Shown here one piece after another: positions 1 to 64,000 of a stretch of DNA of 64,000 nucleotides. The stretch lies in assembly GCF_016862635.1 (NCBI RefSeq), contig NZ_BONI01000029.1, positions 1-64,000 on the forward strand, read 5' to 3'. Position 1 is the first letter of the stretch; each line of letters starts with the position of its first letter. The translations under genes were made by a program, and so were the position numbers. This DNA comes from Catellatospora coxensis (GTDB taxonomy: Bacteria; Actinomycetota; Actinomycetes; Mycobacteriales; Micromonosporaceae). The notes under the pieces were generated by a model. The model was not told the DNA's origin. It worked only from the letters and a program-made list of their open reading frames with translations, and made no database searches.

Positions 1-1
1 C

Positions 2-166
2 CCTGGCCACGACACGAATCCTAACAGGACGGTTGTGCGTTTTCGTACTGGCGTACGGGTGGACGCCGGTCCGCCTCGGCGGCGGATCGGCTTCGCCTGC
101 CCTGCTGCGCAGGAGTCACGTTTCCTCCCCGACCTGAAGGCCGGAGTATCCACGAGAGAAATCTGA
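2..166 (+). CDS. C-terminal end of a probable IS200/IS605-type TnpB protein (partial)
   Basis: An open frame enters from the left edge and ends at TGA 164-166, giving 54 residues. The tail is Arg/Pro-rich and includes GFACPAAQESRFLPDLKAG. From memory, tails of this kind occur at the ends of actinobacterial TnpB (RNA-guided nuclease) genes, where the coding end overlaps the element's right end. The DNA at about 125-155 (CCCCGACCTGAAGGCCGG) can form the small hairpin expected of such an end. No catalytic residues are visible because the rest of the gene lies outside the window. It could also be the tail of an unrelated protein. Confidence 0.4.
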   Translation, partial: PGHDTNPNRTVVRFRTGVRVDAGPPRRRIGFACPAAQESRFLPDLKAGVSTREI

Positions 167-180
167 TGACCGAACACAAC

Positions 181-191
181 TGGTCATACCA
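181..191. promoter_or_regulatory. FadR/GntR-type operator TGGTCATACCA
   Basis: Perfect palindrome TGGT-CAT-ACCA, 37 bp before the GntR-family start codon. It fits the TNGTNNNACNA pattern typical of FadR-subfamily sites (family knowledge). Its place in the promoter region suggests autoregulation. Confidence 0.6.
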
Positions 192-227
192 CTTGACCAC
201 CTGACCGAACTGCTCGATGGTGGACCC

Positions 228-947
228 ATGACATTCGCGAAGATCGAACGACGGTCCCTGCCGGACGAGGTCTACGACCGCGTACTCGGCCAGATCGTCT
301 CCGGCTCGCTCACCCGCGGCCAGGCCCTGCCCAGCGAACGCGCGCTGGCCGAAGCACTCGGCGTCAGCCGCCCCGCCGTACGCGAAGCACTCCAGCGGCT
401 GACCCACGCCGGCCTGGTCACGGTCCGCCAGGGCGGCGCGACCACCGTCAGCGACATCCGCCGCACCGGCGGCCTCGACGTCCTGCCCCACCTGCTGCTG
501 CCCGGCGGCGACCTCGACCTCGCCGTCGCCCGCAGCATCCTCGAAGCCCGCCTGGCCATCGGCCCCGTCGTCGCCGGGCTCGCCGCCGAACGCCACGGCC
601 GCGCCGCCGCCCTGCTCGACGCCGTCACCGCCATCGAGACCGACACCGACCCCGTCGGCCGCCAGCGCAAGGCCCTGGCCTTCTGGGAACTGGTCGTCGA
701 CGCCGCCGACTCCGTCGCGTTCCGCCTGATGTTCAACGGCCTGCGCGCCGCTTACGAACCCGCCCTGCGCGCCCTGTCGACCGTCATGGCCGGCGAGGTC
801 GACCGCGTCGAGCACTACCGGGCCCTGGCCGAAGCGATCACCACAGGCGACGCCGACACCGCCCGCCGGCTGGCCCACGACCTGCTCAGCCACGCCACCC
901 GGGCCCTGCTGCACGCCCTCGACCTGCTGGAAGGAGCCCGACGATGA
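228..947 (+). CDS. FadR-subfamily GntR transcriptional regulator
   Basis: 239 aa. The N-terminal winged helix (about residues 8-75) contains the GntR signature PSERALAEALGVSRPAVREAL and the following wing with RQGGATTV. The C-terminal part (about 90-230) is all-helical and fits an FCD effector domain, with candidate metal-binding His residues near HYRALAEAI and HDLLSHATRAL. It probably represses its own transcript: a TGGTCATACCA palindrome lies upstream at 181-191. Its stop overlaps the start of the downstream membrane hydroxylase by 4 bp (ATGA), so the two are co-transcribed and the regulator probably controls the hydroxylase. The effector is unknown; FCD regulators usually bind small organic acids. 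Confidence 0.85.
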   Translation: MTFAKIERRSLPDEVYDRVLGQIVSGSLTRGQALPSERALAEALGVSRPAVREALQRLTHAGLVTVRQGGATTVSDIRRTGGLDVLPHLLLPGGDLDLAVARSILEARLAIGPVVAGLAAERHGRAAALLDAVTAIETDTDPVGRQRKALAFWELVVDAADSVAFRLMFNGLRAAYEPALRALSTVMAGEVDRVEHYRALAEAITTGDADTARRLAHDLLSHATRALLHALDLLEGARR

Positions 948-1666
948 CCCCCGCCGACAAGTCCGCCGCCGCGCGCGCCGCCCGCGACCGGCTCGCCGCC
1001 GACGAGGCCGCGGCCACCGGCCCCGCCCGCACCGCCGTGACCCTGGGCCAGATCTTCCGCCGGTTCTGGCACCACCCCAGCCCCTGGATGATCCTCACCG
1101 TGCTGGCCGCCGCCCTGGCCTGGCGTGTCGCCGAAGGCGGCTGGACCCTGGCCGACCTGCGCGCACCGGCCCTGCTCGTGGCGGCGTTCCCCGCCCTGGA
1201 ATGGGTCGTGCACGTGTTCGTCCTGCACTGGCGGCCCCGCAGGTTCGCCGGGCTGACCGTCGACACCGAACTCGCCCGCGACCACCGCCGCCACCACGCC
1301 AACCCGCGGGACGTCCCGCTGGTGTTCATTCCGTGGCGATCGCTCGCCGCCGTCATCTGCGTCTACAGCACCGTCGCGCTGCTGGCGTTCCCGCGGCTCG
1401 GCGAGGCCCTCACCTTCATCCTGAGCGTCGCCGCCGTCGGGCTGCTCTACGAGTGGACCCACTACGCCATCCACAGCGACTACCGGCCACGCAGCAGGCT
1501 TTACCGGGCCGTGTGGCGCAACCACCGGCTGCACCACTACAAGAACGAGCACTACTGGTTCACCGTCACCACCGCCGGCACCGCCGACCGGCTGCTGGGC
1601 ACCTACCCCGACCCGGCGACCACGGCGACCTCCGCCACCGCCCGCAACCTGCACGCGCCCGCCTGA
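944..1666 (+). CDS. Fatty acid hydroxylase / sterol desaturase superfamily membrane protein
   Basis: 240 aa integral membrane protein. Hydrophobic spans lie near residues 48-62, 70-95, 128-145 and 155-170. The histidine clusters expected for a di-iron hydroxylase are present: DHRRHH, EWTHYAIH and NHRLHHYKNEH, arranged as in fatty-acid and beta-carotene hydroxylases. The substrate cannot be read from sequence; a lipid or carotenoid C-H bond is the family expectation. It overlaps the upstream GntR gene by 4 bp, which implies translational coupling and control by that regulator. A hairpin terminator follows at 1682-1715. Confidence 0.8.
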   Translation: MTPADKSAAARAARDRLAADEAAATGPARTAVTLGQIFRRFWHHPSPWMILTVLAAALAWRVAEGGWTLADLRAPALLVAAFPALEWVVHVFVLHWRPRRFAGLTVDTELARDHRRHHANPRDVPLVFIPWRSLAAVICVYSTVALLAFPRLGEALTFILSVAAVGLLYEWTHYAIHSDYRPRSRLYRAVWRNHRLHHYKNEHYWFTVTTAGTADRLLGTYPDPATTATSATARNLHAPA

Positions 1667-1681
1667 ACCCGCACACACGAA

Positions 1682-1715
1682 GCGGGGGCGGCGACCGTGT
1701 GGTCACCGCCCCCGC
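1682..1715. terminator. Hairpin between convergent genes
   Basis: 15-bp arms (1682-1696 and 1701-1715, one mismatch) around a 4-nt GTGT loop. It lies between the stops of the convergent hydroxylase and GNAT genes, so it probably works in both directions. There is no long T tract. Confidence 0.65.
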
Positions 1716-1729
1716 CGTCGATCCCGTGC

Positions 1730-2326
1730 TCAGCCCTGCGGCTCACGCCACATCGGGTACAGCGCCGGGCCGCCGCCGGGCAGGTGGTAGGCCTCGCCCA
1801 GCAACGCGAACCCGTGCCGCAGGTACAGATCCCGCGAACCCGTGCTCGACGCCTCCAGGTAGGCCGGCACACCCTCGGCGTCCAGCTGCGCCAGCCGCCG
1901 CCCGAGCAGCTCGCTGCCCAGCCCGGTGCCGCGCAGCCCCGGGCGCACGGCCAGCAGCGCCAGGTGCCAGTGCGGACGGCCGTGCGGGTGGTGCTCGGCG
2001 AACACCTCGTCCAGCAGCGCGAACCGGGCCGCGTGCGGCCCCGCCAGCTCGACCAGCCGCTCGTCGTACCCGTCGATCCACGGCGCGTCCACGGTGTTGT
2101 CGAACCACACCGCAACCGCGTCGTCGCCGGCCACGTCCACGGCCCCGTACGCCAGGGCGTGCTCGGCGAACCAGCCGAACTGCCCGGCCATGATGCGCTC
2201 GCGCTCGACCGGATCGTCGAGCAGCCAGTGCGCCACGGCCAGCTCCTGGAACGACGCCGAGATCAGCCTTCCCGCGGCCGCGGTGTCCACGGCCGGAGCC
2301 GTCGACACCGCGTCCGAGCCGGTCAT
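1730..2326 (-). CDS. GNAT-family N-acetyltransferase
   Basis: 198 aa. The acetyl-CoA-binding motif A is clear: LLAVRPGLRGTGLGSELLGR, followed by the motif B region LYLRHGFALLGEAY. The N-terminal third carries the variable acceptor-binding half, so the substrate is unknown. Its start overlaps the end of the upstream APC permease by 4 bp, so the permease gene is first and this is second in an operon. That suggests, but does not prove, that the acetyltransferase acts on an amine or amino acid brought in by the permease. Confidence 0.85.
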   Translation of the reverse strand: MTGSDAVSTAPAVDTAAAGRLISASFQELAVAHWLLDDPVERERIMAGQFGWFAEHALAYGAVDVAGDDAVAVWFDNTVDAPWIDGYDERLVELAGPHAARFALLDEVFAEHHPHGRPHWHLALLAVRPGLRGTGLGSELLGRRLAQLDAEGVPAYLEASSTGSRDLYLRHGFALLGEAYHLPGGGPALYPMWREPQG

Positions 2327-3822
2327 ACGCCGACCTTAGGGGCCTCCGCCGACGAGACCTCGGTCTTGCCGCCCTCGACGCCCTTGCCGATCGCCTCGTA
2401 CAGCGCCGGCTTGGTGGCGCGCAGCACCAGCGCCCAGATCACGCCGACGACCGCGACCAGCAGGTACAGCCCTGGCAGGATCCAGCGGGCCGCGTGCTCG
2501 TCACCGGTGCCGAGCATGGTGCCGTAGTCACGGACGGTCTGCTGCACCGCCCAGATCAGGAACAGCGCCGACAGCACCGGCGCGATGACCCGGGTCCACA
2601 GGCTCTCGCCGCGCTTGTCCTTGGCGAAGTACAGCACCACGGCGACGCTGGTGCCCGCGAGCAGCAGCAGCACGCCGAAGCCGCCGGTCATGCCCAGCCA
2701 GAAGAACAGGTGGGTGAACGGGTCCAGCTGCGCGATCGCGTACACCAGGATGACGGCCAGGCCGATGACGCTCTGCAGGACCGAGGCGCCGACCGGGGCG
2801 CCCGAACGCGCGCCGGTGCGGGCCAGCGAACGCGGCAGCACGCCCTCGCGGGCCAGCGAGAACGTGTAGCGGGCCACGGTGTTGTGGTAGGACAGCATCG
2901 CCGCGAAGGCGCTGGTCACCAGCAGCACGTTGCCGGCGTCGGCGAAGAACGCGCCCAGGTGCTCGCCGGCCAGCACGAACATGAGGTCGGCCTGGGCGGC
3001 GTGCTCCTGGCTCTGGACGACGATGTTGTCCGGGCCGGTGGCCACGGTCAGCGCCCACGCGGTCAGCGCGTACACGAACACCATGACGCCCAGGCCGCCG
3101 AACGAGGCCAGGGCGATCGTCTTGCGGGAGTCGCGCGACTCCTCGGCGAACACCGGCGGGGCCTCGAACCCGACGAACGCGGTCACGGTCACGGTGAGCA
3201 CCGCGCCGAGCGCGCCGCCGATGAACAGGTTGTCCGGCGAGAACGCGGCGAAGCTGACGCCGTCGGCCGGGTTGGCGATGAACACGATGTCGTACAGCAG
3301 CACGATGGCGAGCTCGGCGACGAGCACGACCAGCAGCAGCTTGCTGTTGATCTCGACGCGGGACAGGCCGAGCACCGTGACGAACAGCCACGCGACCAGG
3401 GCCAGCACCCACCACTGCACGTTGATGTCGAACATCGCGCCGAGCAGGCCGGAGCCGGCCGCGCCGAAGATGCCGTACAGGCCGACCTGCAGCAGGTTGT
3501 AGCCGAGCACCGCCGACAGCGCGGCGGCGACGCCGGCGGGGCGGCCCAGGCCCTGGGAGATGTAGGAGTAGAACGCGCCGGCGTTGCGGATGTGGCGCGA
3601 CATGGCGACGTAGCCGAACGTGAACAGCGCCAGCGCGGCGCCGATCAGCAGGATGCCCAGCGGGAAGCCGATGACCTGGACGTTGGCCCAGCCGGCGACG
3701 ATGACGCCGCCGATGACCATGAGCGGCGCCGCGGCGGTCAGCGCGAACGACGCCACGGACGCCGAGCCGAGCCGGTCGGCGGCCAGGGCCGACGACAGCG
3801 CGGAGCTAGGGGGTGCGGACAC
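2323..3822 (-). CDS. APC-family amino acid/polyamine permease
   Basis: 499 aa with about 12-14 hydrophobic spans. The first helix region (SVASFALTAAAPLMVIGGVI) and the helix 6 region (TVTAFVGFEAPPVFAEESRD) match the amino acid-polyamine-organocation pattern, in which an unwound helix binds substrate and a conserved acidic pair follows GFE. The GTG start is supported by AAGGAG nine bases upstream. It overlaps the GNAT gene downstream. Substrate is not predictable from sequence alone. Confidence 0.88.
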   Translation of the reverse strand: MSAPPSSALSSALAADRLGSASVASFALTAAAPLMVIGGVIVAGWANVQVIGFPLGILLIGAALALFTFGYVAMSRHIRNAGAFYSYISQGLGRPAGVAAALSAVLGYNLLQVGLYGIFGAAGSGLLGAMFDINVQWWVLALVAWLFVTVLGLSRVEINSKLLLVVLVAELAIVLLYDIVFIANPADGVSFAAFSPDNLFIGGALGAVLTVTVTAFVGFEAPPVFAEESRDSRKTIALASFGGLGVMVFVYALTAWALTVATGPDNIVVQSQEHAAQADLMFVLAGEHLGAFFADAGNVLLVTSAFAAMLSYHNTVARYTFSLAREGVLPRSLARTGARSGAPVGASVLQSVIGLAVILVYAIAQLDPFTHLFFWLGMTGGFGVLLLLAGTSVAVVLYFAKDKRGESLWTRVIAPVLSALFLIWAVQQTVRDYGTMLGTGDEHAARWILPGLYLLVAVVGVIWALVLRATKPALYEAIGKGVEGGKTEVSSAEAPKVGV

Positions 3823-3873
3823 GGTGTTGCTCCTTGAGGGGGGTGGGGGTGAAAGGGGGGTGGGGGGTGTGGT

Positions 3874-4491
3874 TCAGGTGAGCTTCGCCACGGCTTTGCT
3901 GACGGCCAGCTCCGTCTCGGCGATGAGCACGCGCAGGGGTTCGTCGAGCACGGCGATGAGCGAGGCCAGGCTGCGTCCGCGGACGTCGTCCCAGGCGAAG
4001 GTGGTGCTCAGGCCGGTCGCGAAGGCGAGCCCGGCGAGGACGCGGTCCTCGACGGACATCTCCTCCTGGCGGCGCAGCCGCCCGATGAGCCGGGCAGTGG
4101 GCCAGGCGGCGTCGTTCACGGACAGCGGCACGTATCGGCGCTGCACGCCCAAGAGTCGGCGCGTCTCGACCAGTTGGAGCGCCCCCGCGGCGGTCATCCT
4201 GACGGCGATGTCGGATTCGGCGGTGCGCCCGAGGAAGGCGAGCCAGTCCCGCACCGGGTGCAGCTGCGGCTCTGCCAGCAGCTGCCCGTGTACGCGGGCG
4301 GCCAGCGCGTCCGGCGGCGGCGGGGCGTTGCGCACCGCCACCCCCTCGGCGGCGGGACGCACCAGGTCCAGCATGCACAACTCGGCCAGCAGCGCGGCTG
4401 CCAGCCCGAATCCGACGGCTTTGGCGTGCAGCCGGGAGTCGCCGCTGACATCGTCATGCGTCATCAAGTAGAACTCGTCGGCTATCGGCAC
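3874..4491 (-). CDS. GPP34 (GOLPH3/Vps74-like) family protein
   Basis: 205 aa, GTG start. The N-terminal segment IADEFYLMTHDDVSGDSRL and the Ala/Leu-rich helix that follows (FGLAAALLAELCMLDL) are the hallmark of the bacterial GPP34 family, related to the eukaryotic phosphoinositide-binding Golgi protein GOLPH3. Several copies are common in actinomycete genomes and their role is not established. The rest is predicted helical and soluble. There is no strong Shine-Dalgarno sequence. The gene stands alone, upstream of the permease operon on the same strand, with only a short C-rich gap between them. Confidence 0.85.
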   Translation of the reverse strand: MPIADEFYLMTHDDVSGDSRLHAKAVGFGLAAALLAELCMLDLVRPAAEGVAVRNAPPPPDALAARVHGQLLAEPQLHPVRDWLAFLGRTAESDIAVRMTAAGALQLVETRRLLGVQRRYVPLSVNDAAWPTARLIGRLRRQEEMSVEDRVLAGLAFATGLSTTFAWDDVRGRSLASLIAVLDEPLRVLIAETELAVSKAVAKLT

Positions 4492-4709
4492 GAGAAGGCA
4501 CCCTACAGAATGGATCTACCCGCTGTCACCGCCGAGCACGCACTGTTTACCAAGACAACAGCGCAGGTAGCGTCCTATGTGGATGAGTGGGAGCGTTTGC
4601 ACGCGCAATATTCCCAGCCAAACCCGCCACCGGACGTGACAGGGCGGCCCCGCCTGCGCACCGGCCGCCGAACCGGCACGGGCGACGGGACCGCCCTGCG
4701 TACGTGCGT

Positions 4710-4738
4710 GGTCCCCGGCCTCAGCGGGCCGGGGAACC
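4710..4738 (-). terminator. Hairpin downstream of the M14 carboxypeptidase
   Basis: GGTCCCCGGCC (4710-4720) faces GGCCGGGGAACC (4727-4738), immediately past the carboxypeptidase stop. A wider pair, CAGGGCGG/CCGCCCTG at about 4638-4700, could extend the structure. Confidence 0.55.
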
Positions 4739-4740
4739 CG

Positions 4741-6585
4741 TCACGACTGCGTCACCGTGATGTTGTCCAGGCCCGCCTCGACCAGGCTGGCCGTGCTCGC
4801 GTCCGCCGCCTCGACCAGGAAGCGCACGCTCTGGCCCGCGTACGCGGTCAGGTTCGCCGAACCGCTGCCCCAGGCGCCGTTGCGGTTGGTCGCCGCGCCG
4901 GCGATGGTGGCCAGCACCGTCGTGCCGCCGCTGTGCACGACCGAGATCCGCAGGTAGTCGGCGCTGGAGGAGTTCGAGCCGTGCGCCAGGTACCACTGCC
5001 AGCTCGCGTTCAGCGTGCCGGTGGCCGGCAGCGTGATCGCCGGCGACTGGATCGAGCTGGTGCCGCCGTCGAGGTCGAAGTCGCCCGCCGCGGTGCCCGC
5101 CGACAGGCCGGTGGCCAGGTCGTTGCTGCCCGCGAACGGGGTCAGCTGCTTGGCTCCGCTGGAGTTGGTCGCCTGCGCCGCGCCGCGCGCCCACTGGCCG
5201 GTGGTGGCCGTGTCGGTGCCGCCCGGGTTGACGGTCCAGCCGGTCGCGGTCTCGAACGTGTCGGACCAGACCGTGGTGCCGCCACCGCCGGTGCCGCAGT
5301 ACGTGGCCTCCTTGCCGATCACCCGGTACGGGCAGTCGGCCTGCTGCAGCAGCATCAGCACCGCGGCCCGGTTACGAGTGGTCTGCGCGGTGATGACCTC
5401 GTCCGGCGGGTAGAAGCCGCCGCCGCTGCCGGAGCTGCCCGGGTACATCTCGAAGGTGTACGCCCAGATCCTGTGCGTGCCCCACATCCAGTCGATGGAC
5501 GTGCCGTCGGCGACGTAGAGGTCGCTGGACTGCTCCGGGGTGTAGCTGTTGGTCGCGGCCATCTGCTGGCCCAGCGTGGCGAACGTGTTGTACTCGTCCG
5601 CGCTCATGCCCGACGGGTTGTTGGCCGTCGTGTAGCCGAACGGCCACAGGATGAGCTGCGAGTACGTGTGGAAGTCGATGTTGGCCTTGATCTGCTGGAC
5701 GCCGCCGACGACCCGGCTGTTGACGAAGTTGCGCAGGTTCGTCGACTCCGGCGCGGAGAACGCCGACGGGCCGCGGTAGGTCTCACTGCTGGTCGTGCCG
5801 CTGGAACCGCCGCAGCAGCCCCACTGGTAGGACCAGTTGCGGTTGAGGTCGGTGCCGACGTTGCTCGAACCGCTGTTGGGCTGGCGGTTCTTGCGCCACG
5901 AGCGGTAGCTGCCGGTGGCGATGTCGTACTCGCCGCCGTCGGGGTTCATGTCCGGCACGATCCAGATCTCGCGGCTGTTCACGATGTTCGTGATCGCCGA
6001 GTCGGAGCCGTAGCCGCTGGTGAACAGGTTCATCAGGTAGATGGCCATCTCGACCGTGAGGTGCTCACGGGCGTGCTGGTGGTGGTTGAACAGGACCTCG
6101 ACCTCGTTCTCGTCGGTGGCGACGTTGTCCGAGATCTTGATCAGGGGCATGTTGCGGCCCTCGTAGGAGTTGCCGATCGTCGTCACCCGGAAGATCGACG
6201 GGTACGACGAGGCCAGCGAGTTGATGACGGCCATCATCTCGCTGTAGTCGTGGTAGTTGGAGTCGGCCGGCGGGAACGCCAGCGGCTGCGCGTGGTCGTC
6301 CTGGGTCGGGGCGAGCACCCGGGTGACCGTGAAACCGAGAGCCTTGATCTTGGCAGCCTCACCCGGGGTGGCGGTGATGTCGAGGATGCCGTGGTCGAAG
6401 CCGTCGATGGCCGCGCCCGTGGCGGCGATCGCGTTGCGCTGGGCGAGGGTCTTGATGCCCTGGACGGTGTAGTGGCCCGAGGTGCTGACCTCGGGTCCGA
6501 CCGGTGCGCCGTCGGCCGGTCCGGTCAGGACCATGGTGCCGGCCAGCGCCAAGGTGGATACGAAGACGGTTAACCGTCGCCGCAT
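4741..6585 (-). CDS. Secreted M14 zinc carboxypeptidase with C-terminal jelly-roll domain
   Basis: 614 aa. I chose the ATG at 6585, 11 codons inside the longest frame, because GGAGG sits 6 bp upstream and the protein then begins [16 protein letters not shown], a signal peptide cleaved near ADGA. The catalytic M14 domain runs from about residue 110 to 430: the zinc ligands lie in HHQHAREH (HxxE) and in NIDFHTYSQ, with a late Glu in YTFEMYPGS as candidate catalytic base. The C-terminal ~170 residues form a Thr/Ser/Gly-rich beta domain beginning [13 protein letters not shown], probably a substrate-binding jelly roll. It should digest peptides outside the cell. Divergent from the IMPase-like gene. 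Confidence 0.9.
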
Positions 6586-6718
6586 GACTGCCTCCAAGCG
6601 GGGGTAAAGGAGGCTCACAGCAGAACACCAGATTCAAGGTCATTGCAATATGTCAATCTGGCTATCACACGATGTTACGGCGCACGCCGCCACAGGATCC
6701 GCCCGCTAGCCTGAGCGC

Positions 6719-7510
6719 ATGATCGACTCGTATCCGCCCGGCGACGACGCCGAGCTCGCCGCCACCGCGGCACAGGCCGGCGCGAACGTGGTCCGCGACC
6801 TGTACGGCCGACACCTGGCCCGCATCGACAAGGGCGGCGGGGACTTCGCCACCGCCGCCGACGTGGCCGCCGAGCAGGTGATCCTCGACATCCTCCGGAA
6901 CGCCCGCCCCCACGACGCCGTACTCGGCGAGGAGAGCGGCCAGACCGGCGCCGCCGACCGGCAATGGCTGGTCGACCCCCTGTGCGGCACCCTCAACTAC
7001 GCCGTCGGCACCATGCTCGTCGCCGTCAACGTGGCCCTGCGCGGCGGCCCCGCCGCCGTCGCCGACCCCTTCACCGGCGAACTCTTCATCACCGACGGCC
7101 ACACCGCCCGGCTACGCCACCACGGCGCCGAAACCCCGCTGACCCCCACCTCGGCAGCCCGCCTGGTAGACGTCAACCTCGACCCGCCCTTCCCGAGCGC
7201 ACCCGGCTTCCGCCCCGTCGACCTACTGGCCCACCCCGGCTTCGCAGAACACTTCCGCCCCCGCGTCGTGTCCACCACCCTCGCCCTGACCTGGGTCGCC
7301 ACCGGCAAACGCGCCGCCTACCTCACCGACGGCGGCGACCTGTCCACCAACCTGCACTTCGCCGCAGGCATCGCCCTGTGCCAGACCGCCGGCTGCGTGG
7401 TCACCGGCATCGACGGCGCCCCCCTCGGCCCCACCACCCGCGGCCTGCTCGCCGCCGCCGACCCCGAAACCCACGCCCACCTGCTGGCCCTGATCCACGA
7501 CCGCACCTGA
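6719..7510 (+). CDS. Inositol monophosphatase-like protein with altered catalytic motif
   Basis: 263 aa with the layout of the FIG/IMPase superfamily: GEESG at residues 70-74 supplies metal-binding acidic residues, and WLVDPLCGTLNY at 83-94 aligns with the usual WxxDPxDGTxNF. The second Asp of that DxD pair is Cys89 here. The C-terminal WDxxAG motif reads LHFAAG, so its Asp is also lost. Two metal ligands are therefore missing, and classic Mg-dependent phosphatase activity is doubtful. A TAGCCT hexamer at 6707-6712 lies 6 bp before the ATG and no Shine-Dalgarno is visible, so the mRNA is probably leaderless. Confidence 0.75.
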   Translation: MIDSYPPGDDAELAATAAQAGANVVRDLYGRHLARIDKGGGDFATAADVAAEQVILDILRNARPHDAVLGEESGQTGAADRQWLVDPLCGTLNYAVGTMLVAVNVALRGGPAAVADPFTGELFITDGHTARLRHHGAETPLTPTSAARLVDVNLDPPFPSAPGFRPVDLLAHPGFAEHFRPRVVSTTLALTWVATGKRAAYLTDGGDLSTNLHFAAGIALCQTAGCVVTGIDGAPLGPTTRGLLAAADPETHAHLLALIHDRT

Positions 7511-7565
7511 CCCCGCCCCGCCGAGCCACCCGAAGCCCACCCCGGATCGGGTAGGCTCGACCCCG

Positions 7566-7838
7566 ATGAAGCTCGTACTGGACCTGCACGACATATACAA
7601 CAAGGGCCGCGACATCGAGCGCGCCCTCAACGACATCATGGCCGAGGCGATCGCCAAGAAGGCCCCGATGATCGAGATCATCCCCGGCAAAGGCTCCGGC
7701 GCCCTCAAGAAGACCGTCCTACGCTTCCTCGAGCAAAAAGAGGTGAAAGCCCTCTACCACCGCGTAGAGAAGGACTCCAAAAACTTCGGCCGCCTCTTCG
7801 TGCACTTCAAACACACCACCCCCCGCGGCCGCCGCTGA
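7566..7838 (+). CDS. Smr-domain protein (MutS2-like C-terminal domain, stand-alone)
   Basis: 90 aa, essentially one Smr domain: LDLHDI near residues 5-10 and IIPGKGSGALKKTVLRFL at about 37-54, the two signature blocks of this DNA/RNA-binding, often endonucleolytic fold. The C-terminus is basic and ends PRGRR. There is no MutS part. A TAGGCT hexamer at 7552-7557 lies 8 bp before the ATG, suggesting a leaderless transcript. The target nucleic acid is unknown. Confidence 0.85.
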   Translation: MKLVLDLHDIYNKGRDIERALNDIMAEAIAKKAPMIEIIPGKGSGALKKTVLRFLEQKEVKALYHRVEKDSKNFGRLFVHFKHTTPRGRR

Positions 7839-7842
7839 CGCG

Positions 7843-7911
7843 CGATCTTGCGCGGACTGTGGGGACGACACACTCGTTCCGGGCATACCGCCAAAAGTTT
7901 GCGCAAGATCG
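7843..7911. repeat. Inverted repeat CGATCTTGCGC / GCGCAAGATCG
   Basis: Perfect 11-bp arms at 7843-7853 and 7901-7911, 47 bp apart, in the only gap between the Smr gene and the TPR gene. It could be a terminator for the first or an operator for the second; sequence alone does not decide. Confidence 0.5.
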
Positions 7912-7970
7912 TCGCGATCTTCGCCGGTGCGGGTGGCGAGAGGTCGGGGGGTGTGGGCAGGATGTGAGCC

Positions 7971-9881
7971 GTGCCGTCACCGACCTCGCTTAGCGACATC
8001 CGGACCGAGGCCCTCGGGCGCCGTGACCGGGGAGACCTGAACAGCGCCCGGACGCTGCTGGAGCAGTCCCTCGAAGCGGCGATCATGGCCGCGGGCGAGG
8101 ACCACCCCGAGGTGCTGACCACCGGGCACCTGCTGGCCACCATGCACCGGCAGGCCGGCGACCTCGGCGCGGCCCGGCGGGTGCTGGAGAACGCGCTGTA
8201 CAACGGCGGGTACCGCTTCGACGAGGAGCACCCGCTGCTGCTGTCGATGTCGTTCGACCTCGCACAGATCGCCGACGAGCTGGGCAACCGGCACGAGGCG
8301 CGCCGCCAGTACACCAAGGTCGCCACGCACGGCCCGCTCACGCCCGGCTTCGACCAGCAGGTCCAGGTCGCCCGCGCCTGGCTCGGCCCGGACGCCCCCG
8401 CTCCGGTCGCCCCCGCGCCCGTGACCCCGCCGCCGCCCGCACCGCAGCCGCCCGAGGACAGCACCGCGCTGCTCCCGCCGCCGTCACGGCCGACCACCTA
8501 CGTGTCGCAGTCCGCGCCCGCGACGCCACCGGCCCCGGCACCGCAGGCCGCGCCCGTGGACCAGTCGGCGCAGAGCGGGCCCCCGGCCTGGCCGCTGCCC
8601 GCCTCGACGCCACAGACGACATCGACGCCCACGCCCGACGACCGCACCGCGGTGGTCATGCCGCCGCGCGCCCCGAGCACGGAGCAGGCCGATCCGGCCC
8701 CGGCGGTCACGCCGCCGAACCCCGTCGCGCCGAACCCGGCCGACGACCGGACCTCGCTGCTCACGCCGCCTGCGCCACCACGGACCCCGGACACCGCGAG
8801 CCCCGCCGACGACCGCACGTCGCTGCTCAGCCCGCCGTCACGGCCGACCAGTCCGGTGGCGCCGCAGACCGCGGACCGGGTCCCGCCCGCGCGGCCCGTC
8901 ACCCGCGCCGCGGACCCCGGGCCGGCGTCCGAGGACGACCGGACCGCGCCCTATGGGCTGACCATGCCGCCGCGCCGCGACCAGTCCGCGACCCGCGCGA
9001 TGCCCATCGTGCCGACTCCGCCGAGCGTCCCGCTGCCGCCCGACCGCAGCCGTCCCGCGCAGCCCGAGGCGCTGCCGCCGATGCCGCCGCACCGTGAACC
9101 GCCCCGGCACGACACGGCGCAGCCGCAACAGCCACAGCACGTGCCGCCCCGGCAGGACACCGCGCACCCGCAGCAGCAGCCGTGGCAGGACAACGCGCAC
9201 CCGCAGCAGTTGCACCAGCGGCTGCCGCACCAGGGGCAGCAGCCGCACGCCGCGCCGCCGCACCAGGACCAGCCGCGCCGCGACCTGCCGCCGGAGCAGC
9301 CCCGCGCCGCCGACGGCCGTACCCCCGCGATCCCGGTCGCCCCGCCGCCGCAGACACCGCCACGCCACCTGCCGCAGCAGCCGCAGCACGTGCCGACGCC
9401 GACCGTGTTCGGGCCGCCCGCACCGGCACCGGCGGCACCGCAGCGCCGCAGCCGCGGACCGGTCATCGCCGCGATCGCCGCCGCCATCGTCGCCGTGCTC
9501 GCGGCCGTGGCCACACTGCTGCTGGTGGTGCTGCCGAAGAAGGACGAGCCGCAGCAGCCCGGCCCGATCGTCGAACCCCGGGCCGCCAGCGACGTCTTCG
9601 TCACCCGCGCCGCCAACGGCGACATCACCATCACCTGGTTCGACCCGTCCGACGGCTACGCCGCGCAGGTGCTGCTCGGCGCCCCCGAAGACGAGGAAGT
9701 GGCGACCATGGGCAAGCCCGCCAACGGCGAGACGCGATACACCGTCACGGGCCTGAACCCGAACTGGGACTACTGCTTCGTCATCATGAGCATCTACAGC
9801 CAGGTTGACCTGCTGCGATCCAAGCCCGCCTGCACCGGCACGGCGGGATCGACGGAGCCGTCGCCCAGCCTGACACCATGA
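7971..9881 (+). CDS. TPR protein with disordered Pro-rich linker, one TM helix and an external Fn3-like domain
   Basis: 636 aa, GTG start. Residues 1-130 contain helical tetratricopeptide-type repeats (DLNSARTLLEQSLEAA, DLGAARRVLENALYNG, NRHEARRQYTKVA). Residues about 130-500 are Pro/Gln-rich and disordered, and carry a motif of the form (D/E)DRT(S/A)LLxPP at least four times. A hydrophobic helix lies at about 497-524, followed by a ~100-residue Fn3-like beta domain. The topology is therefore a cytoplasmic TPR domain with the Fn3 domain outside. It is the first gene of the Fn3-MoxR-DUF58-transglutaminase-like run on the same strand, so a role in assembling that envelope machine is inferred. 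Confidence 0.75.
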   Translation: MPSPTSLSDIRTEALGRRDRGDLNSARTLLEQSLEAAIMAAGEDHPEVLTTGHLLATMHRQAGDLGAARRVLENALYNGGYRFDEEHPLLLSMSFDLAQIADELGNRHEARRQYTKVATHGPLTPGFDQQVQVARAWLGPDAPAPVAPAPVTPPPPAPQPPEDSTALLPPPSRPTTYVSQSAPATPPAPAPQAAPVDQSAQSGPPAWPLPASTPQTTSTPTPDDRTAVVMPPRAPSTEQADPAPAVTPPNPVAPNPADDRTSLLTPPAPPRTPDTASPADDRTSLLSPPSRPTSPVAPQTADRVPPARPVTRAADPGPASEDDRTAPYGLTMPPRRDQSATRAMPIVPTPPSVPLPPDRSRPAQPEALPPMPPHREPPRHDTAQPQQPQHVPPRQDTAHPQQQPWQDNAHPQQLHQRLPHQGQQPHAAPPHQDQPRRDLPPEQPRAADGRTPAIPVAPPPQTPPRHLPQQPQHVPTPTVFGPPAPAPAAPQRRSRGPVIAAIAAAIVAVLAAVATLLLVVLPKKDEPQQPGPIVEPRAASDVFVTRAANGDITITWFDPSDGYAAQVLLGAPEDEEVATMGKPANGETRYTVTGLNPNWDYCFVIMSIYSQVDLLRSKPACTGTAGSTEPSPSLTP

Positions 9882-10004
9882 GCGTCCTCACTCGACTTTC
9901 ACGGTTGACCTGCAACGCCTAGGATGACGTCGGCTTCTGGGGAGAACGCGAATCGGCGAGCGGGGTGGGCTCGACACACCCCGCGTCATGGGGAGGGGCG
10001 ATCC

Positions 10005-12605
10005 GTGGCGGATCTGTCACCGGGCGCGATCACACGAAAAGCACGGACCAGAGGTGGCGTCGTCACCATCGTCACGGTGCTGGCGATGCTCGCGGCCATG
10101 GGCCTGACCTGGTTCGGGCTCAGCGCCAACGACCAGGTGTCGGCCGGTTTCGACAGCAGCTCGTGGCTGTGGAGCCTCACCCGCGGCGAGATCGCCCGGG
10201 TCAACGGCCTGACCGGCAAGGTGGACACCCGCTCGCAGGCGCTGGTCGCCTCGCAGGGCCACTACGTGCAGGTCAGCCAGTCCGACCGGTTCCTGATCGT
10301 GCGCGACCAGCACACCGGGCGCATCAGCGCCCTCGACCCGGCGACGCTGCAGATCACCGCGTCGCAGGAGTCGCAGGCGGGCCTGGGCGTCTCGGTGGCG
10401 CTGCACAACAACGCGGCGTTCGTCATCGACCCGGTGCAGGGCGTGGTGCGCCAGCTGGACCCGGCGACGCTGCAGCCGATCGGTGAGCCGCTGCGCTACC
10501 CGCCGGGCATCACCGGCGGCCACTTCGACGGCACCGGCCGGCTGTGGCTGGCCGTGCCCAGCCAGGGCACCGTCTCGGCGATCACGCCCGCGCCGCTGAC
10601 GCCGCCGTCGGGCGGCACGGGCGGCAGCGGGCCGTCGCTGGTGCGCACCGAGCCGGTCGCCGAGGCGTTCCACGACCTGGCGCTGTCGGCGCTGGACGAC
10701 GGTGTCGCGGTGCTGGACCAGACCAACGGCTCGCTGACGCTGCTGCGCGGCGACAACCTGAAGAAGGTCGAGATCGCCGGCGCCGCGGGCGGCGAGCTGC
10801 CGGAGCGTTCCACCGGCAAGGACATCGCGGTGACGGTCGTCGACGGCCGCAAGGTGTATGTCATCTCCGGTGACCAGGTGAACGAGTTCACGGTGCCGGG
10901 CGCGGGCGGGGCCGTGCGGCCCGCGGTGGCGTGGTCGGGCCTGTTCTACGTGGCCGACGACGCGGCGGGCAAGGTGTACGCGATCGACAGCGCGGGCAAG
11001 CTGGTCAACACGATCGAGGCGGGCAAGCCCGGCTTCCGGCTGGAGCTGGAGGTGCGGGAGAACCAGCTGTTCATCAACGCGCCCGACTCCTCGACGGCGC
11101 GCGTCGTCAACGACAAGCACCAGGTCAGGGTGGTCGACAAGTTCAACGACGAGGTCGTGGGCGGCACCCCGCCGCCGGTGACGCCGCCGCCCCCGCCGAA
11201 GCCGCAGATCGGCAAGCCGGGTGCGCCGCGCAACGTCACCGCCGCGTCGGGCGACTCGCAGGTGCGGCTGAGCTGGGGCAAGGCCGCCGAGAACGGCTCG
11301 AAGATCACCAAGTACGTGGTGGAGGGCGACGGGCGGACCTGGACGGTCGGGGCGCGCAACCGCTCGCTGGTCGTCGACAAGCTGACCAACGGCAAGACGT
11401 ACACGTTCACCGTGCACGCGGTCAACGGCAAGGGCGCCGGCCCGACCCGCAAGAGCAACCCGGTGATGCCGACCGGTGACGTGCCCGATGCCCCGACCGG
11501 CGTGAAGGCGGTCGAGAAGCCCGACGGCACCGTCGAGGTGACCTGGACCGCCGCCAACGGCCAGGGCCGCAAGATCACGCGGTACGAGGTCACGGCGATC
11601 AACGCGGGCAGCGGCGCCCTGATCGGCACCACGCCCGGCGCGACGAAGCTGGTCGTCAAGGACGGCGAGCTGGAGTACGGCACGCAGTACGCGTTCACCG
11701 TCGTGGCGGTCAACGACAAGGGCGCGGGTTCGGAAGTGTCGCAGCCGTCGGGTTCGGTGGTGCCGTTCAACAAGCCCGCGCAGGTGCGCAACCTGTCCGC
11801 GGCAACGGTCGGCACCGCCAAGGGCACCATCCGCGTGACGTGGGCCGTCCCGGCCGACAACGGCCGCCCGATCACCGGTTACAAGGTGACGGCGGGCGGC
11901 AGGACGCAGACGGTCAACGGCACCAACGCGACCCTGGACGGGTTCGGCGACGGCGAGATCGTGTCGGTCGACGTGGCGGCGGTCAACGAGGCCGGCACCG
12001 GCGCGAAGGACACCACCAGCGCGAAGACCATCACCGACGCGAAGGTGTCGAACGTGTCGGCCGGCGGCGCGACGTACAAGGGCTTCACGGTGAACTTCGC
12101 CTACGACGACGGCGGCGGCACCGCGACGTGCACGGTGACCATCAACGGCGCGGCCCGGGCGGTCGGCTGCAACACCGGCGCCAGCGGGTACGCGGTCAAC
12201 GAGGTGGCGACCGACAGCGCGTTCACCATCACGGTGTCGGTGAAGAACGCGACCGGCGCGACCGCGACGTCGAACCCGGTGACGGTGCGCACCAAGCGCC
12301 TCAACGGCACGATCCGGTGTGTGGGCTGCTCCAACGGCATCGGCATCTACAGCAACTCCCGCCAGCAGTCCAACGAGGCCGTCGGCGACGCCCAGCACGG
12401 CGACACGTTCAAGGCGTTCTGCTGGAAGCAGGGCACGGCGGGCAACCAGAGCGGCGACGCCGAGCTGTTCGCGGCCGGGGAGAACAGCAACAAGCGCAGC
12501 GACAAGTGGATCCAGATCACCTACCGCGGCAACCAGCGCTACGTCCCGTTCATCTGGCTCAACCTCGACGACGGCGACGACTACAACGACGTGCCGCAAT
12601 GCTGA
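10005..12605 (+). CDS. Large membrane-anchored fibronectin type III protein
   Basis: 866 aa from the GTG at 10005, chosen because GGGGAGGGG lies just upstream and the protein then starts VADLSPGAITRKARTRGG before a TM helix (VVTIVTVLAMLAAMGLTWFGL). The outer part begins with a beta-propeller-like region (about residues 50-390, with repeated DPATLQ-type turns). A Pro linker and three Fn3 domains follow (about 405-490, 495-590, 595-690), then a fourth Ig-like region. The Cys-containing C-terminal domain has an SH3-like pattern (KWIQITYRGNQRYVPFIWL). Fn3-rich proteins of this kind often precede MoxR/DUF58 genes in actinobacteria. A hairpin terminator follows it. Confidence 0.8.
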   Translation: MADLSPGAITRKARTRGGVVTIVTVLAMLAAMGLTWFGLSANDQVSAGFDSSSWLWSLTRGEIARVNGLTGKVDTRSQALVASQGHYVQVSQSDRFLIVRDQHTGRISALDPATLQITASQESQAGLGVSVALHNNAAFVIDPVQGVVRQLDPATLQPIGEPLRYPPGITGGHFDGTGRLWLAVPSQGTVSAITPAPLTPPSGGTGGSGPSLVRTEPVAEAFHDLALSALDDGVAVLDQTNGSLTLLRGDNLKKVEIAGAAGGELPERSTGKDIAVTVVDGRKVYVISGDQVNEFTVPGAGGAVRPAVAWSGLFYVADDAAGKVYAIDSAGKLVNTIEAGKPGFRLELEVRENQLFINAPDSSTARVVNDKHQVRVVDKFNDEVVGGTPPPVTPPPPPKPQIGKPGAPRNVTAASGDSQVRLSWGKAAENGSKITKYVVEGDGRTWTVGARNRSLVVDKLTNGKTYTFTVHAVNGKGAGPTRKSNPVMPTGDVPDAPTGVKAVEKPDGTVEVTWTAANGQGRKITRYEVTAINAGSGALIGTTPGATKLVVKDGELEYGTQYAFTVVAVNDKGAGSEVSQPSGSVVPFNKPAQVRNLSAATVGTAKGTIRVTWAVPADNGRPITGYKVTAGGRTQTVNGTNATLDGFGDGEIVSVDVAAVNEAGTGAKDTTSAKTITDAKVSNVSAGGATYKGFTVNFAYDDGGGTATCTVTINGAARAVGCNTGASGYAVNEVATDSAFTITVSVKNATGATATSNPVTVRTKRLNGTIRCVGCSNGIGIYSNSRQQSNEAVGDAQHGDTFKAFCWKQGTAGNQSGDAELFAAGENSNKRSDKWIQITYRGNQRYVPFIWLNLDDGDDYNDVPQC

Positions 12606-12617
12606 TCCGCTGAGCTT

Positions 12618-12650
12618 CCCCGGCACGAGCCGTCACGGCCCGTGCCGGGG
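12618..12650 (+). terminator. Hairpin after the Fn3 gene
   Basis: CCCCGGCACG at 12618-12627 pairs with CGTGCCGGGG at 12641-12650 (10 bp, perfect) and is followed by ATTCT. It may reduce read-through into the MoxR gene rather than separate the operon completely. Confidence 0.7.
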
Positions 12651-12698
12651 ATTCTCCGTCTCCGCCCCTCTTTCGAGCACAAAGGACATACCCTCGCC

Positions 12699-13727
12699 AT
12701 GAACCAGCCCCTTCCACCGCTGTCCGCCGCCCAGGTCCGCGCGTTCGCCGACCTGACCGGGAAGCTGGCCGGCGCGATCTCGACCGTGGTGCTCGGCAAG
12801 CCGGAGGTGGTCCGGCTCGGGCTGGTCGCCATGTTCGCCCAGGGCCACGTGCTGCTGGAGGACGTGCCCGGCACCGGTAAGACGACCCTGGCGCGGGCCA
12901 TCGCGGCGTCGGTGCAGGGCGCGTGGCGGCGCATCCAGTTCACGCCGGACCTGCTGCCTTCCGACGTCAGCGGCGTGACCATCTTCAACCAGGCCAGCCG
13001 CGGCTTCGAGTTCCACCCGGGGCCGATCTTCGCGAACATCGTCATCGCCGACGAGATCAACCGGGCCTCGCCCAAGACGCAGTCGGCGCTGCTGGAGGTC
13101 ATGGAGGAGCGCTACGTCACCGTCGACGGCGTACGCCACGCGGTGCCGCGCCCGTTCATGGTCGTCGCCACGCAGAACCCGGTCGAGATGGACGGCACGT
13201 ACCGGCTGCCGGAGGCGCAGCTGGACCGGTTCCTGATGAAGCTGTCGGTCGGCTACCCCGACGAGGCCGTCGAGATCGAGGTGCTGCGCGGGGCCACGCT
13301 GCGCTCCCCCGACGCGATCACCCCGGTCACCGACACCAAGACGATCGGCGAGGCCGTCGCGCTGGCGCACCGGGTGCACATCGCCGACCCGCTGTACGCG
13401 TACGCGGTGCGGCTGGCCGCGGCGACCCGCGAGCACAAGCACGTGCGCGTCGGCGTCAGCCCCCGCGGCGTGATCGCGCTGACCCGCGCCGCCAGCGCGT
13501 ACGCGCTGACCGAGGGCCGCGGCTACGTGCTGCCCGAGGACCTGAAGGTGCTGATCGAGCCGGTGTTCGCGCACCGGGTGCTGCTGACCCCCGACGCGCA
13601 GCTGCGTGGGGTCACCGCGACCGAGGTGCTGCGCGACGCGGTCGAGGCGGTCCCGGTGCCGCTGCCCGGCCAGGAGTCCCCGGCCGGCGAGCCGGGTCCC
13701 GGTCCCGCGGCACGGCACGCCGGATGA
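12699..13727 (+). CDS. MoxR-family AAA+ ATPase
   Basis: 342 aa from the ATG at 12699, preceded by AAAGGA. Walker A is EDVPGTGKTTLARA (about residues 53-66) and Walker B is IVIADEINRASPKTQ, followed by sensor residues in VVATQNPVEMDGTYRLPEAQLDRF. MoxR ATPases act as chaperones, usually with a DUF58/vWA partner. Its stop overlaps the start of the DUF58 gene (ATGA at 13724-13727), so the two are translationally coupled and presumably work as a pair. Confidence 0.92.
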   Translation: MNQPLPPLSAAQVRAFADLTGKLAGAISTVVLGKPEVVRLGLVAMFAQGHVLLEDVPGTGKTTLARAIAASVQGAWRRIQFTPDLLPSDVSGVTIFNQASRGFEFHPGPIFANIVIADEINRASPKTQSALLEVMEERYVTVDGVRHAVPRPFMVVATQNPVEMDGTYRLPEAQLDRFLMKLSVGYPDEAVEIEVLRGATLRSPDAITPVTDTKTIGEAVALAHRVHIADPLYAYAVRLAAATREHKHVRVGVSPRGVIALTRAASAYALTEGRGYVLPEDLKVLIEPVFAHRVLLTPDAQLRGVTATEVLRDAVEAVPVPLPGQESPAGEPGPGPAARHAG

Positions 13728-14905
13728 TCGTCACGCTGCGGGGGGCGGGCCTGACCGTCGGCGGCGTCGCGCTGCTGGCCACCGGTTTCACCTACGGCTA
13801 CCCGGAACTGGCGGTGCTCGGCGCGACCGCCGTCATCGCGCAACTGCACGCGTTCGCGCACGCGGCGCTACGGCCGCGGCTGTCGGTGACCCGGTCCGTC
13901 GACCCCGACCGGGTCGCGCGCGGCGAGGGCAGCACCGTGACGCTGACCGTACGCAACACCGGCCGCTTCGGCGCGGCCACGCTCGTCGCCCACGACAGGT
14001 GTGGCCGCCCCGGGCAGCACGGCGCGACGGTGCCGGTGCCGCTGCTGCGGCTGCGCCCGGGCCACGACACCGACGTGTCCTACCCGGTGCCCACCGACCG
14101 CCGCGGCGTCGTCGACGTCGGCCCGCTGCAGGTGACCCGCCGCGACCCGCTCGGCCTGGTGTCGGTGTCCCGCAGCCACGGCGACACCGCCCGGATCTGG
14201 GTGTACCCGAAGAGCCACCTGATCCAGGCCGTGCCCGCGGGCATCTCCCGCAGCCTCGACGGCCGCCTCGACCGGGTCCCGCACGGCGCGATCACCTTCG
14301 ACACCCTGCGCGAGTACGTCATCGGCGACGAACTGCGCCACGTGCACTGGCGCACCAGTGCCAAGGTCGGCGAGCTGATGGTCCGCGAGCACCTGGACAC
14401 CAGCCTGCCGCAGCTGGTCGTGTTGCTCGACGACCGGGCCGGATCCTGGGCCGACCTGGACGCCGCCGGGTCGACGTCGTTCGAGAGCGCCTGCGAGGCC
14501 GCCGCGTCGATCGTGTCCGCCGCGACCCGCGAAGACCTGCCGGTGACTCTGCACCTGGTCAGCGGCCCCGCCGCGGGCGGCGGCCGGATCCGCGGCGCGG
14601 CCCGGGGACTGCTGGACCTGCTCGCCGAGGCCGAACCGGCGACCGGCGACGAAGAACTGCTGGTCACCGCGACCAGCCGGCTGCGCCAGCACCGCCCCGG
14701 CGACACCCTGATCTACCTCACCGGCACCGCCGGGCTGGCCGACCTCGCCCTGGTGTCGGGCCTGCGGGGCCCGTTCCCGTCGGTCGCCGTCGGCGTGCTC
14801 GGGCCCCGGCTCGCCGAGGAGCCGCAGCCGGCCGGGGTGCTGCTGCTGCGCGCCGAGGACGGCGAGGACTTCGCCGCGGTATGGGACGGAGTCACCCGAT
14901 GGTAG
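13724..14905 (+). CDS. DUF58 domain protein, MoxR partner
   Basis: 393 aa. Two short hydrophobic segments at residues about 5-50 (VGGVALLATGFTYGY, LAVLGATAVIAQL) anchor it. A beta-rich region follows, then the DUF58 core with YVIGDELRHVHWRTSAKVGELMVRE, the family hallmark, preceding a vWA-like Rossmann segment (LPQLVVLLDDRAGSW). It is coupled to the MoxR gene upstream and overlaps the transglutaminase-like gene downstream by 7 bp. This trio is a common actinobacterial arrangement with an inferred role in envelope protein maturation. Confidence 0.88.
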   Translation: MIVTLRGAGLTVGGVALLATGFTYGYPELAVLGATAVIAQLHAFAHAALRPRLSVTRSVDPDRVARGEGSTVTLTVRNTGRFGAATLVAHDRCGRPGQHGATVPVPLLRLRPGHDTDVSYPVPTDRRGVVDVGPLQVTRRDPLGLVSVSRSHGDTARIWVYPKSHLIQAVPAGISRSLDGRLDRVPHGAITFDTLREYVIGDELRHVHWRTSAKVGELMVREHLDTSLPQLVVLLDDRAGSWADLDAAGSTSFESACEAAASIVSAATREDLPVTLHLVSGPAAGGGRIRGAARGLLDLLAEAEPATGDEELLVTATSRLRQHRPGDTLIYLTGTAGLADLALVSGLRGPFPSVAVGVLGPRLAEEPQPAGVLLLRAEDGEDFAAVWDGVTRW

Positions 14906-17121
14906 CCCGCGGCCTGCGCATCCTCCTGCCACCCGCGCTGATCACGGCGATGCTGGCACTGTCCGGTCTGGTCGCCGACCGCATCTACAACGGCACCCTG
15001 TTCACCGTGCTCGTCGCGGGCGCGGCCGCCGGGTCGGTGGCGATCAGCCTGGCCCTGACCCGGCTGCGCGCCTGGTCGGTCGCCCCGCTGTCGATGCTGG
15101 GCCTGGCCGGCTACCTGGCGTTCGCGCTGAACCTGTCGGCGCAGCGCGCCGGCATCAGCGGGGACCTGGCGACGATCGCCACCGAGGCGCTGCGCGACGG
15201 CATCCCCCGGCTGCTGGCCGTGCTGGTGCCGGTCGAGCCGCAGCCCGACACCGTCGCGGTGCCGATCGTGGCGACGTGGCTGGCCGGGCTCATGGCGATG
15301 GAACTGACCGCCCGCGCCCGGCGCACCCTGGTCGGGCTGACCCCGCCGGTGCTGCTGTTCGCCGGCGCGCTGTGGCTGGTCGGGCCGGCCGCGCCGCGTA
15401 CCCCCTGGTCGGCTCTGGCTTTCGCGGCCCTGGCGATCGCGGCGCTGGCGTTCACCGGCCGGGTCCGCACCCCCGACACCGGCCTCGACCCCGCCACCCG
15501 CAGGGCGCTGCGGCTGCGGGCCGCGCTCGCCGGCGGCACCGGGTTCGCGCTGATCCTGGCCCTGGTCGCGGGCGCGGCGCCGCCGGTGGCGTCGCAGGTC
15601 ACCGCAGCCCCGTTCGACCCGCGCAGCCTCATCGACCCGCCGGACCTCGACGCCCTCGACGAGAACCCGCTGATCAGGCTGTCCGGCTGGGCGCTGCAGC
15701 CGCAGGAGAAGCTGCTCGACGCCGACGTCGCCGCCGACACCCGGATCCGGCTGGCGGTGCTGTCCGACTACGACGGCGTCACGTGGCGGGTCGGGGCGAC
15801 CTACCGCCCGGCCGGACGCAGCCTGCCCCGGCCACCCGGCGAGGTCGCCGGCAAGCCCGTCGAGCAGCGCATCACCATCGCCGGGCTTACCGGCAAGCTG
15901 CTGCCCGCCGCCGCCACCCCCAGCCACGTCGACGGCGTACGCATGGCCTACGACCAGTCCACCGGCACCATGCTGCGCCCGGAAGGGCTCAGCGCGGGCA
16001 TGACGTACACCGTCACGTCGCTGCACAGCGAACCCGACGTCAACCTGCTGCCCGTCGCCGACGTGCCCGCGGGCATGACCCGCTACATCACACTCGGCCC
16101 GAACGTCCCGGACAACATCAGCCGGCTCGCGCAGCAGCTCGGCGCGGACAACGGCGCCCCGTACCAGCGGGCGCTGGCGATCGAGCAGTTCCTGTCCGAG
16201 CACTACAAGCTCGACCCGCAGGCGCCCAGCGGGCACGCGTACCCGAACCTGAACTTCTTCCTGTTCGGACCGCCCGGCACCGGCGCCGGCAAGGGCACCT
16301 CGGAGCAGTTCGCGGCGTCGTTCGCGGTGCTGGCCCGGCTGCTGAACCTGCCCAGCCGCGTCGTCGTCGGCTTCACCGCCCGTGCCGGCAACCACCCGGT
16401 CACTGCGGGCGACGCCATGGCCTGGCCGGAGATCTACTTCACCGACCTGGGCTGGGTGCCGTTCCACCCGCTGCCCGAGCCGAACGCCGAGACCAAACCC
16501 CTCGAAGACGAGTTCAAGCCGCAGCCGGAGACCTCGCAGCCGCCGCCGTCCGACGAGCCCATCCCGACGCTGGAACCGACCGCCGACGCGCCCAGCACCG
16601 CCCCCTCGGCGAGCGGCCCGGCCGCGGGCGGCGTGAACGTGGCCCTGGTCGCCGGGGCGGGCGGCGGCGGGTTCCTGGTGCTGCTGCTGGCCGGGTTCGT
16701 GGTGTTCGTGCTCGCCGCCCGGGGTGCGCTGCGGCGGCGCAGGCTCGACGAGGGCAGCCCCGACTCCCGCATCGAGGGCGCGTGGCTGGAGGTCGGCGAC
16801 GCGCTGCGGCTGGCCGGGCGGCGCGCCCCGGAGCACCTGAGCGCCGCCGAGGTCGCCGCGCACGCGGCCGAGGCCGCCGCGCCGGTACGCGGCAAGCACG
16901 AGGTGCGGCTGGCCGCCCCGACGCTGGACGAGCTGGCAGAGGCGGTCAACCAGACGGTGTTCGGGCCGGGCACGGCCGGTGACGTCGAGGCCGAGGCGGC
17001 GCGCAGCCGCGCGGTGGCGTACATCGACGAGCTGAAGGCACGCCGCTCCTGGTGGCGGCGGCTGCTCTGGACGCTGCACCCGGGCCCGCTGCGCTGGCGG
17101 CGGACCGACCGCAGAGGATAG
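14899..17121 (+). CDS. TgpA-like membrane protein with degenerate transglutaminase domain
   Basis: 740 aa. The N-terminal ~220 residues hold about six TM helices, then a large extracytoplasmic part, a Pro-rich stretch, a last TM helix (about 582-605) and a ~120-residue cytoplasmic tail. The core transglutaminase fold is recognisable (EQFAASFAVLARLLNLPSR, then AWPEIYFTDLGWVPFHP). However, the three catalytic positions appear changed: Cys to Ser468 in GTSEQFA, His to Met507 in AMAWPE, Asp to His523 in PFHPLP. It is probably a non-enzymatic binding domain. It overlaps the DUF58 gene and ends the operon; a hairpin follows. Confidence 0.82.
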   Translation: MVARGLRILLPPALITAMLALSGLVADRIYNGTLFTVLVAGAAAGSVAISLALTRLRAWSVAPLSMLGLAGYLAFALNLSAQRAGISGDLATIATEALRDGIPRLLAVLVPVEPQPDTVAVPIVATWLAGLMAMELTARARRTLVGLTPPVLLFAGALWLVGPAAPRTPWSALAFAALAIAALAFTGRVRTPDTGLDPATRRALRLRAALAGGTGFALILALVAGAAPPVASQVTAAPFDPRSLIDPPDLDALDENPLIRLSGWALQPQEKLLDADVAADTRIRLAVLSDYDGVTWRVGATYRPAGRSLPRPPGEVAGKPVEQRITIAGLTGKLLPAAATPSHVDGVRMAYDQSTGTMLRPEGLSAGMTYTVTSLHSEPDVNLLPVADVPAGMTRYITLGPNVPDNISRLAQQLGADNGAPYQRALAIEQFLSEHYKLDPQAPSGHAYPNLNFFLFGPPGTGAGKGTSEQFAASFAVLARLLNLPSRVVVGFTARAGNHPVTAGDAMAWPEIYFTDLGWVPFHPLPEPNAETKPLEDEFKPQPETSQPPPSDEPIPTLEPTADAPSTAPSASGPAAGGVNVALVAGAGGGGFLVLLLAGFVVFVLAARGALRRRRLDEGSPDSRIEGAWLEVGDALRLAGRRAPEHLSAAEVAAHAAEAAAPVRGKHEVRLAAPTLDELAEAVNQTVFGPGTAGDVEAEAARSRAVAYIDELKARRSWWRRLLWTLHPGPLRWRRTDRRG

Positions 17122-17126
17122 TCCCT

Positions 17127-17172
17127 GGTCTCGGGCCGGCACCGCGGCGCTGCCGCCTGCCGGCCCGGGACC
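17127..17172 (+). terminator. Operon terminator hairpin
   Basis: 15-bp arms 17127-17141 and 17158-17172 with a single mismatch, starting 6 bp after the stop of the transglutaminase-like gene. Confidence 0.7.
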
Positions 17173-17241
17173 TGGTCCTCGGCCGTGGCGTGCTGCGACC
17201 GTCGGTGCCCCGCCCGAACACGTCCGTCGAGCGCGGTGGTC

Positions 17242-17520
17242 TCAGACGAAGCGCTCCCCGCGCATCACGGCCCGTGCCACCTCGCGCAGTTTCGCCTCGT
17301 CGGGCTGGAAGCCTTCGGCGATGTCGGGGTGCAGGCCCCCGCGGGTCTCGCGGAGGATCCAGTCCGTGACCTCGTCCTCGCCCTGGCCGTCGTACTGGTC
17401 GGCGACGCGGTTGGCGGCCTGTTCCAGCGCGGAGGTCAGCTGCGCCTCCAGGGGCACCTGGAGCTTGCGCTCCACCGCGTTGAGGTCGTCGCTGTCGAGC
17501 GACACGCGCATCTCTGGCAT
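17242..17520 (-). CDS. Small soluble protein of unknown function
   Basis: 92 aa from the ATG at 17520; an in-frame ATG nine bases earlier leaves no room after GAAGG, while this one has the normal spacing. The sequence is acidic and mostly helical, with the segments LNAVERKLQVPLEAQLTSALEQAAN and PDEAKLREVARAVMRGERFV at the ends. There is no signal, TM helix or motif I recognise. It stands alone, convergent with the MoxR/DUF58 operon. It reads as a real gene because codon third positions remain GC-rich and a ribosome site is present. Confidence 0.6.
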   Translation of the reverse strand: MPEMRVSLDSDDLNAVERKLQVPLEAQLTSALEQAANRVADQYDGQGEDEVTDWILRETRGGLHPDIAEGFQPDEAKLREVARAVMRGERFV

Positions 17521-17654
17521 CGCACCCATCCTTCGGTCGTCGGCCCTGCCCTACCCGGGACGAGGCAACGCCAAGCATCGCGCACACCGGCCACCGGATG
17601 CCCGAGTTGAAGGGCGTGTCCGCTCCCGGTCGGGTCAGCGGCCGACGGGGCCGG

Positions 17655-18287
17655 TCACGGGCAGAATTGCACCTCGGTGTGGTGGAAGTCGCCATACGGC
17701 GGGACCTGGACGCTGGCGCTGATGCCCCGGCCGAGCGGGGTGTCCGGGTGCGCGCAGACCGTCGTGAGGGCGACGCTGGTCGAGGCGGTCTTCACGGACG
17801 TGCCACCGGTGCCGTTGACGGTGAGGTAGCGGACGATCTCGCCAGAGGCGACACCGCCCTTCGGGTAGACGAAGGTGACCATGATGCGGACCGGCCCCGT
17901 GCCGGTGACGGTCGCGGTGATCGTGGCGGTGAATTTCGAGCCGCTGATGTCGGCCTGCAGCGAGAGGGCTTTCACCTTCGCGGTGGGCTTGGGGCTGGTC
18001 TTGGTGCTCGGCTTGGCTGCGGGCGTCTTGGTCGGACTCGGTGAGGGCTCGGCGGTCGGGCTCGGCGTGACGCTCGGGGTCGGGCTGGGCGAGAGGCCTC
18101 CGGTCGGGCTCGGCGACGCGTCAGCCGCGGCGACGGCCGCCGCGGCCGGGGCGGGGCTCCCGGCTTTGGTCACGGCCCACACGACGTATCCGCCGGCCGC
18201 GCCCGTGAGCACCACCAGCAGCGCCGCGACGCCGATGAGCGTGTAGAGCAGGGCAGGAGCCATCGGCCGGCGGGCGGGGACGGTCAT
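17655..18287 (-). CDS. Membrane-anchored protein with Ser/Pro-rich stalk and extracellular beta domain
   Basis: 210 aa from the ATG at 18287, which has GGGAG five bases upstream; a TTG four codons earlier overlaps that site and is less likely. Residues 10-37 form one TM helix (LLYTLIGVAALLVVLTGAAGG). A 50-residue Ser/Pro/Thr stalk follows (PSPTGGLSPSPTPSVTPSP), then a ~110-residue domain of alternating strands ending in two Cys-bearing segments. The topology puts the domain outside. I do not recognise the family. The gene is divergent from the HTH-ClpN gene. Confidence 0.65.
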   Translation of the reverse strand: MTVPARRPMAPALLYTLIGVAALLVVLTGAAGGYVVWAVTKAGSPAPAAAAVAAADASPSPTGGLSPSPTPSVTPSPTAEPSPSPTKTPAAKPSTKTSPKPTAKVKALSLQADISGSKFTATITATVTGTGPVRIMVTFVYPKGGVASGEIVRYLTVNGTGGTSVKTASTSVALTTVCAHPDTPLGRGISASVQVPPYGDFHHTEVQFCP

Positions 18288-18367
18288 CGAATCTCCCAAT
18301 CGGGCGGCGCGGATGTCAAACCGTATGACGGTCGTCCACCCACCACAAGATCAGCCGAACGGCTTAC

Positions 18368-18413
18368 GTCAACCCAAGGTTGACGATCCGGCCAACGTCA
18401 ACCTAAGGTTGAC
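18368..18413 (+). promoter_or_regulatory. Two palindromic operators covering the promoter of the HTH-ClpN gene
   Basis: GTCAACCCAAGGTTGAC (18368-18384) and GTCAACCTAAGGTTGAC (18397-18413) are 17-bp palindromes differing at one base, with centres 29 bp apart. The first contains a -35-like TTGACG at 18380-18385. The second contains a -10-like TAAGGT at 18404-18409, 18 bp further on and 7 bp before the ATG. A protein bound to both would block the promoter. The encoded protein has an HTH, so autorepression is a natural guess. Confidence 0.75.
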
Positions 18414-18416
18414 GGC

Positions 18417-19112
18417 ATGGCTGAGACACCTCGACTCGACGACCTCATCGACGTCATCAAGAAGCGCCACCCCGACGGCGACACGCTGCAGCAGCTCAGC
18501 GACGCCGTCGTGCTGGGCCAGCACCTCGGCGAACTCGCCGACCACCTCATCGGCCACTTCGTCGACCGCGCCCGGCACTCCGGCGCGTCCTGGACCGACA
18601 TCGGCCAGAGCATGGGTGTCACCAAGCAGGCCGCCCAGAAACGCTTCGTGCCGAAGGAGTCCGAAGCCTCGGAATCGGATCTGAAGACCTTCGCCCGCTA
18701 CGACGACGCCGCCCGCCAGACCCTGGTGCTCGCCCAGCAGGCGGCCATCGCCGCCGGCCACGACCACATCGGGCCGCAGCACCTGCTGTCGGCCATGCTC
18801 GGCAACCCCGACAGCCCCGGCACCCGCGCCGTCGAAGCCACCGGCACCGTCGCGGCGGTCAGCGCCGCGCTGGCCGAGCGCTTCCCCGCCACCGGCACGC
18901 CCGGCACCGGGCCCGTGCCGTTCGCGCCCCAGGGCAAGAAGGCCCTCGAACTGACCCACCGCGAGGCCCTGCGCCTCGGCGACGAGCACATCGGCACCGA
19001 GCACCTGCTGCTCGGCATCCTCGACCTGGCCGAGGGCGACACCGTCGACCTGCTGCACAGCTGCGGCGTGACCCGGGAGAACGCGGAGGCCGCGCTCGCC
19101 GGACTCCGCTGA
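18417..19112 (+). CDS. HTH protein with C-terminal Clp N-domain repeats
   Basis: 231 aa. Residues 1-75 carry a helix-turn-helix (SWTDIGQSMGVTKQAAQKRF at about 61-80). Residues about 90-230 form a Clp amino-terminal (double ClpN) domain: RQTLVLAQQAAIAAGHDHIG then EHLLLGILDLAEGDTVDLL, as in ClpC/ClpA adaptor-binding domains but without any ATPase. A ClpN domain could bind adaptors or damaged proteins and signal to the DNA-binding half. The promoter is covered by twin palindromes that probably bind this protein, and the transcript is probably leaderless. Family members are known in actinomycetes; their function is not established to my knowledge. Confidence 0.8.
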   Translation: MAETPRLDDLIDVIKKRHPDGDTLQQLSDAVVLGQHLGELADHLIGHFVDRARHSGASWTDIGQSMGVTKQAAQKRFVPKESEASESDLKTFARYDDAARQTLVLAQQAAIAAGHDHIGPQHLLSAMLGNPDSPGTRAVEATGTVAAVSAALAERFPATGTPGTGPVPFAPQGKKALELTHREALRLGDEHIGTEHLLLGILDLAEGDTVDLLHSCGVTRENAEAALAGLR

Positions 19113-19121
19113 CGGATGCGC

Positions 19122-19160
19122 CGACGCCCGGCTCCGGATCGCGGCCGGGCCCGGGCGTCG
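19122..19160. terminator. Hairpin between convergent genes
   Basis: CGACGCCCGG (19122-19131) and CCGGGCGTCG (19151-19160) form a perfect 10-bp stem between the HTH-ClpN gene and the convergent membrane protein. Confidence 0.65.
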
Positions 19161-19167
19161 CCCGTCG

Positions 19168-19902
19168 TCAGCAGGCGGGCAGCCGGCTCGGCTTGTGCCA
19201 GCCGTCGAAGAAGTACAGGTCGGCGGCGTACTGCCGGAGCGAGGCGCAGGCCTCGGTCCGCACCGCCGGGTCGTCGCTGTCCAGGTAGACGCGGAAGGAG
19301 CCGTGCGAGTGGTCCGCCGCGACCAGGTGCGGCGCCCAGCCGCTGGATCCGAAGCGCGCCCGCAGGTCTTCATGAACCGCGCGCTGGTCGAACACGTGCG
19401 GGAACACCACCCAGGACGCGAGCAGGGCCGCGCCGAACACGTACGAACCGACCGTCCACCACCGCGACGCCACCGCGGACTCGGCCGGCCTCGCATCGGC
19501 AGGCATCCGGTCGCGGCGCAGCAGGCCGTACCCCAGCATCGCCGCGCCTGCGCTGATCCACAGTCCGTTGCCGGCGAACGAACGCTGGAAATCCCCCTCG
19601 TCCATCACTCCCGTGCTCGACACGAAGAAGTTCACCAGCGCCCCGACCAGCAGCAGGGCTCCGGCGACCTTGACCGCCGGGGGCAGCACCCGCAGCAGCG
19701 GCCAGACCTTGGCCATCGGGAGCCGGCCGAAGTAGCTGCCGGTCAACTCGTTCATCACCCCGAGAAAGCACACGAATACCAAGGCGAACGGCAGGATCAC
19801 CAGGCCCGTGGGGATGTGCGGCCCGCCCGGCAGCAGCGTGTCGACCACCACGAGCAGGAAAAGTCCGGAGCCGGCCAGCGAACCCGCGATCAGCTTGCGC
19901 AT
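19168..19902 (-). CDS. Multi-span membrane protein of unknown function
   Basis: 244 aa from the ATG at 19902, which puts a clean hydrophobic segment (LIAGSLAGSGLFLLVVVDTLL) at the N-terminus. About five TM helices follow (TGLVILPFALVFVCFLG, VAGALLLVGALVNFFV, WISAGAAMLGYGLL, WTVGSYVFGAALLASWVVF). The extracytoplasmic tail of about 70 residues contains Cys and aromatic residues (CASLRQYAADLYFFDGWHK). I do not recognise the family. It is a single gene with convergent and co-directional neighbours. Confidence 0.65.
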   Translation of the reverse strand: MRKLIAGSLAGSGLFLLVVVDTLLPGGPHIPTGLVILPFALVFVCFLGVMNELTGSYFGRLPMAKVWPLLRVLPPAVKVAGALLLVGALVNFFVSSTGVMDEGDFQRSFAGNGLWISAGAAMLGYGLLRRDRMPADARPAESAVASRWWTVGSYVFGAALLASWVVFPHVFDQRAVHEDLRARFGSSGWAPHLVAADHSHGSFRVYLDSDDPAVRTEACASLRQYAADLYFFDGWHKPSRLPAC

Positions 19903-19953
19903 GGGCGCGATCGTAGGGCGTGCGACCGGTTCTGTCCGACCCGCGGATACGAC

Positions 19954-19988
19954 GTGGGGCCGGGGCGCTCGCGCGCACCCGGCCCCAC
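19954..19988 (-). terminator. Hairpin downstream of the ExeM-type nuclease
   Basis: GTGGGGCCGGG (19954-19964) and CCCGGCCCCAC (19978-19988): perfect 11-bp stem, 11 bp past the nuclease stop on the minus strand. Confidence 0.75.
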
Positions 19989-19999
19989 GTGCCCCACCG

Positions 20000-22900
20000 C
20001 TAGCCTGTGATCGTGCCCTGGCCGGTGATGTCGGCCAGATCGACGACCCGCGGATCGGCCACGACGCCCAGCCACAGCCGCTCGGCCGGCTCGGACTTGT
20101 TGTCCGTCCTGGTCTCGACCGGGAACACGACCGACACCTGACCAGCCGGGATGGTCCGGCAACCCAGGTAGGCCGTGAAGTCCTGCGGAATTCTGGCAGT
20201 GTCGGGCACCGTCGCGGCACACACGCTCAGATCCTGGGACAGCGGCCGCGACAGCGTCACCGTGAACGCCAGCGGCTGTCCCTCGACCGCGGTCGCGTCC
20301 GAGACCCGCAGCGACGCGCGGGTGCGGAACACGGCCACCTGCGGGTCGTGGTCGCTGGCCCCGCGAGCGCCGTCGCCGTCGTGGTCGGCGGCCCAGTCGG
20401 CGTTGATGTGCGCCGCCCGGATCTTGACCAGGTCACCGTAGAGCTCGTCGTTGACGAACAGGTGGTCCAGCGTCTGCGCCTGGCCCTGGAACACGTACGA
20501 GTAGGCGCTGCCGGGGACCTGCGCGGCCAGGTCGGCCCACAGGTTGTGCAGACCCAGGTCGTACAGCGGCTTGAGCTGGTCGGACGGGGTGTCGCTGTCG
20601 GACATGGCGATCGGGTCGTCCGGACGCGGGAACACGTTCAGGTCGCCGCCGTACACCACCCGGGCGTGCGGGGACGCCGCCTCGATCGCGGCGACGATCG
20701 CCGCGCCGTAACGGGCCTGCTCGGTACGCTGCCCGACCCGCGCCTGCGGGGTCGACGAGTAGTGGTTCGACACCGCCCACAGCTCGTACGTGTCCGCGCT
20801 GCCCGGCTGCGCCGCGACGGTGAACCGGGCCACCTGCGGGGCGCGGGTGAACACGTTCGACCCGTCCACGCCGGTGGACCGGTCGACATCGTCCGGCAGC
20901 ACCGCGTTGAGCGACTTCGGGTTCTGCACGTCGGCGTTGTAACCCAGCGCCGCCGACCGGAACTCCACGCCCGGCGTAGCCGTCAGCACCGCCGACGGAG
21001 CTGCCAGGGTGAGCCGGTCCGTGCGGTACAGGAACCCGGCGACGATGCCGCGGGCGTCCGCGCCGTCACGGTCGTACGCCGCGTCGTAGGCCGGGCCGCC
21101 CGCCGCCGCGACGGCGAGAGCCAGTTCCTGCAGCGTGTCCGGCTTGCCGTCGGCGTTGTTCACGTCGCCGCAGACCAGCGCGCCGCCGGTGACGGTGCAG
21201 ATGTCCTGGTCCTCGGCCTCCTGCACGAGCAGCAGGTCGGGGCCGTGCAGGTCGGTCGCGATCTGCGACGCCAGCGCGCCCAGGTGCGCCTGGTAGTCGG
21301 CCTCGTTGAGCGGCACGTAGTCGAACGGCGGCGAGACCCCCGGGCAGCCGGTGTTGCCCAGGTAGTCGCAGCCGTCGAACGGGTCGTCGCGGAAGTCGTA
21401 CAGGTTCTCCACGTTGTACGTCGCCACGGCCAGCTCACGGTCGCGGTTGATCGGCTGCGGCGCGTTGTTGGCCGACGGGTCCGCGCCCGCGCCGAAGTCG
21501 GCGGAGGCAACCTGGATGCCGTACTTGTCGAAGGAGAAGTTCAGACCGCCGACCGCGTCCGCGGCCAGCACGTCGAACGTGTGCGCCGGGGGCAGCAGCG
21601 CCGCCATGTCCTGTGCGGTCCACTTCACACCGGTGGTGCCCAGCATGATCCGGGTGCCGTTGCCGTCGTCGAAGACGTGCGTCGTGTCGTTGTCCATCGG
21701 GTGCGCGTCGCGGTACACCCGCCGGGTCAGCGGGTCGGTGCGGTCCAGCAGCGGGTCGTCGACGTCGAGGACGTACACCTCGGAGTCGGCGGTCGAGGCG
21801 AACACGTCCCGGCCGCTGGCCGCGACACTGCCCGCGCGCACGCGCAGCTGCTCGCCCTCGTGGCGCTCCCAGAACCGGTTCGCCGCGGCGAGGTCCTGCG
21901 GGGGCGTGGCGTCGGTGACGGCGGTGTCGGTGACCCCGGACTCGATCACGCGGACCAGCGACGCCGAGGACAGCTGGGTCATGAAGAAGTACTCCGACAC
22001 CCGCGCCCGCAGCACGACCTCGTCGCCGACGGTCGGCGTGTAGCCGCCGATCAGCGACGTGAACCCGCCCATGAACACGAAGACGCCGTCGGAGCTGGCC
22101 GGGTCGCCGTCGGTGGCGCCGGTGCGCGACTGCAGGTAGAAGCCGTACTGCGCGGCGCCGGCCGAGGTGCGGGCCAGGGTGCGCTGGGTGATCACGCCGC
22201 GCACGTCGTACAGCGCGCTGCTGGTGCCCGTGCCGGTGGCCGGGGCCAGCGGCGAGCGGTCCTGCACGCCGTTCTCGGCGTCGGTCGTCGGGCCCTGCAC
22301 CTCGCCGACGGTCAGCACCCGGTTGACGGTGACGTTGAACCCGCACGTCGAGGTGGTGCCGTCGGTGTCGGTCGCGGTCATCGTCACGGCGTACGACCCG
22401 TAGGGCAGCTCCGCGTCGGCGGTGACCGTCGCGGTCGCGGTGCCGCCGGCGGCGTCGGCCGGGGTGAACGCGGTGCGGGTGATGGTGCCCGCGGCCGGGG
22501 CCGGGACGATGCTCGTGACGGCGAGGTCGACGATCGTGTCGTCGGCGTCGGTCGCGGTGACCGCGCGGGTGCCCGCCTGCCCCTGGGACACGGTGAGCGC
22601 GCCGCCGCAGGTCAGGGTTGCGGGGGCGTCGACGGGGCCGCCGCCGGTGCTGTGCGCGCCGAGACCGTCGACGGTGTCGGTCGCGTAGCCGACCCAGCCG
22701 GTCGCCGGATCGAACGCGTCGCCGGGCTCGGTGTCGCCGAGCGACACGGCCGCGTCGCGGCGGATCGTGTTGTCGGCGGTGCTGTTCAGGCCGGTGCCCC
22801 ACTCGGTGCCGGGATCGGTGCCGAGCTGGCCGAGCGAGTCCACGATCGTCCCGCCCGCGCCGCCCTTGCGCAGCACGATCGCGTCGTCGCCGTTGTAGAA

Positions 22901-23239
22901 GCTGGCGGAGCTGGTCTGGTCGGCCTGCGCCAGGATCGCGGCGTTGGCGCTGGCGTGGGCCAGCACGAACACATCACCGTCGGCGACCGTTCCGGTCAGC
23001 GCGATGGTGCCGCCGGCGGTGGTGGCGCCGTTGAAATAGAACTGCACGACGTACTGCCCGGCGGCCAGGTCCACGGCCGAGCCGGTGCCGTTGTAGAACT
23101 CCAATGCCTTGTTGTTGGAGCTGCCCTCGACGTACTCGGAGATGAGCAGGTCACTCGGCGCGGCCAGGGCGGCGGGTGACGCCGCGGTGAATCCGGCCAG
23201 CACGGCAAGCACAACAGCGGCGCGCATAGTGCGACGCAT
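20000..23239 (-). CDS. Secreted ExeM/NucH-type nuclease with lamin-tail domain
   Basis: 1079 aa; the ATG follows GGGAGGA. Residues 1-27 are a signal peptide ending ALAAP. A lamin-tail domain follows (about 28-140; LLISEYVEGSSNNKALEFYN), then Ig-like and OB-like regions. The endonuclease/exonuclease/phosphatase domain spans about 610-960: TYNVENLYDF, LLLVQEAEDQD, VSNHYSS, GGDLNVF and GASDHDPQVAVF carry the metal-binding Glu, Asp, Asn and His of this fold. The C-terminus is a Calx-beta-like domain. These enzymes degrade extracellular DNA, for nutrition or biofilm turnover. Single gene with its own terminator at 19954-19988. Confidence 0.9.
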   Translation of the reverse strand: MRRTMRAAVVLAVLAGFTAASPAALAAPSDLLISEYVEGSSNNKALEFYNGTGSAVDLAAGQYVVQFYFNGATTAGGTIALTGTVADGDVFVLAHASANAAILAQADQTSSASFYNGDDAIVLRKGGAGGTIVDSLGQLGTDPGTEWGTGLNSTADNTIRRDAAVSLGDTEPGDAFDPATGWVGYATDTVDGLGAHSTGGGPVDAPATLTCGGALTVSQGQAGTRAVTATDADDTIVDLAVTSIVPAPAAGTITRTAFTPADAAGGTATATVTADAELPYGSYAVTMTATDTDGTTSTCGFNVTVNRVLTVGEVQGPTTDAENGVQDRSPLAPATGTGTSSALYDVRGVITQRTLARTSAGAAQYGFYLQSRTGATDGDPASSDGVFVFMGGFTSLIGGYTPTVGDEVVLRARVSEYFFMTQLSSASLVRVIESGVTDTAVTDATPPQDLAAANRFWERHEGEQLRVRAGSVAASGRDVFASTADSEVYVLDVDDPLLDRTDPLTRRVYRDAHPMDNDTTHVFDDGNGTRIMLGTTGVKWTAQDMAALLPPAHTFDVLAADAVGGLNFSFDKYGIQVASADFGAGADPSANNAPQPINRDRELAVATYNVENLYDFRDDPFDGCDYLGNTGCPGVSPPFDYVPLNEADYQAHLGALASQIATDLHGPDLLLVQEAEDQDICTVTGGALVCGDVNNADGKPDTLQELALAVAAAGGPAYDAAYDRDGADARGIVAGFLYRTDRLTLAAPSAVLTATPGVEFRSAALGYNADVQNPKSLNAVLPDDVDRSTGVDGSNVFTRAPQVARFTVAAQPGSADTYELWAVSNHYSSTPQARVGQRTEQARYGAAIVAAIEAASPHARVVYGGDLNVFPRPDDPIAMSDSDTPSDQLKPLYDLGLHNLWADLAAQVPGSAYSYVFQGQAQTLDHLFVNDELYGDLVKIRAAHINADWAADHDGDGARGASDHDPQVAVFRTRASLRVSDATAVEGQPLAFTVTLSRPLSQDLSVCAATVPDTARIPQDFTAYLGCRTIPAGQVSVVFPVETRTDNKSEPAERLWLGVVADPRVVDLADITGQGTITG

Positions 23240-23361
23240 CGATATCCTCCCGGGGTTAGGAGGATGACCCTACTGGCCGGTCACGAAGAGGTAAACCCGC
23301 CTCGATGACCCTCCGGTGAACAGTGTGGACGCACCGTGGGCCGCCGCAGGTCACGGCGTCC

Positions 23362-24018
23362 TCACCGCCCGGGCGTCGGCCCTGGGCCCGCACAGCCGCC
23401 CTGCCGTCCGGTGACGATGAGTGTCGGGCCGTCGAATTCGACGGAACCGGTCTGCTTGTCCCCCAACCAGAACGTCACCTGGCCGGGCCCGGTGAATTCG
23501 ACCCGTTCCGCCGGCTCGTAGTAACTGTCGCCGTCGTACTCGGCAGAGCAGTCGAGGTCCTCCTTCGCCTCCCGGCTGAACAGACCCGCTCGCGACCGCA
23601 GCCACAGGTAGGGACGGCCGGAGAAGATGTTTCGGCTGACCACCTCGAACCTGCCGTCGGCGGAGACCGCGACGGTCTGGGCCCGCTCACCGCGCATGCT
23701 CACCGTGTCGAGCTCCCCGCCGATGTACCAGGTGCCGGTGGCGCACAGCGTGACGACGGCGGCCGCCGCGTAGCCGAACCCCCGCGCGCGGACCGAGCGG
23801 ACCCCGAACACCGGCCCGGCTGCCGCCAGCAGCACGCCCGACAGGCAGATCAGCACGAAGGCGATCGTGCTGCCGTGATCGAGCAGGACGACCCACAGCC
23901 CTGGATCACGGACGATCGCCAGTGCCGTGCCCACCGAGAGCACGGCGAGAAACCACATCACACCACCTGCCGCGGCCCGCATTCCGCTGCGGCGCGGTGT
24001 CACCCCGTCCGGCGTCAT
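23362..24018 (-). CDS. Small membrane protein with C-terminal extracellular beta domain
   Basis: 218 aa. Three hydrophobic segments (MWFLAVLSVGTALAIV, IAFVLICLSGVLLAAAG, GFGYAAAAVVTLCATGTWYI) occupy residues 20-100. A ~115-residue domain rich in strands and acidic/aromatic residues follows (SRNIFSGRPYLWLRSRAG, VTFWLGDKQTGSVEFDG). Neither the first ATG nor the one at codon 13 has a good Shine-Dalgarno, so the start is uncertain by 12 codons. Family not recognised. It is followed on the same strand by other small membrane genes. Confidence 0.6.
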   Translation of the reverse strand: MTPDGVTPRRSGMRAAAGGVMWFLAVLSVGTALAIVRDPGLWVVLLDHGSTIAFVLICLSGVLLAAAGPVFGVRSVRARGFGYAAAAVVTLCATGTWYIGGELDTVSMRGERAQTVAVSADGRFEVVSRNIFSGRPYLWLRSRAGLFSREAKEDLDCSAEYDGDSYYEPAERVEFTGPGQVTFWLGDKQTGSVEFDGPTLIVTGRQGGCAGPGPTPGR

Positions 24019-24091
24019 CGCGCCAGGCTGCCACGCAGCGGGCCGTCGCGCTGCCCCCGAGCCGCACGACGTATGACGGCGGCGGGGCGTC

Positions 24092-24535
24092 TCAGGCGGC
24101 CTTCTCCCGGGCCAGAGCTCGATAGGTCAGCACCGCGGTGACGGCGAAGTACAGGGCGAACATGCTGCACGCGCGGGCCGGGCCGGGCGGATCATGGCTG
24201 ATGGCGCGCGCCCCCAGCGGCAGGGTGAGGATCGCACCGGCCAGCGTCAGAATCCACAGTGCCGTGGCCCAGCGCGGCGCCCCGGCGAGCATCCAGTGGA
24301 TGTGGTGCCACGTCTCCACCAGGTTGCCCATGCGGGACCGGGGGTTCACCCGACGCAACGACACCATCATCCCCGGCAGCATGACCGGCACGACGAGCCA
24401 CATCGGCAGGAAGTCCATCATCGTGCCGCCCCCGCGCCCGGGCAGCCAGCTCCAGACCGCCAGGGCGGCGCACACGGCGGCCACCACCACCGAGGCACGG
24501 TGCAGCCAGGTGATGTTTGTCGAGGTCACGGGCAT
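24092..24535 (-). CDS. Four-span membrane protein of unknown function
   Basis: 147 aa. Four hydrophobic helices can be read: ASVVVAAVCAALAVWSWL, FLPMWLVVPVMLPGMMV, WATALWILTLAGAILTLPL and ACSMFALYFAVTAVLTYRAL. The loop between helices 2 and 3 is basic (SLRRVNPRSRMGNLVE). No conserved motif is recognised. It lies between two same-strand genes with 50-70 bp gaps; whether they form an operon is unclear. Confidence 0.6.
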   Translation of the reverse strand: MPVTSTNITWLHRASVVVAAVCAALAVWSWLPGRGGGTMMDFLPMWLVVPVMLPGMMVSLRRVNPRSRMGNLVETWHHIHWMLAGAPRWATALWILTLAGAILTLPLGARAISHDPPGPARACSMFALYFAVTAVLTYRALAREKAA

Positions 24536-24585
24536 GATCGTACGAGCGGTGTCAACTCATGCACGCCACTGACCTGCGGTTTCGT

Positions 24586-26082
24586 TCAGTCGTGGGCGAT
24601 CCGGTGGCGGCGCGGCGGGACCCGGGTGACCAGCTTGTCGACGCCGGTGAAGCCGCTGACGTCGACCAGGCAGCCGTGCCGGATGTTGCCGAGCAGCGTC
24701 TCGCCGCGCCGCTGCACCAGCATGATGTCGCCCATCGGGAAGCTGTGCACCGTGCCGTCGGCGGCGACGAGGTGGCAGGCGTCGTCGCCCAGCACGAGCC
24801 CGTCCTTGGCCCCGCGCAGCCGCCGTGCCAGCGACGGCCGCAGCAGCTCGCCCTGCGGCGTGAACGAACCGACCGGGCAGCCGGCCCGGGTCATCCCGTC
24901 GAGCGCGACGCCCACCCCGACGGGGACCACCAGCAGCGCCGACGGCAGCCACGACGCCGCGGCCGCGCGCACGTCTGCTGGACCGAGCCGGGACGCGGCG
25001 CTCGCCTGGGCGTCGCCGAACTCGTCGTAGACGTCGAACAGCTCTTGGTGCCCGGCCTCTGCCAGCGGCGCCTGAGCGTGGGCGTGCTCTGCGGCGGCGA
25101 GCACGCCCAGGCGCTCCAGCCCGTCGCGCAGCTGCGGGTCCTCGGCCGGGGGTCGGGTGAAGCGGGTGACGACGGTGGCCAGCTCGGTGGGCGTGGGCTC
25201 CTCGGCGGCCAGCCGCAGCAGCTCCTGCCACAGGATCCGGGCGGCAACGGCGCTGTCGCGGTGCCGGTTCCGGCCGCGCAGGTGCAGGCTCAGGCCCAGT
25301 TCGAGCCGGTCGCCGCCGACCGGGGTCGACCACTCGGTGGACCATGCCTTCACGCCGGCCCGCTCCAGCAGCGCGTCGACCCGGGTGCCGAACACCCGCA
25401 GCAGCAGAAACGCCTGCGGGCCTGCGGTGGCGGTCACGGCTATGCCGGGTGCGACGACCTCGTCGGCGTACCAGGCCGGTCCGGCCGGACCGCCCGATGG
25501 TCCCGTCACGTGAGCGGCGCGGGGTCCGGCCGGCAGCGGCAGGCGCAGCCCGGCCGGAGGCGGGCCGGTGCAGGTGAGCACGGCGTTGCCCGCGGTGAAC
25601 CAGCGGGCCAGGTGGGCGCGGGCCTCGTCGGCGGTGAGCCGGTGCGGATCGACGACGGGCCAGCGCAGCAGGCCGGGGCCGGTCGGGCCGAGCCGGCGCG
25701 CCAGCAGCGACGCCCACGGGTCGCGCACCGCGTCGTCGACGTCGAGGTCGAGGTCGGTCGCCCGGTCGGTGGCGTCGAGCTGCTGGGCGGTCAGCACGAG
25801 TCCGCTCAGGTCGGCTGCCGCGACCAGCGCGGCGAGTTCGCCGAGGTCCTCGCCGACCCGGGTCGGCTCACCGGACAGGGTGAACGACGTCTCCAGCAGT
25901 CCCGCCGTCGTATCGGGCTCCGCGAGCAGGCTCAACAGCAGGTGCCGGGTGACCAGATGGGTGATGCCCAGCTGGTCGACGTCTTCGTCGCGGGCGCCCA
26001 CCCCGAACGCCAGGGTGGCCGTGAATTCGCCGGGCATTTCCTGCCAGAGCACCCGTACGGTGTCGATCTCCTCCCGCCGCAT
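24586..26082 (-). CDS. M16-like peptidase homologue with lost zinc motif
   Basis: 498 aa from the ATG at 26082: TACTAT lies exactly 6 bp upstream, fitting a leaderless start, whereas a GTG ten codons earlier has nothing in its favour. The N-terminal part follows the M16 layout (VLWQEMPGEFTATLAFGVGARDE, then GITHLVTRHLLLSL). Where active M16 enzymes have HxxEH, this protein reads H42-L-V-T45-R46, so the catalytic Glu and second His are missing. Later alpha/beta repeats resemble an M16 half-barrel (LARWFTAGNAVLTCTGP; DVRAAAASWLPSALLVVPVG). It is probably a non-catalytic scaffold or chaperone. There is no signal peptide, so it is cytoplasmic. Confidence 0.7.
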   Translation of the reverse strand: MRREEIDTVRVLWQEMPGEFTATLAFGVGARDEDVDQLGITHLVTRHLLLSLLAEPDTTAGLLETSFTLSGEPTRVGEDLGELAALVAAADLSGLVLTAQQLDATDRATDLDLDVDDAVRDPWASLLARRLGPTGPGLLRWPVVDPHRLTADEARAHLARWFTAGNAVLTCTGPPPAGLRLPLPAGPRAAHVTGPSGGPAGPAWYADEVVAPGIAVTATAGPQAFLLLRVFGTRVDALLERAGVKAWSTEWSTPVGGDRLELGLSLHLRGRNRHRDSAVAARILWQELLRLAAEEPTPTELATVVTRFTRPPAEDPQLRDGLERLGVLAAAEHAHAQAPLAEAGHQELFDVYDEFGDAQASAASRLGPADVRAAAASWLPSALLVVPVGVGVALDGMTRAGCPVGSFTPQGELLRPSLARRLRGAKDGLVLGDDACHLVAADGTVHSFPMGDIMLVQRRGETLLGNIRHGCLVDVSGFTGVDKLVTRVPPRRHRIAHD

Positions 26083-26258
26083 GCGCGGATAGTACGAGCC
26101 CGGGTCAACCACCGGTTGATCCGAATGTCACCTGAGCTGGCCGAACGGTCGGACATGGCGTCCTGACGGGCCGCCAGGACGGACCGCGCACGTGATCTAC
26201 GGAACCCGCCCGCCGGGCAGGATCACCGTGCACACTGCTGACCAGAATCGGAGCAAGA

Positions 26259-27284
26259 ATGAACAAGCGCGGGCGCATCGCGGTCATCGCGGGCGCGGTG
26301 CTCGCCACCGGCACCATCGGTTTCGCCGCCATCCCGGCGCTGGCCGACGACAAGCCAGACGCTCCGTACAACGTCGTGTTGCAGGAGTCCCACCAGGGCA
26401 GCGAGGCCGAGGACTTCACCCGGGACTGCACCGAGGTCGGCAACATCGGCGACAGCAAGGACGGCTGGGTCTTCAACTCGCCGTCGAACGAGTTCGACAA
26501 GGTCGTCGGCGTGAAGGCGACGTTCTACGACGGCGACGACGAGGTCGAGACCTTCATCCGCACCGGCGACGCCGACGCCTACCCGGACGGCTTCGCCAAC
26601 GCCGCGAACCCGCACCTGGCGTGGGTCGTCGTGCCGCACGGCTGGGAGCTGGTCACCGCGCAGGCCAAGCTGGTCGTCAAGACGAACGGCAACGGCAACG
26701 GCAACGACAAGCTCAAGCTCGTGGTGACGCACACCTGCGCCGGCAAGGACACCCCGCCGCCCGCGCCGAGCCCGTCGGCCTCCCCCAGGCCCGAGCCGAG
26801 CGTCTTCCCCTCGCCGTCGCCGTCGCCGTCGGCGAGCCTGTCGCCGTCTCCCGAGGCGAGCATCTCTCCGTCGCCCGAGGTGACCGCCTCGGCGTCGCCG
26901 GAGGCCAGCCCGTCGGCCGGCGTCACGCCGCAGCCGGAGGAGTCGCCGGAGCCCGAGACCAGCCCGTCGCCGGAGGCGCCGGCCTCCCCGGAGACGAGCC
27001 CGGAGCCCGAGCAGTCCCCCGAGCCGAGCAACTCGCCGGAGCCGAGCACGTCGCCCTCGACCGAGGTCGGCACCTCGCCGTCGCCGCAGGTCAGCGAGTC
27101 CCCGCAGACCAGCCCGTCGCACAGTGACGTGCCTTCGGTCTCGGCGTCCCCGTCGGCGGAGACCGGCACCCTGCCGCGCACCGGCGCGCCGCTGGCCGGC
27201 ATCGCGCTGGCCGGTGTCGCGCTGGTCGGCCTGGGCGCGGTCCTGCTGGTGACGGCACGCCGCCGCCGCGAGCGCATCGTCTGA
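26259..27284 (+). CDS. Sortase-anchored (LPRTG) surface protein with Ser/Pro/Glu stalk
   Basis: 341 aa. A signal peptide covers residues 1-29 (IAVIAGAVLATGTIGFAAIPALA-D). Residues 30-165 form a compact domain with two Cys (RDCTEV; THTCAG) that I cannot assign. Residues about 165-300 are a low-complexity stalk built from SPSPE / EPSxSPEP units. The C-terminus has LPRTG (about residues 305-309), a hydrophobic helix and a basic RRRRERIV tail, the standard sortase sorting signal. The protein should be covalently fixed to peptidoglycan, with the Cys-containing domain displayed. No sortase gene lies in the window. A terminator follows at 27304-27335. Confidence 0.85.
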   Translation: MNKRGRIAVIAGAVLATGTIGFAAIPALADDKPDAPYNVVLQESHQGSEAEDFTRDCTEVGNIGDSKDGWVFNSPSNEFDKVVGVKATFYDGDDEVETFIRTGDADAYPDGFANAANPHLAWVVVPHGWELVTAQAKLVVKTNGNGNGNDKLKLVVTHTCAGKDTPPPAPSPSASPRPEPSVFPSPSPSPSASLSPSPEASISPSPEVTASASPEASPSAGVTPQPEESPEPETSPSPEAPASPETSPEPEQSPEPSNSPEPSTSPSTEVGTSPSPQVSESPQTSPSHSDVPSVSASPSAETGTLPRTGAPLAGIALAGVALVGLGAVLLVTARRRRERIV

Positions 27285-27303
27285 GCCGGCACCACCGGCT
27301 GAA

Positions 27304-27335
27304 AGAGGGCTCCCCGTCCGCGGGGGGCCCTCTTC
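27304..27335 (+). terminator. Intrinsic terminator after the LPRTG gene
   Basis: AAGAGGGCTCCCC (27304-27316) faces GGGGGGCCCTCTT (27323-27335), with 12 of 13 positions paired and a 6-nt loop, ending in a CTTCTTC run. Confidence 0.8.
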
Positions 27336-27411
27336 TTCGCGTACCGGCAGGTCGAAGACCGCACGTCCGGCCGGGACGGGGCCGGCCGCGGCGGGCCTTA
27401 CTCTCTAGCCC

Positions 27412-28002
27412 ATGCGAAACCCCTTCCGCGCGCTGCATCCCCGGCAGCTCCGCGGCCTGCGGCTGTTCCTGGTCATCACCGTGGCCGCGCTGGTGGCGGG
27501 GCTCGCGGGCACCGCGCTGCTGCCCGCCGAGCATCGCGGGCTGGCCGTCGGGCTGATCCTCGCCGCTGGCCTGGCCGCGGGCTGGTTCGCGGTGACCGGC
27601 TTCCGTCCGGCGTGGACGGCGGTGGCCGCGGTGATCGGCTTCCTGTTCGTCGTGATCATGTTGCGCGAGACCGGGCCGAGCCTGCTGCAGCTGCGCGGCG
27701 GCCTGGTGGAGGCGCAGGTCGTGTCACTGCGGGAGAGCGGTGGGCCGCCGGGCGGCTACCACTATGCGATGGCCGCCCACTCCGGTCGGGCGCTCGGCGG
27801 CGAGCTCACCGTCGACGAGCGGGCCTACCGCATCGGCGAGTCGGTGACCGTGGTCGAGGAGCCGGACGGGCTGGCGCATCCGATGCTGCCCAGCGAGCTG
27901 ACCGAGCACCGGCAGAGCTGGCTCGCGGTCACCGTGCTGTATCTGGCGACCGCGGTGCTGTGCCTGCTGGCGGGGCGGCCGCGGCGGGCGAAGGCGAGCT
28001 GA
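27412..28002 (+). CDS. Membrane protein with NfeD/PrsW-like small beta domain (unassigned)
   Basis: 196 aa. Three to four hydrophobic helices lie at the N-terminus (LRLFLVITVAALVAGLAGTALL, LAVGLILAAGLAAGWFAV, AVAAVIGFLFVVIML) and one at the C-terminus (SWLAVTVLYLATAVLCLLAG). A ~90-residue stretch between them has a strand pattern (EAQVVSLRESGG; GGELTVDERAYRIGESVTVVEEPDG). That segment may lie outside the membrane. The family is not recognised and the label is only descriptive. TACTCT at 27399-27404, 7 bp before the ATG, suggests a leaderless message. Confidence 0.55.
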   Translation: MRNPFRALHPRQLRGLRLFLVITVAALVAGLAGTALLPAEHRGLAVGLILAAGLAAGWFAVTGFRPAWTAVAAVIGFLFVVIMLRETGPSLLQLRGGLVEAQVVSLRESGGPPGGYHYAMAAHSGRALGGELTVDERAYRIGESVTVVEEPDGLAHPMLPSELTEHRQSWLAVTVLYLATAVLCLLAGRPRRAKAS

Positions 28003-28014
28003 TCCGGGCACCGG

Positions 28015-28854
28015 TCACAGCCGTGACTCCAGCCAGGGGCGCAGCACCGGCAGCGCCGCCGCCGCCTGCATGGCCTGCATGTGGTCCAGCCCGTCGAGGA
28101 CGGCGACGTCCCAGCCGAGCGCTTCGAGCGCGGCCCGCTCGCGTAGCACGGGTCCGGCGATGTCGACGGTGACGCCGCCCCACTGCTCGCCGTACTCGAT
28201 GGTGTCGGCGGAGCCGACGACGCACAGCCGCGGGCAGGTCAGTGACGGCTGGGCGGCGCGGTCGTCGAAGTCGCGCAGCGACTCGTACAGCGTGACGAAC
28301 TGGCGGGTCTGGTCGACGGTCGTGACGACCGAGACGGTCGACCAGTCGCCGGGCACGGTCTCGGTCGGCGCCGGCGGGTTCTGCACGGCCGCCAGCGACG
28401 CCGCGTGTGCGGCCTCGGTCACCGCGAGCATCGCCGCGTACGGGCCGCCGACCGGTGGGTAGCCGCCCATGACCAGGGCGGACAGCCGGCCGGTGTGCAG
28501 GGCGAGCTGCTGGCCGAGCAGCCCGAGCCAGGAGTAGCCGTAGTAGGCGAACCGGTCGGCGCCCGCCGCGTCGGCGACGGCCAGCAGGTCGCGGGCGGCG
28601 TTGGCGGGGGTGAGCGTCTCGGGTTTCGGGTGTGCCATGACGTGGCCCTCGTAGTCGAAGGCGACGACGCGGAAGCGGTCGCGCAGACCGTCGATCAGTG
28701 ACCGCCCGAGCGCCGGGTCGGCGCCCCAGGCGCGCATGGCCTCGGCCTTCGGGCCCTCCAGCGGGGTCGGGTCCACCGGCAGCAGCAGGACGGGTCCGTC
28801 GCCGTGCGCCTCGAACTCGATCGTGCTGCCGTCGTGCAGTCGTACGCTCGCCAT
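28015..28854 (-). CDS. Alpha/beta hydrolase
   Basis: 279 aa from the ATG at 28854, which has ACGGAG at ideal spacing; an ATG two codons earlier abuts that site. The fold is an alpha/beta hydrolase: oxyanion-hole region LLLPVDPTPLEGPKAEA, nucleophile elbow YYGYSWLG (Ser in GYSWL), acid in VVGSADTIEYGE, and catalytic His in GLDHMQAMQ. Reaction and substrate are unknown. It is divergent from a TetR gene with a 67-bp shared gap holding an inverted repeat, so the TetR protein probably represses both. It is convergent with the small membrane gene on its other side. Confidence 0.85.
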   Translation of the reverse strand: MASVRLHDGSTIEFEAHGDGPVLLLPVDPTPLEGPKAEAMRAWGADPALGRSLIDGLRDRFRVVAFDYEGHVMAHPKPETLTPANAARDLLAVADAAGADRFAYYGYSWLGLLGQQLALHTGRLSALVMGGYPPVGGPYAAMLAVTEAAHAASLAAVQNPPAPTETVPGDWSTVSVVTTVDQTRQFVTLYESLRDFDDRAAQPSLTCPRLCVVGSADTIEYGEQWGGVTVDIAGPVLRERAALEALGWDVAVLDGLDHMQAMQAAAALPVLRPWLESRL

Positions 28855-28861
28855 CACCATC

Positions 28862-28913
28862 TCCGTATGCCGTAAAGTGATCCCGGCGAAGACATTAGCT
28901 TACGATGTACGGA
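28862..28913. promoter_or_regulatory. Inverted repeat in the hydrolase/TetR divergent promoter
   Basis: TCCGTATGCCGTAAAG (28862-28877) and CTTACGATGTACGGA (28899-28913) are imperfect inverted copies. Each outer end includes the ACGGAG ribosome site of the gene it faces, so part of the symmetry may come from that. Candidate TetR operator. Confidence 0.5.
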
Positions 28914-28921
28914 GTTGTCAC

Positions 28922-29716
28922 ATGACGTTGTACGGCGGCCAGGGCGACCCTGCGCGGACCATGGCGCTGCTGTGGCGGGCGCACTCCCCGGCCGGGCCGG
29001 ACACAGCCCGCGGCCGCACCGCGCCCGGCCCGAAGCAGGGCCTCACCGTCGACGCGATCGTCGAGGCCGCCATCGCGATCGCCGACGCCGACGGCATGGA
29101 GCGGCTGTCCATGCGCGCCGTCGGCGAGCGGCTGGGCACCTCGGCGATGGCGCTGTACACCTACGTGCCCAGCAAGCGCGAACTCGTCGACCTGATGTAC
29201 GACCACGCCCACGCGGGCCGGCCGCAGCGGTACCCGCTCGACGGCGGAGTGCGCAACGCGGTGCGGGGCTGGGCCGACGGCCTGTGGGACCGCTACCTGC
29301 GCCACCCGTGGCTGCTGCAGGTGTCCTACGCCCGGCCGGTGCTCGGCCCGCACGAGCAGGCGGTCCTCGAATCGCTGCTGGCCGTCCTGCAGGCCGCCGA
29401 GCTGCCGCCGGACCGGCTGCGGCCCGCCGTCAGCGCGCTGTTCCACCTCGTCCGGGGCGCCGCGCAGACCGCCGCCGAGGGCCGGGCGGCCGCGGCCGCG
29501 ACCGGCACCTCCGACCAGCAGTGGTGGACCGAGCGCTCCGCTCAGCTCAGCCGGCTGGCACCCGACTTCGCGCAGCGCTTCCCGCACTCGACGGCACTGG
29601 CCGGGTCGTCGTCCACGACGGACTACGACCCGGTCCGCCAGGCCAAGGACGCCCTCGACGGCGGCCTCCGCCTGCTGCTGGACGGCCTGCTCACCGACAG
29701 CCGCGAAGCCGCCTGA
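28922..29716 (+). CDS. TetR-family regulator with TetR_C domain
   Basis: 264 aa from the ATG at 28922 (ACGGAG seven bases upstream). The HTH lies at about residues 40-90: LTVDAIVEAAIAIADADG then LSMRAVGERLGTSAMALYTYVPSKRELVDLMYD. A long all-helical ligand domain follows, in the TetR class (tetracycline-repressor-like C-terminal) style. It has about 35 extra N-terminal residues before the HTH. It faces the alpha/beta hydrolase across a 67-bp gap and probably controls it in response to an unknown small molecule. Confidence 0.85.
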   Translation: MTLYGGQGDPARTMALLWRAHSPAGPDTARGRTAPGPKQGLTVDAIVEAAIAIADADGMERLSMRAVGERLGTSAMALYTYVPSKRELVDLMYDHAHAGRPQRYPLDGGVRNAVRGWADGLWDRYLRHPWLLQVSYARPVLGPHEQAVLESLLAVLQAAELPPDRLRPAVSALFHLVRGAAQTAAEGRAAAAATGTSDQQWWTERSAQLSRLAPDFAQRFPHSTALAGSSSTTDYDPVRQAKDALDGGLRLLLDGLLTDSREAA

Positions 29717-29767
29717 CGCCGCCCCGGCCGGTCGCCCGGCAGAGCGCGCGGCCGGGCGGTCGCGGCA

Positions 29768-30376
29768 TCAGGCGGTGAGGCCGCGCAGCAGCAGGGCCAG
29801 TCCTTCGCCGAACTCGCGCTGCGGCGACACGTCGCGCGCCGACACGGCCGTCTCCGCCAGGTGCGGGTGCTGCTCGCCGAGTGTGGCCAGCACGTCGGTG
29901 CCGGCGCCGGACAGCGGCCCCAGCCCTTCGGCCTGCAGCGCGCCGATGAGGTAGCTCACCAGCGCGCGGAACGCGATGACGCGCCGCTCGCCGGAGAAGC
30001 CCGCCCCGGCCAGGACGCTGAGCATCGCCTCGCCGCTGCGGCGTACGCCCGGGGAGGCGTGCCGGTGCACCAGCAGCAGCGGGACCATGGCCGGGTGGGC
30101 GTGCACCGCCAGCCGGATGCGCTCGCACAGCGCGGCGATGCGCTCCTGCCAGGTCGGCAGGTCGGGCACGGTGAAGTCGACGCCGCCCAGCACCAGCTCC
30201 ACGACCAGCCGTTCGAGCTGCTCCCGGTCGCTGACGTACCGGTAGAGCGACATCGTGCCCATGTTCAGTTCCTGCGCCACGGCGCGCATCGTCAGCATCG
30301 CGAGGCCGTCGCGGTCGACCACGGCCAGGGCGGCGGCGGCGAGCTGGTCGGTGGTCAGGGATCGCTTGCGGGGCAC
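29768..30376 (-). CDS. TetR-family regulator
   Basis: 202 aa. HTH: LTTDQLAAAALAVVDRDGLAMLTMRAVAQELNMG followed by SLYRYVSDREQLE. The helical C-terminal domain has the usual GxxxR-type core (VIAFRALVSYLIGALQAEG). It is divergent from the peroxiredoxin-like gene; a 29-bp near-perfect palindrome at 30408-30436 lies between them. The likely role is repression of that gene and itself. The previous TetR gene is only 51 bp away but convergent with it, so the two are separate units. Confidence 0.85.
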   Translation of the reverse strand: MPRKRSLTTDQLAAAALAVVDRDGLAMLTMRAVAQELNMGTMSLYRYVSDREQLERLVVELVLGGVDFTVPDLPTWQERIAALCERIRLAVHAHPAMVPLLLVHRHASPGVRRSGEAMLSVLAGAGFSGERRVIAFRALVSYLIGALQAEGLGPLSGAGTDVLATLGEQHPHLAETAVSARDVSPQREFGEGLALLLRGLTA

Positions 30377-30407
30377 GGCTTGACAGCGTACAAGATACGC
30401 TTATAGC

Positions 30408-30436
30408 TTCGTAGGCGTACGTTGTACTCCTACGAA
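30408..30436. promoter_or_regulatory. 29-bp operator palindrome for the TetR/peroxiredoxin pair
   Basis: TTCGTAGG-n-GTAC-GTT-GTAC-n-CCTACGAA: 12 of 13 positions of each arm are symmetric about 30422. It ends 10 bp before the peroxiredoxin-like start and covers its promoter and part of the ribosome site. Confidence 0.75.
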
Positions 30437-30446
30437 AGGTGTACTC

Positions 30447-31025
30447 ATGGCCAAGCTCGTACCAGGCGACCGGGCGCCCTCCGCAGAACTCTTCGCCGTC
30501 ACCGGCGAACCGGTGCGCTTCCCGCACCCCGGCCGCCTCGTCCACCTGCAGTTCCGGCGCTTCGCCGGCTGCCCGATCTGCCACCTGCACCTGCGCTCCT
30601 TCGTACGGGCCACGGACCGGCTCGCCGAGGCGGGCGTCCGCGAGATCGTGTTCTTCCACTCCGGAGCCGACGAACTGCTCGAGCACGTGACCGACCTGCC
30701 CTTCCCCTGCATCGCCGACGGCGACAAGCGGTGGTACCGGGCCTTCGGCGTCGAGGCCGGGGCACGGTCGCTGCTCGACCCGCGCGCCTGGCCCGGAATC
30801 GTGCGCGGCATCGCGGTCGCCCTCTGGCTCCTGCCGCAGCGCAAGGCCCACCTGCCCGCGACCAGCCCGGCCGGCGGCCGCCTCGGCCTGCCCGCGGACT
30901 TCCTCATCGGCCCCGACGGCACCGTGCTGGCCGCCAAGTACGGCGAGCACGCCGACGACCAGTGGAGCGTCGAGGAGGTGCTCACCCTGGCCCGCACGAC
31001 CGGCCACGCGAACGCCCGGGCGTGA
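30447..31025 (+). CDS. Peroxiredoxin-like (AhpC/TSA-fold) protein
   Basis: 192 aa. Thioredoxin-fold elements are readable: DRAPSAELFAVTGEPVRF, a FAGCPICHLHLRSF motif with CPIC at about residues 46-49, REIVFFHSGADELLEHV, and a C-terminal strand pair with DFLIGPDGTVLAAKYGEHADDQWS. The CxxC replaces the usual TxxC of typical peroxiredoxins, as in AhpC/TSA-like families of unknown substrate. It probably reduces peroxides or thiols in the cytoplasm. It is controlled by the divergent TetR through the palindrome upstream. Shine-Dalgarno AAAGG lies just ahead of the start. Confidence 0.82.
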   Translation: MAKLVPGDRAPSAELFAVTGEPVRFPHPGRLVHLQFRRFAGCPICHLHLRSFVRATDRLAEAGVREIVFFHSGADELLEHVTDLPFPCIADGDKRWYRAFGVEAGARSLLDPRAWPGIVRGIAVALWLLPQRKAHLPATSPAGGRLGLPADFLIGPDGTVLAAKYGEHADDQWSVEEVLTLARTTGHANARA

Positions 31026-31080
31026 GCCCCGGACCACGCGGGCACCCGGGTGGTGCGACCAGCACGTACGATGCCGAGCC

Positions 31081-31800
31081 ATGTTCGCCTCCCGGCTCGC
31101 CCGCACCCGTGGCCTGATCCTGCTGACCGTCGTGCTCACGGTCGGCTGGCAGGTGGTCGCCGGCAACGTCCCGGACCGGCCGGTGCCGATCGGGATCCTG
31201 ATGGAGCTCACCGTGTTCGGAGCGGCGATGGCATTGCTGCTGCTCCTGGTGCTGCGTCCGAGCGGGGAGCGGACCACGTTCGAGGTCCGGACCGGCGCGT
31301 TCACCACGTCGTCGCGGCAGTGGCTCGGCCTCCACCTCTTCTGGATCATGATCGCCGGGGTCCTGGTCGGGCCGGGCCCCGGCGAGACCTGGGCCGAGCT
31401 GAGCCTGTTCAGCATCGGCGTCGACATCCTGATCGCGCTGGTCGCGGCCGGGGGCGCGCTGCTGTCCTGGTGCGACCTGCCCCGCTTGGAACTGCGGCCC
31501 GACGGTGTACGCGTACGCAACCTGCGCTCGGTGACCATTCCCTGGGCGGCGCTGCGGCGCGGAACCCCGCTGCGGCCCCGCCGCAACGAGCAGAACCTCG
31601 GCCTGCCCCTGGACCAGCCCGACCTCGTGTCACCGGTGTTCGTCAAGAACCCGCTGATCCCGCTCGGCTGGGACGCCGACCCGTGGTTCGTCGCCGACAC
31701 CATCCGCTGGTATGTCGACCACCCGCAGGACCGCCCCGCCATCGGCACCGAGGCCGAACTCGTATTCCTCCGGGCCCGGCTGGCAGCCCAGTCCGAGTGA
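31081..31800 (+). CDS. Membrane protein with PH-like C-terminal domain
   Basis: 239 aa. Four hydrophobic helices lie in residues 8-140 (GLILLTVVLTVGWQVVAG, LTVFGAAMALLLLLVL, LHLFWIMIAGVLVG, GVDILIALVAAGGALLSW). After them LELRPDGVRVRNLRSVTIPWAAL resembles the start of the bacterial PH-like domain, in which an RPDGVRV-type turn is common. The last 60 residues are soluble and contain WYVDHPQDRPAIG. TACGAT at 31067-31072, 8 bp before the ATG, suggests a leaderless start. Function unknown. Confidence 0.6.
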   Translation: MFASRLARTRGLILLTVVLTVGWQVVAGNVPDRPVPIGILMELTVFGAAMALLLLLVLRPSGERTTFEVRTGAFTTSSRQWLGLHLFWIMIAGVLVGPGPGETWAELSLFSIGVDILIALVAAGGALLSWCDLPRLELRPDGVRVRNLRSVTIPWAALRRGTPLRPRRNEQNLGLPLDQPDLVSPVFVKNPLIPLGWDADPWFVADTIRWYVDHPQDRPAIGTEAELVFLRARLAAQSE

Positions 31801-31876
31801 GCCGTGCCCCTTGCCGAACCGGGCGGCCGGGCGGATGATGACGCCCGTCGTTGATCACTGGGAAGGTGCGTACGCC

Positions 31877-32332
31877 ATGCTTCGGGTCCTTGGCCGCGGT
31901 GCGCTCGTCGGTCTCGCCGCGTTCCTGGCCGCCGGCCTGGTGGGCATCCTGCTCGGCGACGACGTGGCCGGCTTCGACGCCGCGCACGACCTGGCGGTGC
32001 CCCTCGTCGCGCTGGTCGCGGCGGGAGTCGCGGCCTGGCTGCTGAAACTGCGGCAGCCGGTGCTCGTCCCGGTGCTCGGTCTCGTCGTCAACGTCGCCGC
32101 GAACCTGGCCCAGAGCTGGATCCTGACCAGCGCGATGACCGACGACGAGGGCGTGCTCCACCTCGACCGGCAGCCGTTCGAGCCCGGCGGGAGCGTGCTG
32201 TCGGCGCTGTCCCTGCCCAGCCCGCTGCTCCACGCCCTCTACCTCGTCGTGCTCGGCATGATCGGCGCGGTGATCGCGGACAAGGTCGCGCAGGCCAACG
32301 CCGAAATCGACGCCTCCGCCCGCCGGCGCTGA
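31877..32332 (+). CDS. Small four-span membrane protein
   Basis: 151 aa from the ATG at 31877, with GGAAGG ten bases ahead; in-frame starts further upstream would overlap the preceding gene without a ribosome site. Helices: ALVGLAAFLAAGLVGILLG, LAVPLVALVAAGVAAWLL, VLVPVLGLVVNVAANLAQ and LLHALYLVVLGMIGAVIA. The C-terminus is a charged helix (DKVAQANAEIDASARRR). No family recognised. Confidence 0.6.
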   Translation: MLRVLGRGALVGLAAFLAAGLVGILLGDDVAGFDAAHDLAVPLVALVAAGVAAWLLKLRQPVLVPVLGLVVNVAANLAQSWILTSAMTDDEGVLHLDRQPFEPGGSVLSALSLPSPLLHALYLVVLGMIGAVIADKVAQANAEIDASARRR

Positions 32333-32399
32333 CCGCGAGCCGCCGCCCAGCGCGAGCCGGGCCGTTCACAAGTTCCACAATCACGAAATATTGAGTTTC

Positions 32400-32428
32400 T
32401 TGAGATCCTCGGCGGCGCTTCCTAGGCT
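32400..32428 (+). promoter_or_regulatory. Promoter of the leader-peptide/sulfatase unit
   Basis: TTGAGA (32400-32405), 17-bp spacer, TAGGCT (32423-32428). The leader-peptide ATG begins 7 bp after the -10, where transcription should start, so the mRNA is expected to begin at or next to the start codon. Confidence 0.7.
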
Positions 32429-32435
32429 CGAACGC

Positions 32436-32513
32436 ATGGAGCGCAGGCCTTTGTTGACGGCCCGCCGGCACGTCGATCTGCGACGGCAGGCGAGTTCCCT
32501 CTGTCTGCGCTGA
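32436..32513 (+). CDS. Leaderless 25-aa RRHVDL-type leader peptide
   Basis: Translates as MERRPLLTARRHVDLRRQAS then SLCLR. Short peptides with the core RRHVDL...C, ending in or near Cys-Arg, recur in actinobacteria ahead of sulfur-metabolism genes and are thought to act as cysteine-sensing leaders (family knowledge, from memory). Here it stands 143 bp before a sulfatase and its activating enzyme, a fitting context. The promoter places the 5' end of the mRNA at the ATG, matching the leaderless form. A stem of CGTACGC (32595-32601) with GCGTACG (32639-32645) ends right beside the sulfatase Shine-Dalgarno and could sequester it. Confidence 0.75.
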   Translation: MERRPLLTARRHVDLRRQASSLCLR

Positions 32514-32656
32514 CCTGCGCACCCGGCCTGCCCCACGGCGGCTGACCGCGGCCGCGTGGCACCGCCACCGCCGCCCGCTCCCCCTTCACCCGGCCGTACG
32601 CCGGGCACCTCCTGCTGCGCGGCGTCGCTCCGCCGTGCGCGTACGAAAGGAAGCCC

Positions 32657-34072
32657 ATGTCCGAGAGCACCCCCTCACTGAAGCGGCGCACCCTGCTCGC
32701 GGCCACCGCCGCGGCCGGCGCGTCCGCGGCCGCCGGCTGGCCCACGGCCGCCGCGCAGGCCGCCGACACCAGGCCGAACGTCCTCGTGATCGTCACCGAC
32801 GACCACCCGAAGCAGACGGCCTGGGCGCTGCCGAAGACCCGGGCCTGGCTGACCGGCGGCGGCGTCGAGTTCACCCGCGGGCACGCGACCACGCCGCTGT
32901 GCGCGCCGGGCCGCTCCTCGATCTTCACCGGCCAGTACGCGCACAACCACGGCGTACGCGGCAACCAGCACGCCGCGAACCTCAACCACCACTCCACCGT
33001 GCAGCGCTACCTGCAGCAGGCCGGCTACCGCACCGGCCTGTACGGCAAGTACCTCAACGGCTGGGACGTCGACGACAACCCGCCCCACTTCGACGAGTTC
33101 GCGGTGCTCGCCCCGCCGACGTTCAACAACGGCACCTGGAACGTCGACGGCACCGTGCAGACGATCAACAACTACACCACCACCGTGGTGAAGAACCGGG
33201 CGCTGAGCTTCCTCGACCGCAGCGTCGCCGACACCCGCCCCTGGTTCCTCTACCTCGCCCCGTACGCCTCCCACGGCCCGAACACCCCCGAGGGCAAGTA
33301 CGCCGACACGGCCGTGCCCGCCTGGGACGGCCGGCCGTCGGTGCCCGAGGCCGACCGCAGCGACAAGCCCGGCTTCATCCAGGACGCCACCGGCACGCTC
33401 GCCGACGGCCGCAACATCCGTACCAACCAGCTGCGCACCCTGCTGTCGGTCGACGACGCCGTGCAGGCCGTGCACGACAAGCTCGAAGCCCTCGGCCAGC
33501 TGGACAACACACTGGTCTTCTTCATCGCCGACAACGGCTTCGCCTGGGGCGACCACGGCTGGACCAAGAAGTCGGTGCCCTACACTCCTGTCGTCGAGGT
33601 GCCGTTCTTCGTGTCCTGGCCGGCCGGCGGCCTGGACACCGGCACCAACGACAACCGGCTCGCGGCCAACATCGACATCGCGCCGACCATCCTCGACGCG
33701 GCCGGGATCACCCCCGACACGCAGTATCCGCAGGACGGGCACTCCCTGCTCGGCTCCCACCGGCGGACCCGCGTGCTGACCGAGTTCTTCAAGCACGGCA
33801 CCGGCACCGGCGGCCCGCTCACCTGGGCGTCGTACATCGGCGCGAACAAGCAGTACACCGAGTACTACCAGCTACACACCGACAACAACGGCCTGCCGAC
33901 CGGCTCCGGCGCGGTCCTGTTCCGCGAGTACTACGACCTGGTCAACGACCCGCATCAGCTGGTGAACAAGCTCCACAACGCCACTCCCGCCCAGGAACAG
34001 GCACTGGGCATTCCCGCCCTGGCGGCGCAACTGGCCGCCGACCGCGTCAGCTCCGGCAGCACCGCACCCTGA
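32657..34072 (+). CDS. Tat-exported arylsulfatase (Cys-type, formylglycine-dependent)
   Basis: 471 aa. A twin-arginine signal (SLKRRTLLAATAAAGASAAA) ends near residue 36. The sulfatase core begins PNVLVIVTDDHP with metal-binding D48/D49. The catalytic Cys82 lies in PLCAPGRSSIFTGQ, matching the CxPxR...TG formylglycine signature. FIADNGFAWGDHGWTKK carries the second metal-binding Asp-Asn pair and the His/Lys. Cys82 must be oxidised to formylglycine; the enzyme for this is encoded next (34135). Because Tat exports folded protein, activation presumably occurs in the cytoplasm first. It releases sulfate from organic sulfate esters, supplying sulfur. GAAAGGAAG precedes the ATG. Confidence 0.93.
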   Translation: MSESTPSLKRRTLLAATAAAGASAAAGWPTAAAQAADTRPNVLVIVTDDHPKQTAWALPKTRAWLTGGGVEFTRGHATTPLCAPGRSSIFTGQYAHNHGVRGNQHAANLNHHSTVQRYLQQAGYRTGLYGKYLNGWDVDDNPPHFDEFAVLAPPTFNNGTWNVDGTVQTINNYTTTVVKNRALSFLDRSVADTRPWFLYLAPYASHGPNTPEGKYADTAVPAWDGRPSVPEADRSDKPGFIQDATGTLADGRNIRTNQLRTLLSVDDAVQAVHDKLEALGQLDNTLVFFIADNGFAWGDHGWTKKSVPYTPVVEVPFFVSWPAGGLDTGTNDNRLAANIDIAPTILDAAGITPDTQYPQDGHSLLGSHRRTRVLTEFFKHGTGTGGPLTWASYIGANKQYTEYYQLHTDNNGLPTGSGAVLFREYYDLVNDPHQLVNKLHNATPAQEQALGIPALAAQLAADRVSSGSTAP

Positions 34073-34134
34073 CATCACCGGCACCATCCCGGCGGTGGGT
34101 CCGACCCCGCCGCCGGGTTCCAGGAAGGAGCACC

Positions 34135-35163
34135 ATGGCCGCCCATCCTCCCGCCTGCTGCGCACCCTCGGCGGACGTCGGCGGACCTGCCCTGCTCACG
34201 CTCACGGCGAGCCCCGCGAACAGCGTCGGCGCGGCAGCAGCCCACACGGCGACGCCCGCCCGGACCCATGCTCACGCGACGGCCGCCCCGCACACTGGCA
34301 CGCCGACCCGGGCCGCCGGGCGCACCGTGGCCATACCCGGTGGCAGGTTTCTGATGGGCACCGACGACGCCGAGGGCTTCCCCGCCGACGGCGAGGGACC
34401 GGTCCGCGAGATCGAGCTGCGCCCGTTCCGCATCGACCCGACGACGGTCACCAACGCCCGGTTCGCCACGTTCGTGAAGGCCACCGGGCACGTCACCGAC
34501 GCCGAGCGGTTCGGGTTCTCGTTCGTCTTCGAGGGGTTCCTGCCACCGCAGTCCGCCCGGCAGGCGCAGCGGGTGCAGGCCGCGCCGTGGTGGGCGGTGG
34601 TGCCCGGAGCCGACTGGCGGCGGCCGTACGGGCCCGGCTCCGACGTCGGCGCGCTGCAGAACCATCCCGTGGTGCACGTGTCCTGGCACGACGCCCAGTC
34701 CTACTGCGACTGGTCGGGGACCCGGCTGCCGACCGAGGCCGAATGGGAGTACGCCGCCCGGGGCGGCCTGGAGCAGGCCCGCTACCCGTGGGGCGACGAG
34801 CTGACCCCGGGTGGGCGGCACCTGTGCAACATCTGGCAGGGCGAGTTCCCGACCCGCAACACCGCCGCCGACGGGCACCTGGGCACCGCACCGGTGAAGT
34901 CTTATCGGCCCAACGGGTACGGCCTGTACAACGTCGCGGGCAACGTGTGGGAGTGGTGCGCGGACTGGTTCAGCGTCGACTTCCACGCCACCGGCCCACG
35001 GGTCGATCCGACCGGGCCGGCCGAGGGCACGGCGAGGGTGATGCGCGGCGGCTCGCACATGTGCCACGAGTCGTACTGCAACCGCTACCGCATCGCGGCC
35101 CGCTCCGCCAACACACCCGACAGCTCGGCGGGCAACATCGGCTTCCGGGTGGCCGCCGGCTGA
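34135..35163 (+). CDS. Formylglycine-generating enzyme (sulfatase-modifying factor)
   Basis: 342 aa; AGGAAGGAG lies just before the ATG. The FGE-sulfatase fold is clear: VAIPGGRFLMGTDD, PFRIDPTTVTNARFATFV, PVVHVSWHDAQSYCDWSGTRLPTEAEWEYAARGG, GNVWEWCADWF. The copper-binding catalytic pair Cys310 and Cys315 is intact in GGSHMCHESYCNRYRIAARS. An N-terminal extension of about 60 Ala/Thr-rich residues contains a CCAPS motif and is not part of the catalytic fold. It oxidises the active-site Cys of the sulfatase encoded 62 bp upstream, so the pair is a functional unit. Confidence 0.93.
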   Translation: MAAHPPACCAPSADVGGPALLTLTASPANSVGAAAAHTATPARTHAHATAAPHTGTPTRAAGRTVAIPGGRFLMGTDDAEGFPADGEGPVREIELRPFRIDPTTVTNARFATFVKATGHVTDAERFGFSFVFEGFLPPQSARQAQRVQAAPWWAVVPGADWRRPYGPGSDVGALQNHPVVHVSWHDAQSYCDWSGTRLPTEAEWEYAARGGLEQARYPWGDELTPGGRHLCNIWQGEFPTRNTAADGHLGTAPVKSYRPNGYGLYNVAGNVWEWCADWFSVDFHATGPRVDPTGPAEGTARVMRGGSHMCHESYCNRYRIAARSANTPDSSAGNIGFRVAAG

Positions 35164-35299
35164 CGCGCGGAAGCCGAAGGCCATCTCAACATCCCTGACC
35201 GTGCGTTTCCGCTAGCACCGCGGCGAGCCGGCTGCCCTGGCCGGAACGCTCGTCGCGGCGCGTTGCAGGGATCGACTCGATGTCGGCGACAATACCGAC

Positions 35300-35803
35300 A
35301 TGTCGGTCACATCTCGGCGCCCGATCATCCAGTCGCTGATCAACAGCCTGCTGCTACTGGCCCTGTACTTCGTCGTCCCCACCGACACCAGCGACAGCCT
35401 GTGGAAACTCGTCCTGCGGGTCCTGCTCACGCTGATCGGCCTGGTACTCGCCGTGGTGCTGATCCTGCGCCAGGTCAGCCGCCAGCTCGATCAGACCGAG
35501 GTCCCGCTGACCGGCCTGCTCACCGCCCTGGTCGCGGGCGTGCTGTTCTTCGCGATGGCCGACTACCTCCTCGCTTTCCACGCCCCAGGGGAGTTCGTCG
35601 ACCTGAACACCCGTGTGGACGCGCTGTACTTCGCGCTGTCCACGCTGGCCACGGTCGGGTTCGGCGACGTACACGCGCAAGGCCAGATCGCCCGCGGCCT
35701 GGTGATCGTGCAGATGCTGTTCAACACGGTGATCATCGCGACGGGGCTGTCCGTCCTGTCCAAGCAGGTCGCCGCCCGCGCCCGCGAACGCCGCGGCGGC
35801 TGA
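35300..35803 (+). CDS. Two-pore-helix potassium channel (ion channel 2 family)
   Basis: 167 aa. The C-terminal half is a minimal K+ pore: outer helix (PLTGLLTALVAGVLFFAMADYLL), pore helix and selectivity filter LATVGFGDV at about residues 121-129, then inner helix (GLVIVQMLFNTVIIATGLSVL). The N-terminal half adds two more hydrophobic helices (SLINSLLLLALYFVVPT; VLLTLIGLVLAVVLIL), so there are four in all. There is no RCK or cyclic-nucleotide domain, so gating is not predictable. The ribosome site is weak. Confidence 0.85.
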   Translation: MSVTSRRPIIQSLINSLLLLALYFVVPTDTSDSLWKLVLRVLLTLIGLVLAVVLILRQVSRQLDQTEVPLTGLLTALVAGVLFFAMADYLLAFHAPGEFVDLNTRVDALYFALSTLATVGFGDVHAQGQIARGLVIVQMLFNTVIIATGLSVLSKQVAARARERRGG

Positions 35804-35874
35804 CCGCTATTGAGCGGCGCACATCGTGGCTCCACCGCCGGTTGGCCTAGGCCATCGCTGTCGCGGCTGGGCTT

Positions 35875-35936
35875 GATCCGTTTTTGTGGACGATGGACGT
35901 CGCTATAGCAGCGGCAGGCGTCCACAAAAACGGATC
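35875..35936. repeat. Perfect 18-bp inverted repeat
   Basis: GATCCGTTTTTGTGGACG (35875-35892) and its exact complement CGTCCACAAAAACGGATC (35919-35936), with a 26-nt loop that itself contains the palindrome GCTATAGC. It lies 72 bp after the K+ channel stop. The stem contains a T5/A5 block, but no T tract follows it. It could be a terminator or a small dispersed element. The rest of this gap (to 36120) holds a possible promoter at 36020-36050 (TTGACA, 19 bp, TACGGT) and nothing else I can identify. Confidence 0.7.
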
Positions 35937-36120
35937 ATCGGCGGGTGGCGGGCCGCGGGGGCGTGTCGTTCGATCGGGCGAACCTTGTGGGGCAAAAGCA
36001 CCCAATATGCTCGATCCTTTTGACATGCCATGCGTACGCCTCGATACGGTCGGCTTCGGCCCCGGTTCGCGTGAACGTGGCGACCGGCGCCCGTCCTGTT
36101 GCCTACGGAAGGTCAGCACC

Positions 36121-36681
36121 TTGCCCGGCCGACATTCACTGCCCCGTAAGCCCCGTCGCAGGCTCGCCCCGTTCGCCACCGCCACCGTCGCCACGGCCGT
36201 CCTGGTCGGAGGCGGTCTGATCGCCGCCGAAGTGGCCGCCGAACCCCAGCAGAACGATCCCACCGCCGCCGCCGGAGAGACCGCCGCGACCCCGTCGCCG
36301 TCACCGAAGGTCACCGACGCCCGCCGCGAAGCCCCGCAGCGCCCGTCCCGCGGCAACCGCAACGCCCCCGCCTCGCCGACCGAGACCGCCACGGTGCTCG
36401 ACTCCGGCACCTGCAAGGCGTCCTACTACGACGAACCGCAGGGCACCGCCAACGGCGAGACCTTCGACCCGGACGCGCTGACCGCGGCGCACAAGTCGCT
36501 GAAGTTCAACACCCGGGTCCGGGTCACCAACACCGCCAACGGCAAGTCCGTCGTGGTACGCATCAACGACCGCGGCCCCTACATCACCGGCCGCTGCCTG
36601 GACCTGTCCCGGGCCGCCTTCGCCGAGATCGCGAATCTGAGCAGCGGAGTGACGACCGTACGGTACGACATCCTGGCCTAG
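36121..36681 (+). CDS. RlpA-like double-psi beta-barrel septal protein
   Basis: 186 aa from a TTG at 36121, chosen because GGAAGG sits 8 bp upstream and the reading gives a basic start ([18 protein letters not shown]) before a signal/TM helix ([21 protein letters not shown]). A Pro/Thr linker follows. Residues about 95-186 form the RlpA double-psi beta barrel: [66 protein letters not shown]. The catalytic-type Asp and His of lytic transglycosylase RlpA are present. Secreted or anchored; it probably cuts or binds denuded glycan strands. Likely transcribed alone from the TTGACA promoter upstream. Confidence 0.82.
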
Positions 36682-36707
36682 CCGTTCAGGCATGTCAGTA
36701 TGTCCAT

Positions 36708-37334
36708 GTGGCTGCCATATACCTGGAACTCGGCTCAAAACGGATCTTCGCGTGCGCCCTGGAGTGGCCCGGCTGGTGCCGCTCCGGGCGTGACGCGCAG
36801 CACGCCCTCGCGGCGCTGACCTCCTACGCCGAGCGCTACGCGGTCGTCGCCGAGCGGGCGAAGATCCCGTTCGAGCCCGGTGACGTACGCGTGGTGGAGC
36901 GCGTGCGCGGCGGCTCGACCACCGACTTCGGCGCGCCGGAGCAGCCCGCGTCCGCCGACTTCGCCCCACGCGACCACGACACCGCGCAGCGGCAGGCCGC
37001 GCTCGTGCGGGCCGCCTGGGACGTCTTCGCCGACGTCGTCGCGGTCACCCCTGCCGAGCTGCGCAAAGGTCCGCGCGGCGGAGGGCGGGACCGGGACCGG
37101 ATGGTCGAGCACGTGATCGCCGCGGAGGTGTCGTACGCCCGCCGGATCGGGGTCCGGCACCTCGCGCCCGGCGACACCGCGGCGCTGCGCGCCGAGGTCC
37201 TGGAGGTGCTGGGCAGCCCGACGGACGGCGCCCCGCCGCCGCGCGGCGGCTGGCCGCACTCCTACGCGGCCCGCCGGATCGCCTGGCACGTGCTCGACCA
37301 CGCCTGGGAGATGCAGGACCGCGCCACGCCGTAA
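36708..37334 (+). CDS. Protein of unknown function with DinB-like helical core
   Basis: 208 aa, GTG start. The first 60 residues form a small alpha/beta segment (IYLELGSKRIFACALEWPGWCR). The rest is helical, with His-containing segments RMVEHVIAAEVSYARRIGVRH and RIAWHVLDHAWEMQDR spaced like the metal-binding helices of DinB/YfiT-type bundles. If so it would be a thiol-dependent transferase or hydrolase, but the triad is not proven. CAGTAT about 6 bp before the start suggests a leaderless message. It is not operonic with proS, which begins 97 bp later with its own region. Confidence 0.55.
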   Translation: MAAIYLELGSKRIFACALEWPGWCRSGRDAQHALAALTSYAERYAVVAERAKIPFEPGDVRVVERVRGGSTTDFGAPEQPASADFAPRDHDTAQRQAALVRAAWDVFADVVAVTPAELRKGPRGGGRDRDRMVEHVIAAEVSYARRIGVRHLAPGDTAALRAEVLEVLGSPTDGAPPPRGGWPHSYAARRIAWHVLDHAWEMQDRATP

Positions 37335-37430
37335 ACGGCTCGTACCGCGTACGCCCTGCTCATAGGATCGGCGGATCGCCCGGCGGGCACGCCGCCGGTC
37401 CGACAGGCAGAGAGTGCAGGTGTACGTGTA

Positions 37431-39131
37431 ATGCGCTGGTCAGAGCTCTACGTCCCGACCCTCCGCCAGGACCCGGCGGGGGCGGACGCCGTCAGCCACC
37501 GGCTGCTCCTGCGCGCGGGCTACATCCGGCAGCTGATGGCGGGCCACTACTCGCTGCTGCCGCTGGCCGTACGGGTCCGCGCGAAGATCATCGAGGTGAT
37601 CCGCGAGGAGATGTCGCGCATCGGCGCGCAGGAGTTCCTGCTGCCCACCATGCAGCCGGCCGAGGTCTGGCAGAAGAGCGGCCGCTGGGACAAGATCGGC
37701 GCGGAGATGTTCCGGCTGACCGACCGCAAGGGCGTCGACGTCGCGATGGGCATGACCCACGAGGAGATCTTCACGACCATCGCCCAGGAGCTGCGCTCCT
37801 ACCGCGACCTGCCCCAGCGCTGGTACCAGTTCCAGACGAAGTTCCGCGACGAGCCCCGCCCCAAGAGCGGCCTGATCCGGGTCCGCGAGTTCACCATGAA
37901 GGACTCCTACAGCTTCGACGTCGACGGCACCGGGCTCGACCGGTCCTTCGACCTGCACCACGAGGCGTACACGCGGATCTTCGCCCGGCTCGGCATCCCC
38001 GCCATCCCGGTCGAGGCCTCCAGCGGCATCATGGGCGGCAGCGACTCGATCGAGTTCATGTGCCCGACCGCCGCCGGCGAGGACATCGTCGTGCACTGCG
38101 CCTGCGGGTACGCCGCGAACGTGGAGAAGGCCACCTCGCACCTGCCCCAGGTCGCCGACGGCGACGGCCTGAGCGCGCCCGAGGCGTTCGACACCCCGGC
38201 CGTGCGCACCATCGAGGACCTGGTCACCGGCTTCGGCGTCACCGCCGACCGCCAGGTCAAGACCCTGGTGTACGTCGTCGACGACCAGCTCACCCTCGTG
38301 CTCATGCGCGGCGACCACGCCCTGGTCGAGCAGAAGCTCATCGACACCCTGGCCGCGGTGAACGTGCGCCCCGCCCACCCCGAGGAGATCCGCGAGGCCC
38401 TCGGCGCGCTGCCGGGCAGCCTCGGCGGCGTCGGCGTCACCGGCCTGCCGATCCTCGCCGACCTCGCCCTGCGCGGCCGCCGCGACATGACCACGGGCGC
38501 CAACCGCGACGGCGTACACCTGCGCGGCGTCGACGTCGACCGCGACATCGCCGTCAGCCGCTGGGCGGACCTGCGCGAAGTCGTCGCCGGCGAACCCTGC
38601 GCCCGCTGCGAGCAGCCCCTGGACGTGCTGCGCACCGTCGAGATCGGGCACATCTTCAAGCTCGGCGGCCGCTACACCGAGACCCTGGGCGTCACCGTGC
38701 TCGGGGCCGACGGCGAGCGGGTCAACCCGGTCATGGGCTGCTACGGCATCGGCGTCGAACGCGCGCTGGCGGCGATCGTCGAGACGCACCACGACGACAA
38801 GGGCATCGTGTGGCCGGTGACGGTCGCGCCGTTCGACGTCGCGATCGCGGTGCTCGGCAACGCCGACGACGTCGTCTCGGCCGCCGAGTCGCTGTACGCC
38901 GGGCTGCGCGGGCAGCGCATGGACGTGCTGCTCGACGACCGGGCCGAACGCCCCGGGGTGAAGTTCAGCGACATCGAGCTGATCGGTGTGCCGTACCGCA
39001 TCACGGTCGCCGCCCGCGGGCTGGCCGAGGGCACCGTCGAGTTCACCGACCGGGCCACCGGCCACACCGAGCGCATCCCGCTGTCCGGCGCGGTCGCCCA
39101 TGTCACCGCCGCGGTGCGCGCCACCGAGTGA
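37431..39131 (+). CDS. proS: Prolyl-tRNA synthetase
   Basis: 566 aa, the length of the bacterial type that carries an editing insertion. Class II motif 2 is in FQTKFRDEPRPKSGLIRVREF and motif 3 in GCYGIGVERALAAIVE. The insertion domain with HALVEQKLIDTLAAVNVRPA and TGLPILADLALRGRRDMTTGAN (about residues 235-385) removes mischarged alanine. The C-terminal anticodon-binding domain begins WPVTVAPFDVAIAVLG. It charges tRNA-Pro in the cytoplasm. Essential housekeeping gene; it is transcribed on its own here. Confidence 0.97.
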   Translation: MRWSELYVPTLRQDPAGADAVSHRLLLRAGYIRQLMAGHYSLLPLAVRVRAKIIEVIREEMSRIGAQEFLLPTMQPAEVWQKSGRWDKIGAEMFRLTDRKGVDVAMGMTHEEIFTTIAQELRSYRDLPQRWYQFQTKFRDEPRPKSGLIRVREFTMKDSYSFDVDGTGLDRSFDLHHEAYTRIFARLGIPAIPVEASSGIMGGSDSIEFMCPTAAGEDIVVHCACGYAANVEKATSHLPQVADGDGLSAPEAFDTPAVRTIEDLVTGFGVTADRQVKTLVYVVDDQLTLVLMRGDHALVEQKLIDTLAAVNVRPAHPEEIREALGALPGSLGGVGVTGLPILADLALRGRRDMTTGANRDGVHLRGVDVDRDIAVSRWADLREVVAGEPCARCEQPLDVLRTVEIGHIFKLGGRYTETLGVTVLGADGERVNPVMGCYGIGVERALAAIVETHHDDKGIVWPVTVAPFDVAIAVLGNADDVVSAAESLYAGLRGQRMDVLLDDRAERPGVKFSDIELIGVPYRITVAARGLAEGTVEFTDRATGHTERIPLSGAVAHVTAAVRATE

Positions 39132-39203
39132 CCACGAGCCGGTGCGCGCCGTACCGTTCACGCAACGGTGCGGCGCGCACTCCGGCCGGACGAGGAGGAC
39201 GCC

Positions 39204-39842
39204 ATGTGGGCCAGGATCCGGATCGAGCGGTGCCATACCGGCACCATCGACTCCCGTGACCTGCGACGGGAGTTCGTCGCCGAACTGGCCCGCCGCTACC
39301 CCGAGCAGGACTTCAGCGCCGACGCGGAGACCAGCGAACTGCCGGTGCTCGACGCGCCCGGCGCGGCCTGGGTCGTGGTGTACGACGGCGGCCAGCCGAT
39401 CGGCTGCGGTGGCCTGCGCGGGCTCGACGAGCACACCGGCGAGATCAAATGGGTGTACGTACGAGAGGCGGCCCGGGGGCGGCAGGCCGGCCGCTTGCTG
39501 CTGGCCAAGCTGGAGGACACCGCGCGCGAGCTCGGTTACACCCGGATACGTCTGAGCACCGGCGACCGCCAGCCGGAAGCGCTGGGCCTGTACCACTCGA
39601 CGGGTTACCGGCCCGTCGACGCCAGCGCGCCCACGCTGCACCGACTGGAGAAGGATCTGCGCCCCCTGCCCGACGACGCGCGAAACGAAGCCCAGGACCG
39701 GTGGAGCCGCCAGGAACGTCTCGCCGCGACCCGGCGATTGCTCGCCGACACAGGCCACGAGCTGACCGCCGACGGCATCGAGCGAATGCGAGCGCGCATC
39801 GCCGAGCACGAAGCACGCCGCGCCCGACCAGACCCGAACTGA
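39204..39842 (+). CDS. GNAT-family N-acetyltransferase
   Basis: 212 aa from the ATG at 39204 (GGAGGA ahead of it). Motif A is WVYVREAARGRQAGRLLLAKLEDTARELG and motif B IRLSTGDRQPEALGLYHSTGYRPV. The N-terminal part (SRDLRREFVAELARRYPEQDF; GGQPIGCGGLRGLDEHTGEIK) closely parallels the GNAT half of the fusion protein at 42159, so the two are probably paralogues. A ~50-residue helical C-terminal tail (LAATRRLLADTGHELTADG) is extra. Acceptor substrate unknown. Confidence 0.85.
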   Translation: MWARIRIERCHTGTIDSRDLRREFVAELARRYPEQDFSADAETSELPVLDAPGAAWVVVYDGGQPIGCGGLRGLDEHTGEIKWVYVREAARGRQAGRLLLAKLEDTARELGYTRIRLSTGDRQPEALGLYHSTGYRPVDASAPTLHRLEKDLRPLPDDARNEAQDRWSRQERLAATRRLLADTGHELTADGIERMRARIAEHEARRARPDPN

Positions 39843-39896
39843 CATCGCCGGCCAAACATGACAGGAGCTGTCAGGGTTCGCTGACAGGATCGACTC

Positions 39897-40811
39897 ATGG
39901 ACGACACGTTGGCAGGCAGGATCGCACTGGTCGCGGGTGGTACGCGGGGTGCGGGGCGGCAGATCGCCGTGCAGTTGGGTGCGCAGGGGGCCACGGTCTA
40001 CCTGACCGGGCGCAGCACCGGCGCGCAGCGCTCGGAGATGGACCGCCCCGAGACGATCGAGGAGACGGCTGAGCTGGTCCGCGCCGCCGGCGGGACCGCG
40101 ATCCCGGTGCAGGTCGACCACCTGGTCCCGGAGCAGGTCGAGCGGCTGATCCGGCGGATCGACGACGAGCAGGGCCGTCTCGACGTCCTGGTCAACGCCA
40201 TCTGGGGCGCCGAGAACCTGTTCAGCTGGGACAAGAAGCTGTGGGAGGACGACCTGGAGACGGGCCGGCGCATCCTGCGGCTGGCCGTCGACACCCACAT
40301 CATCACCAGCCACTACGCGCTGCCGCTGCTGATCAAACAGCCCGGCGGCCTGGTGGTGGGGATGACCGACGGCACCGAGGAGTACAACCGCGCCAACTAC
40401 CGGGTCGGCTTCTTCTACGACCTGGCCAAGACGTCCGTGCTGCGGATGGCGTTCGCCCAGGGCAAGGAACTCGCGCCGTACGGAGCCACCGCCGTCGCGC
40501 TGACCCCCGGCTGGATGCGCTCGGAGATCATGCTGGAGCACTACGGCGTGACCGAGGCCAACTGGCGCGACGCCGTCGCCGCGCAACCCCACTTCGCGAT
40601 CTCCGAGTCCCCGGCGTACACCGGCCGCGCCGTCGCGGCGCTCGCCGCCGACCCGCAGGTCGCCCGGTGGAACGGCCAGTCGGTCTCCAGCGGGCAGCTC
40701 GCGCGGGAGTACGGGTTCACCGACCTCGACGGCAGCCGGCCGGACTGCTGGCGCTACCTGGTCGAGGTCCAGGACCCGGGCAAGCCGGCCGACGTCACCG
40801 GCTACCGCTAG
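39897..40811 (+). CDS. Short-chain dehydrogenase/reductase
   Basis: 304 aa. The Rossmann nucleotide-binding motif is ALVAGGTRGAGRQIAVQLGAQGATVYLTGRST, where Thr-Arg-Gly-Ala-Gly stands for the TGxxxGIG turn. The Arg after the second strand suggests NADP preference. LDVLVNAIWGAENLF replaces the usual NNAG. The catalytic region reads YRVGFFYDLAKTSVLRMAF; a YxxxK is present as Y-D-L-A-K, with the Ser position uncertain. Length exceeds classical SDRs (250), due to a C-terminal extension. Substrate unknown. Its stop codon shares CTAG with that of the convergent LCP gene. Confidence 0.85.
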   Translation: MDDTLAGRIALVAGGTRGAGRQIAVQLGAQGATVYLTGRSTGAQRSEMDRPETIEETAELVRAAGGTAIPVQVDHLVPEQVERLIRRIDDEQGRLDVLVNAIWGAENLFSWDKKLWEDDLETGRRILRLAVDTHIITSHYALPLLIKQPGGLVVGMTDGTEEYNRANYRVGFFYDLAKTSVLRMAFAQGKELAPYGATAVALTPGWMRSEIMLEHYGVTEANWRDAVAAQPHFAISESPAYTGRAVAALAADPQVARWNGQSVSSGQLAREYGFTDLDGSRPDCWRYLVEVQDPGKPADVTGYR

Positions 40812-41971
40812 ACCTTCTTGTTGACGACGATCGGGTTGAGCATGACGAACTCGCCCAGCTTGTCGAGCGAGGCGGCCTTGAACATCAGCTTGGACAGGTC
40901 GTTGAGGTCCTCGAACGACTCGCCGTTGATCTCGTAGCCGTTGTACCAGCCGCCGTTGGTCTTCAGCGACAGCAGGTCGGCGGCGGCGATGTCCTGCATG
41001 GCGAAGAAGAAGTCGATGATGTCCATGCCCCGGGGCAGGCTCATCAGCATCGACTCGCCGGCCGCCCGGATCAGATTGTTGACCTTGCCGATGTCGGTGA
41101 GCACCCCTGCCGAGGTCGCCTTCGCCATCATCGCCTGCATGAGCTGCTGCTGGTGGCGCTGGCGGCCGTAGTCGAGCGAGTTGTCCGGCAGGTAGCGCTG
41201 CCGGGCGAAGTCCAGCGCCTCCCAGTCCTGCATGTCCCGGCAGCCCTTCCGGTGCACGTACCGCTCGTTGCCGGTGTTGCGCGAATAGGCGTTGGCCTCC
41301 TTGTCGTCCTGCATACCGCCGACGTACTTCGGCTTGCCCTTGACCATGAAGTGGTGGATCGACCTGGTGTCGGCCTCCACGCACATGCGCACACTGCCCA
41401 GCGCCTTGATGACCTTGTTGAAGCCGCTGAAGTCCACGACCACCGCCGCCTCGAACGTGATCCCGGTCAGCTTGCCGATCACCTGCGCGGCGAGCTTCAT
41501 CCCGCCCGCCCAGTCGCCCTTGGGCCCCAACCCGGCCTGGAACGCGCCGTTTACCTTGCGATAGCCGTGGCCCGGCACGTTGACCCGCACGTCGCGCGGC
41601 ACCGACAGCAGGTACGCCTCCCGGTGCGAGGCCGACACGTGCACGATCATGATGGTGTCCGACCGCGCGTTGTCGGCCTTCTGCCCCGACCGGGTGTCGA
41701 TGCCCAGCAGCAGGATGTCGAACGCGCCCTTGAGCGCCTTCGCGTCGGGCGCGGCCGACCCCGACGGCCCCGCGAGCACCTCCGGCGCGGCGACCTCGAC
41801 GCTGTCGCGCAGCGTGTCGGCGAAGGACTTGACCACGATCAGGCTCCCCCCGGAGATCATCATCAGCAGCGCCCCGAACGTCACGGCGAGCATGCTCCAC
41901 AGCGGCGCGCGGCGGCGGCGAGCGGACGGCGGGGCGGCTTTGGCGGATGCACGGCGGCGGCGCTGGGACAC
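40808..41971 (-). CDS. LytR-CpsA-Psr (LCP) family cell-wall glycopolymer ligase
   Basis: 387 aa from a GTG at 41971, chosen because GAGGAG lies eight bases upstream; longer in-frame starts have none. A basic cytoplasmic stretch (RRRRASAKAAPPSARRRR) precedes one TM helix (LWSMLAVTFGALLMMISGGSLIVV). The LCP domain follows: DILLLGIDTRSGQKADNARSDTIMIV with the polyprenyl-phosphate-binding Arg and Asp, LSVPRDVRVNVPGHGYRKVNGAF, and FARQRYLPDNSLDYGRQRHQQQL. It transfers teichoic-acid-like or other glycopolymers onto peptidoglycan outside the membrane. Confidence 0.92.
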   Translation of the reverse strand: MSQRRRRASAKAAPPSARRRRAPLWSMLAVTFGALLMMISGGSLIVVKSFADTLRDSVEVAAPEVLAGPSGSAAPDAKALKGAFDILLLGIDTRSGQKADNARSDTIMIVHVSASHREAYLLSVPRDVRVNVPGHGYRKVNGAFQAGLGPKGDWAGGMKLAAQVIGKLTGITFEAAVVVDFSGFNKVIKALGSVRMCVEADTRSIHHFMVKGKPKYVGGMQDDKEANAYSRNTGNERYVHRKGCRDMQDWEALDFARQRYLPDNSLDYGRQRHQQQLMQAMMAKATSAGVLTDIGKVNNLIRAAGESMLMSLPRGMDIIDFFFAMQDIAAADLLSLKTNGGWYNGYEINGESFEDLNDLSKLMFKAASLDKLGEFVMLNPIVVNKKV

Positions 41972-42158
41972 AGGGCGCTCCTCTCGACGGGCGACGCGCC
42001 GCGCCGCCCACTCCCCCTGAGGACGGGTCCACCACCGCCGGATGTTGCCCCGATCCGGGGACCAATCCGTGCCGTCCACACCGGATGATCGGGGTGGCGT
42101 GGGCTGACCGGCGTCGATACGGCATTCTCGACCTGGAGCCGGACGAGGGAGGATCTAC

Positions 42159-43130
42159 GTGCCACAGGTGCGCATCACGGTGCAGGACCCCGACGACGAC
42201 GTGTCGCGGGAGCTGACCGCCGAGTTCCTCGCCGACATCGGCGCCCGCTACGAGCGGTCCGGCACGGCCGCGGCCCCGGCCCTGGACCTCGCGGAGCTGC
42301 GCGCGCCGGACGGCACCTGGCTGGTGATGTACGACGGGGACGAACCGATCGGCTGCGGCGGCCTGCGCCGGTGCGACGACCACAGCGCCGAGGTCCGGCG
42401 GGTGTTCCTGCGCCCCGCCGCGCGCGGACGCAACCTGGCCCGCACGATGATGGTCGAGCTGGAGGACGTCGCCCGGCGGCGCGGCTACCGGCGCATCCGG
42501 CTCGACACCGGCGACCGCCAGCCCGAAGCCCTCCAGCTGTACCGGACCGGCGGCTACCACGAGATCGGCGACTACAACGGCAACCCGTACGCCCGGCACT
42601 GGCTGGAGAAGGACCTCGCGCCGCGGCCCGGCGACGTGCGCGTAGTCGCCCGCAAGTACGACGGCCGCCTGCACTGGCACGCCACCATGCCCCGGCTCGG
42701 CGAGGACGAGCACGGCGTCTGGCTGGGCGCGACGACGCACACGCCGTGGCGGCGCGGCGCGGAACCGGCCGTGTTCTTCCCGGTCGCGCACGTGGTGCTG
42801 ATCCCGCACGAGGGCGACTGGGTGGCCGCGTTCAACGCCGCCCCGCACCGCACCGAGATCTACATCGACGTGTCCGACCGGCCCGTGTGGCACGGCCCGG
42901 ACGAGGTCGTCTCCATCGACCTGGACCTCGACGTGGTCCGCCGCCGCGAGACCGGCGCGGTGGAACTGCTCGACGAGGACGAGTTCGACGAGCACCGGAT
43001 CCTGTTCGGCTACCCCGACGACGTCGTCGCCGGAGCGCGGCGCAACGCCGAAGAGCTGCTGGCGGCGGTACGCGCGCACACCGAGCCCTTCGGCGAGGCA
43101 AGCCGACCGTGGCTGGAGCGGATGAGTTGA
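42159..43130 (+). CDS. GNAT acetyltransferase fused to a DUF402 domain
   Basis: 323 aa, GTG start with GAGGGAGGA five bases ahead. Residues 1-155 are a GNAT domain (VFLRPAARGRNLARTMMVELEDVARRRG; LDTGDRQPEALQLYRTGGYHE) similar to the protein at 39204. Residues about 160-323 read as a DUF402/FomD-like domain: RKYDGRLHWHATMPRLGEDEHGVWLG, TEIYIDVSDRPVWHGPDEV, SIDLDLDVVRRRETG and ELLDEDEFDEHRILFGYP, with the acidic metal-binding cluster of that nucleoside-diphosphate hydrolase family. Joining both in one chain is unusual in my experience; linked modification and hydrolysis of one nucleotide-like substrate is a guess. Confidence 0.78.
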   Translation: MPQVRITVQDPDDDVSRELTAEFLADIGARYERSGTAAAPALDLAELRAPDGTWLVMYDGDEPIGCGGLRRCDDHSAEVRRVFLRPAARGRNLARTMMVELEDVARRRGYRRIRLDTGDRQPEALQLYRTGGYHEIGDYNGNPYARHWLEKDLAPRPGDVRVVARKYDGRLHWHATMPRLGEDEHGVWLGATTHTPWRRGAEPAVFFPVAHVVLIPHEGDWVAAFNAAPHRTEIYIDVSDRPVWHGPDEVVSIDLDLDVVRRRETGAVELLDEDEFDEHRILFGYPDDVVAGARRNAEELLAAVRAHTEPFGEASRPWLERMS

Positions 43131-43158
43131 TCCGGCCGCAGCCGGTGGGGCCTGGCGG

Positions 43159-43437
43159 TCACACGACGAATCCCCTGTCCTTGTACTCCCATATGGCTTC
43201 CCAGGACAGGAAGTCGCAGTCGCCGCTTCTCAGGTCGACGCAGATCGGCCCGTTGCCCCCCAGCTCGGCGTCCTCAATGCCGTGATCGATGAGATCGACG
43301 GTGTTGTACGGCACGATGAGCCGGTGGCCGTCGAGGAAGGCGCGCTCGGGCCAGACCCGGATCTCGCCGACGCCGCTCGGAATCTGCCGCGCAAGGTACC
43401 GGGCGGCCGCCGCGATCGCACTTTGTTCATCCAGCAT
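43159..43437 (-). CDS. Small Imm35/YrhB-like protein
   Basis: 92 aa from the ATG at 43437 (a TTG 17 codons earlier is possible). It starts LDEQSAIAAAARYLARQ and continues with strands including RAFLDGHRLIVPYNTVDLID, GGNGPICVDLRSGDCDFLSW. The N-terminal helix plus small beta sheet resembles the Imm35 (YrhB) family found as immunity proteins to polymorphic toxins, though many are solitary. No toxin gene adjoins it. It lies between the DUF402 fusion and a TetR gene. Assignment is by pattern only. Confidence 0.5.
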   Translation of the reverse strand: MLDEQSAIAAAARYLARQIPSGVGEIRVWPERAFLDGHRLIVPYNTVDLIDHGIEDAELGGNGPICVDLRSGDCDFLSWEAIWEYKDRGFVV

Positions 43438-43484
43438 CAGGTGATGTTCTCGCGATCGCGCCCGTGCCGACACGGCACGGTCGG

Positions 43485-44033
43485 TCAATCGGCGGTGAGG
43501 TAGCGCTGGATCGTCGGGCCGAGCCAGGTGACCAGGTCGTCCTCGGACATGGCCACGACCGGCGGGAACTCCAGGATGTAGCGGGCCAGGCCGATGCCGA
43601 GCATCTGCGCGCTGACCATCGCGGCGCGCACCGGCGCGCTCGCCGGGTCACCGGTGAGCTGGGCGATCTTCGGGGCGAGCTGCCCGGCGAAGATCTCGCG
43701 CATGCGCTCGGCCGCGCCGTCGTTGGTGATGCCGGTGCGCAGCAGCACCTGCAGTGACTCGCCGGCCTCCCACTGGCGCAGGAAGTGCCGGACGAACTCC
43801 GCCCCGAGCCGCTCGCGCGGCACCTCGGCCAGGGCGTCGAACCGCAGGTCGAACTCGGCGGCCGCGGCGAACAGCTTCTCCTTGCTGCCGAAGTAGCGCA
43901 TCACCATCGCCGGGTCGATCTTCGCGTCGGCGGCGATGGACCGGATGGTGGCGCGTTCGTAGCCGTCTGCGGCGAAGCGCTCGCGCGCCGCCGCCAGGAT
44001 GATCGACTTCGTTTCCTCCGAGGTACGCCGCAT
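43485..44033 (-). CDS. TetR-family repressor of the FAD monooxygenase
   Basis: 182 aa from the ATG at 44033; upstream in-frame codons lie inside the operator. HTH: ETKSIILAAARERFAADGYERATIRSIAADAKIDPAMVMRYFGSKEKLF. The rest is a helical ligand domain (ARYILEFPPVVAMSEDDLVTWLG at the end). It is divergent from the FAD monooxygenase, and the 101-bp gap is dense with GTCAAC/GTTGAC palindromes (44047-44122). The ligand is probably an aromatic compound or the monooxygenase's product. Confidence 0.87.
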   Translation of the reverse strand: MRRTSEETKSIILAAARERFAADGYERATIRSIAADAKIDPAMVMRYFGSKEKLFAAAAEFDLRFDALAEVPRERLGAEFVRHFLRQWEAGESLQVLLRTGITNDGAAERMREIFAGQLAPKIAQLTGDPASAPVRAAMVSAQMLGIGLARYILEFPPVVAMSEDDLVTWLGPTIQRYLTAD

Positions 44034-44046
44034 GTCAACAACTGTA

Positions 44047-44122
44047 GGCCAACACTTGTTGACAATCAACCCGGCCCGGGTCTACCGTCGAAGTCAACAA
44101 GCGTTGGCCAACGATCGTTGAC
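44047..44122. promoter_or_regulatory. Palindromic TetR operators between tetR and the FAD monooxygenase
   Basis: A 30-bp near-perfect palindrome at 44093-44122 is centred on CGTTGGCCAACG. GGCCAACACTTGTTGAC at 44047-44063 is an inverted copy of 44093-44109 with one mismatch. One site therefore lies against each divergent start. Confidence 0.8.
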
Positions 44123-44134
44123 CTGGAGGAAACC

Positions 44135-45283
44135 ATGTCCACCCCGACCGTCGACATCCTGATCGTCGGAGCCGGCCCCGCCGGACTCACCGCCGCCGTC
44201 GCGCTGACCCAGCGCGGACACACCGTCACCGTCGTCGACACGCAGGCCGAGGGCGCCAACACGTCCCGCGCCGCGGTGGTGCACGCCCGCACCCTGGAGG
44301 TGCTGGAGCCCTACGGCGTCACCGAGGAGCTGACGGCCCGCGGCATCCACGCGGCGCGGTTCACCATCCGCGACCGCGACCGGCTGCTCGTGCCGGTGCC
44401 GTTCGGCGGGCTGCCGACGCCGTTCCCGTACACGCTGATGATCTCCCAGGCGGAGACCGAGGCCGTGCTGCTGGCCCGGCTGAAGGAACTCGGCGGCACG
44501 GTGCTGCGCCCGGCCACGGTGACCGCCGTCCGGCAGGACGACACCGGCGTCACCGCCACCCTCGACGGCGGGCGGCAGATCCGCGCGGCCTACCTCATCG
44601 GGGCCGACGGCATGCACAGCACGGTCCGCCAGAACGCCGGGATCGGCTTCACCGGCAGCACGTACGCCGAGTCGTTCTCGCTCGCCGACGTCCGGCTCGA
44701 CGGCGCGGTCTCCGACGCGGAGGTCGTGCTGTACTTCTCCCCCGCCGGGATGGTCGTCGTCGCGCCGCTGCCCGACGGGACGTTCCGCATCGTCGCGACC
44801 GTGGACAGTGCCCCAGAAGTGCCTGACGTCGCGTTCGTGCAGCAGCTGCTCGACACCCGCGGGCCGAAGGCCGCGCCGGTCGCCGTCCGCGAGGTGGTGT
44901 GGGGCTCGCGGTTCCGGGTGCACCACCGCGTCGCCGACACGTTCCGCCACGGCCGGGTGCTGCTGGCCGGCGACGCCGCCCACGTCCACTCCCCGGCCGG
45001 CGGGCAGGGCATGAACCTCGGCATCGACGACGCGGCCGCGCTCGGCGAGGCGCTGTCCCGCGTGCTCCAGGGGGCCTCACCCGAGATCCTCGACGGGTAC
45101 GCCGCCGCGCACCAGGCGCACGCCCGCAAGGTCGTCACCTTCGCCGGGCGGCTCACCACGCTGGCGACCATGCCCGCGTACTGGCGACCGGCTCGCAACC
45201 TGGTGCTCGGGCTGCTCGGCCGCAGCGCCGCCTTCCGCCGCCGCCTGGCCTGGCAGCTCGCCGGCCTGGACCGCCGTCGGTGA
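44135..45283 (+). CDS. FAD-dependent aromatic monooxygenase
   Basis: 382 aa; TGGAGGAA precedes the ATG. The FAD-binding dinucleotide motif is ILIVGAGPAGLTAAVALTQRG and the second FAD motif is GRVLLAGDAAHVHSPAGGQGMNLGIDDA. Between them the class A flavoprotein monooxygenase DG motif appears as YLIGADGMHSTVR. This group hydroxylates phenols, tetracyclines, rifamycins and similar rings using NADPH. It is shorter than PheA/RdmE-type relatives (over 500 aa), lacking the C-terminal thioredoxin-like domain. With its repressor and operators it looks like a compound-inducible detoxification gene. Confidence 0.9.
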   Translation: MSTPTVDILIVGAGPAGLTAAVALTQRGHTVTVVDTQAEGANTSRAAVVHARTLEVLEPYGVTEELTARGIHAARFTIRDRDRLLVPVPFGGLPTPFPYTLMISQAETEAVLLARLKELGGTVLRPATVTAVRQDDTGVTATLDGGRQIRAAYLIGADGMHSTVRQNAGIGFTGSTYAESFSLADVRLDGAVSDAEVVLYFSPAGMVVVAPLPDGTFRIVATVDSAPEVPDVAFVQQLLDTRGPKAAPVAVREVVWGSRFRVHHRVADTFRHGRVLLAGDAAHVHSPAGGQGMNLGIDDAAALGEALSRVLQGASPEILDGYAAAHQAHARKVVTFAGRLTTLATMPAYWRPARNLVLGLLGRSAAFRRRLAWQLAGLDRRR

Positions 45284-45343
45284 CCCGCACCGCCGCAACC
45301 CGCCTGCGGGCCACAAACCGCAGCTCCGCGACATCAGATGTTG

Positions 45344-45395
45344 GGAAGGGCACCTTCTACAACGCATGGCGTTGTGAAGGTGCCCTTCCTTTCTT
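45344..45395. terminator. Bidirectional terminator of the GGAAGGGCACCTTC family
   Basis: GGAAGGGCACCTTC (45344-45357) pairs with GAAGGTGCCCTTCC (45376-45389), and ACAACGC (45359-45365) with GCGTTGT (45369-45375), around an ATG loop; one base is bulged. TTTCTT follows. It lies between the convergent monooxygenase and MBL genes. Confidence 0.85.
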
Positions 45396-46096
45396 CACAG
45401 CTGGAGGCGGAGGTTGGGGTGGGCGAGGATGACGGGGCAGCCTGCGTGCTGGGCGGCTTCGGCGAGGAGGCGGCCGTGGTCCAGCCAGGAGCGCAGGTGG
45501 GTCAGGATCAGTAGCTTGGCTCCGGCGCGGGCGGCGAGTCGACCGGCGTCGCCGGCGGTGAGGTGGCGCGGCACGCCGGTGTCGTCGAAGCCCGCGCCCT
45601 CGGCCAGCAGGACCTCGCAGCCCTGGGCCAGCTTGTCCAATGACTCGCAGGGGGCGGTGTCGCCGGTGTAGCAGAGGGTGTCGTCGACCCGGAAGGCGTA
45701 CGACTCCATGCCGTGCTCGACCGCCGCGACCGTGACCCGCAGCGACCCGAGGCGCGGCGGCTCCGACGGCAGGTCGTGGAACGTGAACTGCGGCGCGGGG
45801 TGCCGCCAGTTCAGCTCGTCGCGCAGGTTCGCCGGGCCGTACACGTCCAGCGGCGCGGCCTTGACCCGGTCCCGCACGTACGCGATCGGGCTCAGGTCGG
45901 AGCAGTGGTCGGCGTGCGCGTGCGAGATCAGCACCGCGTCCAGGGCCGCCGGATCGCAGTGGCGCTGCAGCGGGCCGACCGCACCCGTGCCCACGTCGAG
46001 CAGCACCCGGTGCCCGTCCTGCTCGACCAGGTAGCAGGACCCGGCACTGTCGGGGCCGGGCACCGACCCGGCACACCCCACGACTGTCAGCCTCAT
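45395..46096 (-). CDS. Metallo-beta-lactamase-fold hydrolase (RNase Z-like)
   Basis: 233 aa. The zinc motif is ISHAHADHCSDLSPI (HxHxDH at about residues 59-64). Other ligands are in AAVEHGMESYAFRV, CYTGDTAPCESL and LLILTHLRSW. The N-terminus MRLTVVGCAGSVPGPDSAGSCYL is the pattern of the RNase Z/ElaC-like and cyclic-phosphodiesterase-like MBL group in actinomycetes, without the RNase Z flexible arm. The substrate is probably a phosphodiester. Single gene between two divergent/convergent neighbours. Confidence 0.85.
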   Translation of the reverse strand: MRLTVVGCAGSVPGPDSAGSCYLVEQDGHRVLLDVGTGAVGPLQRHCDPAALDAVLISHAHADHCSDLSPIAYVRDRVKAAPLDVYGPANLRDELNWRHPAPQFTFHDLPSEPPRLGSLRVTVAAVEHGMESYAFRVDDTLCYTGDTAPCESLDKLAQGCEVLLAEGAGFDDTGVPRHLTAGDAGRLAARAGAKLLILTHLRSWLDHGRLLAEAAQHAGCPVILAHPNLRLQL

Positions 46097-46230
46097 CGTC
46101 GAACCTCCCCGTCGAAGTCCCCATGATGCCGCAAAGCCGCGCTGTCACGTGACCGTCGCCATGGTGACCGGGTGTGGACGATGTCCCACCAAGACCGCAC
46201 AATGGACCACCCAGCGAAAGGACCTTGATC

Positions 46231-46545
46231 ATGTCCCGGTTCCCTGAGGTCGTCGAGCGCATGGCGATCGATCCCGAGTTCGCCGCGCACGCCCGCACCA
46301 ACCCCGACGAGGTCAGCGCCGAGTACGGCCTGAGCCCAGACGAGGCCGCCCAGATGCTGGCGTTGACCGACGCCGGTTCGGGTGGCCCGACCGAGCTCGA
46401 CCAGCGCCTTTCCAAGAGCGGCATCGGCAGCGGCGGCCTGGCCGGCCTGCTGGCGGGACTCGACCGGTCCAAGAAGGACGACGACGAGAACAGCACCGAC
46501 CGGCCGCTGGGCCGCTGGGTGGGACCCGGCGCGAACGACAAGTGA
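46231..46545 (+). CDS. Small LigA/Nif11-like helical protein; possible RiPP-type precursor
   Basis: 104 aa from the ATG at 46231 (AAAGGA ahead of it). Residues 1-48 (SRFPEVVERMAIDPEFAAHA, then NPDEVSAEYGLSPDEAAQML) have the DPxF...P...YGLSxxE pattern shared by LigA-like and Nif11-like leader domains. The second half is Gly/Ser-rich with the acidic stretch SKKDDDENSTD and ends LGRWVGPGANDK. Leader-like start plus a low-complexity core is the build of some RiPP precursors, but no maturase, protease or exporter lies nearby. It may simply be a small regulatory protein. Confidence 0.55.
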   Translation: MSRFPEVVERMAIDPEFAAHARTNPDEVSAEYGLSPDEAAQMLALTDAGSGGPTELDQRLSKSGIGSGGLAGLLAGLDRSKKDDDENSTDRPLGRWVGPGANDK

Positions 46546-46548
46546 ACG

Positions 46549-47187
46549 CTACAGGCTGCGTTTGAGCATCGCGTCGGCGAGCGCGTCGGCGCACTCGGCC
46601 AGGCGCAGCCCGACCACGTCGAGGCGGCGCAGCAGCTCGCGCTGCTTGAGCACGGGACCGGTGACCTCGCCGCTGAGCAGCTCGGCCAGACCCTGGGCGT
46701 ATAGGTGGCGCACCCGGCCGGAGCGTTTGTGCGCGGCCAGCGCCGCCTCCGCCGCCTCGACCGGGCGGTCGACCAGCCGGTCCAGCGCCCGGCGCAGGTC
46801 GCGCAGGCCGATGGCGACCTGCTCCAGGATCGCCACCGCGTGGTGGTCCAGGCGTACGCCGTAGAGGTCCGTCTCGCGCACGTAGTCGCGCAGGTGGTCG
46901 AGCACGTCGTCGACGGAGCGGGACAGCCGGAACAGGTCCTCGCGGTCGATCGGGGTGGCCAGCGTCGCGGCCAGCTCGGCGACCAGCCGGCCGCGGTGGG
47001 CGTCGCCGTCGTGCTCGATCTCGGCGATGCGCAGCCGGGCCAGCGGCGGCTCGATCTCGCCGATGGTCACCATCACGGCCAGCGCCACCCCTTCCAGGGC
47101 GGCGTCGATCTGCGCGAGCACGATCGCCAGCACCCGTTTCGGGGCGCGCCCCGCGAGGTCGTCGAGCACCCGCCGCAGCCTGATCAC
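46549..47187 (-). CDS. DUF47 (PhoU-like) accessory protein of the phosphate transporter
   Basis: 212 aa from the GTG at 47187, which overlaps the PiT stop (GTGA). All helical. The pattern IEHDGDAHRGRLVAELAATLATPIDREDLFRLSRSVDDVLDHLRD matches DUF47/PhoU-like proteins, in which Asp/Glu-rich helices bind metal and regulate PiT transport. The N-terminus is MIRLRRVLDDLAGRAPKRVL. Coupled translation with the transporter supports a complex at the membrane. Confidence 0.88.
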   Translation of the reverse strand: MIRLRRVLDDLAGRAPKRVLAIVLAQIDAALEGVALAVMVTIGEIEPPLARLRIAEIEHDGDAHRGRLVAELAATLATPIDREDLFRLSRSVDDVLDHLRDYVRETDLYGVRLDHHAVAILEQVAIGLRDLRRALDRLVDRPVEAAEAALAAHKRSGRVRHLYAQGLAELLSGEVTGPVLKQRELLRRLDVVGLRLAECADALADAMLKRSL

Positions 47188-48185
47188 AGCGTGCTCCGCA
47201 AAGCCAGGCCCGCGGCGTAGCCGAGGGTGAGGCTGGCGGGGACGGTGACCAGCCAGGCGGTCAGCACGGGGGTGGCGAACTGCCAGCGGATGCGGCGTAC
47301 GCCGGTGCTGGCTCCCGCGCCGACCAGCCCCGCCGTGGCGGACTGGGTCATGCTGACGGGCACGCCCATGCCCGCGCTGCCGAACACCGCGGTGGCCGAC
47401 GCGACCCCGGCCGTGACCAGGGTCCACGGGCGCTGCGGGGTGAGCCCGCCGGCCGCGCCCCGGGCCATGCGCCGCAGGCTCAGCACCGCCCCGGCCGCGA
47501 ACACCAGCGCCGTCGCGCACAGCAGCAGCAGCGGCGGGGCCTGCATGCCGGGGGCCCGGTGGGCGACCCCGAGCGCGACGCCGACGACGGCGAACATCTT
47601 CTGCCCGTCGTTGGCGGCGTAGGCGAGGCTCTGCCCGGCGAACGCGGTGACGTGCGCGTACCGCATCGCGCGGGGCAGCCGGGACGTGGTGGGCAGGCGA
47701 CGGGCGGCCAGGCCGAGCAGGTAGCCGAGGCCGCCGCCGAGCAGCGGGGCGAGCGCGGCGACCGCGAGCACGACGGCCAGGGTGGACCAGGCGGGCGGCA
47801 CGCCCAGCCCGGCGCCGACCCCGGCCAGGCCGCCGAGCACGGCCAGGGTCACGCTGGTCGGCACCCCGCGCCAGGCCAGGGTCAGGACGAGGGCCAGCGC
47901 GACGCCGACCCCGGCGAGCACGACCAGGGGTCCCCGGACGCCGCCGGCGTCGACGAGGCGGTCGGTGAAGGTGTGCGCGACCGCGAGTCCGAACAGGGCC
48001 GGTCCGGCGATGATCGCGGCGAGCAGCACGGCGAGCACGCCGTAGAGGGGCAGTTCGCGCTGGCGCAGGGCGAGGGCGAGCAGGGCCGCGCCGTCGTTGG
48101 CGCCGCAGACGAAGACGAATCCGGTGGCCAGCATCGCAAAGCCGATCACCACGGCCGACCACCCCCGACTCCACCAGGAGTTCAC
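47184..48185 (-). CDS. Inorganic phosphate transporter, PiT family
   Basis: 333 aa with about ten TM helices. Both PiT signature repeats are present: FVFVCGANDGAALLALAL near the N-terminus and YAANDGQKMFAVVGVALG in the middle, each carrying the GANDxxxx/AANDGxK phosphate-site motif. The intracellular loop between the halves is short. It takes up phosphate, usually as a metal complex, with protons. It is followed by the overlapping DUF47 gene. Divergent from the 243-aa gene at 48276, with a 90-bp shared promoter region. Confidence 0.92.
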   Translation of the reverse strand: MNSWWSRGWSAVVIGFAMLATGFVFVCGANDGAALLALALRQRELPLYGVLAVLLAAIIAGPALFGLAVAHTFTDRLVDAGGVRGPLVVLAGVGVALALVLTLAWRGVPTSVTLAVLGGLAGVGAGLGVPPAWSTLAVVLAVAALAPLLGGGLGYLLGLAARRLPTTSRLPRAMRYAHVTAFAGQSLAYAANDGQKMFAVVGVALGVAHRAPGMQAPPLLLLCATALVFAAGAVLSLRRMARGAAGGLTPQRPWTLVTAGVASATAVFGSAGMGVPVSMTQSATAGLVGAGASTGVRRIRWQFATPVLTAWLVTVPASLTLGYAAGLALRSTL

Positions 48186-48275
48186 CGTACTTGATCAACT
48201 GAGTTCGCACGGTCGGAATCCCGATTGCCGCCCGACCGGGTGATCGTCTAGCGTCACTCGCCGGGAGGAACACTG

Positions 48276-49007
48276 ATGGCGAAGCTGAACCAGATCATCG
48301 CGGTCGAGAAGGGCATCAAGAGCCGCTCGTTCCAGGACCTGACCGAGGCCCACCACGCCGTGCAGAAGCCGGCGCTGCTGTCGGGCATCTCGAGGACATA
48401 CCAGGCCAAGGACGAGGAGGGCGAGCAGCTGCCGCCGGAGTCCACGAAGGTGCAGACCCGCGCCGAGGACGTGCTGCGCCAGATCGGCGTCACCCTGTCG
48501 CGGCTGTTCGACGTGACCGCGACCAAGGACGCGACCAACTGCACGGCCCGCGCCGACGTGGTCGTCGACGACCGGGTGCTGCTGTCCGACGTGCCGGTGA
48601 CGTACCTGCTGTTCCTGGAGAAGCAGCTCACCGACCTGCACACCTTCGTCAAGAAGCTGCCGGTGCTGGACGCCGCCGAGTCGTGGGTGTTCAGTGACTC
48701 CGCCGACTGCTGGTCCACCGAGCCGGTGCGCACCATCCGCACCAAGAAGGTGCCCCGCAACCACGTCAAGGCCGAGGCGACCGAGAAGCACCCGGCGCAG
48801 GTCGAGGTGTACTACGAGGACATCGCGGTGGGTTACTGGACCACGGTGAAGTTCTCCGGCGCGCTGCCGGCCAAGCGGGTGTCGACGCTGCTGGAGCGGG
48901 TGGAGAAGCTGCAGCAGGCGGTCAAGTTCGCCCGCGAGGAGGCCAACAACGCCGAGGCGGTCGACAAGCACGTCGGCGACCGCGTCTTCGGTTACCTGTT
49001 CGCCTGA
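48276..49007 (+). CDS. Conserved-looking 243-aa protein directly upstream of two tRNA-like RNAs
   Basis: 243 aa; GGGAGGA lies seven bases before the ATG, and TTGCCG (48225-48230)/TAGCGT (48249-48254) is a candidate promoter. I do not recognise the family with certainty. The protein is soluble and mixed alpha/beta, with a basic helix at the start (MAKLNQIIAVEKGIKSRSFQ), a middle part with VPVTYLLFLEKQLTDLHTFVKKLPVLDAAESW, a basic strand (VRTIRTKKVPRNHVKA) and a C-terminal coiled-coil-like helix (RVSTLLERVEKLQQAVKFAREEANNAE). The basic patches would suit RNA binding. The gene is followed within 35 bp by the two RNAs on the same strand, so it may bind or process them. Confidence 0.65.
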   Translation: MAKLNQIIAVEKGIKSRSFQDLTEAHHAVQKPALLSGISRTYQAKDEEGEQLPPESTKVQTRAEDVLRQIGVTLSRLFDVTATKDATNCTARADVVVDDRVLLSDVPVTYLLFLEKQLTDLHTFVKKLPVLDAAESWVFSDSADCWSTEPVRTIRTKKVPRNHVKAEATEKHPAQVEVYYEDIAVGYWTTVKFSGALPAKRVSTLLERVEKLQQAVKFAREEANNAEAVDKHVGDRVFGYLFA

Positions 49008-49014
49008 CGAGACT

Positions 49015-49034
49015 CCCCCGCCGGAGGGCGGGGG
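49015..49034 (+). terminator. GC hairpin between the 243-aa gene and the first RNA
   Basis: CCCCCGCC (49015-49022) pairs with GGCGGGGG (49027-49034) around a GGAG loop, 7 bp after the stop codon. No T tract follows, so it may be a processing or attenuating hairpin rather than a full terminator. Confidence 0.5.
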
Positions 49035-49041
49035 TGCGCGA

Positions 49042-49175
49042 GGAGCGCAAGCTGAAGCTGAAGCCGAAGCTGAACAACGCGGTGACAGTGTGGGTTCGAG
49101 TCCCACCCCCTGCACCACCTGCGGGGGTAGCCCAACTGGCAGAGGCAGCCGCGATCAAACTCAGATTCTCGCTCC
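49042..49175 (+). ncRNA. Y-RNA-like RNA A with permuted tRNA-like domain
   Basis: Read 5' to 3': basal stem 49042-49047 with 49170-49175 (6 bp); 49066-49073 with 49161-49168 (7 bp, one A-G mismatch); anticodon-stem-like 49078-49083 with 49148-49153 (6 bp, one G-U); T-arm GTGGG-TTCGAGT-CCCAC at 49090-49106; acceptor strand CCCCTGC (49107-49113) with GCGGGGG (49121-49127), 7 bp with one G-U; 7-nt cap ACCACCT; then TA, a 3-bp D-stem (49130-49132/49144-49146) and a D-loop with GG at 49138-49139. T-arm, D-arm and acceptor are therefore all tRNA-like but in permuted order, closed where a tRNA has free ends. The encoded ACCA in the cap may be chance. A GAAGCTGA repeat on the 5' side allows a second pairing register. 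This matches the layout of YrlA-type bacterial Y RNAs. Confidence 0.75.
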
Positions 49176-49188
49176 AGACTCAGCATTC

Positions 49189-49349
49189 GCCGCCGAACAC
49201 CAGGTCGACCGCGTACGGGCGAAATCCCCGGGGTGCCGGTTCGAGCCCGGCCCGCTCCTCTTCCTGGGGCGGTAGTCCAAACGGTAGAGACACGGGGTCT
49301 TGATACTGACCCGTTCGCTTAAACGTACTGGTGTGTGCAATTCGGTGGC
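49189..49349 (+). ncRNA. Y-RNA-like RNA B with permuted tRNA-like domain and long stem
   Basis: Stem segments: 49189-49197 with 49341-49349 (9 bp, one G-U); 49198-49203 with 49328-49333 (6 bp); 49211-49219 with 49310-49318 (8 bp, one T-T mismatch); anticodon-stem-like 49226-49230 with 49293-49297 (CCCCG/CGGGG). The module inside has a 4-nt variable region, T-arm GCCGG-TTCGAGC-CCGGC (49235-49251), acceptor strand CCGCTCC (49252-49258) with GGGGCGG (49266-49272), 7-nt cap TCTTCCT, TA, D-stem GTC/GAC (49275-49277/49289-49291) and D-loop with GG at 49283-49284. Every helix of a class I tRNA body is kept, joined in permuted order. It starts 14 nt after RNA A and is followed by a terminator at 49358, so both may come from one transcript. 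Confidence 0.8.
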
Positions 49350-49357
49350 ACCCCGAG

Positions 49358-49384
49358 GCCCGGGAGAAGGACAGTCTCCCGGGC
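49358..49384. terminator. Terminator after RNA B
   Basis: GCCCGGGAGA (49358-49367) pairs with TCTCCCGGGC (49375-49384): perfect 10-bp stem with a 7-nt loop, then TTC. It also lies just past the stop of the convergent beta-helix lipoprotein. Confidence 0.8.
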
Positions 49385-49385
49385 T

Positions 49386-50576
49386 TCACCATGTCCGGCG
49401 GCAGTCCGTGTCGGCAAAGCCCTTGGCGGCGCCGGAGACGGTGTTGTCGCAGGCGACGACGTTGCCGGCGACGGGCGTCAGGTGGAATCCCCAGCCCGGG
49501 CCGTCGACGGCGGCGGTGTTGGCGGTGAACACGTTGCGGTCGCCCCACCCGTCGGCGACACGGTGGGTCTGGAAGCCGTCGCCGCGCGAGTGCCGGCCCG
49601 TGTTGGCTTTGATCAGCCAGCCGTTGCCCTTCACGTCGACCCACGAGTCGGCGTACGAGCCGGTCATGGCCGCGCCGTCGAACGTGTTGGCCTCGATGGT
49701 CCCGCCGGTGGTGCCCTCCTTGACGTCGACGGGTTCGGCCGTGGTGGCGCTGATCCGGTTGCCGCGGATCACGTTGCGGTCGCTGCGGTCGGGCTCGCAG
49801 GCGGTGACGTCGCACCAGTTGCTCTGCGCGGTGCCGACGTACACGCCCTCGCCGAACTTCGCCCGGCGCAGGCCGGTGTCGCGTACGACGCTGTCGCGCA
49901 CCAGGTTGTCGGAGCTGAAGGCGCGCAGGTGGACCGCCTCGTCGCCGACGTGCTCCACGGTCAGGCCGGTGAGCACGGCGTGGCTGGTGCGGTCGAGCAT
50001 GACGCCCTTCTGCGCGTTGCGGACCGTGAACCCGGTCAGCCGCCAGTGGTCCGCGCCGTCGAGGTGCAGGGCGTACCCGTGGCCGGTGCCCCCGCCGTCG
50101 AGCACCGCGCCGCGTCCGCCGCACAGGTGCACGGGTTTTCCAGCGGTGCCGGCGACGGTGGCGGCGAAGCGGCCCGCGTACACCCCGTCCGCGAGCCTGA
50201 TACTGTCCCCCGGCCGGGCCCGCGCCAGCGCGCCGGCCAGCGCCGACCCGTCTGCCACGGTCACCGTCGCGGGCGGGCAGGCCGCCGTGGCCCGGCTCGG
50301 CGTCGAGCCCGCGGCGGACCCGGCTCGGCCGGCGTCGGGTGCCGGGGTGGCTCCGGACGCCGCACCGGGATGCGGTCCCAGGCATCCGCCCAGCGCCATG
50401 AGCAGCAGCACGACCATCCCCGCCAGCAGGGACGTCGCCACGAACGGCAGCATTGGACCCCGGCCGCGCCGACGTGACCCGAGGCGGACTCCGTCGGCCG
50501 CCGCGACGCGCGCCGGCGAGGCCGGGCGGGGCGAGGCGTGCCGAGGGCTCGGCCGGCGCGGGGACGGTGCGGTCAT
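49386..50576 (-). CDS. Right-handed beta-helix lipoprotein
   Basis: 396 aa from the ATG at 50576, which overlaps the upstream gene's stop (ATGA). A basic Pro/Arg-rich N-terminus precedes a hydrophobic segment ending LLLMALGGCLG, a possible lipobox. The body (about residues 130-396) is a parallel beta-helix with PbH1-type repeats: LTGFTVRNAQKGVMLDRTSHAVLTGL, NLVRDSVVRDTGLRRAKFGEGVYVG, RNVIRGNRISATTAEPVDVKEG. Such folds bind or cleave/epimerise polysaccharides. It is the last gene of the GT2 operon, so it may act on the exported polymer. Confidence 0.8.
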   Translation of the reverse strand: MTAPSPRRPSPRHASPRPASPARVAAADGVRLGSRRRGRGPMLPFVATSLLAGMVVLLLMALGGCLGPHPGAASGATPAPDAGRAGSAAGSTPSRATAACPPATVTVADGSALAGALARARPGDSIRLADGVYAGRFAATVAGTAGKPVHLCGGRGAVLDGGGTGHGYALHLDGADHWRLTGFTVRNAQKGVMLDRTSHAVLTGLTVEHVGDEAVHLRAFSSDNLVRDSVVRDTGLRRAKFGEGVYVGTAQSNWCDVTACEPDRSDRNVIRGNRISATTAEPVDVKEGTTGGTIEANTFDGAAMTGSYADSWVDVKGNGWLIKANTGRHSRGDGFQTHRVADGWGDRNVFTANTAAVDGPGWGFHLTPVAGNVVACDNTVSGAAKGFADTDCRRTW

Positions 50577-52489
50577 TCGGCCATCACCACCCGGGCCCGG
50601 CCACGGGCCGTCTCGCGCGGGCTGGGCCGGCCGGGCTCGGACCGCCCCGGCGACGGCCCACCGGGGAACAGCGGTTTGGTCGCCGCGTACGGGTGGCCGT
50701 GGTCGTCGGGGCGGCGGCGGAACGCCAGCACGACGATGAGCAGCAGGATCGCGGTCCACAGCAGCGTCATCGGGCTGGCGTAGTGGCGCACCCGGGCCCA
50801 CAGCGTGCTGGTGTCCAGCCACGCGTCGGTCTGGTTGTCGCGCACCGTGAGCCTGCCCTCGGCGCGGCCGGTGTCCACCGCGCTGGGGCCGATGCCGGTG
50901 ATCGCGTTGCCGGCGGCGACCGAGCCGCCGACCGCGCCGACGAAGGTGACGCCGTGGCTGTTCGCGTCGTGGATGGTGTTGCCGCGCACCTCGGCGACGG
51001 AGTCGCGCACGTACACCCCGGTCCGGGTGCTCTCGATGAGGTTGCCGGTGATGCGGGCCCCGGCGACGCCGTCGCGGATCGCGATCGCCTGGCGGCGCTG
51101 GTCGGAGAGCCGGTTGGCGGTGAGGGTCAGGTCGCGCGTGCCGAGCCGGGCCACGATGCCCATGTCGCCGCCCTCGATCTGGTTCTCCTGGATGCTGACG
51201 TTCAGCCCGCCCAGGATCTCGAAGCCGTAGTGGCCGTTGCCGCGGGCGGTGCTGTGCGAGACCGTGTTCGCGCCGTAGCTGGCGGTGGACTGGCCGGACG
51301 CCGAGGGCCCGTCGGCCAGCGGCCGCCCGCTGAGGGTGAACCCGTTGCCGCCGTTGCGTTCGGCGGTCGTGTTGGTGATGCGGACCTGCTGGGTGGCCCG
51401 GGACAGCAGGAAGCCGTCGCCGCCGTTGTGCTGGGACACGGTGCGTTCGATGACCGCGTTGGTGGCGAAGCGGTGCAGCACCAGGCCGTGCTGCAGGCTG
51501 TCGCGCACCTTCGTGTCGGTGATCTTGATACCGTCGGCGCTGGACACGAACAGCCCGTACGCGTTGCCGACGAACTCGCTGTTGCCGATGGTCCCGGACA
51601 CGTAGGACAGGCTCGGCACGGTGAACCGGCTGTCCGGGCTGGCCACCCGGCCCCCGGACGAGATGCGCACCTCGCCGGGCAGGATCCGGCCGGGCGTCGC
51701 GGCGCTCGGCCCCTCGACCGCGCCGGTGTCGGGCCGGTCGGTGCCGGTCAGGCTGACCCCGCCGGTGCGGCCACTCCAGAACCCGAGATGCGACGCGCGG
51801 GCATGGCTCATGGCGAAGTTGCCGCCGATCGCCCGCAGGTAGGCCCGTCCGTCACGGACGTCGGTGTCGGGTTTGCCGGTACGCGGATCCCAGCTGGTCA
51901 CGCGCACCGGGGCCTGCTTGGTGCCCGCCAGGGTCAGGCCGCCGCCGAACGACACGATCGCCACGAAGCCGCTGCTGCGGCTGGCCAGGCGCAGTTCCAG
52001 GCCGCCGGGGTGGGCCAGCTTCAGCCGCGCCCCGGAGTTGAGGTAGATGTTCTCGGTCAGCAGGTACGCGCCCTGCTGCTGGCGGACGAACGTCTGCGGG
52101 GCGAGCCGCAGCAGGTCGTCGACCGTGTACGCGGCGGTGCGCGCGGTCAGCACCAGCGTGTAGCCGCCGGCGGTGTCGAGCCGGTAGGGCCGGTCCCACT
52201 TCTGCGTGGTGCTGCCCGGGGCCCGGCTGAGCAGATCACGCAGCGGGGCGACCGCGGTGACCGCCCTGACCTGGTTGAGCCACCGGTCCTCGGCCGCCAC
52301 CAGCGCGGCCTGCCGCTCGGCATCGGCCGGCGCGGCTTCGGCGGCGGCGGCGCGATGGGCCGCGGGTCGGGCCGCGGACGAGGGCGCGGCGGATGCGCCG
52401 AACGCGGCGAGCAGCACGGCGGCCGTGGCGGCACCGGCGAGCGCGGACGCGACCCGCCGAAAGGGCGCGGCTGCCCGGGGCCGGTTCAT
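50573..52489 (-). CDS. Membrane-anchored right-handed beta-helix protein (NosD/AlgG-like)
   Basis: 638 aa; the ATG at 52489 overlaps the GT2 stop. A signal peptide (VASALAGAATAAVLLAAFGASAA) is followed by a helical region to about residue 130. A long parallel beta-helix then fills about 130-580, with repeats such as VSYVSGTIGNSEFVGNAYGLFVS-like units, NAVIERTVSQHNGGDGFLLS and ARITGNLIESTRTGVYVRDS. A TM helix near the end (MTLLWTAILLLIVVLAFRRR) anchors it, with a cytoplasmic tail. The position between a synthase and a second beta-helix protein recalls AlgG-type epimerases of alginate systems; the actual chemistry is unknown. Confidence 0.8.
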   Translation of the reverse strand: MNRPRAAAPFRRVASALAGAATAAVLLAAFGASAAPSSAARPAAHRAAAAEAAPADAERQAALVAAEDRWLNQVRAVTAVAPLRDLLSRAPGSTTQKWDRPYRLDTAGGYTLVLTARTAAYTVDDLLRLAPQTFVRQQQGAYLLTENIYLNSGARLKLAHPGGLELRLASRSSGFVAIVSFGGGLTLAGTKQAPVRVTSWDPRTGKPDTDVRDGRAYLRAIGGNFAMSHARASHLGFWSGRTGGVSLTGTDRPDTGAVEGPSAATPGRILPGEVRISSGGRVASPDSRFTVPSLSYVSGTIGNSEFVGNAYGLFVSSADGIKITDTKVRDSLQHGLVLHRFATNAVIERTVSQHNGGDGFLLSRATQQVRITNTTAERNGGNGFTLSGRPLADGPSASGQSTASYGANTVSHSTARGNGHYGFEILGGLNVSIQENQIEGGDMGIVARLGTRDLTLTANRLSDQRRQAIAIRDGVAGARITGNLIESTRTGVYVRDSVAEVRGNTIHDANSHGVTFVGAVGGSVAAGNAITGIGPSAVDTGRAEGRLTVRDNQTDAWLDTSTLWARVRHYASPMTLLWTAILLLIVVLAFRRRPDDHGHPYAATKPLFPGGPSPGRSEPGRPSPRETARGRARVVMAE

Positions 52490-53781
52490 GCGGCGTCCGA
52501 CGAGACGGCCACGGCGCGGCGCCGGGCACGGGTGGGCGGGGACAGCGTGCTCGCGCCCTGGCCGTCGCCGCCGATCCGGTCCGCGCCGCGGGTCAGCCAG
52601 CCCTGCCGGTTCATGGTCGCGAACGCGTACAGCTTGATCGGTAGCGAGATTCCGATGACCACGGCCGCGACCAGCGGCAGCATCAGCAGTTCCCGCGGAT
52701 GGCGGCGCAGATGCGACCAGCCGCGGATGCCGCGCCCGACCAGCAGCCAGAACAGCACCACGATCGCGCCGCGCGGGCTCAGCTCCAGCCGGGACAGCAG
52801 CAGGTAGCCCAGGGCCATGCCCATGGTGACCGGCGTGAGCAGGATCTGCAGCACGGTGATCTTCGTGATCAGCGGGGTACGCCACAGCCAGCCCTTCCAC
52901 AGCGCGGTCAGGTAGCAGCGGTAGGAGTTGCGGCTCCAGCGCACCCGCTGCTTGACGAAGGCCCGCAGCGTCGACGGGAACATCGACATGGCCCGCGCCG
53001 AGGACTGGTGCACGGTGCGGTAGCCCGAGGCCAGCACCAGCCAGGTCAGCCTGCCGTCGTCCCCGGCCACGCAGCGCCGGCCGAGGAAGAACTCGTTCTC
53101 CAGGTGGTCGAGCACGGGCAGCACCACCGACCGCCGGTACGCCGCGGTGCGCCCGGACAGGCACGCCACGGCCCCGGCCCGGCCCATCGCCGGCACGTAG
53201 TCGTAGTAGCGCAGGTTGACCAGCCAGTCCGCGACCCGCCGCCAGACGCTGGTGGCGCGCTGGTGCACGTTCTGCTGGGTGCCGACGCCGCCGACGGTCG
53301 GGTCGGCGAACGGCATCTGCACCGCCGCCAGCAGCCCGCGCTGCCAGCGCGTGTCGGAGTCCACCAGCACGACGAGCTCGCCGCGGGCGGCGCGGATGCC
53401 GACACCCAGCGCCGAGCGCTTGCCCCGGTGCGTGAACGGCAGCACCCGCAGCCGCGGGTCCTCGACGTCGGCCAGCCGCCGCAGCACCTCGGTGTCGCCG
53501 ACGTCGGGCACGAGCACGACCTCGTCGGGGTTCTGGGCGAGCCAGCTGCGCAGGCACTCCAGCAGGATGTCCGGATCCTCGCGGTAGGACGGCACCACCA
53601 CCGACACCGACGTGCGGAAGTCGTTGAGGACCGGCCGGTCGAGCCGGGACAGCAGCACCCGGTAGAACCACAGCCCCCATACGAACGCGCCGGCCAGGCC
53701 CAGCGGCATCAGCTCGCGCCACGAGGTCTCGGCGGCCGCGGCGACCAGCCACGACCAGACGCCGTCGATGAACCGGGACAA
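52486..53781 (-). CDS. Processive glycosyltransferase family 2 (polysaccharide synthase-like)
   Basis: 431 aa. One TM helix lies at the N-terminus (ELMPLGLAGAFVWGLWFYRVLL), then a GT-A domain: SVSVVVPSYREDPDILLECL, LVVLVDSDTRWQRG (DxD-type metal site), GAVACLSGRTAAYRR, VAGDDGRLTWLVLASGYRTVHQ, and STLRAFVKQRVRWSRNSYR with the QxxRW motif of processive synthases. Three or more TM helices follow (ITVLQILLTPVTMGMALGYLLL; LLMLPLVAAVVIGISLPI). These are the hallmarks of hyaluronan/cellulose/alginate-type synthases that extrude a polymer. It is first in an overlapping operon with two beta-helix proteins. Confidence 0.88.
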   Translation of the reverse strand: MSRFIDGVWSWLVAAAAETSWRELMPLGLAGAFVWGLWFYRVLLSRLDRPVLNDFRTSVSVVVPSYREDPDILLECLRSWLAQNPDEVVLVPDVGDTEVLRRLADVEDPRLRVLPFTHRGKRSALGVGIRAARGELVVLVDSDTRWQRGLLAAVQMPFADPTVGGVGTQQNVHQRATSVWRRVADWLVNLRYYDYVPAMGRAGAVACLSGRTAAYRRSVVLPVLDHLENEFFLGRRCVAGDDGRLTWLVLASGYRTVHQSSARAMSMFPSTLRAFVKQRVRWSRNSYRCYLTALWKGWLWRTPLITKITVLQILLTPVTMGMALGYLLLSRLELSPRGAIVVLFWLLVGRGIRGWSHLRRHPRELLMLPLVAAVVIGISLPIKLYAFATMNRQGWLTRGADRIGGDGQGASTLSPPTRARRRAVAVSSDAA

Positions 53782-53935
53782 GGGGCGCCTCCAGCGATCC
53801 GGCGGGCCGCCGCGGCCCGCTCCACCGCTGTAAACCGGCGTACGCCCGGAAACGGGCCGGGTGGCCCGGCGATTACCGGCCGGTATTAGCTCCGCATTAA
53901 CCCCGCTATGGGGTGGTCTGGAGTAAATTCATGTT

Positions 53936-54667
53936 ATGACCGAACCCGCGAGGGCGCGGCATGGCGTGCCGGGCCTCGCCCTCGGTGCCGCGATGCTCGT
54001 CGCCGAACGACTCCGCAGGCTGACCGGCCCGGTCGACCCGGCCGAACAGGCCCGCATCGAAGACATGCTCACCAGCGGCGTCGAGCCCTCGCCCGCCGAC
54101 GCCCGCTCGCCGGTCGCCATCGCCGTCGGCCTCACCCAGCAGAGCTACGACCTCGCCAGACGCACCGGAGCCCAGCTCGGCGAAGCCACCCGCAACCAGG
54201 CCCGCAAGCTCGCCGGAGCCACCCGCGCCGCGCTGCCGGCGAACTCCCCGATCGACACCGCCCGCGACGTCGTCACCGCCGCCGGGCTGCGCGGGCGCGA
54301 CACCCTGGTCTCCAGCCGCGCCGCCGCGGCCGTCGCGCTGCGCGACACCGTCGACGAGAGCCTGACCTGGGTCGAGAAGTCGATCGTGCCGCGCATGGTG
54401 GACAACCTGATGCCATACCTGATCAACAGCGTGGTGCCGCGGCTCGTCGAGGGCGCCATCCCCGAGATCAGGCGCAAAGTCATCCCCGTCGTCATCGACG
54501 ACATGACCCGAGACCCCCGGCTCCAGGAGCTGATCACCGAGCAGAGCCGCGGCGTGCTCGCCAGCGCCACCGACGAGCTGCGCGAGACCTCCGCGACCGC
54601 CGACGACCGGATCGAGTCGTCGTTCCGGCGGGTCTTCCACCGCCACCACGCGAACGGTGAGCGGTGA
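53936..54667 (+). CDS. Helical protein of unknown function upstream of RDD gene
   Basis: 243 aa. Mostly amphipathic helices: PVAIAVGLTQQSYDLARRTGAQLG, ARDVVTAAGLRGRDTLVSSRAAA, LIDxxx-like VPRMVDNLMPYLINSVVPRLVEGAIPEIRRKVIPVVIDD. Repeats of the IVPRMV / VVPRLV type suggest a membrane-surface helical hairpin, but there is no clear TM helix. Its stop overlaps the start of the RDD gene (GTGA), so the two are coupled. Divergent from the GT2 operon, sharing a 154-bp promoter region. Function unknown. Confidence 0.6.
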   Translation: MTEPARARHGVPGLALGAAMLVAERLRRLTGPVDPAEQARIEDMLTSGVEPSPADARSPVAIAVGLTQQSYDLARRTGAQLGEATRNQARKLAGATRAALPANSPIDTARDVVTAAGLRGRDTLVSSRAAAAVALRDTVDESLTWVEKSIVPRMVDNLMPYLINSVVPRLVEGAIPEIRRKVIPVVIDDMTRDPRLQELITEQSRGVLASATDELRETSATADDRIESSFRRVFHRHHANGER

Positions 54668-55110
54668 CCGCGGCTGGCCACCATCCACCGTACGCAGGCA
54701 TGGTGTCCCGGGTCTCCGGGCTGGCCATCGACGCCGGGATGCTCGCGATCGCCTCGTCGCTGGCCGTGTCCGGCGTGCCCGCGGTCTGGTCCGCGCTGGC
54801 CGGCCAGGCCCCCGGCTGGCTCAAGGCGGCATCCGCGGTGGTCGCCGCGGTGCTGCCGGTCGTCTACTTCACCGCCTGCTGGTGGATGACCGGCCAGACC
54901 CTCGGCTCCCTGCTGTTCGGCACCGTCGTCCGCCGCACCGACGGCCGCCACGTAGGCCTCTGCCGCGCCTTCCTCCGCGCCGTCGTAGGCCTCGCCATCC
55001 CCGTCCTCTGGCTGATCGGCATGGTCGGCGTCCTGACGGACTCCAAACGCCGAGCCTGGCACGACCACCTCTTCGGCACCGTAGTCCTCTACATCGACCG
55101 CACGCCCTAA
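54664..55110 (+). CDS. RDD-family membrane protein
   Basis: 148 aa, GTG start overlapping the previous stop. RDD signature at the N-terminus: YAGMVSRVSGLAIDAGMLAIAS, with an Arg then Asp in helix 1. Three TM helices are visible: AIDAGMLAIASSLAVSGV, WLKAASAVVAAVLPVVYFTACWW, and FLRAVVGLAIPVLWLIGMVGVL. Between them lie the conserved GQTLGSLLFGTVVRRTDG and the end KRRAWHDHLFGTVVLYI. The family is widespread; transport or helper roles have been proposed. Coupling to the helical protein suggests a membrane pair. Confidence 0.85.
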   Translation: MTAAGHHPPYAGMVSRVSGLAIDAGMLAIASSLAVSGVPAVWSALAGQAPGWLKAASAVVAAVLPVVYFTACWWMTGQTLGSLLFGTVVRRTDGRHVGLCRAFLRAVVGLAIPVLWLIGMVGVLTDSKRRAWHDHLFGTVVLYIDRTP

Positions 55111-55159
55111 GGAAGGGCACCTTCTTATCGCTATTCGTAGAGGAAGGGCACCTTCTTAA
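55111..55159. repeat. Tandem copies of the GGAAGGGCACCTTCTTA element
   Basis: GGAAGGGCACCTTCTTA at 55111-55127 and 55142-55158, direct repeats 31 bp apart, starting right after the RDD stop. Each has an internal GAAGG/CCTTC stem. The same 14-mer builds terminators at 45344 and, with changes, at 60583 and 62795. The following gap to 55324 holds only the M23 gene's promoter. Confidence 0.8.
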
Positions 55160-55324
55160 CGTCGCAGCGCCGTGACCTGCGGATTCGAGCGCCTGCCGGG
55201 CGGTGGCGTTCAGGCGGCCGGGGGCGGCGTGTTGGCCGAGGCCCAGACCGACCAGGCGGCGGACCACGCCCCGTCCGCGGACGCGCGGACAGTTGCGGGA
55301 CACCCGCGGGAGTAGGGTCGGCGG

Positions 55325-56017
55325 GTGCGTTTCCCCCTCGTAGCCGCCGGCCTGGCGACCGCGCTCACCCTCGCCGCCTGTTCCGGGCCGACGGCCGGGC
55401 CCGCCTTCGTGCCGGCCGCCGCGCCGACGGCCGTCCCGTCCACGACACCGGCGGCCTCGCCGTCACCGTCGGCCGCCGCCTCGCCGTCGGCCGCCGCCAC
55501 CCACCACGTGTTCCCCGTGCTCGGCAAGAGCTCCTACGGGCGTACCCACCACGACTACCAGGCCACGGACGTGATGGCGCCGTGCGGGGCGACCGTCGTC
55601 GCGGTCACCGACGGCGTGGTGCTGGAGATCTCGCCGGTCGACCTGTACGACCCGAAGACCGACGACGGCGCGCTGCGCGGCGGCAAGTCGGTGTCGCTGC
55701 TCGGCGACGACGGCGTGCGCTACTACGGCTCGCACTTCTCCGCGATCGACGGCAAGATCCGCGCGGGCGTACGCGTGAAGGCGGGCCAGCCGCTGGGCAA
55801 GGTGGGCCGTACCGGCCTGGCCAGCGCCTGCCATCTGCACTTCGGCATGTCCCCGGAGTGTGCGAGCACCGGGGACTGGTGGATCCGGCGCGGCGTGATC
55901 TGGCCGTGGCGCTACCTCGACGCGTGGCGCAAGGGCGCCGTCAAGTCCCCCGTCACCGAGATCGACACCTGGGAACGCAAGAACGGCTGCTCCACCAAGC
56001 CGCCGAAGGGCGCCTGA
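55325..56017 (+). CDS. M23-family peptidase lipoprotein
   Basis: 230 aa. GTG start with TAGGGT (55313-55318) six bases upstream, so probably leaderless. The signal ends in a lipobox (GLATALTLAACSGP, Cys lipidated). A Ser/Pro/Ala linker precedes the M23 domain: RTHHDYQATDVMAPCGATVVAVTDGVV with the first zinc His and Asp, and HLHFGMSPEC with the second His pair (HxH). This is the LytM/lysostaphin-like fold that cleaves peptidoglycan cross-bridges or acts as a divisome activator. The C-terminus has extra Cys residues (about 180, 226). Confidence 0.88.
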   Translation: MRFPLVAAGLATALTLAACSGPTAGPAFVPAAAPTAVPSTTPAASPSPSAAASPSAAATHHVFPVLGKSSYGRTHHDYQATDVMAPCGATVVAVTDGVVLEISPVDLYDPKTDDGALRGGKSVSLLGDDGVRYYGSHFSAIDGKIRAGVRVKAGQPLGKVGRTGLASACHLHFGMSPECASTGDWWIRRGVIWPWRYLDAWRKGAVKSPVTEIDTWERKNGCSTKPPKGA

Positions 56018-56035
56018 CGCGCCCCCCATACACAG

Positions 56036-56092
56036 ACGTTGGCCTATCTCATCGAAAATCCGAGACTCGAATTCGATGAGATAGGCCAACGT
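56036..56092. terminator. Perfect 21-bp hairpin between convergent genes
   Basis: 56036-56056 and 56072-56092 are exact inverted copies with a 15-nt loop (ACGTTGGCC...GGCCAACGT at the ends), followed by TTT. It serves the M23 gene and the convergent MFS gene. Confidence 0.85.
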
Positions 56093-56112
56093 TTATGGCA
56101 AACGACGGCGCG

Positions 56113-57624
56113 TCAGCCGACGTGCACCGCGCCCTCCGCCGGCAGGTCGGACTTGCGGACCTTGATCAGTACGGTGATCACGATCGCCGACACGACCAGC
56201 AGCCCGCCGCCCCACGCGAACGCCGTCGCGAACCCGTGCACCGCCGCCTCGGCCTGCACGAACCCGGCCACCTGCGGGTCCATCCCCGGCTTGAGGTGCT
56301 CGGCCGCGTAGTCCGTGGTCGCGTTGAGCGCGAACGTGCTCAGCAGCGCCGCGCCCAGCGAGCCGCCCACCTGCTGGGTGGCGTTCAGCGTCGCGCTGGC
56401 CGCGCCGGCGTCGTGCTGCGGCACACCGACCAGCGCGAGGCTGGACAGCGGCACGAAGGTGAAGCCCAGGCCGAGGCCGAGCACGATCGCGCCGGGCAGC
56501 ACGTGGCTGGCGTACGACGTGGTCACGCCGATCTGGGTGAGGAACAGCATGGAGCCCGCGGCCAGCACCGCACCGGCGATCATCAGCGGCTTCGCGCCCA
56601 GCTTGGGCAGCAGCTGGCTGGCGACACCCGCGGAGATGAACACGCCCGCCGAGATCGGCAGCGAGGCGAGACCGGCCTCGATCGGGGTGTAGCCGAGCAC
56701 GCCCTGGAAGTAGAAGGTCAGGAAGAAGAACGCGCCCATCAGGCCGGCGCCGGTCAGGGTGCTGGACAGGTACGCGCCGCCGCGGTTGCGGTCGAGCAGG
56801 ATGCGCAGCGGCAGCAGCGGGTTCTTCGAGAACTTCTGGATGACGACGAACGCGACCAGCAGCAGCGCGCCGCCGATCATGTAGGCGAGCGCCTCCGGGG
56901 AGTCCCAGCCGTGCTCCGGCTCGGCCGCCTTGGTCAGGCCGTACACGAGGGAGATCAGGCCCAGGGTGACCACGATCGCGCCGGGGATGTCGTAGCGGGT
57001 GTTGCCCTCGGCCTTGCTCTCGGGCACGAACGGGATCGCCGCGGCGATGGCGATGATCGCGATCGGGATGTTGACCAGCAGGCACCAGCGCCAGTCGGCG
57101 TACTCGGTGAGCACCCCGCCCAGCAGCAGGCCGACCGCCGCGCCGCCACCGGCGATCGCGCCGTACACGGCGAACGCCTTGGCGCGCTCCTTGGCGTCGG
57201 TGAACAGCACCGTCAGCAGGGCCAGACCGGCCGGGGCGAGCAACGCGCCGAACGCGCCCTGCAGGCCGCGCGCCGCGAACAGGCTCAGGCCGTCCCAGGC
57301 CAGACCGCCCAGGGCGGACGCGGCCGCGAAGCCGATCGCGCCGGCGACGAAGGTCCGCTTGCGGCCCCAGTAGTCGGCGATGCGGCCGCCGAGCAGCAGC
57401 AGACCACCGAAGGTCAGGGTGTACGCGGTGAGCACCCACTGCCGCTCGGCGTCGGTGATGCCCAGGTCGTCCTGCATGGCGGGCAGCGCGATGTTCACGA
57501 TGGTCGCGTCGAGCACCACCATGAGCTGCGCGATCGCGATGATCGTCAGCGCCAGCCAGCGCCGGGGGTTCGGGGCGGCGGCGGAGGGTTCCGCTGCCTC
57601 GGGTCGGGAGACCGTGGTGGTCAT
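56113..57624 (-). CDS. DHA2-family MFS multidrug exporter (14 TM)
   Basis: 503 aa with about 14 hydrophobic helices. The DHA2 motif D1 (LMVVLDATIVNIALPAMQ) and motif A (GGRIADYWGRKRTFV) are clear, with motif C-like GPxxGGxL replaced by GGAAVGLLLGGVLTEY. These proton antiporters export lipophilic cations and antibiotics. The gene follows a TetR gene by 28 bp on the same strand, so the operon is repressor-exporter. The N-terminus is Ala/Pro-rich and cytoplasmic. Confidence 0.92.
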   Translation of the reverse strand: MTTTVSRPEAAEPSAAAPNPRRWLALTIIAIAQLMVVLDATIVNIALPAMQDDLGITDAERQWVLTAYTLTFGGLLLLGGRIADYWGRKRTFVAGAIGFAAASALGGLAWDGLSLFAARGLQGAFGALLAPAGLALLTVLFTDAKERAKAFAVYGAIAGGGAAVGLLLGGVLTEYADWRWCLLVNIPIAIIAIAAAIPFVPESKAEGNTRYDIPGAIVVTLGLISLVYGLTKAAEPEHGWDSPEALAYMIGGALLLVAFVVIQKFSKNPLLPLRILLDRNRGGAYLSSTLTGAGLMGAFFFLTFYFQGVLGYTPIEAGLASLPISAGVFISAGVASQLLPKLGAKPLMIAGAVLAAGSMLFLTQIGVTTSYASHVLPGAIVLGLGLGFTFVPLSSLALVGVPQHDAGAASATLNATQQVGGSLGAALLSTFALNATTDYAAEHLKPGMDPQVAGFVQAEAAVHGFATAFAWGGGLLVVSAIVITVLIKVRKSDLPAEGAVHVG

Positions 57625-57652
57625 CGTGGTGCCTTTCGGTGGTGAGGGTGTT

Positions 57653-58213
57653 TCAGCGGGCCAGGACGGGCAGGAGGATCTCGTCGCAGACCCGGGCCAG
57701 GTACTCGTCGTCGAGCGCCCGGCCGTGTCCGAGGTGCCTCGCCATAAGCTGCGCCGTGACGAGGTCGGGGAAGAGGCTGTCGTAGGGCTGCGGCTTGATC
57801 TCGCCGCGCTGCACGGCCCGTTCCAGCAGCGCCTCGGTGTGCCGGTGGATCTCCGGGTACACCTGGCCGCGGACGATGCCGGCGAGCTCGGGGTTCGACT
57901 GCATCTCGAACGACAGCGCGTGGATCAGCGGGCCCTCGTCGACGACGCAGCGGGCCGCGGTGGCGAGCAGCTCGATCAGGTCGCCGCGCAGGCTGCCGGT
58001 GTCGGCCGGGGCGACGTCCTCGGTCTGCTGCTGGCGCAGCACCTGGGCGACCAGGTCGGGCTTGCCGGGCCAGTGCCGGTACAGGGTCGCCTTGCTCATG
58101 TGGGCGCGCGCCGCGATCGCGTCCATGGTCATCTTGTCGTAGCCGACCTCGCGCAGCAGCTCGCGCACGGCGGCGCACAGGGGCGCTCCGGCGGGCACGC
58201 GGGCACGGCTCAT
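57653..58213 (-). CDS. TetR-family repressor of the exporter
   Basis: 186 aa. HTH: LCAAVRELLREVGYDKMTMDAIAARAHMSKATLYRHWPGKPDLVAQVL. The C-terminal part is a TetR_C_11/16-like helical ligand domain (DLIELLATAARCVVDEGPLIHALSFEMQSNPELAGIV). It is first in the operon with the DHA2 exporter and has an inverted repeat 26 bp upstream (58239-58256). Expected to be relieved by the exported drug. Confidence 0.88.
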   Translation of the reverse strand: MSRARVPAGAPLCAAVRELLREVGYDKMTMDAIAARAHMSKATLYRHWPGKPDLVAQVLRQQQTEDVAPADTGSLRGDLIELLATAARCVVDEGPLIHALSFEMQSNPELAGIVRGQVYPEIHRHTEALLERAVQRGEIKPQPYDSLFPDLVTAQLMARHLGHGRALDDEYLARVCDEILLPVLAR

Positions 58214-58238
58214 GACAGGCTCCGGGGGAAGGGAGATG

Positions 58239-58256
58239 CGAAACGGAACGGTTTCG
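58239..58256 (-). promoter_or_regulatory. Operator CGAAAC-N6-GTTTCG for the TetR/MFS operon
   Basis: 6-bp arms (58239-58244/58251-58256) in an AT-richer block just upstream of the TetR start, overlapping its expected promoter. Confidence 0.6.
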
Positions 58257-58388
58257 TTTCCTGACCATACGCAGCTGACCTGCTCAGGCGCGCTCCCCTG
58301 AGAGACGGATCACCCGATCGACGACGGCCTGTCGCACCGGGGGCGGCGGGGGCGAGATGATCGGTGTGGGCGATGGACGAGATCGGAC

Positions 58389-58415
58389 CCATCCACGGGG
58401 GCCTCGGTGCCGAAT
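58389..58415 (+). promoter_or_regulatory. SigK-type promoter ahead of sigK
   Basis: CCATCC (58389-58394), 15 bp, CCGAAT (58410-58415). This fits the mycobacterial SigK consensus CCATCC-N16-21-CGAAT (from memory). It implies positive autoregulation. Confidence 0.75.
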
Positions 58416-58469
58416 GCTCAGTGATACGCAAGTGACGGGTGAACAGATCCACGCCGAAAGGGCGGAACT

Positions 58470-59087
58470 GTGAACGGTGACGAACAGCCGTACCAACGGC
58501 CCGACCGCCTGGCCAGCGTGCCGGACCCGGCCGCGCCCGCGGACGCCGAATCCCTGCTGCGGGCCGTGGCCCGCGGCGACGAGGCCGCCTTCACCAGGCT
58601 GTACGAGCTGGTCGCGCCGCGCGTCTACGGCCTGGCCCGCCGCGTCGTGCGTGATCCGGCGCAGGCCGAGGAGGTCGCGCAGGAGGCGCTGGTCGAGGTG
58701 TGGCGCACCGCGAGCCGCTTCGATCCGGCCCGCGGCTCGGCCACCGCCTGGGTCTTCACCATCACCCACCGGCGGGCCGTGGACCGGGTGCGCTCCGAGC
58801 AGGCGGCGCTGGACCGGGTGCAGCGGATGGCGCCGGAGGCGACGCAGACGCCCGCCGACGAGGTGGTCGAGCAGGCCACCGCCCGGTTGCAGCGCCAGCA
58901 GGTGCGCCGGTGCATCAAGACGCTGACCGACCTGCAGCGTGAGGCGATCACCCTGGCCTACTACGGCGGTTACACCTACCAGCAGGTCGCCCAGCTGCTC
59001 GGCGCCGGGCTGCCCACCGTGAAGACCCGCATGCGCGACGGCCTGATCCGGCTGCGCGACTGCCTCGGCGTGGAGGTGTCGGCATGA
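58470..59087 (+). CDS. sigK: ECF sigma factor SigK
   Basis: 205 aa, GTG start after AAAGGGCGGAA. Region 2: DEAAFTRLYELVAPRVYGLARRVVRDPAQAEEVAQEALVEVWRTASRF. Region 4: LTDLQREAITLAYYGGYTYQQVAQLLGAGLPTVKTRMRDGLIRLRDCL, very like mycobacterial SigK. It directs RNA polymerase to CCATCC/CGAAT promoters; one such site lies upstream of its own gene. Its stop overlaps the start of the anti-sigma factor (ATGA), which keeps synthesis balanced. Downstream fasciclin and molybdopterin genes appear to be its regulon, as MPT70/MPT83 are in mycobacteria. Confidence 0.92.
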   Translation: MNGDEQPYQRPDRLASVPDPAAPADAESLLRAVARGDEAAFTRLYELVAPRVYGLARRVVRDPAQAEEVAQEALVEVWRTASRFDPARGSATAWVFTITHRRAVDRVRSEQAALDRVQRMAPEATQTPADEVVEQATARLQRQQVRRCIKTLTDLQREAITLAYYGGYTYQQVAQLLGAGLPTVKTRMRDGLIRLRDCLGVEVSA

Positions 59088-59821
59088 GCGAGATCCACTC
59101 TCTGGCCGGGCCGTATGTGCTGCATGCGCTGGACGAGGCCGAGCGCGAGACGTTCATCCAGCATCTGCGCGGGTGTGAGACGTGCGCGGCGGAGGTCGCC
59201 GAGCTGCACGAGACCGTGGCGCGGCTGGCCGACGACGCCTGGTCGGTGCCGCCGCCCGCGCTGCGGGACAACGTGCTGGCGGCGGTGCGGCGTACCCGGC
59301 AGATCCCGCCGGCCCGGCCGGTGCGCGCACGGCGCGAGCCGACCCGCTGGTGGCGGCATCCGGCTGCGTTGACAGCCGCGGCGTGCCTGCTCGTCGCGGC
59401 CCTGGTCGGCGGGGCGACGTTCGCGGTGCAGGAGCGGCGGTTGCGCGAGGAGCGGGCGGCGACGGCGGCGGCGCAGCAGGAGCTGGCGCGTACGCAGGCG
59501 GTGCTGACCGCGCCGGACGCAACGGTGCGCACCTCCGGCGTGGCCGGTGGCGGCAAGGTCACCGTGGTGTCCTCGGCGGGCCAGGACGCGGCGGTGATCC
59601 TGCTGGCGACGCACTCGCCCGGGGCACAGAAGGCGTACCAGTTCTGGCTGATGGAGGGCACGACGCCGCACTCGGCCGGGGTGCTCGCCGCGGGGCAGGG
59701 CACCGCCACGCACCTGGTCAGCGGTGTCAACGCCGCCGACGCGATGGGCCTGACGGTGGAACCGGCCGGTGGTTCGGCCAGTCCCACACTGCCCATCATC
59801 GCTGAGATACCCATGAAATAG
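59084..59821 (+). CDS. rskA: Anti-sigma-K factor RskA
   Basis: 245 aa. The cytoplasmic anti-sigma domain has a zinc-type motif H27-x3-C31-x2-C34 in HLRGCETC. A single TM helix spans about residues 94-117 (LTAAACLLVAALVGGATFAV). The outer part (about 120-245) matches the RskA domain, with VVSSAGQDAAVILLATHSPGAQKAYQFWLMEGTTP. It binds SigK at the membrane and releases it after regulated proteolysis. Coupled to sigK by a 4-bp overlap. Confidence 0.9.
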   Translation: MSEIHSLAGPYVLHALDEAERETFIQHLRGCETCAAEVAELHETVARLADDAWSVPPPALRDNVLAAVRRTRQIPPARPVRARREPTRWWRHPAALTAAACLLVAALVGGATFAVQERRLREERAATAAAQQELARTQAVLTAPDATVRTSGVAGGGKVTVVSSAGQDAAVILLATHSPGAQKAYQFWLMEGTTPHSAGVLAAGQGTATHLVSGVNAADAMGLTVEPAGGSASPTLPIIAEIPMK

Positions 59822-59852
59822 AAAAAAACAGACAGAAATCGCGCTAATCGCA

Positions 59853-59880
59853 CCAAACTATGACGGGTTCAGTGTCGAAT
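59853..59880 (+). promoter_or_regulatory. Candidate SigK promoter ahead of the fasciclin gene
   Basis: CCAAAC (59853-59858), 17 bp, CGAAT (59876-59880). The -10 half GTCGAATCACCG is repeated ahead of the ACT-like gene at 62292. The -35 matches four of six positions. Confidence 0.55.
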
Positions 59881-59920
59881 CACCGGTGGAGGTCTTCACC
59901 GGAGGAAAGGAACCACCGTC

Positions 59921-60574
59921 ATGTACGGCAAGAGGAAACTCACCGCGCTCGCGGCCGTCGCCGCGTTCTCGCTCTCGCTGGCGCTCAGCGCCTGCGGGGG
60001 CGGGAACACGGCGGCCACCACGCAGCCGACCGGTATGCCGACCGGCGTACCCACCACGGTGCCGACGGCCCTGCCGTCCATGCCCGGCGCCGCGGGCGGC
60101 GAGTTCGGGCCGGCCTGCGCCACCATTCCCAAGGACCCGGCCAACCCGGGCAGCCTGGAGATGATGGCCCAGCAGCCGGTGGCCACCGCGGCCGCGGCGA
60201 ACCCGCAGCTGTCCACGCTGGCCGCCGCGATCCAGGCCGGCGAGCTGGCCGACACGCTCAACAACGCCGAGGCCGTCACGGTCTTCGCGCCCACCAACGA
60301 GGCCTTCGCCAAGATCCCGAAGGCCGATCTGGACAAGGTGCTCGCCGACAAGGAACTGCTCAAGAAGATCCTCGCCTACCACGTCGTGGACGGGAAGACC
60401 GCGCCCGACGCCCTCGCCGGCGCCCACAAGACCCTGGAGGGCCAGGACATCACGGTCACCGGCAGCGGCACCGAGTTCAAGGTCAACGACACCGCGATGA
60501 TCGTCTGCGGCAACATCCAGACCCGCAACGGCGTGGTCTACCTCGTCGACAGCGTGCTCATGCCTCCGTCCTGA
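59921..60574 (+). CDS. Fasciclin-domain (FAS1) lipoprotein, MPT83/MPT70-like
   Basis: 217 aa; a GGAGGAAAGGA stretch precedes the ATG by about 10 bp. The signal peptide ends in a lipobox (SLALSACGGG; Cys lipidated). A Pro/Thr linker precedes one FAS1 domain (about residues 80-215): LSTLAAAIQAGELADTLNNAEAVTVFAPTNEAFAKIP, LKKILAYHVVDGK, VNDTAMIVCGNIQTRNGVVYLVDSVLMPP. It resembles mycobacterial MPT83/MPT70, members of the SigK regulon, and lies directly after sigK-rskA with a SigK-like promoter. Cell-surface adhesion is the family role. Confidence 0.92.
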   Translation: MYGKRKLTALAAVAAFSLSLALSACGGGNTAATTQPTGMPTGVPTTVPTALPSMPGAAGGEFGPACATIPKDPANPGSLEMMAQQPVATAAAANPQLSTLAAAIQAGELADTLNNAEAVTVFAPTNEAFAKIPKADLDKVLADKELLKKILAYHVVDGKTAPDALAGAHKTLEGQDITVTGSGTEFKVNDTAMIVCGNIQTRNGVVYLVDSVLMPPS

Positions 60575-60582
60575 CGGACGGC

Positions 60583-60644
60583 AGGAAGGGCGCCTGGGCG
60601 GCACACCTCGCCGCTCCGCTTTCCGGACACCAGGCGCCCTTCCT
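60583..60644. terminator. Long hairpin after the fasciclin gene
   Basis: AGGAAGGGCGCCTGG (60583-60597) and CCAGGCGCCCTTCCT (60630-60644): perfect 15-bp stem, 32-nt loop with a further GCGGC/GCCGC pair. It begins with the AGGAAGGGC core of the dispersed repeat family. Confidence 0.8.
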
Positions 60645-60665
60645 GACTCCCCGAGGAGGACTCCC

Positions 60666-62270
60666 ATGCGACGCCTCATCCGCCCCGCGCTGAGCGGGCT
60701 GCTGGCCGCCGCGGGCGGCATCGCCACCGCGGAACTCGTCGCCTCGCCGGTGCGGCCCGAGTCCTCGCCCCTGGTCGCCATCGGCGGCACCGTCATCGAC
60801 GCGACCCCCACGCCGGTGAAGGAGTACGCGGTCGCGACCTTCGGCACGTACGACAAGCCCCTGCTCATCGGCACCATCCTGGCCGTGCTCGCCCTGCTGG
60901 CCGCCGCCGTCGGCGTGCTCGCGGTCCACCACCGCGCCGCGGCGCTGCTCGCCATCGGCGCACTCGGACTGGTCGGCGCGGCCGCGGCGCTGACCAGGCC
61001 CATGGCCCGCCCGATCGACGCCCTGCCCGCCCTGCTCGCCGGCGCCGTCTCCGCCGGGCTGCTGGCCTGGCTGGCCCCGAAAGCCGCCACCGCACCCCCG
61101 CCCCCATCCCCGGTGCCGGGAACCGGTCCCGCCACCGACGGCGCACCTGCGGGCGAACCGGCGGCGGTCCCCGCCGCAGCGGCAGGTGACACGAGTCGCG
61201 ACGACCGAGCGGCCGCACGAACCGGCCGGCGCGCATTCCTGGTCGCCGCAGGCCTGGTCGCGCTCGGCACCGCGCTCGCGGGCGGACTCGCCGCGATCAT
61301 CCGGCGCAGCGGCGCCCAGGCCGCCGATGAGGCCCGCGCGGCGATCGCCCTGCCCGCACCCGCCGACCCCGGGCCGCCGCCGGAGCAGACGCCCGGCTTC
61401 TACACGCCCAACCAGGACTTCTACCGTGTCGACATCGCGCTGACCGTGCCGCGCGTCGACCCGCGCCAGTGGACGCTGCAGATCACCGGCATGGTCGACC
61501 GGCCCACCGAGCTGACCTTCGACGACCTGCTCAAGCAGCCGCTCATCGAACGCGACATCACGCTCAACTGCGTGTCCAACGAGGTCGGCGGCCCGTACGT
61601 CGGCAACGCGCGCTGGCTCGGCGTGCCGCTCGCGCCGCTGCTGCGGGCCGCGGGCGTGCAGGCCGGCGCGGACCAGATCGTCGCCCGGGGCGCGGACGGC
61701 ATCACCATCGGCACCCCTGTGGCCACCGTGCTCGACGGCCGCGACGCGATACTGGCGCTGGGCATGAACGGCCAGGCCCTACCGCCGGAGCACGGCTTCC
61801 CGGTTCGCATGCTCACCCCCGGCCTGTACGGCTACGTCGGCGCCGCCAAGTGGATCACCTCATTGGAGCTGGCCACGTTCAGCAGCTTCGACGCGTACTG
61901 GGTACAGCGCGGCTGGGCCGCGACGGGCCCGGTCAAGACCGCCTCCCGCATCGACCGGCCCAAGGCGTTCGCCCAGCTCGCCGCGGGCACGGTGCCCGTG
62001 GCCGGGGTCGCCTGGGCGCAGCACCGCGGCATCAGCGCGGTCGAGGTCCAGGTCGACGACGCACCGTGGCAGCAGGCCCGGCTGCTGCCGGTGCCGTCCA
62101 CCGACACCTGGGTCCAGTGGACCTGGGACTGGCCCGCCGCCACCGCCGGCAGCCACACGCTGCGGGTACGCGCCGTCGACGGCACCGGCGCGCTGCAGAC
62201 CGAGCAGCGGGCCGACCCGTTCCCAAACGGGGCGTCGGGCTGGCAGAGCGTCCTCGTGACGGTGGCCTGA
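60666..62270 (+). CDS. Membrane-bound sulfite-oxidase-like molybdopterin oxidoreductase
   Basis: 534 aa; GAGGAGG precedes the ATG. About five TM helices lie in residues 1-215 (LSGLLAAAGGIATAELVA, LIGTILAVLALLAAAVGVLAV, AALLAIGALGLVGAAAALT, LLAGAVSAGLLAWLA, FLVAAGLVALGTALAGGLAAI). The molybdopterin domain then begins PNQDFYRVDIALTVPRVDPRQW, with the Mo-ligand Cys in RDITLNCVSNEVGGPYVGNARWLGV and PVRMLTPGLYGYVGAAKWI. A sulfite-oxidase-type dimerisation domain ends it. It probably reduces oxidised protein residues or oxidises sulfite at the outer surface. The hairpin between it and the fasciclin gene leaves open whether it shares the SigK promoter. Confidence 0.9.
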   Translation: MRRLIRPALSGLLAAAGGIATAELVASPVRPESSPLVAIGGTVIDATPTPVKEYAVATFGTYDKPLLIGTILAVLALLAAAVGVLAVHHRAAALLAIGALGLVGAAAALTRPMARPIDALPALLAGAVSAGLLAWLAPKAATAPPPPSPVPGTGPATDGAPAGEPAAVPAAAAGDTSRDDRAAARTGRRAFLVAAGLVALGTALAGGLAAIIRRSGAQAADEARAAIALPAPADPGPPPEQTPGFYTPNQDFYRVDIALTVPRVDPRQWTLQITGMVDRPTELTFDDLLKQPLIERDITLNCVSNEVGGPYVGNARWLGVPLAPLLRAAGVQAGADQIVARGADGITIGTPVATVLDGRDAILALGMNGQALPPEHGFPVRMLTPGLYGYVGAAKWITSLELATFSSFDAYWVQRGWAATGPVKTASRIDRPKAFAQLAAGTVPVAGVAWAQHRGISAVEVQVDDAPWQQARLLPVPSTDTWVQWTWDWPAATAGSHTLRVRAVDGTGALQTEQRADPFPNGASGWQSVLVTVA

Positions 62271-62271
62271 C

Positions 62272-62298
62272 CCACGGTCGCCCGGTCCCACGTCGAAT
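62272..62298 (+). promoter_or_regulatory. Possible SigK-type promoter ahead of the ACT-like gene
   Basis: CGTCGAATCACCG around 62291 repeats the sequence ahead of the fasciclin gene; CCACGG at 62272-62277 is a weak -35 candidate, 16 bp from CGAAT (62294-62298). Confidence 0.4.
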
Positions 62299-62345
62299 CA
62301 CCGCTCGGAGTGAGGTGCCCAGAGATGACCCGCGGAGCTGACATC

Positions 62346-62765
62346 ATGTGTGGCGTGACCGGAGAACGCGACCTCGGTGCGCTGCTGCACGGGCTACAAC
62401 CCCAGCGCCACCCGTACGAGTACGTCTTCACCACCGTCACCGGCGCCGTGCCGCCGGGCGTGCACCCGGTCGTGATGGTCGCCGAGCCCGAGGGCACGAC
62501 CCTGGTGGTGATGCGCGCCGAGGCCGACGCGGCCGGGCTGCCGTACGACTTCGTCGCCGCGTGGATCACCCTGCGGGTGCACTCGGCGCTGGACGCCGTC
62601 GGGCTGACCGCGGCCGTCTCCGGTGCCCTGGCCGACGTCGGCATCAGCTGCAACGTGGTGGCCGGCTACTTCCACGACCACCTGTTCGTCGGCTGCGCCG
62701 ACGCCGACCAGGCGATGGCCGTGCTGGCCGGCCTGTCCACCGCCACCCGCCCGATCAACGCCTGA
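62346..62765 (+). CDS. ACT-domain-like small protein
   Basis: 139 aa from the ATG at 62346, with GGAG nine bases ahead. Two beta-alpha-beta halves can be read: YEYVFTTVTGAVPPGVHPVVMVAEPEGTTLVVMRAEAD and AWITLRVHSALDAVGLTAAVSGALADVGISCNVVAGYFHDHLFV. The second is a good ACT-type pattern, with a Gly-Ile-Ser turn before the last strand. ACT/CASTOR-like proteins bind amino acids as stand-alone sensors. It may belong to the SigK group through the CGAAT site upstream, but this is uncertain. Confidence 0.7.
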   Translation: MCGVTGERDLGALLHGLQPQRHPYEYVFTTVTGAVPPGVHPVVMVAEPEGTTLVVMRAEADAAGLPYDFVAAWITLRVHSALDAVGLTAAVSGALADVGISCNVVAGYFHDHLFVGCADADQAMAVLAGLSTATRPINA

Positions 62766-62794
62766 GCCGCAGGTCACCGGCCGTGCAGCGTTAA

Positions 62795-62838
62795 CAAGGG
62801 CACCTTCCGCCACGCATGGCGATGTGAAGGTGCCCTTG
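62795..62838. terminator. Terminator of the AAGGGCACCTTC family
   Basis: CAAGGGCACCTTC (62795-62807) and GAAGGTGCCCTTG (62826-62838): perfect 13-bp stem. The loop contains CGCATGGCG, the same core as the loop of the hairpin at 45344, showing the two are copies of one element. Confidence 0.85.
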
Positions 62839-62917
62839 CTTGTACTCCGGGGGGAGTAGGCGGGGAGACTCCCGGTGTGCGACGACGGGAGGGTGGCGGT
62901 CGGCCTAGCGTGGGGGC

Positions 62918-64000
62918 ATGACCTGGGACCATCGTTATCCGCCCCGCCGACGGCGGTTGTTTCCGCTGCTCATCGCCGTCATTCAGGTGATCGGGGTGAC
63001 TTTCGCGAGCCGGGTGGCAGCGGTGGAGGGCGGCGTGCAGTTCCGGGCGCTGGACTGGCTCGGGTACGCGCTGCTGGTGGGGTCGGCGGCGGCGATGTGG
63101 CTGTGGCGGGTGCACATGGTCGCGGCGCTCACCGCGGTGACCGCGCTGACCGGGGCGTACGTGCCACTCGGCTACCCGCCGGGGCCGTTCTTCCTGGCGT
63201 TCCTGCTGACCCTCGTCGGAGCGGTCGTGCTCGGGCACAGGATCGCCGCCTGGGTCACCGCCGCCGCGGGCTGGCTGGGGTTCATGCTCCTCGGCTGGGC
63301 GGAACACCCGCTGCTGTGGCGCGGCGTGGTCTCCGGCGCGGTGCTGGTCGGCGTGCTGCTCATCGCGCAGGTCATCGCCAGCAACCGCGACCGGATCATC
63401 GAGCAGCGCCGCCGCCGCATCGGCGACGAGCGGCTGCGCATGGCCCGCGAGGTGCACGACGTCGTCGCCCACCACATCTCCCTGATCAACGTGCAGGCGG
63501 GGGTCGCGCTGCACCTGCTCGACGACGACCCGGAGCAGGCCCGCACCGCGCTCGCCGCGATCAAGACGGCCAGCCGGGACACCCTGCGCGAGCTGCGCGC
63601 CACCCTCGGCGTGCTGCGCGCCGTCGACGAGCAGGCCCCGCGGAGCCCCGCGCCGAGCATCGACCGGCTCGACGAGCTGGTCGCCCGGTTCGCCGGGGCC
63701 GGGCTGCGGGTCGACGTGCGGGTCACCGGCACACCGCGCGAGCTGCCCACGCCGGTGGATCTGGCCGCGTACCGGATCGTGCAGGAGTCGCTGACCAATG
63801 TGCACCGCCATGCCGGGGTCGACGCCGCCCAGGTGTCCGTCGGCTACGACACCGACGAGCTGGTCCTCGACATCACCGACCGGGGCCGGGGCGGCGAGAC
63901 CGCGGACGGCAACGGCCTGTCCGGCATCCGCGAGCGGGTCGCCGCGCTGGGTGGCACGGTCGCGATCGGCCCGCGTCCCGAGGGCGGGTTCACCGTCTGT
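62918..64000 (+). CDS. NarL-type two-component sensor histidine kinase (3' end outside window)
   Basis: At least 361 aa, still open at the right edge. TAGCGT (62906-62911) lies 6 bp before the ATG, so the mRNA is probably leaderless. Four to five TM helices fill residues 15-150 (LFPLLIAVIQVIGVTFA, LGYALLVGSAAAMWLW, FFLAFLLTLVGAVVLG, VVSGAVLVGVLLIAQVIA). The HisKA_3 box is MAREVHDVVAHHISLINVQAGVAL, with the phospho-His in EVHDVVAHH. The HATPase N-box is YRIVQESLTNVHRHAG, with a G-box DRGRGGETADGNGLSGIRERV. This is the DesK/NarX-like class common in actinomycetes. The response regulator should lie just beyond the edge. Confidence 0.9.
   Translation, partial: MTWDHRYPPRRRRLFPLLIAVIQVIGVTFASRVAAVEGGVQFRALDWLGYALLVGSAAAMWLWRVHMVAALTAVTALTGAYVPLGYPPGPFFLAFLLTLVGAVVLGHRIAAWVTAAAGWLGFMLLGWAEHPLLWRGVVSGAVLVGVLLIAQVIASNRDRIIEQRRRRIGDERLRMAREVHDVVAHHISLINVQAGVALHLLDDDPEQARTALAAIKTASRDTLRELRATLGVLRAVDEQAPRSPAPSIDRLDELVARFAGAGLRVDVRVTGTPRELPTPVDLAAYRIVQESLTNVHRHAGVDAAQVSVGYDTDELVLDITDRGRGGETADGNGLSGIRERVAALGGTVAIGPRPEGGFTVC

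What the first reader, a model, noticed from the sequence alone, without database searches (positions are those of the whole stretch)
49042..49349. Tandem permuted tRNA-like (Y-RNA-like) ncRNAs beside an unassigned protein, with no Ro60
Two consecutive RNAs each contain a T-arm, a 7-bp acceptor-like stem capped by a 7-nt loop and a D-arm, in the order 3' half then 5' half. Distal pairing replaces the anticodon loop with a long stem. Both keep 7/7 acceptor pairs (one G-U), 5/5 T-stem pairs, a 3-bp D-stem and the GG of the D-loop, which is hard to get by chance twice. Known bacterial Y RNAs have this build but are reported next to Ro60/TROVE genes. Here the only plausible partner is the 243-aa protein at 48276. 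It may be a new RNA-binding partner, or these are orphan Y RNAs for a distant Ro60.
Basis: partly seen in the sequence, partly recalled or inferred. Interest (0 to 1): 0.88.

Follow-up and report, generated by a model that had tools for sequence, protein, structure and literature searches.

The report
tRNA-mimic RNA paired with DUF7873
A bacterial and phage RNA built around two inside-out tRNA shapes is almost always encoded next to one protein of unknown function, which points to an undescribed RNA-protein machine.

Summary
Window 49051-49387 encodes a structured RNA with two circularly permuted tRNA bodies (T-arms at 49090 and 49235). The 64-kb window holds exactly these two; 100 dinucleotide shuffles hold none. 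Each module also keeps an anticodon-stem-like helix, so only the anticodon loop is replaced by the rest of the RNA. The 48276 protein is DUF7873 (PF25283) and is the constant partner: within 900 nt, permuted modules lie 3' of DUF7873 in 9 of 10 phage, 62 of 77 IMG/VR and 78 of 79 genome loci, against 1 of 166 upstream and 0 of 166 antisense. A covariance model finds the body beside DUF7873 in 24 of 24 DUF7873-bearing relatives (11 had helped build it), and no comparable match in 37 others. A terminal hairpin with loop NGGNYAN is a further signature. The genome does carry Ro60/TROVE on another contig, with its own tandem Y RNAs. So these are most likely not orphan Ro60 Y RNAs but a separate tRNA-mimic RNA with an unrelated protein. 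Binding, processing and function are untested. Most likely DUF7873 holds the RNA body and the modules recruit a tRNA-recognising enzyme.

The parts
48276..49007 (+). DUF7873 protein gene, 243 aa (stop included): proposed protein partner
   Evidence: Pfam PF25283, E 3e-119; AF2 model mean pLDDT 93.3, pTM 0.68; orthologues in 24 of 61 relatives (own genome included), 73 phage records
49015..49034 (+). P1 hairpin, 8 bp, just after the stop codon
   Evidence: sequence; one of its pairs (alignment columns 11:38) is among the stronger covarying pairs
49036..49048 (+). P2 short GCGC hairpin
   Evidence: sequence; support from relatives not counted separately
49051..49184 (+). Module 1 unit: P3a (49051-49055 with 49180-49184), AC-like stem, permuted tRNA module, conserved UCAGAYUCUCGCUCCAG stretch
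   Evidence: pair counts on A5: score 0.283 vs 0.094 shuffled and at most 0.079 slid; P3a itself hardly varies
49078..49153 (+). Permuted tRNA body 1: AC-like stem 49078-49082/49149-49153; T-arm 49090-49106; acceptor 3' 49107-49113; linker ACCACCU 49114-49120; acceptor 5' 49121-49127; U8 49128; D-stem 49130-49132/49144-49146
   Evidence: YrlA 27.9 bits
49186..49348 (+). Module 2 unit (R1 model segment): P4 49190-49194/49344-49348; P5a 49198-49203/49328-49333; P5b 49211-49219/49310-49318
   Evidence: pair counts on A4: score 0.399 vs 0.171 shuffled and at most 0.114 slid; P5b 8 of 8 pairs with double-sided changes; R1 157 bits (this sequence is in the model)
49226..49297 (+). Permuted tRNA body 2: AC-like stem 49226-49230/49293-49297; T-arm 49235-49251; acceptor 3' 49252-49258; linker UCUUCCU 49259-49265; acceptor 5' 49266-49272; U8 49273; D-stem 49275-49277/49289-49291
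   Evidence: YrlA 19.3 bits
49355..49387 (+). P6 terminal hairpin: 13-bp stem, 7-nt loop AGGACAG (49368-49374), consensus NGGNYAN; no U-run follows
   Evidence: GGNYA in the loop of 83 of 108 distinct hairpins vs 4.1% for shuffled loops; no terminator-like site by scan

Best explanation
The locus encodes a two-part system: the DUF7873 protein and a structured RNA of about 340-370 nt that most likely works in trans as a ribonucleoprotein. SHOWN: the RNA carries one or two whole tRNA bodies in permuted order. The acceptor ends are joined by a linker, and the anticodon loop is replaced by the body of the RNA. The body covaries, and in the genome samples every strong match to it lies beside DUF7873. 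INFERRED: DUF7873 binds the conserved body and/or the P6 loop. The tRNA-like modules then dock a factor that reads the tRNA elbow and acceptor (PNPase, as in Ro60-YrlA; or RNase P, tRNase Z, TruB, or a tRNA-attacking toxin), so that the particle tethers, guides or titrates that factor. In phages it often lies in or beside tRNA arrays, which would fit protection or management of the tRNA pool; on chromosomes it is a stand-alone locus.
For: Linkage: 149 of 166 loci with at least 450 nt of downstream sequence have a module 3' of DUF7873 (9/10 phage, 62/77 IMG/VR, 78/79 genome), against 1 upstream and 0 antisense. R1 recovers 12 of the 15 IMG/VR misses and the 1 genome miss. Relatives: 24 of 24 with DUF7873 have an R1 match beside it (23 at 57 bits or more, G017 at 38.6; 11 of the 24 contributed a sequence to R1, 13 did not); 37 without have none over 50 bits. 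Class sample: 24 of 25 vs 0 of 271 at 65 bits or more. Trans gene: the RNA is upstream of DUF7873 in L089 and on the opposite strand in L090. Covariation; acceptor positions have 5 or 6 standard pair types each in 196 distinct modules. AC-like stem, not required by the scan: 5/5 pairs in 189 of 239 modules vs 18.8% with swapped partners. P6 loop. None of the 14 largest clusters of neighbouring ORFs spans chromosomal and viral loci. By analogy, YrlA's basal stem tethers the protein and its tRNA-like domain binds PNPase (PMC8394870, passages).
Against: No binding or expression data. DUF7873 is not basic overall (pI 6.3) and has no convincing fold match, so RNA binding is unproven. In the distant phages looked at (two Rhizobium, one each of Vibrio, Klebsiella, Pseudanabaena) R1 gives no match or a module-only match, and only one of the five shows the P6 loop. 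L052, L053 (identical) and L076 have DUF7873 without a recognisable RNA; the Microcoleus phage (L031) shows only a weak 24-bit hit about 2 kb away. Module 1 is often missing or imperfect, so two modules are not essential. TROVE is commoner in relatives with DUF7873 than without (15/24 vs 4/37), so a link to Ro60 is not excluded. The genome searches scored only 47 and 9 first-look candidates per genome, with strict filters, so weak copies without DUF7873 could be missed. Nothing shown says which factor the modules recruit.
Confidence: 0.58

Rival explanations
1. Ordinary bacterial Y RNAs whose partner is the Ro60/TROVE protein encoded elsewhere in the genome; DUF7873 is a neighbour.
For: Sub-threshold YrlA hits; the genome has TROVE; TROVE-linked Y RNAs in this group also come in tandem permuted pairs (L224, L228); TROVE is commoner in relatives with DUF7873 (15 of 24) than without (4 of 37).
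Against: 9 of 24 DUF7873 genomes have no TROVE match, nor do 31 of 35 DUF7873-bearing virus records (fragments possible). TROVE loci have their own Y RNAs with a different basal sequence (read). In the genome samples matches of 57 bits or more to R1 occur only beside DUF7873; in six TROVE loci matched by coordinate only the module part scores.
Confidence: 0.12
2. A cis-acting 3' UTR element that regulates or processes DUF7873 mRNA through tRNA mimicry (autoregulation).
For: Usually just 3' of the gene on the same strand; no promoter-like or terminator-like site by simple scan in 48100-49450, so no sign of a separate transcript.
Against: L089 has the RNA upstream of the gene and L090 on the opposite strand 1.2 kb away. 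The conserved body is far larger than a processing signal needs (inference).
Confidence: 0.12
3. Processing signals or permuted tRNA genes: RNase P and tRNase Z cut the linkers, giving a multi-piece RNA or mature tRNA-like species with CCA ends.
For: CCA follows the first linker base in 67 of 196 distinct modules; phage copies often sit in or beside tRNA arrays; linkers of permuted tRNAs are thought to be removed this way (PMC3978253, passages).
Against: No anticodon loop, so not decoding tRNAs.
Confidence: 0.15
4. Chance pairing or remains of dead tRNA genes.
For: Tandem identical tRNAs can imitate a permuted module (L220-L222).
Against: No tRNA is called in the window; none in 100 shuffles; strong covariation; permuted modules at the same place in phages of other phyla.
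Confidence: 0.01

Closest known systems
Bacterial Y RNA YrlA (RF02553) with Ro60/Rsr (TROVE)
   Same: Permuted tRNA-like domain with T-arm, acceptor stem, linker and D-arm in that order; protein gene next to the RNA gene; tandem copies in the actinobacterial TROVE loci L224 and L228
   Different: Protein is DUF7873, not TROVE; basal sequence differs; a 5-bp AC-like stem is kept in most modules (189 of 239; not counted for YrlA); P4/P5 body and P6 NGGNYAN hairpin; YrlA score 27.9/19.3 vs gathering 69
Circularly permuted tRNA genes (algae, Thermofilum)
   Same: 3' half precedes 5' half, joined by a linker at the acceptor end
   Different: No anticodon loop; one end of each module opens into a structured RNA; paired with a dedicated protein gene
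tmRNA with SmpB
   Same: tRNA-like RNA with a dedicated protein (PMC8394870 passage)
   Different: Permuted modules, usually two; no tmRNA call; a tag reading frame was not looked for
GOLLD and ROOL RNAs
   Same: Large structured RNAs of phages, often near tRNA islands, function unknown (PMC12286853, passages)
   Different: No Rfam hit in the window; here a protein gene is the constant neighbour and permuted tRNA modules are present

Membership tests
Bacterial Y RNA (YrlA type) | Permuted T-arm/acceptor/D-arm domain | tested here: met
Bacterial Y RNA (YrlA type) | Scores over Rfam YrlA gathering threshold (69 bits) | tested here: not met
   27.9 and 19.3 bits; but the window genome's TROVE-linked copies also miss it (43.4 and 27.5), so this test alone is weak
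Bacterial Y RNA (YrlA type) | Encoded beside a Ro60/TROVE gene | tested here: not met
   TROVE lies on contig C7, this RNA on C29; DUF7873 is the neighbour
Bacterial Y RNA (YrlA type) | Basal sequence of the TROVE-linked type (GGTGCGCAGG...GATCTCGGG or similar in this group) | tested here: not met
   by eye only: seen in L224, L227 and L228 sequences printed, not in 49010-49390
Bacterial Y RNA (YrlA type) | Binds Ro60/Rsr | not testable with these tools
   needs pull-down
Circularly permuted tRNA gene | Halves in reverse order around an acceptor linker | tested here: met
Circularly permuted tRNA gene | Encodes an anticodon loop and yields a functional tRNA | tested here: not met
   the AC-like stem opens into the RNA body, no anticodon loop; ARAGORN 0
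DUF7873 (PF25283) | Over the Pfam gathering score (27 bits) | tested here: met
   397.5 bits over residues 1-242
TROVE/Ro60 protein | Pfam TROVE match in the 48276 protein | tested here: not met
   only DUF7873 matches; no convincing PDB sequence or fold relative

The most novel reading that the evidence does not exclude
DUF7873 and its RNA are a separate class of tRNA-mimic ribonucleoprotein, independent of Ro60, shared by actinobacterial chromosomes, actinophages and large phages of at least four other host groups (Vibrio, Klebsiella, Rhizobium, cyanobacteria). Its RNA displays two tRNA elbows whose anticodon ends are fused to a protein-bound core, to capture or decoy tRNA-handling enzymes.
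Probability: 0.58. Interest if true: 0.92.

Novelty: new variant of a known kind. Interest (0 to 1): 0.85.

Why it matters
Bacterial Y RNAs are known as partners of Ro60. Here the same permuted tRNA trick belongs to an unrelated protein family of unknown function, found at 466 or more places in GTDB genomes (79 of the 80 kept are actinobacterial) and in phages of several phyla. That gives DUF7873 a first functional lead, adds a conserved RNA that no Rfam 15 family matches at threshold, and makes it directly testable why an RNA should imitate a tRNA body without its anticodon loop. In phages, its frequent place in tRNA arrays bears on how phages manage or protect tRNAs.

Tried and rejected
Free-energy folding alone: of limited use. 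Promoter and terminator scan of 48100-49450: nothing. Family libraries: PHROGs with 5 proteins, PADLOC with 3, NCBIfam with 3: no hit. PDB by sequence: two ribosomal-protein matches at E about 0.7. Foldseek: no match with E <= 0.001 in PDB or BFVD; among the listed rows the better fold-level ones are 3kdq_C (TMq 0.35) and Vibrio phage Vp_R1 A0A2H5BQ40 (TMq 0.43), not taken as homologues. Alanine identity (G3:U70): present in module 1 of the window but in 1 of 196 distinct modules of the set, so dropped. Conserved third gene: none of the 14 largest neighbour clusters printed spans chromosomal and viral loci; the largest joins 48 genome loci.

Partial R1 hits away from DUF7873: 12 regions fetched. 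L220-L222 are tandem duplicated real tRNA-Asn genes, an artefact class; L229-L231 lie in tRNA arrays; L224, L227 and L228 carry TROVE. L225 and L226 have the same two-module layout (L225 also PhoX, as in L224), but TROVE was not tested there. L223 is one module without an explanation. The other partial hits were not fetched; five of them, and the fetched G030 one, lie within about 2 kb of a TROVE match by coordinates.

Weaknesses of my own tests: the module scan requires T-stem, acceptor and D-loop features, so only pair variety and the AC-like stem are independent of it. MAFFT alignment A4 appears to mis-register the AC-like stem of module 2 (25.7% of cells paired) and the D-stem (46.4%); R1 was built with that fault. 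A4 holds 37 and A5 31 of 47 non-redundant loci chosen because both modules were found (71 of 99). Eleven of the 24 relatives had a sequence in R1. The genome searches scored 47 and 9 candidates per genome. One search covered the window and 36 loci, not all. The IMG/VR and genome sets are the best 80 of 149 and of at least 466 relatives, so distant forms are under-sampled. 19 of 232 modules overlap an ARAGORN call, judged weak canonical-order calls upstream of the T-arm; not resolved further.

Full report
WHAT IS THERE. Downstream of the gene at 48276-49007, on the + strand, the sequence holds two permuted tRNA-like modules. Module 1 has its T-arm at 49090-49106, acceptor halves at 49107-49113 and 49121-49127 (7 of 7 pairs, one G-U) and a 3-bp D-stem; module 2 has its T-arm at 49235-49251 and acceptor halves at 49252-49258 and 49266-49272 (7 of 7, one G-U). 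A scan of the 64-kb window on both strands with these rules found exactly these two; 100 dinucleotide shuffles found none. ARAGORN finds no tRNA in the window. Rfam has nothing at gathering score; below it YrlA matches both modules, at 27.9 and 19.3 bits against a threshold of 69.

THE MODULES ARE WHOLE tRNA BODIES. In 240 distinct modules from the loci described below, 239 have the 3-bp D-stem. Of these, 189 also have a perfect 5-bp helix at the place of the anticodon stem, 160 of them with one base in place of position 26 and a variable region of 3 to 6 bases; 40 have 4 of 5, 9 have 3 and 1 has 2. With partners swapped between modules, 5 of 5 occurs in 18.8%. This helix was not required by the scan. 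So each module is a tRNA body whose anticodon loop is replaced by the rest of the RNA and whose acceptor ends are joined by a linker. Every acceptor position shows 5 or 6 standard pair types in those 196; pairing itself was a scan criterion, the variety was not.

THE REST OF THE RNA. Covariation on 47 non-redundant actinobacterial loci shows a long helix (P5) that encloses module 2. Pair counts on A4 (module 2 with P4 and P5; 37 sequences) give a covariation score of 0.399 against 0.171 in shuffles and at most 0.114 in slid controls; in P5b 8 of 8 pairs change on both sides. Two of its seven helices fared badly (25.7% and 46.4% of cells paired), which I attribute to mis-registration by MAFFT. 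On A5 (module 1 with P3; 31 sequences) the score is 0.283 against 0.094 and at most 0.079, with 99.1% of cells paired. After the last module comes a terminal hairpin, median stem 12 bp, whose loop contains GGNYA in 83 of 108 distinct hairpins (9 further loci gave none), against 4.1% for shuffled loops. Here it is AGGACAG at 49368-49374. Module 1 is the less constant part: of 99 loci examined 71 have two modules by the relaxed scan, 26 one and 2 none; in 25 of the 26 the one found lies at +178 to +242, the place of module 2. Some of these have an imperfect module 1 rather than none; in L016 a short hairpin stands in its place (read).

THE PARTNER. The 243-aa protein is DUF7873 (PF25283; 397.5 bits). 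No paper in the library holds that name. It is found in 24 of 61 relatives, own genome included, 25 of 296 genomes of the class sample, at least 466 places in the GTDB contigs (of the 80 kept, most Streptomyces), 149 IMG/VR places, 73 phage records and 4 PLSDB records. Among loci with at least 450 nt downstream, a permuted module lies within 900 nt 3' of the stop on the same strand in 9 of 10 phage, 62 of 77 IMG/VR and 78 of 79 genome loci. The controls are 1 of 166 upstream and 0 of 166 antisense. Of the 16 IMG/VR and genome misses the covariance model R1 recovers 13: 11 downstream (L100 only in part), L089 upstream of the gene and L090 on the other strand. L052, L053 (identical) and L076 remain without. 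The phage miss L031 has only a weak 24-bit hit about 2 kb away.

CO-OCCURRENCE. With R1, 24 of 24 DUF7873-bearing relatives have a full or nearly full-length match beside the gene (23 at 57 bits or more, G017 at 38.6). Eleven of the 24 had contributed a sequence to R1; 13 had not. Of the 37 others two have weaker matches: G030, 49.5 bits, partial, near TROVE; and G020, 36.5 bits, in a tRNA array. In the class sample 24 full-length matches of 65 bits or more all fall beside DUF7873 in the 25 DUF7873 genomes (the exception, G254, has a split match); the 271 others have none, only partial ones of 33 to 46 bits in 14. These searches score a limited number of candidates per genome (47 and 9) with strict filters, so weak copies can be missed. 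Two conserved 15-16-base motifs were searched in IMG/VR: 9 of 88 stretches have a module near the motif. Seven of the nine have DUF7873; in the other two the stored stretch begins 349 and 395 nt before the motif, too short to hold it. Six of the nine contigs had already been fetched through DUF7873, so only three are new: two with DUF7873 (L313, L315) and one that cannot be tested (L292).

Ro60. 'No Ro60' holds for the window only. The genome has a TROVE gene on contig C7 (confirmed in L228) with two YrlA-like RNAs (43.4 and 27.5 bits). Among relatives 19 of 61 have TROVE; of 24 with DUF7873, 15 have TROVE and 9 do not; of 37 without DUF7873, 4 have it. This positive association counts against full independence, although 11 of the 24 are one genus. 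Of 35 DUF7873-bearing virus records 4 have TROVE (records can be fragments). The TROVE-linked RNAs printed share a basal sequence (GGTGCGCAGG...GATCTCGGG or similar) that I do not see in 49010-49390. So the tRNA-like module is shared with Y RNAs, but the body and the neighbouring protein differ.

PROTEIN. AlphaFold2 from 77 sequences gives pLDDT 93.3 and pTM 0.68: long helices 4-30, 63-90, 108-126 and 199-224 and a long beta hairpin 151-166/175-190 with invariant residues at its tip (T169, H172-V176). No fold match reaches E 0.001. Overall charge is near neutral, pI 6.3, which neither supports nor excludes RNA binding.

HOW IT MOST LIKELY WORKS. Shown: structure and covariation, linkage and co-occurrence. 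Suggested by L089 and L090: the RNA is a gene of its own. Inferred: DUF7873 binds the conserved body or P6; the modules present tRNA elbows and acceptor stems to a tRNA-handling factor. The model is Ro60-YrlA, where the basal stem holds Rsr and the tRNA-like domain binds PNPase and is modified by TruB and DusA (PMC8394870, passages). Which factor is recruited is not known. In phages the pair often lies in or beside tRNA genes (23 of 80 IMG/VR stretches have three or more tRNAs), but 105 of 170 loci have no ARAGORN call within 1.5 kb, so a role confined to tRNA arrays is unlikely.

COMPARISON AND NOVELTY. By 2014, 34 permuted tRNA genes were listed, in algae and one archaeon (PMC3978253, passages). 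GOLLD and ROOL are phage RNAs near tRNA islands, without an identified protein partner for ROOL (PMC12286853, passages). A Listeria phage paper proposes Y RNAs near an Rsr-like gene (PMC12282133, passages), and a Vibrio jumbo-phage paper mentions a Ro60-related protein (PMC7765460, passages). PMC9569102 (passages) reports yrlA predictions in some mycobacteria; PMC7790460 (passages) and PMC7824862 (passages) treat Ro60 systems. I did not find this RNA or DUF7873 in print in searches, which cover open PMC papers only; of these only search 17 asked for the protein's name. Chen 2014 and a Wolin review were not held and could mention some of these loci. I file it as a new variant of a known kind: a tRNA-mimic RNA of the Y-RNA sort with a different protein and a different body. 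It is not filed as a member of the Ro60/Y RNA family, because tested features of that family were not met.

Noticed in passing
L228 (G000:C7:91500-97000), modules at 4863 and 4718 minus, TROVE 2245-3813 minus: The window's own genome has a TROVE gene with two tandem YrlA-like RNAs on its upstream side; a distinct Ro60/Y RNA locus.
   Followed up: partly
L224 modules 2352 and 2144 minus; L225 2093 and 2326 plus; L226 2637 and 2398 minus: Loci of the class sample with two permuted modules about 210-240 nt apart; TROVE confirmed in L224 only, PhoX neighbour in L224 and L225.
   Followed up: partly
L223, 2326 minus (G136:C2): A single permuted module (6 of 7 acceptor pairs) with neither TROVE nor DUF7873 in the two ORFs tested; partner unknown.
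   Followed up: no
L024 2570-2642 plus; L025 1151-1223 minus: A canonical-order tRNA-like element (ARAGORN: Leu TAG; unassigned) lies between module 2 and the terminal hairpin of the DUF7873 RNA.
   Followed up: no
L089 2668-2935 plus; L090 4932-5095 minus: Rearranged loci: RNA upstream of DUF7873, and RNA on the opposite strand.
   Followed up: partly
L220-L222: Tandem identical tRNA-Asn genes imitate a permuted module in scans and in the R1 model; a trap for any genome-wide search.
   Followed up: yes
L172 4356-4519 plus: A Ktedonobacterales MAG carries DUF7873 at 78% identity with the RNA (115.7 bits); transfer or mis-binning not settled. The control genome Deinobacterium chartae also has DUF7873.
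   Followed up: no
L073 3001-3726: A viral DUF7873 copy with an internal stop codon.
   Followed up: no
window 49386-50822 minus and 47187-48185 minus: Neighbours are a beta-helix/NosD-like protein and a PHO4-type phosphate transporter; no sign of a link to the RNA.
   Followed up: partly
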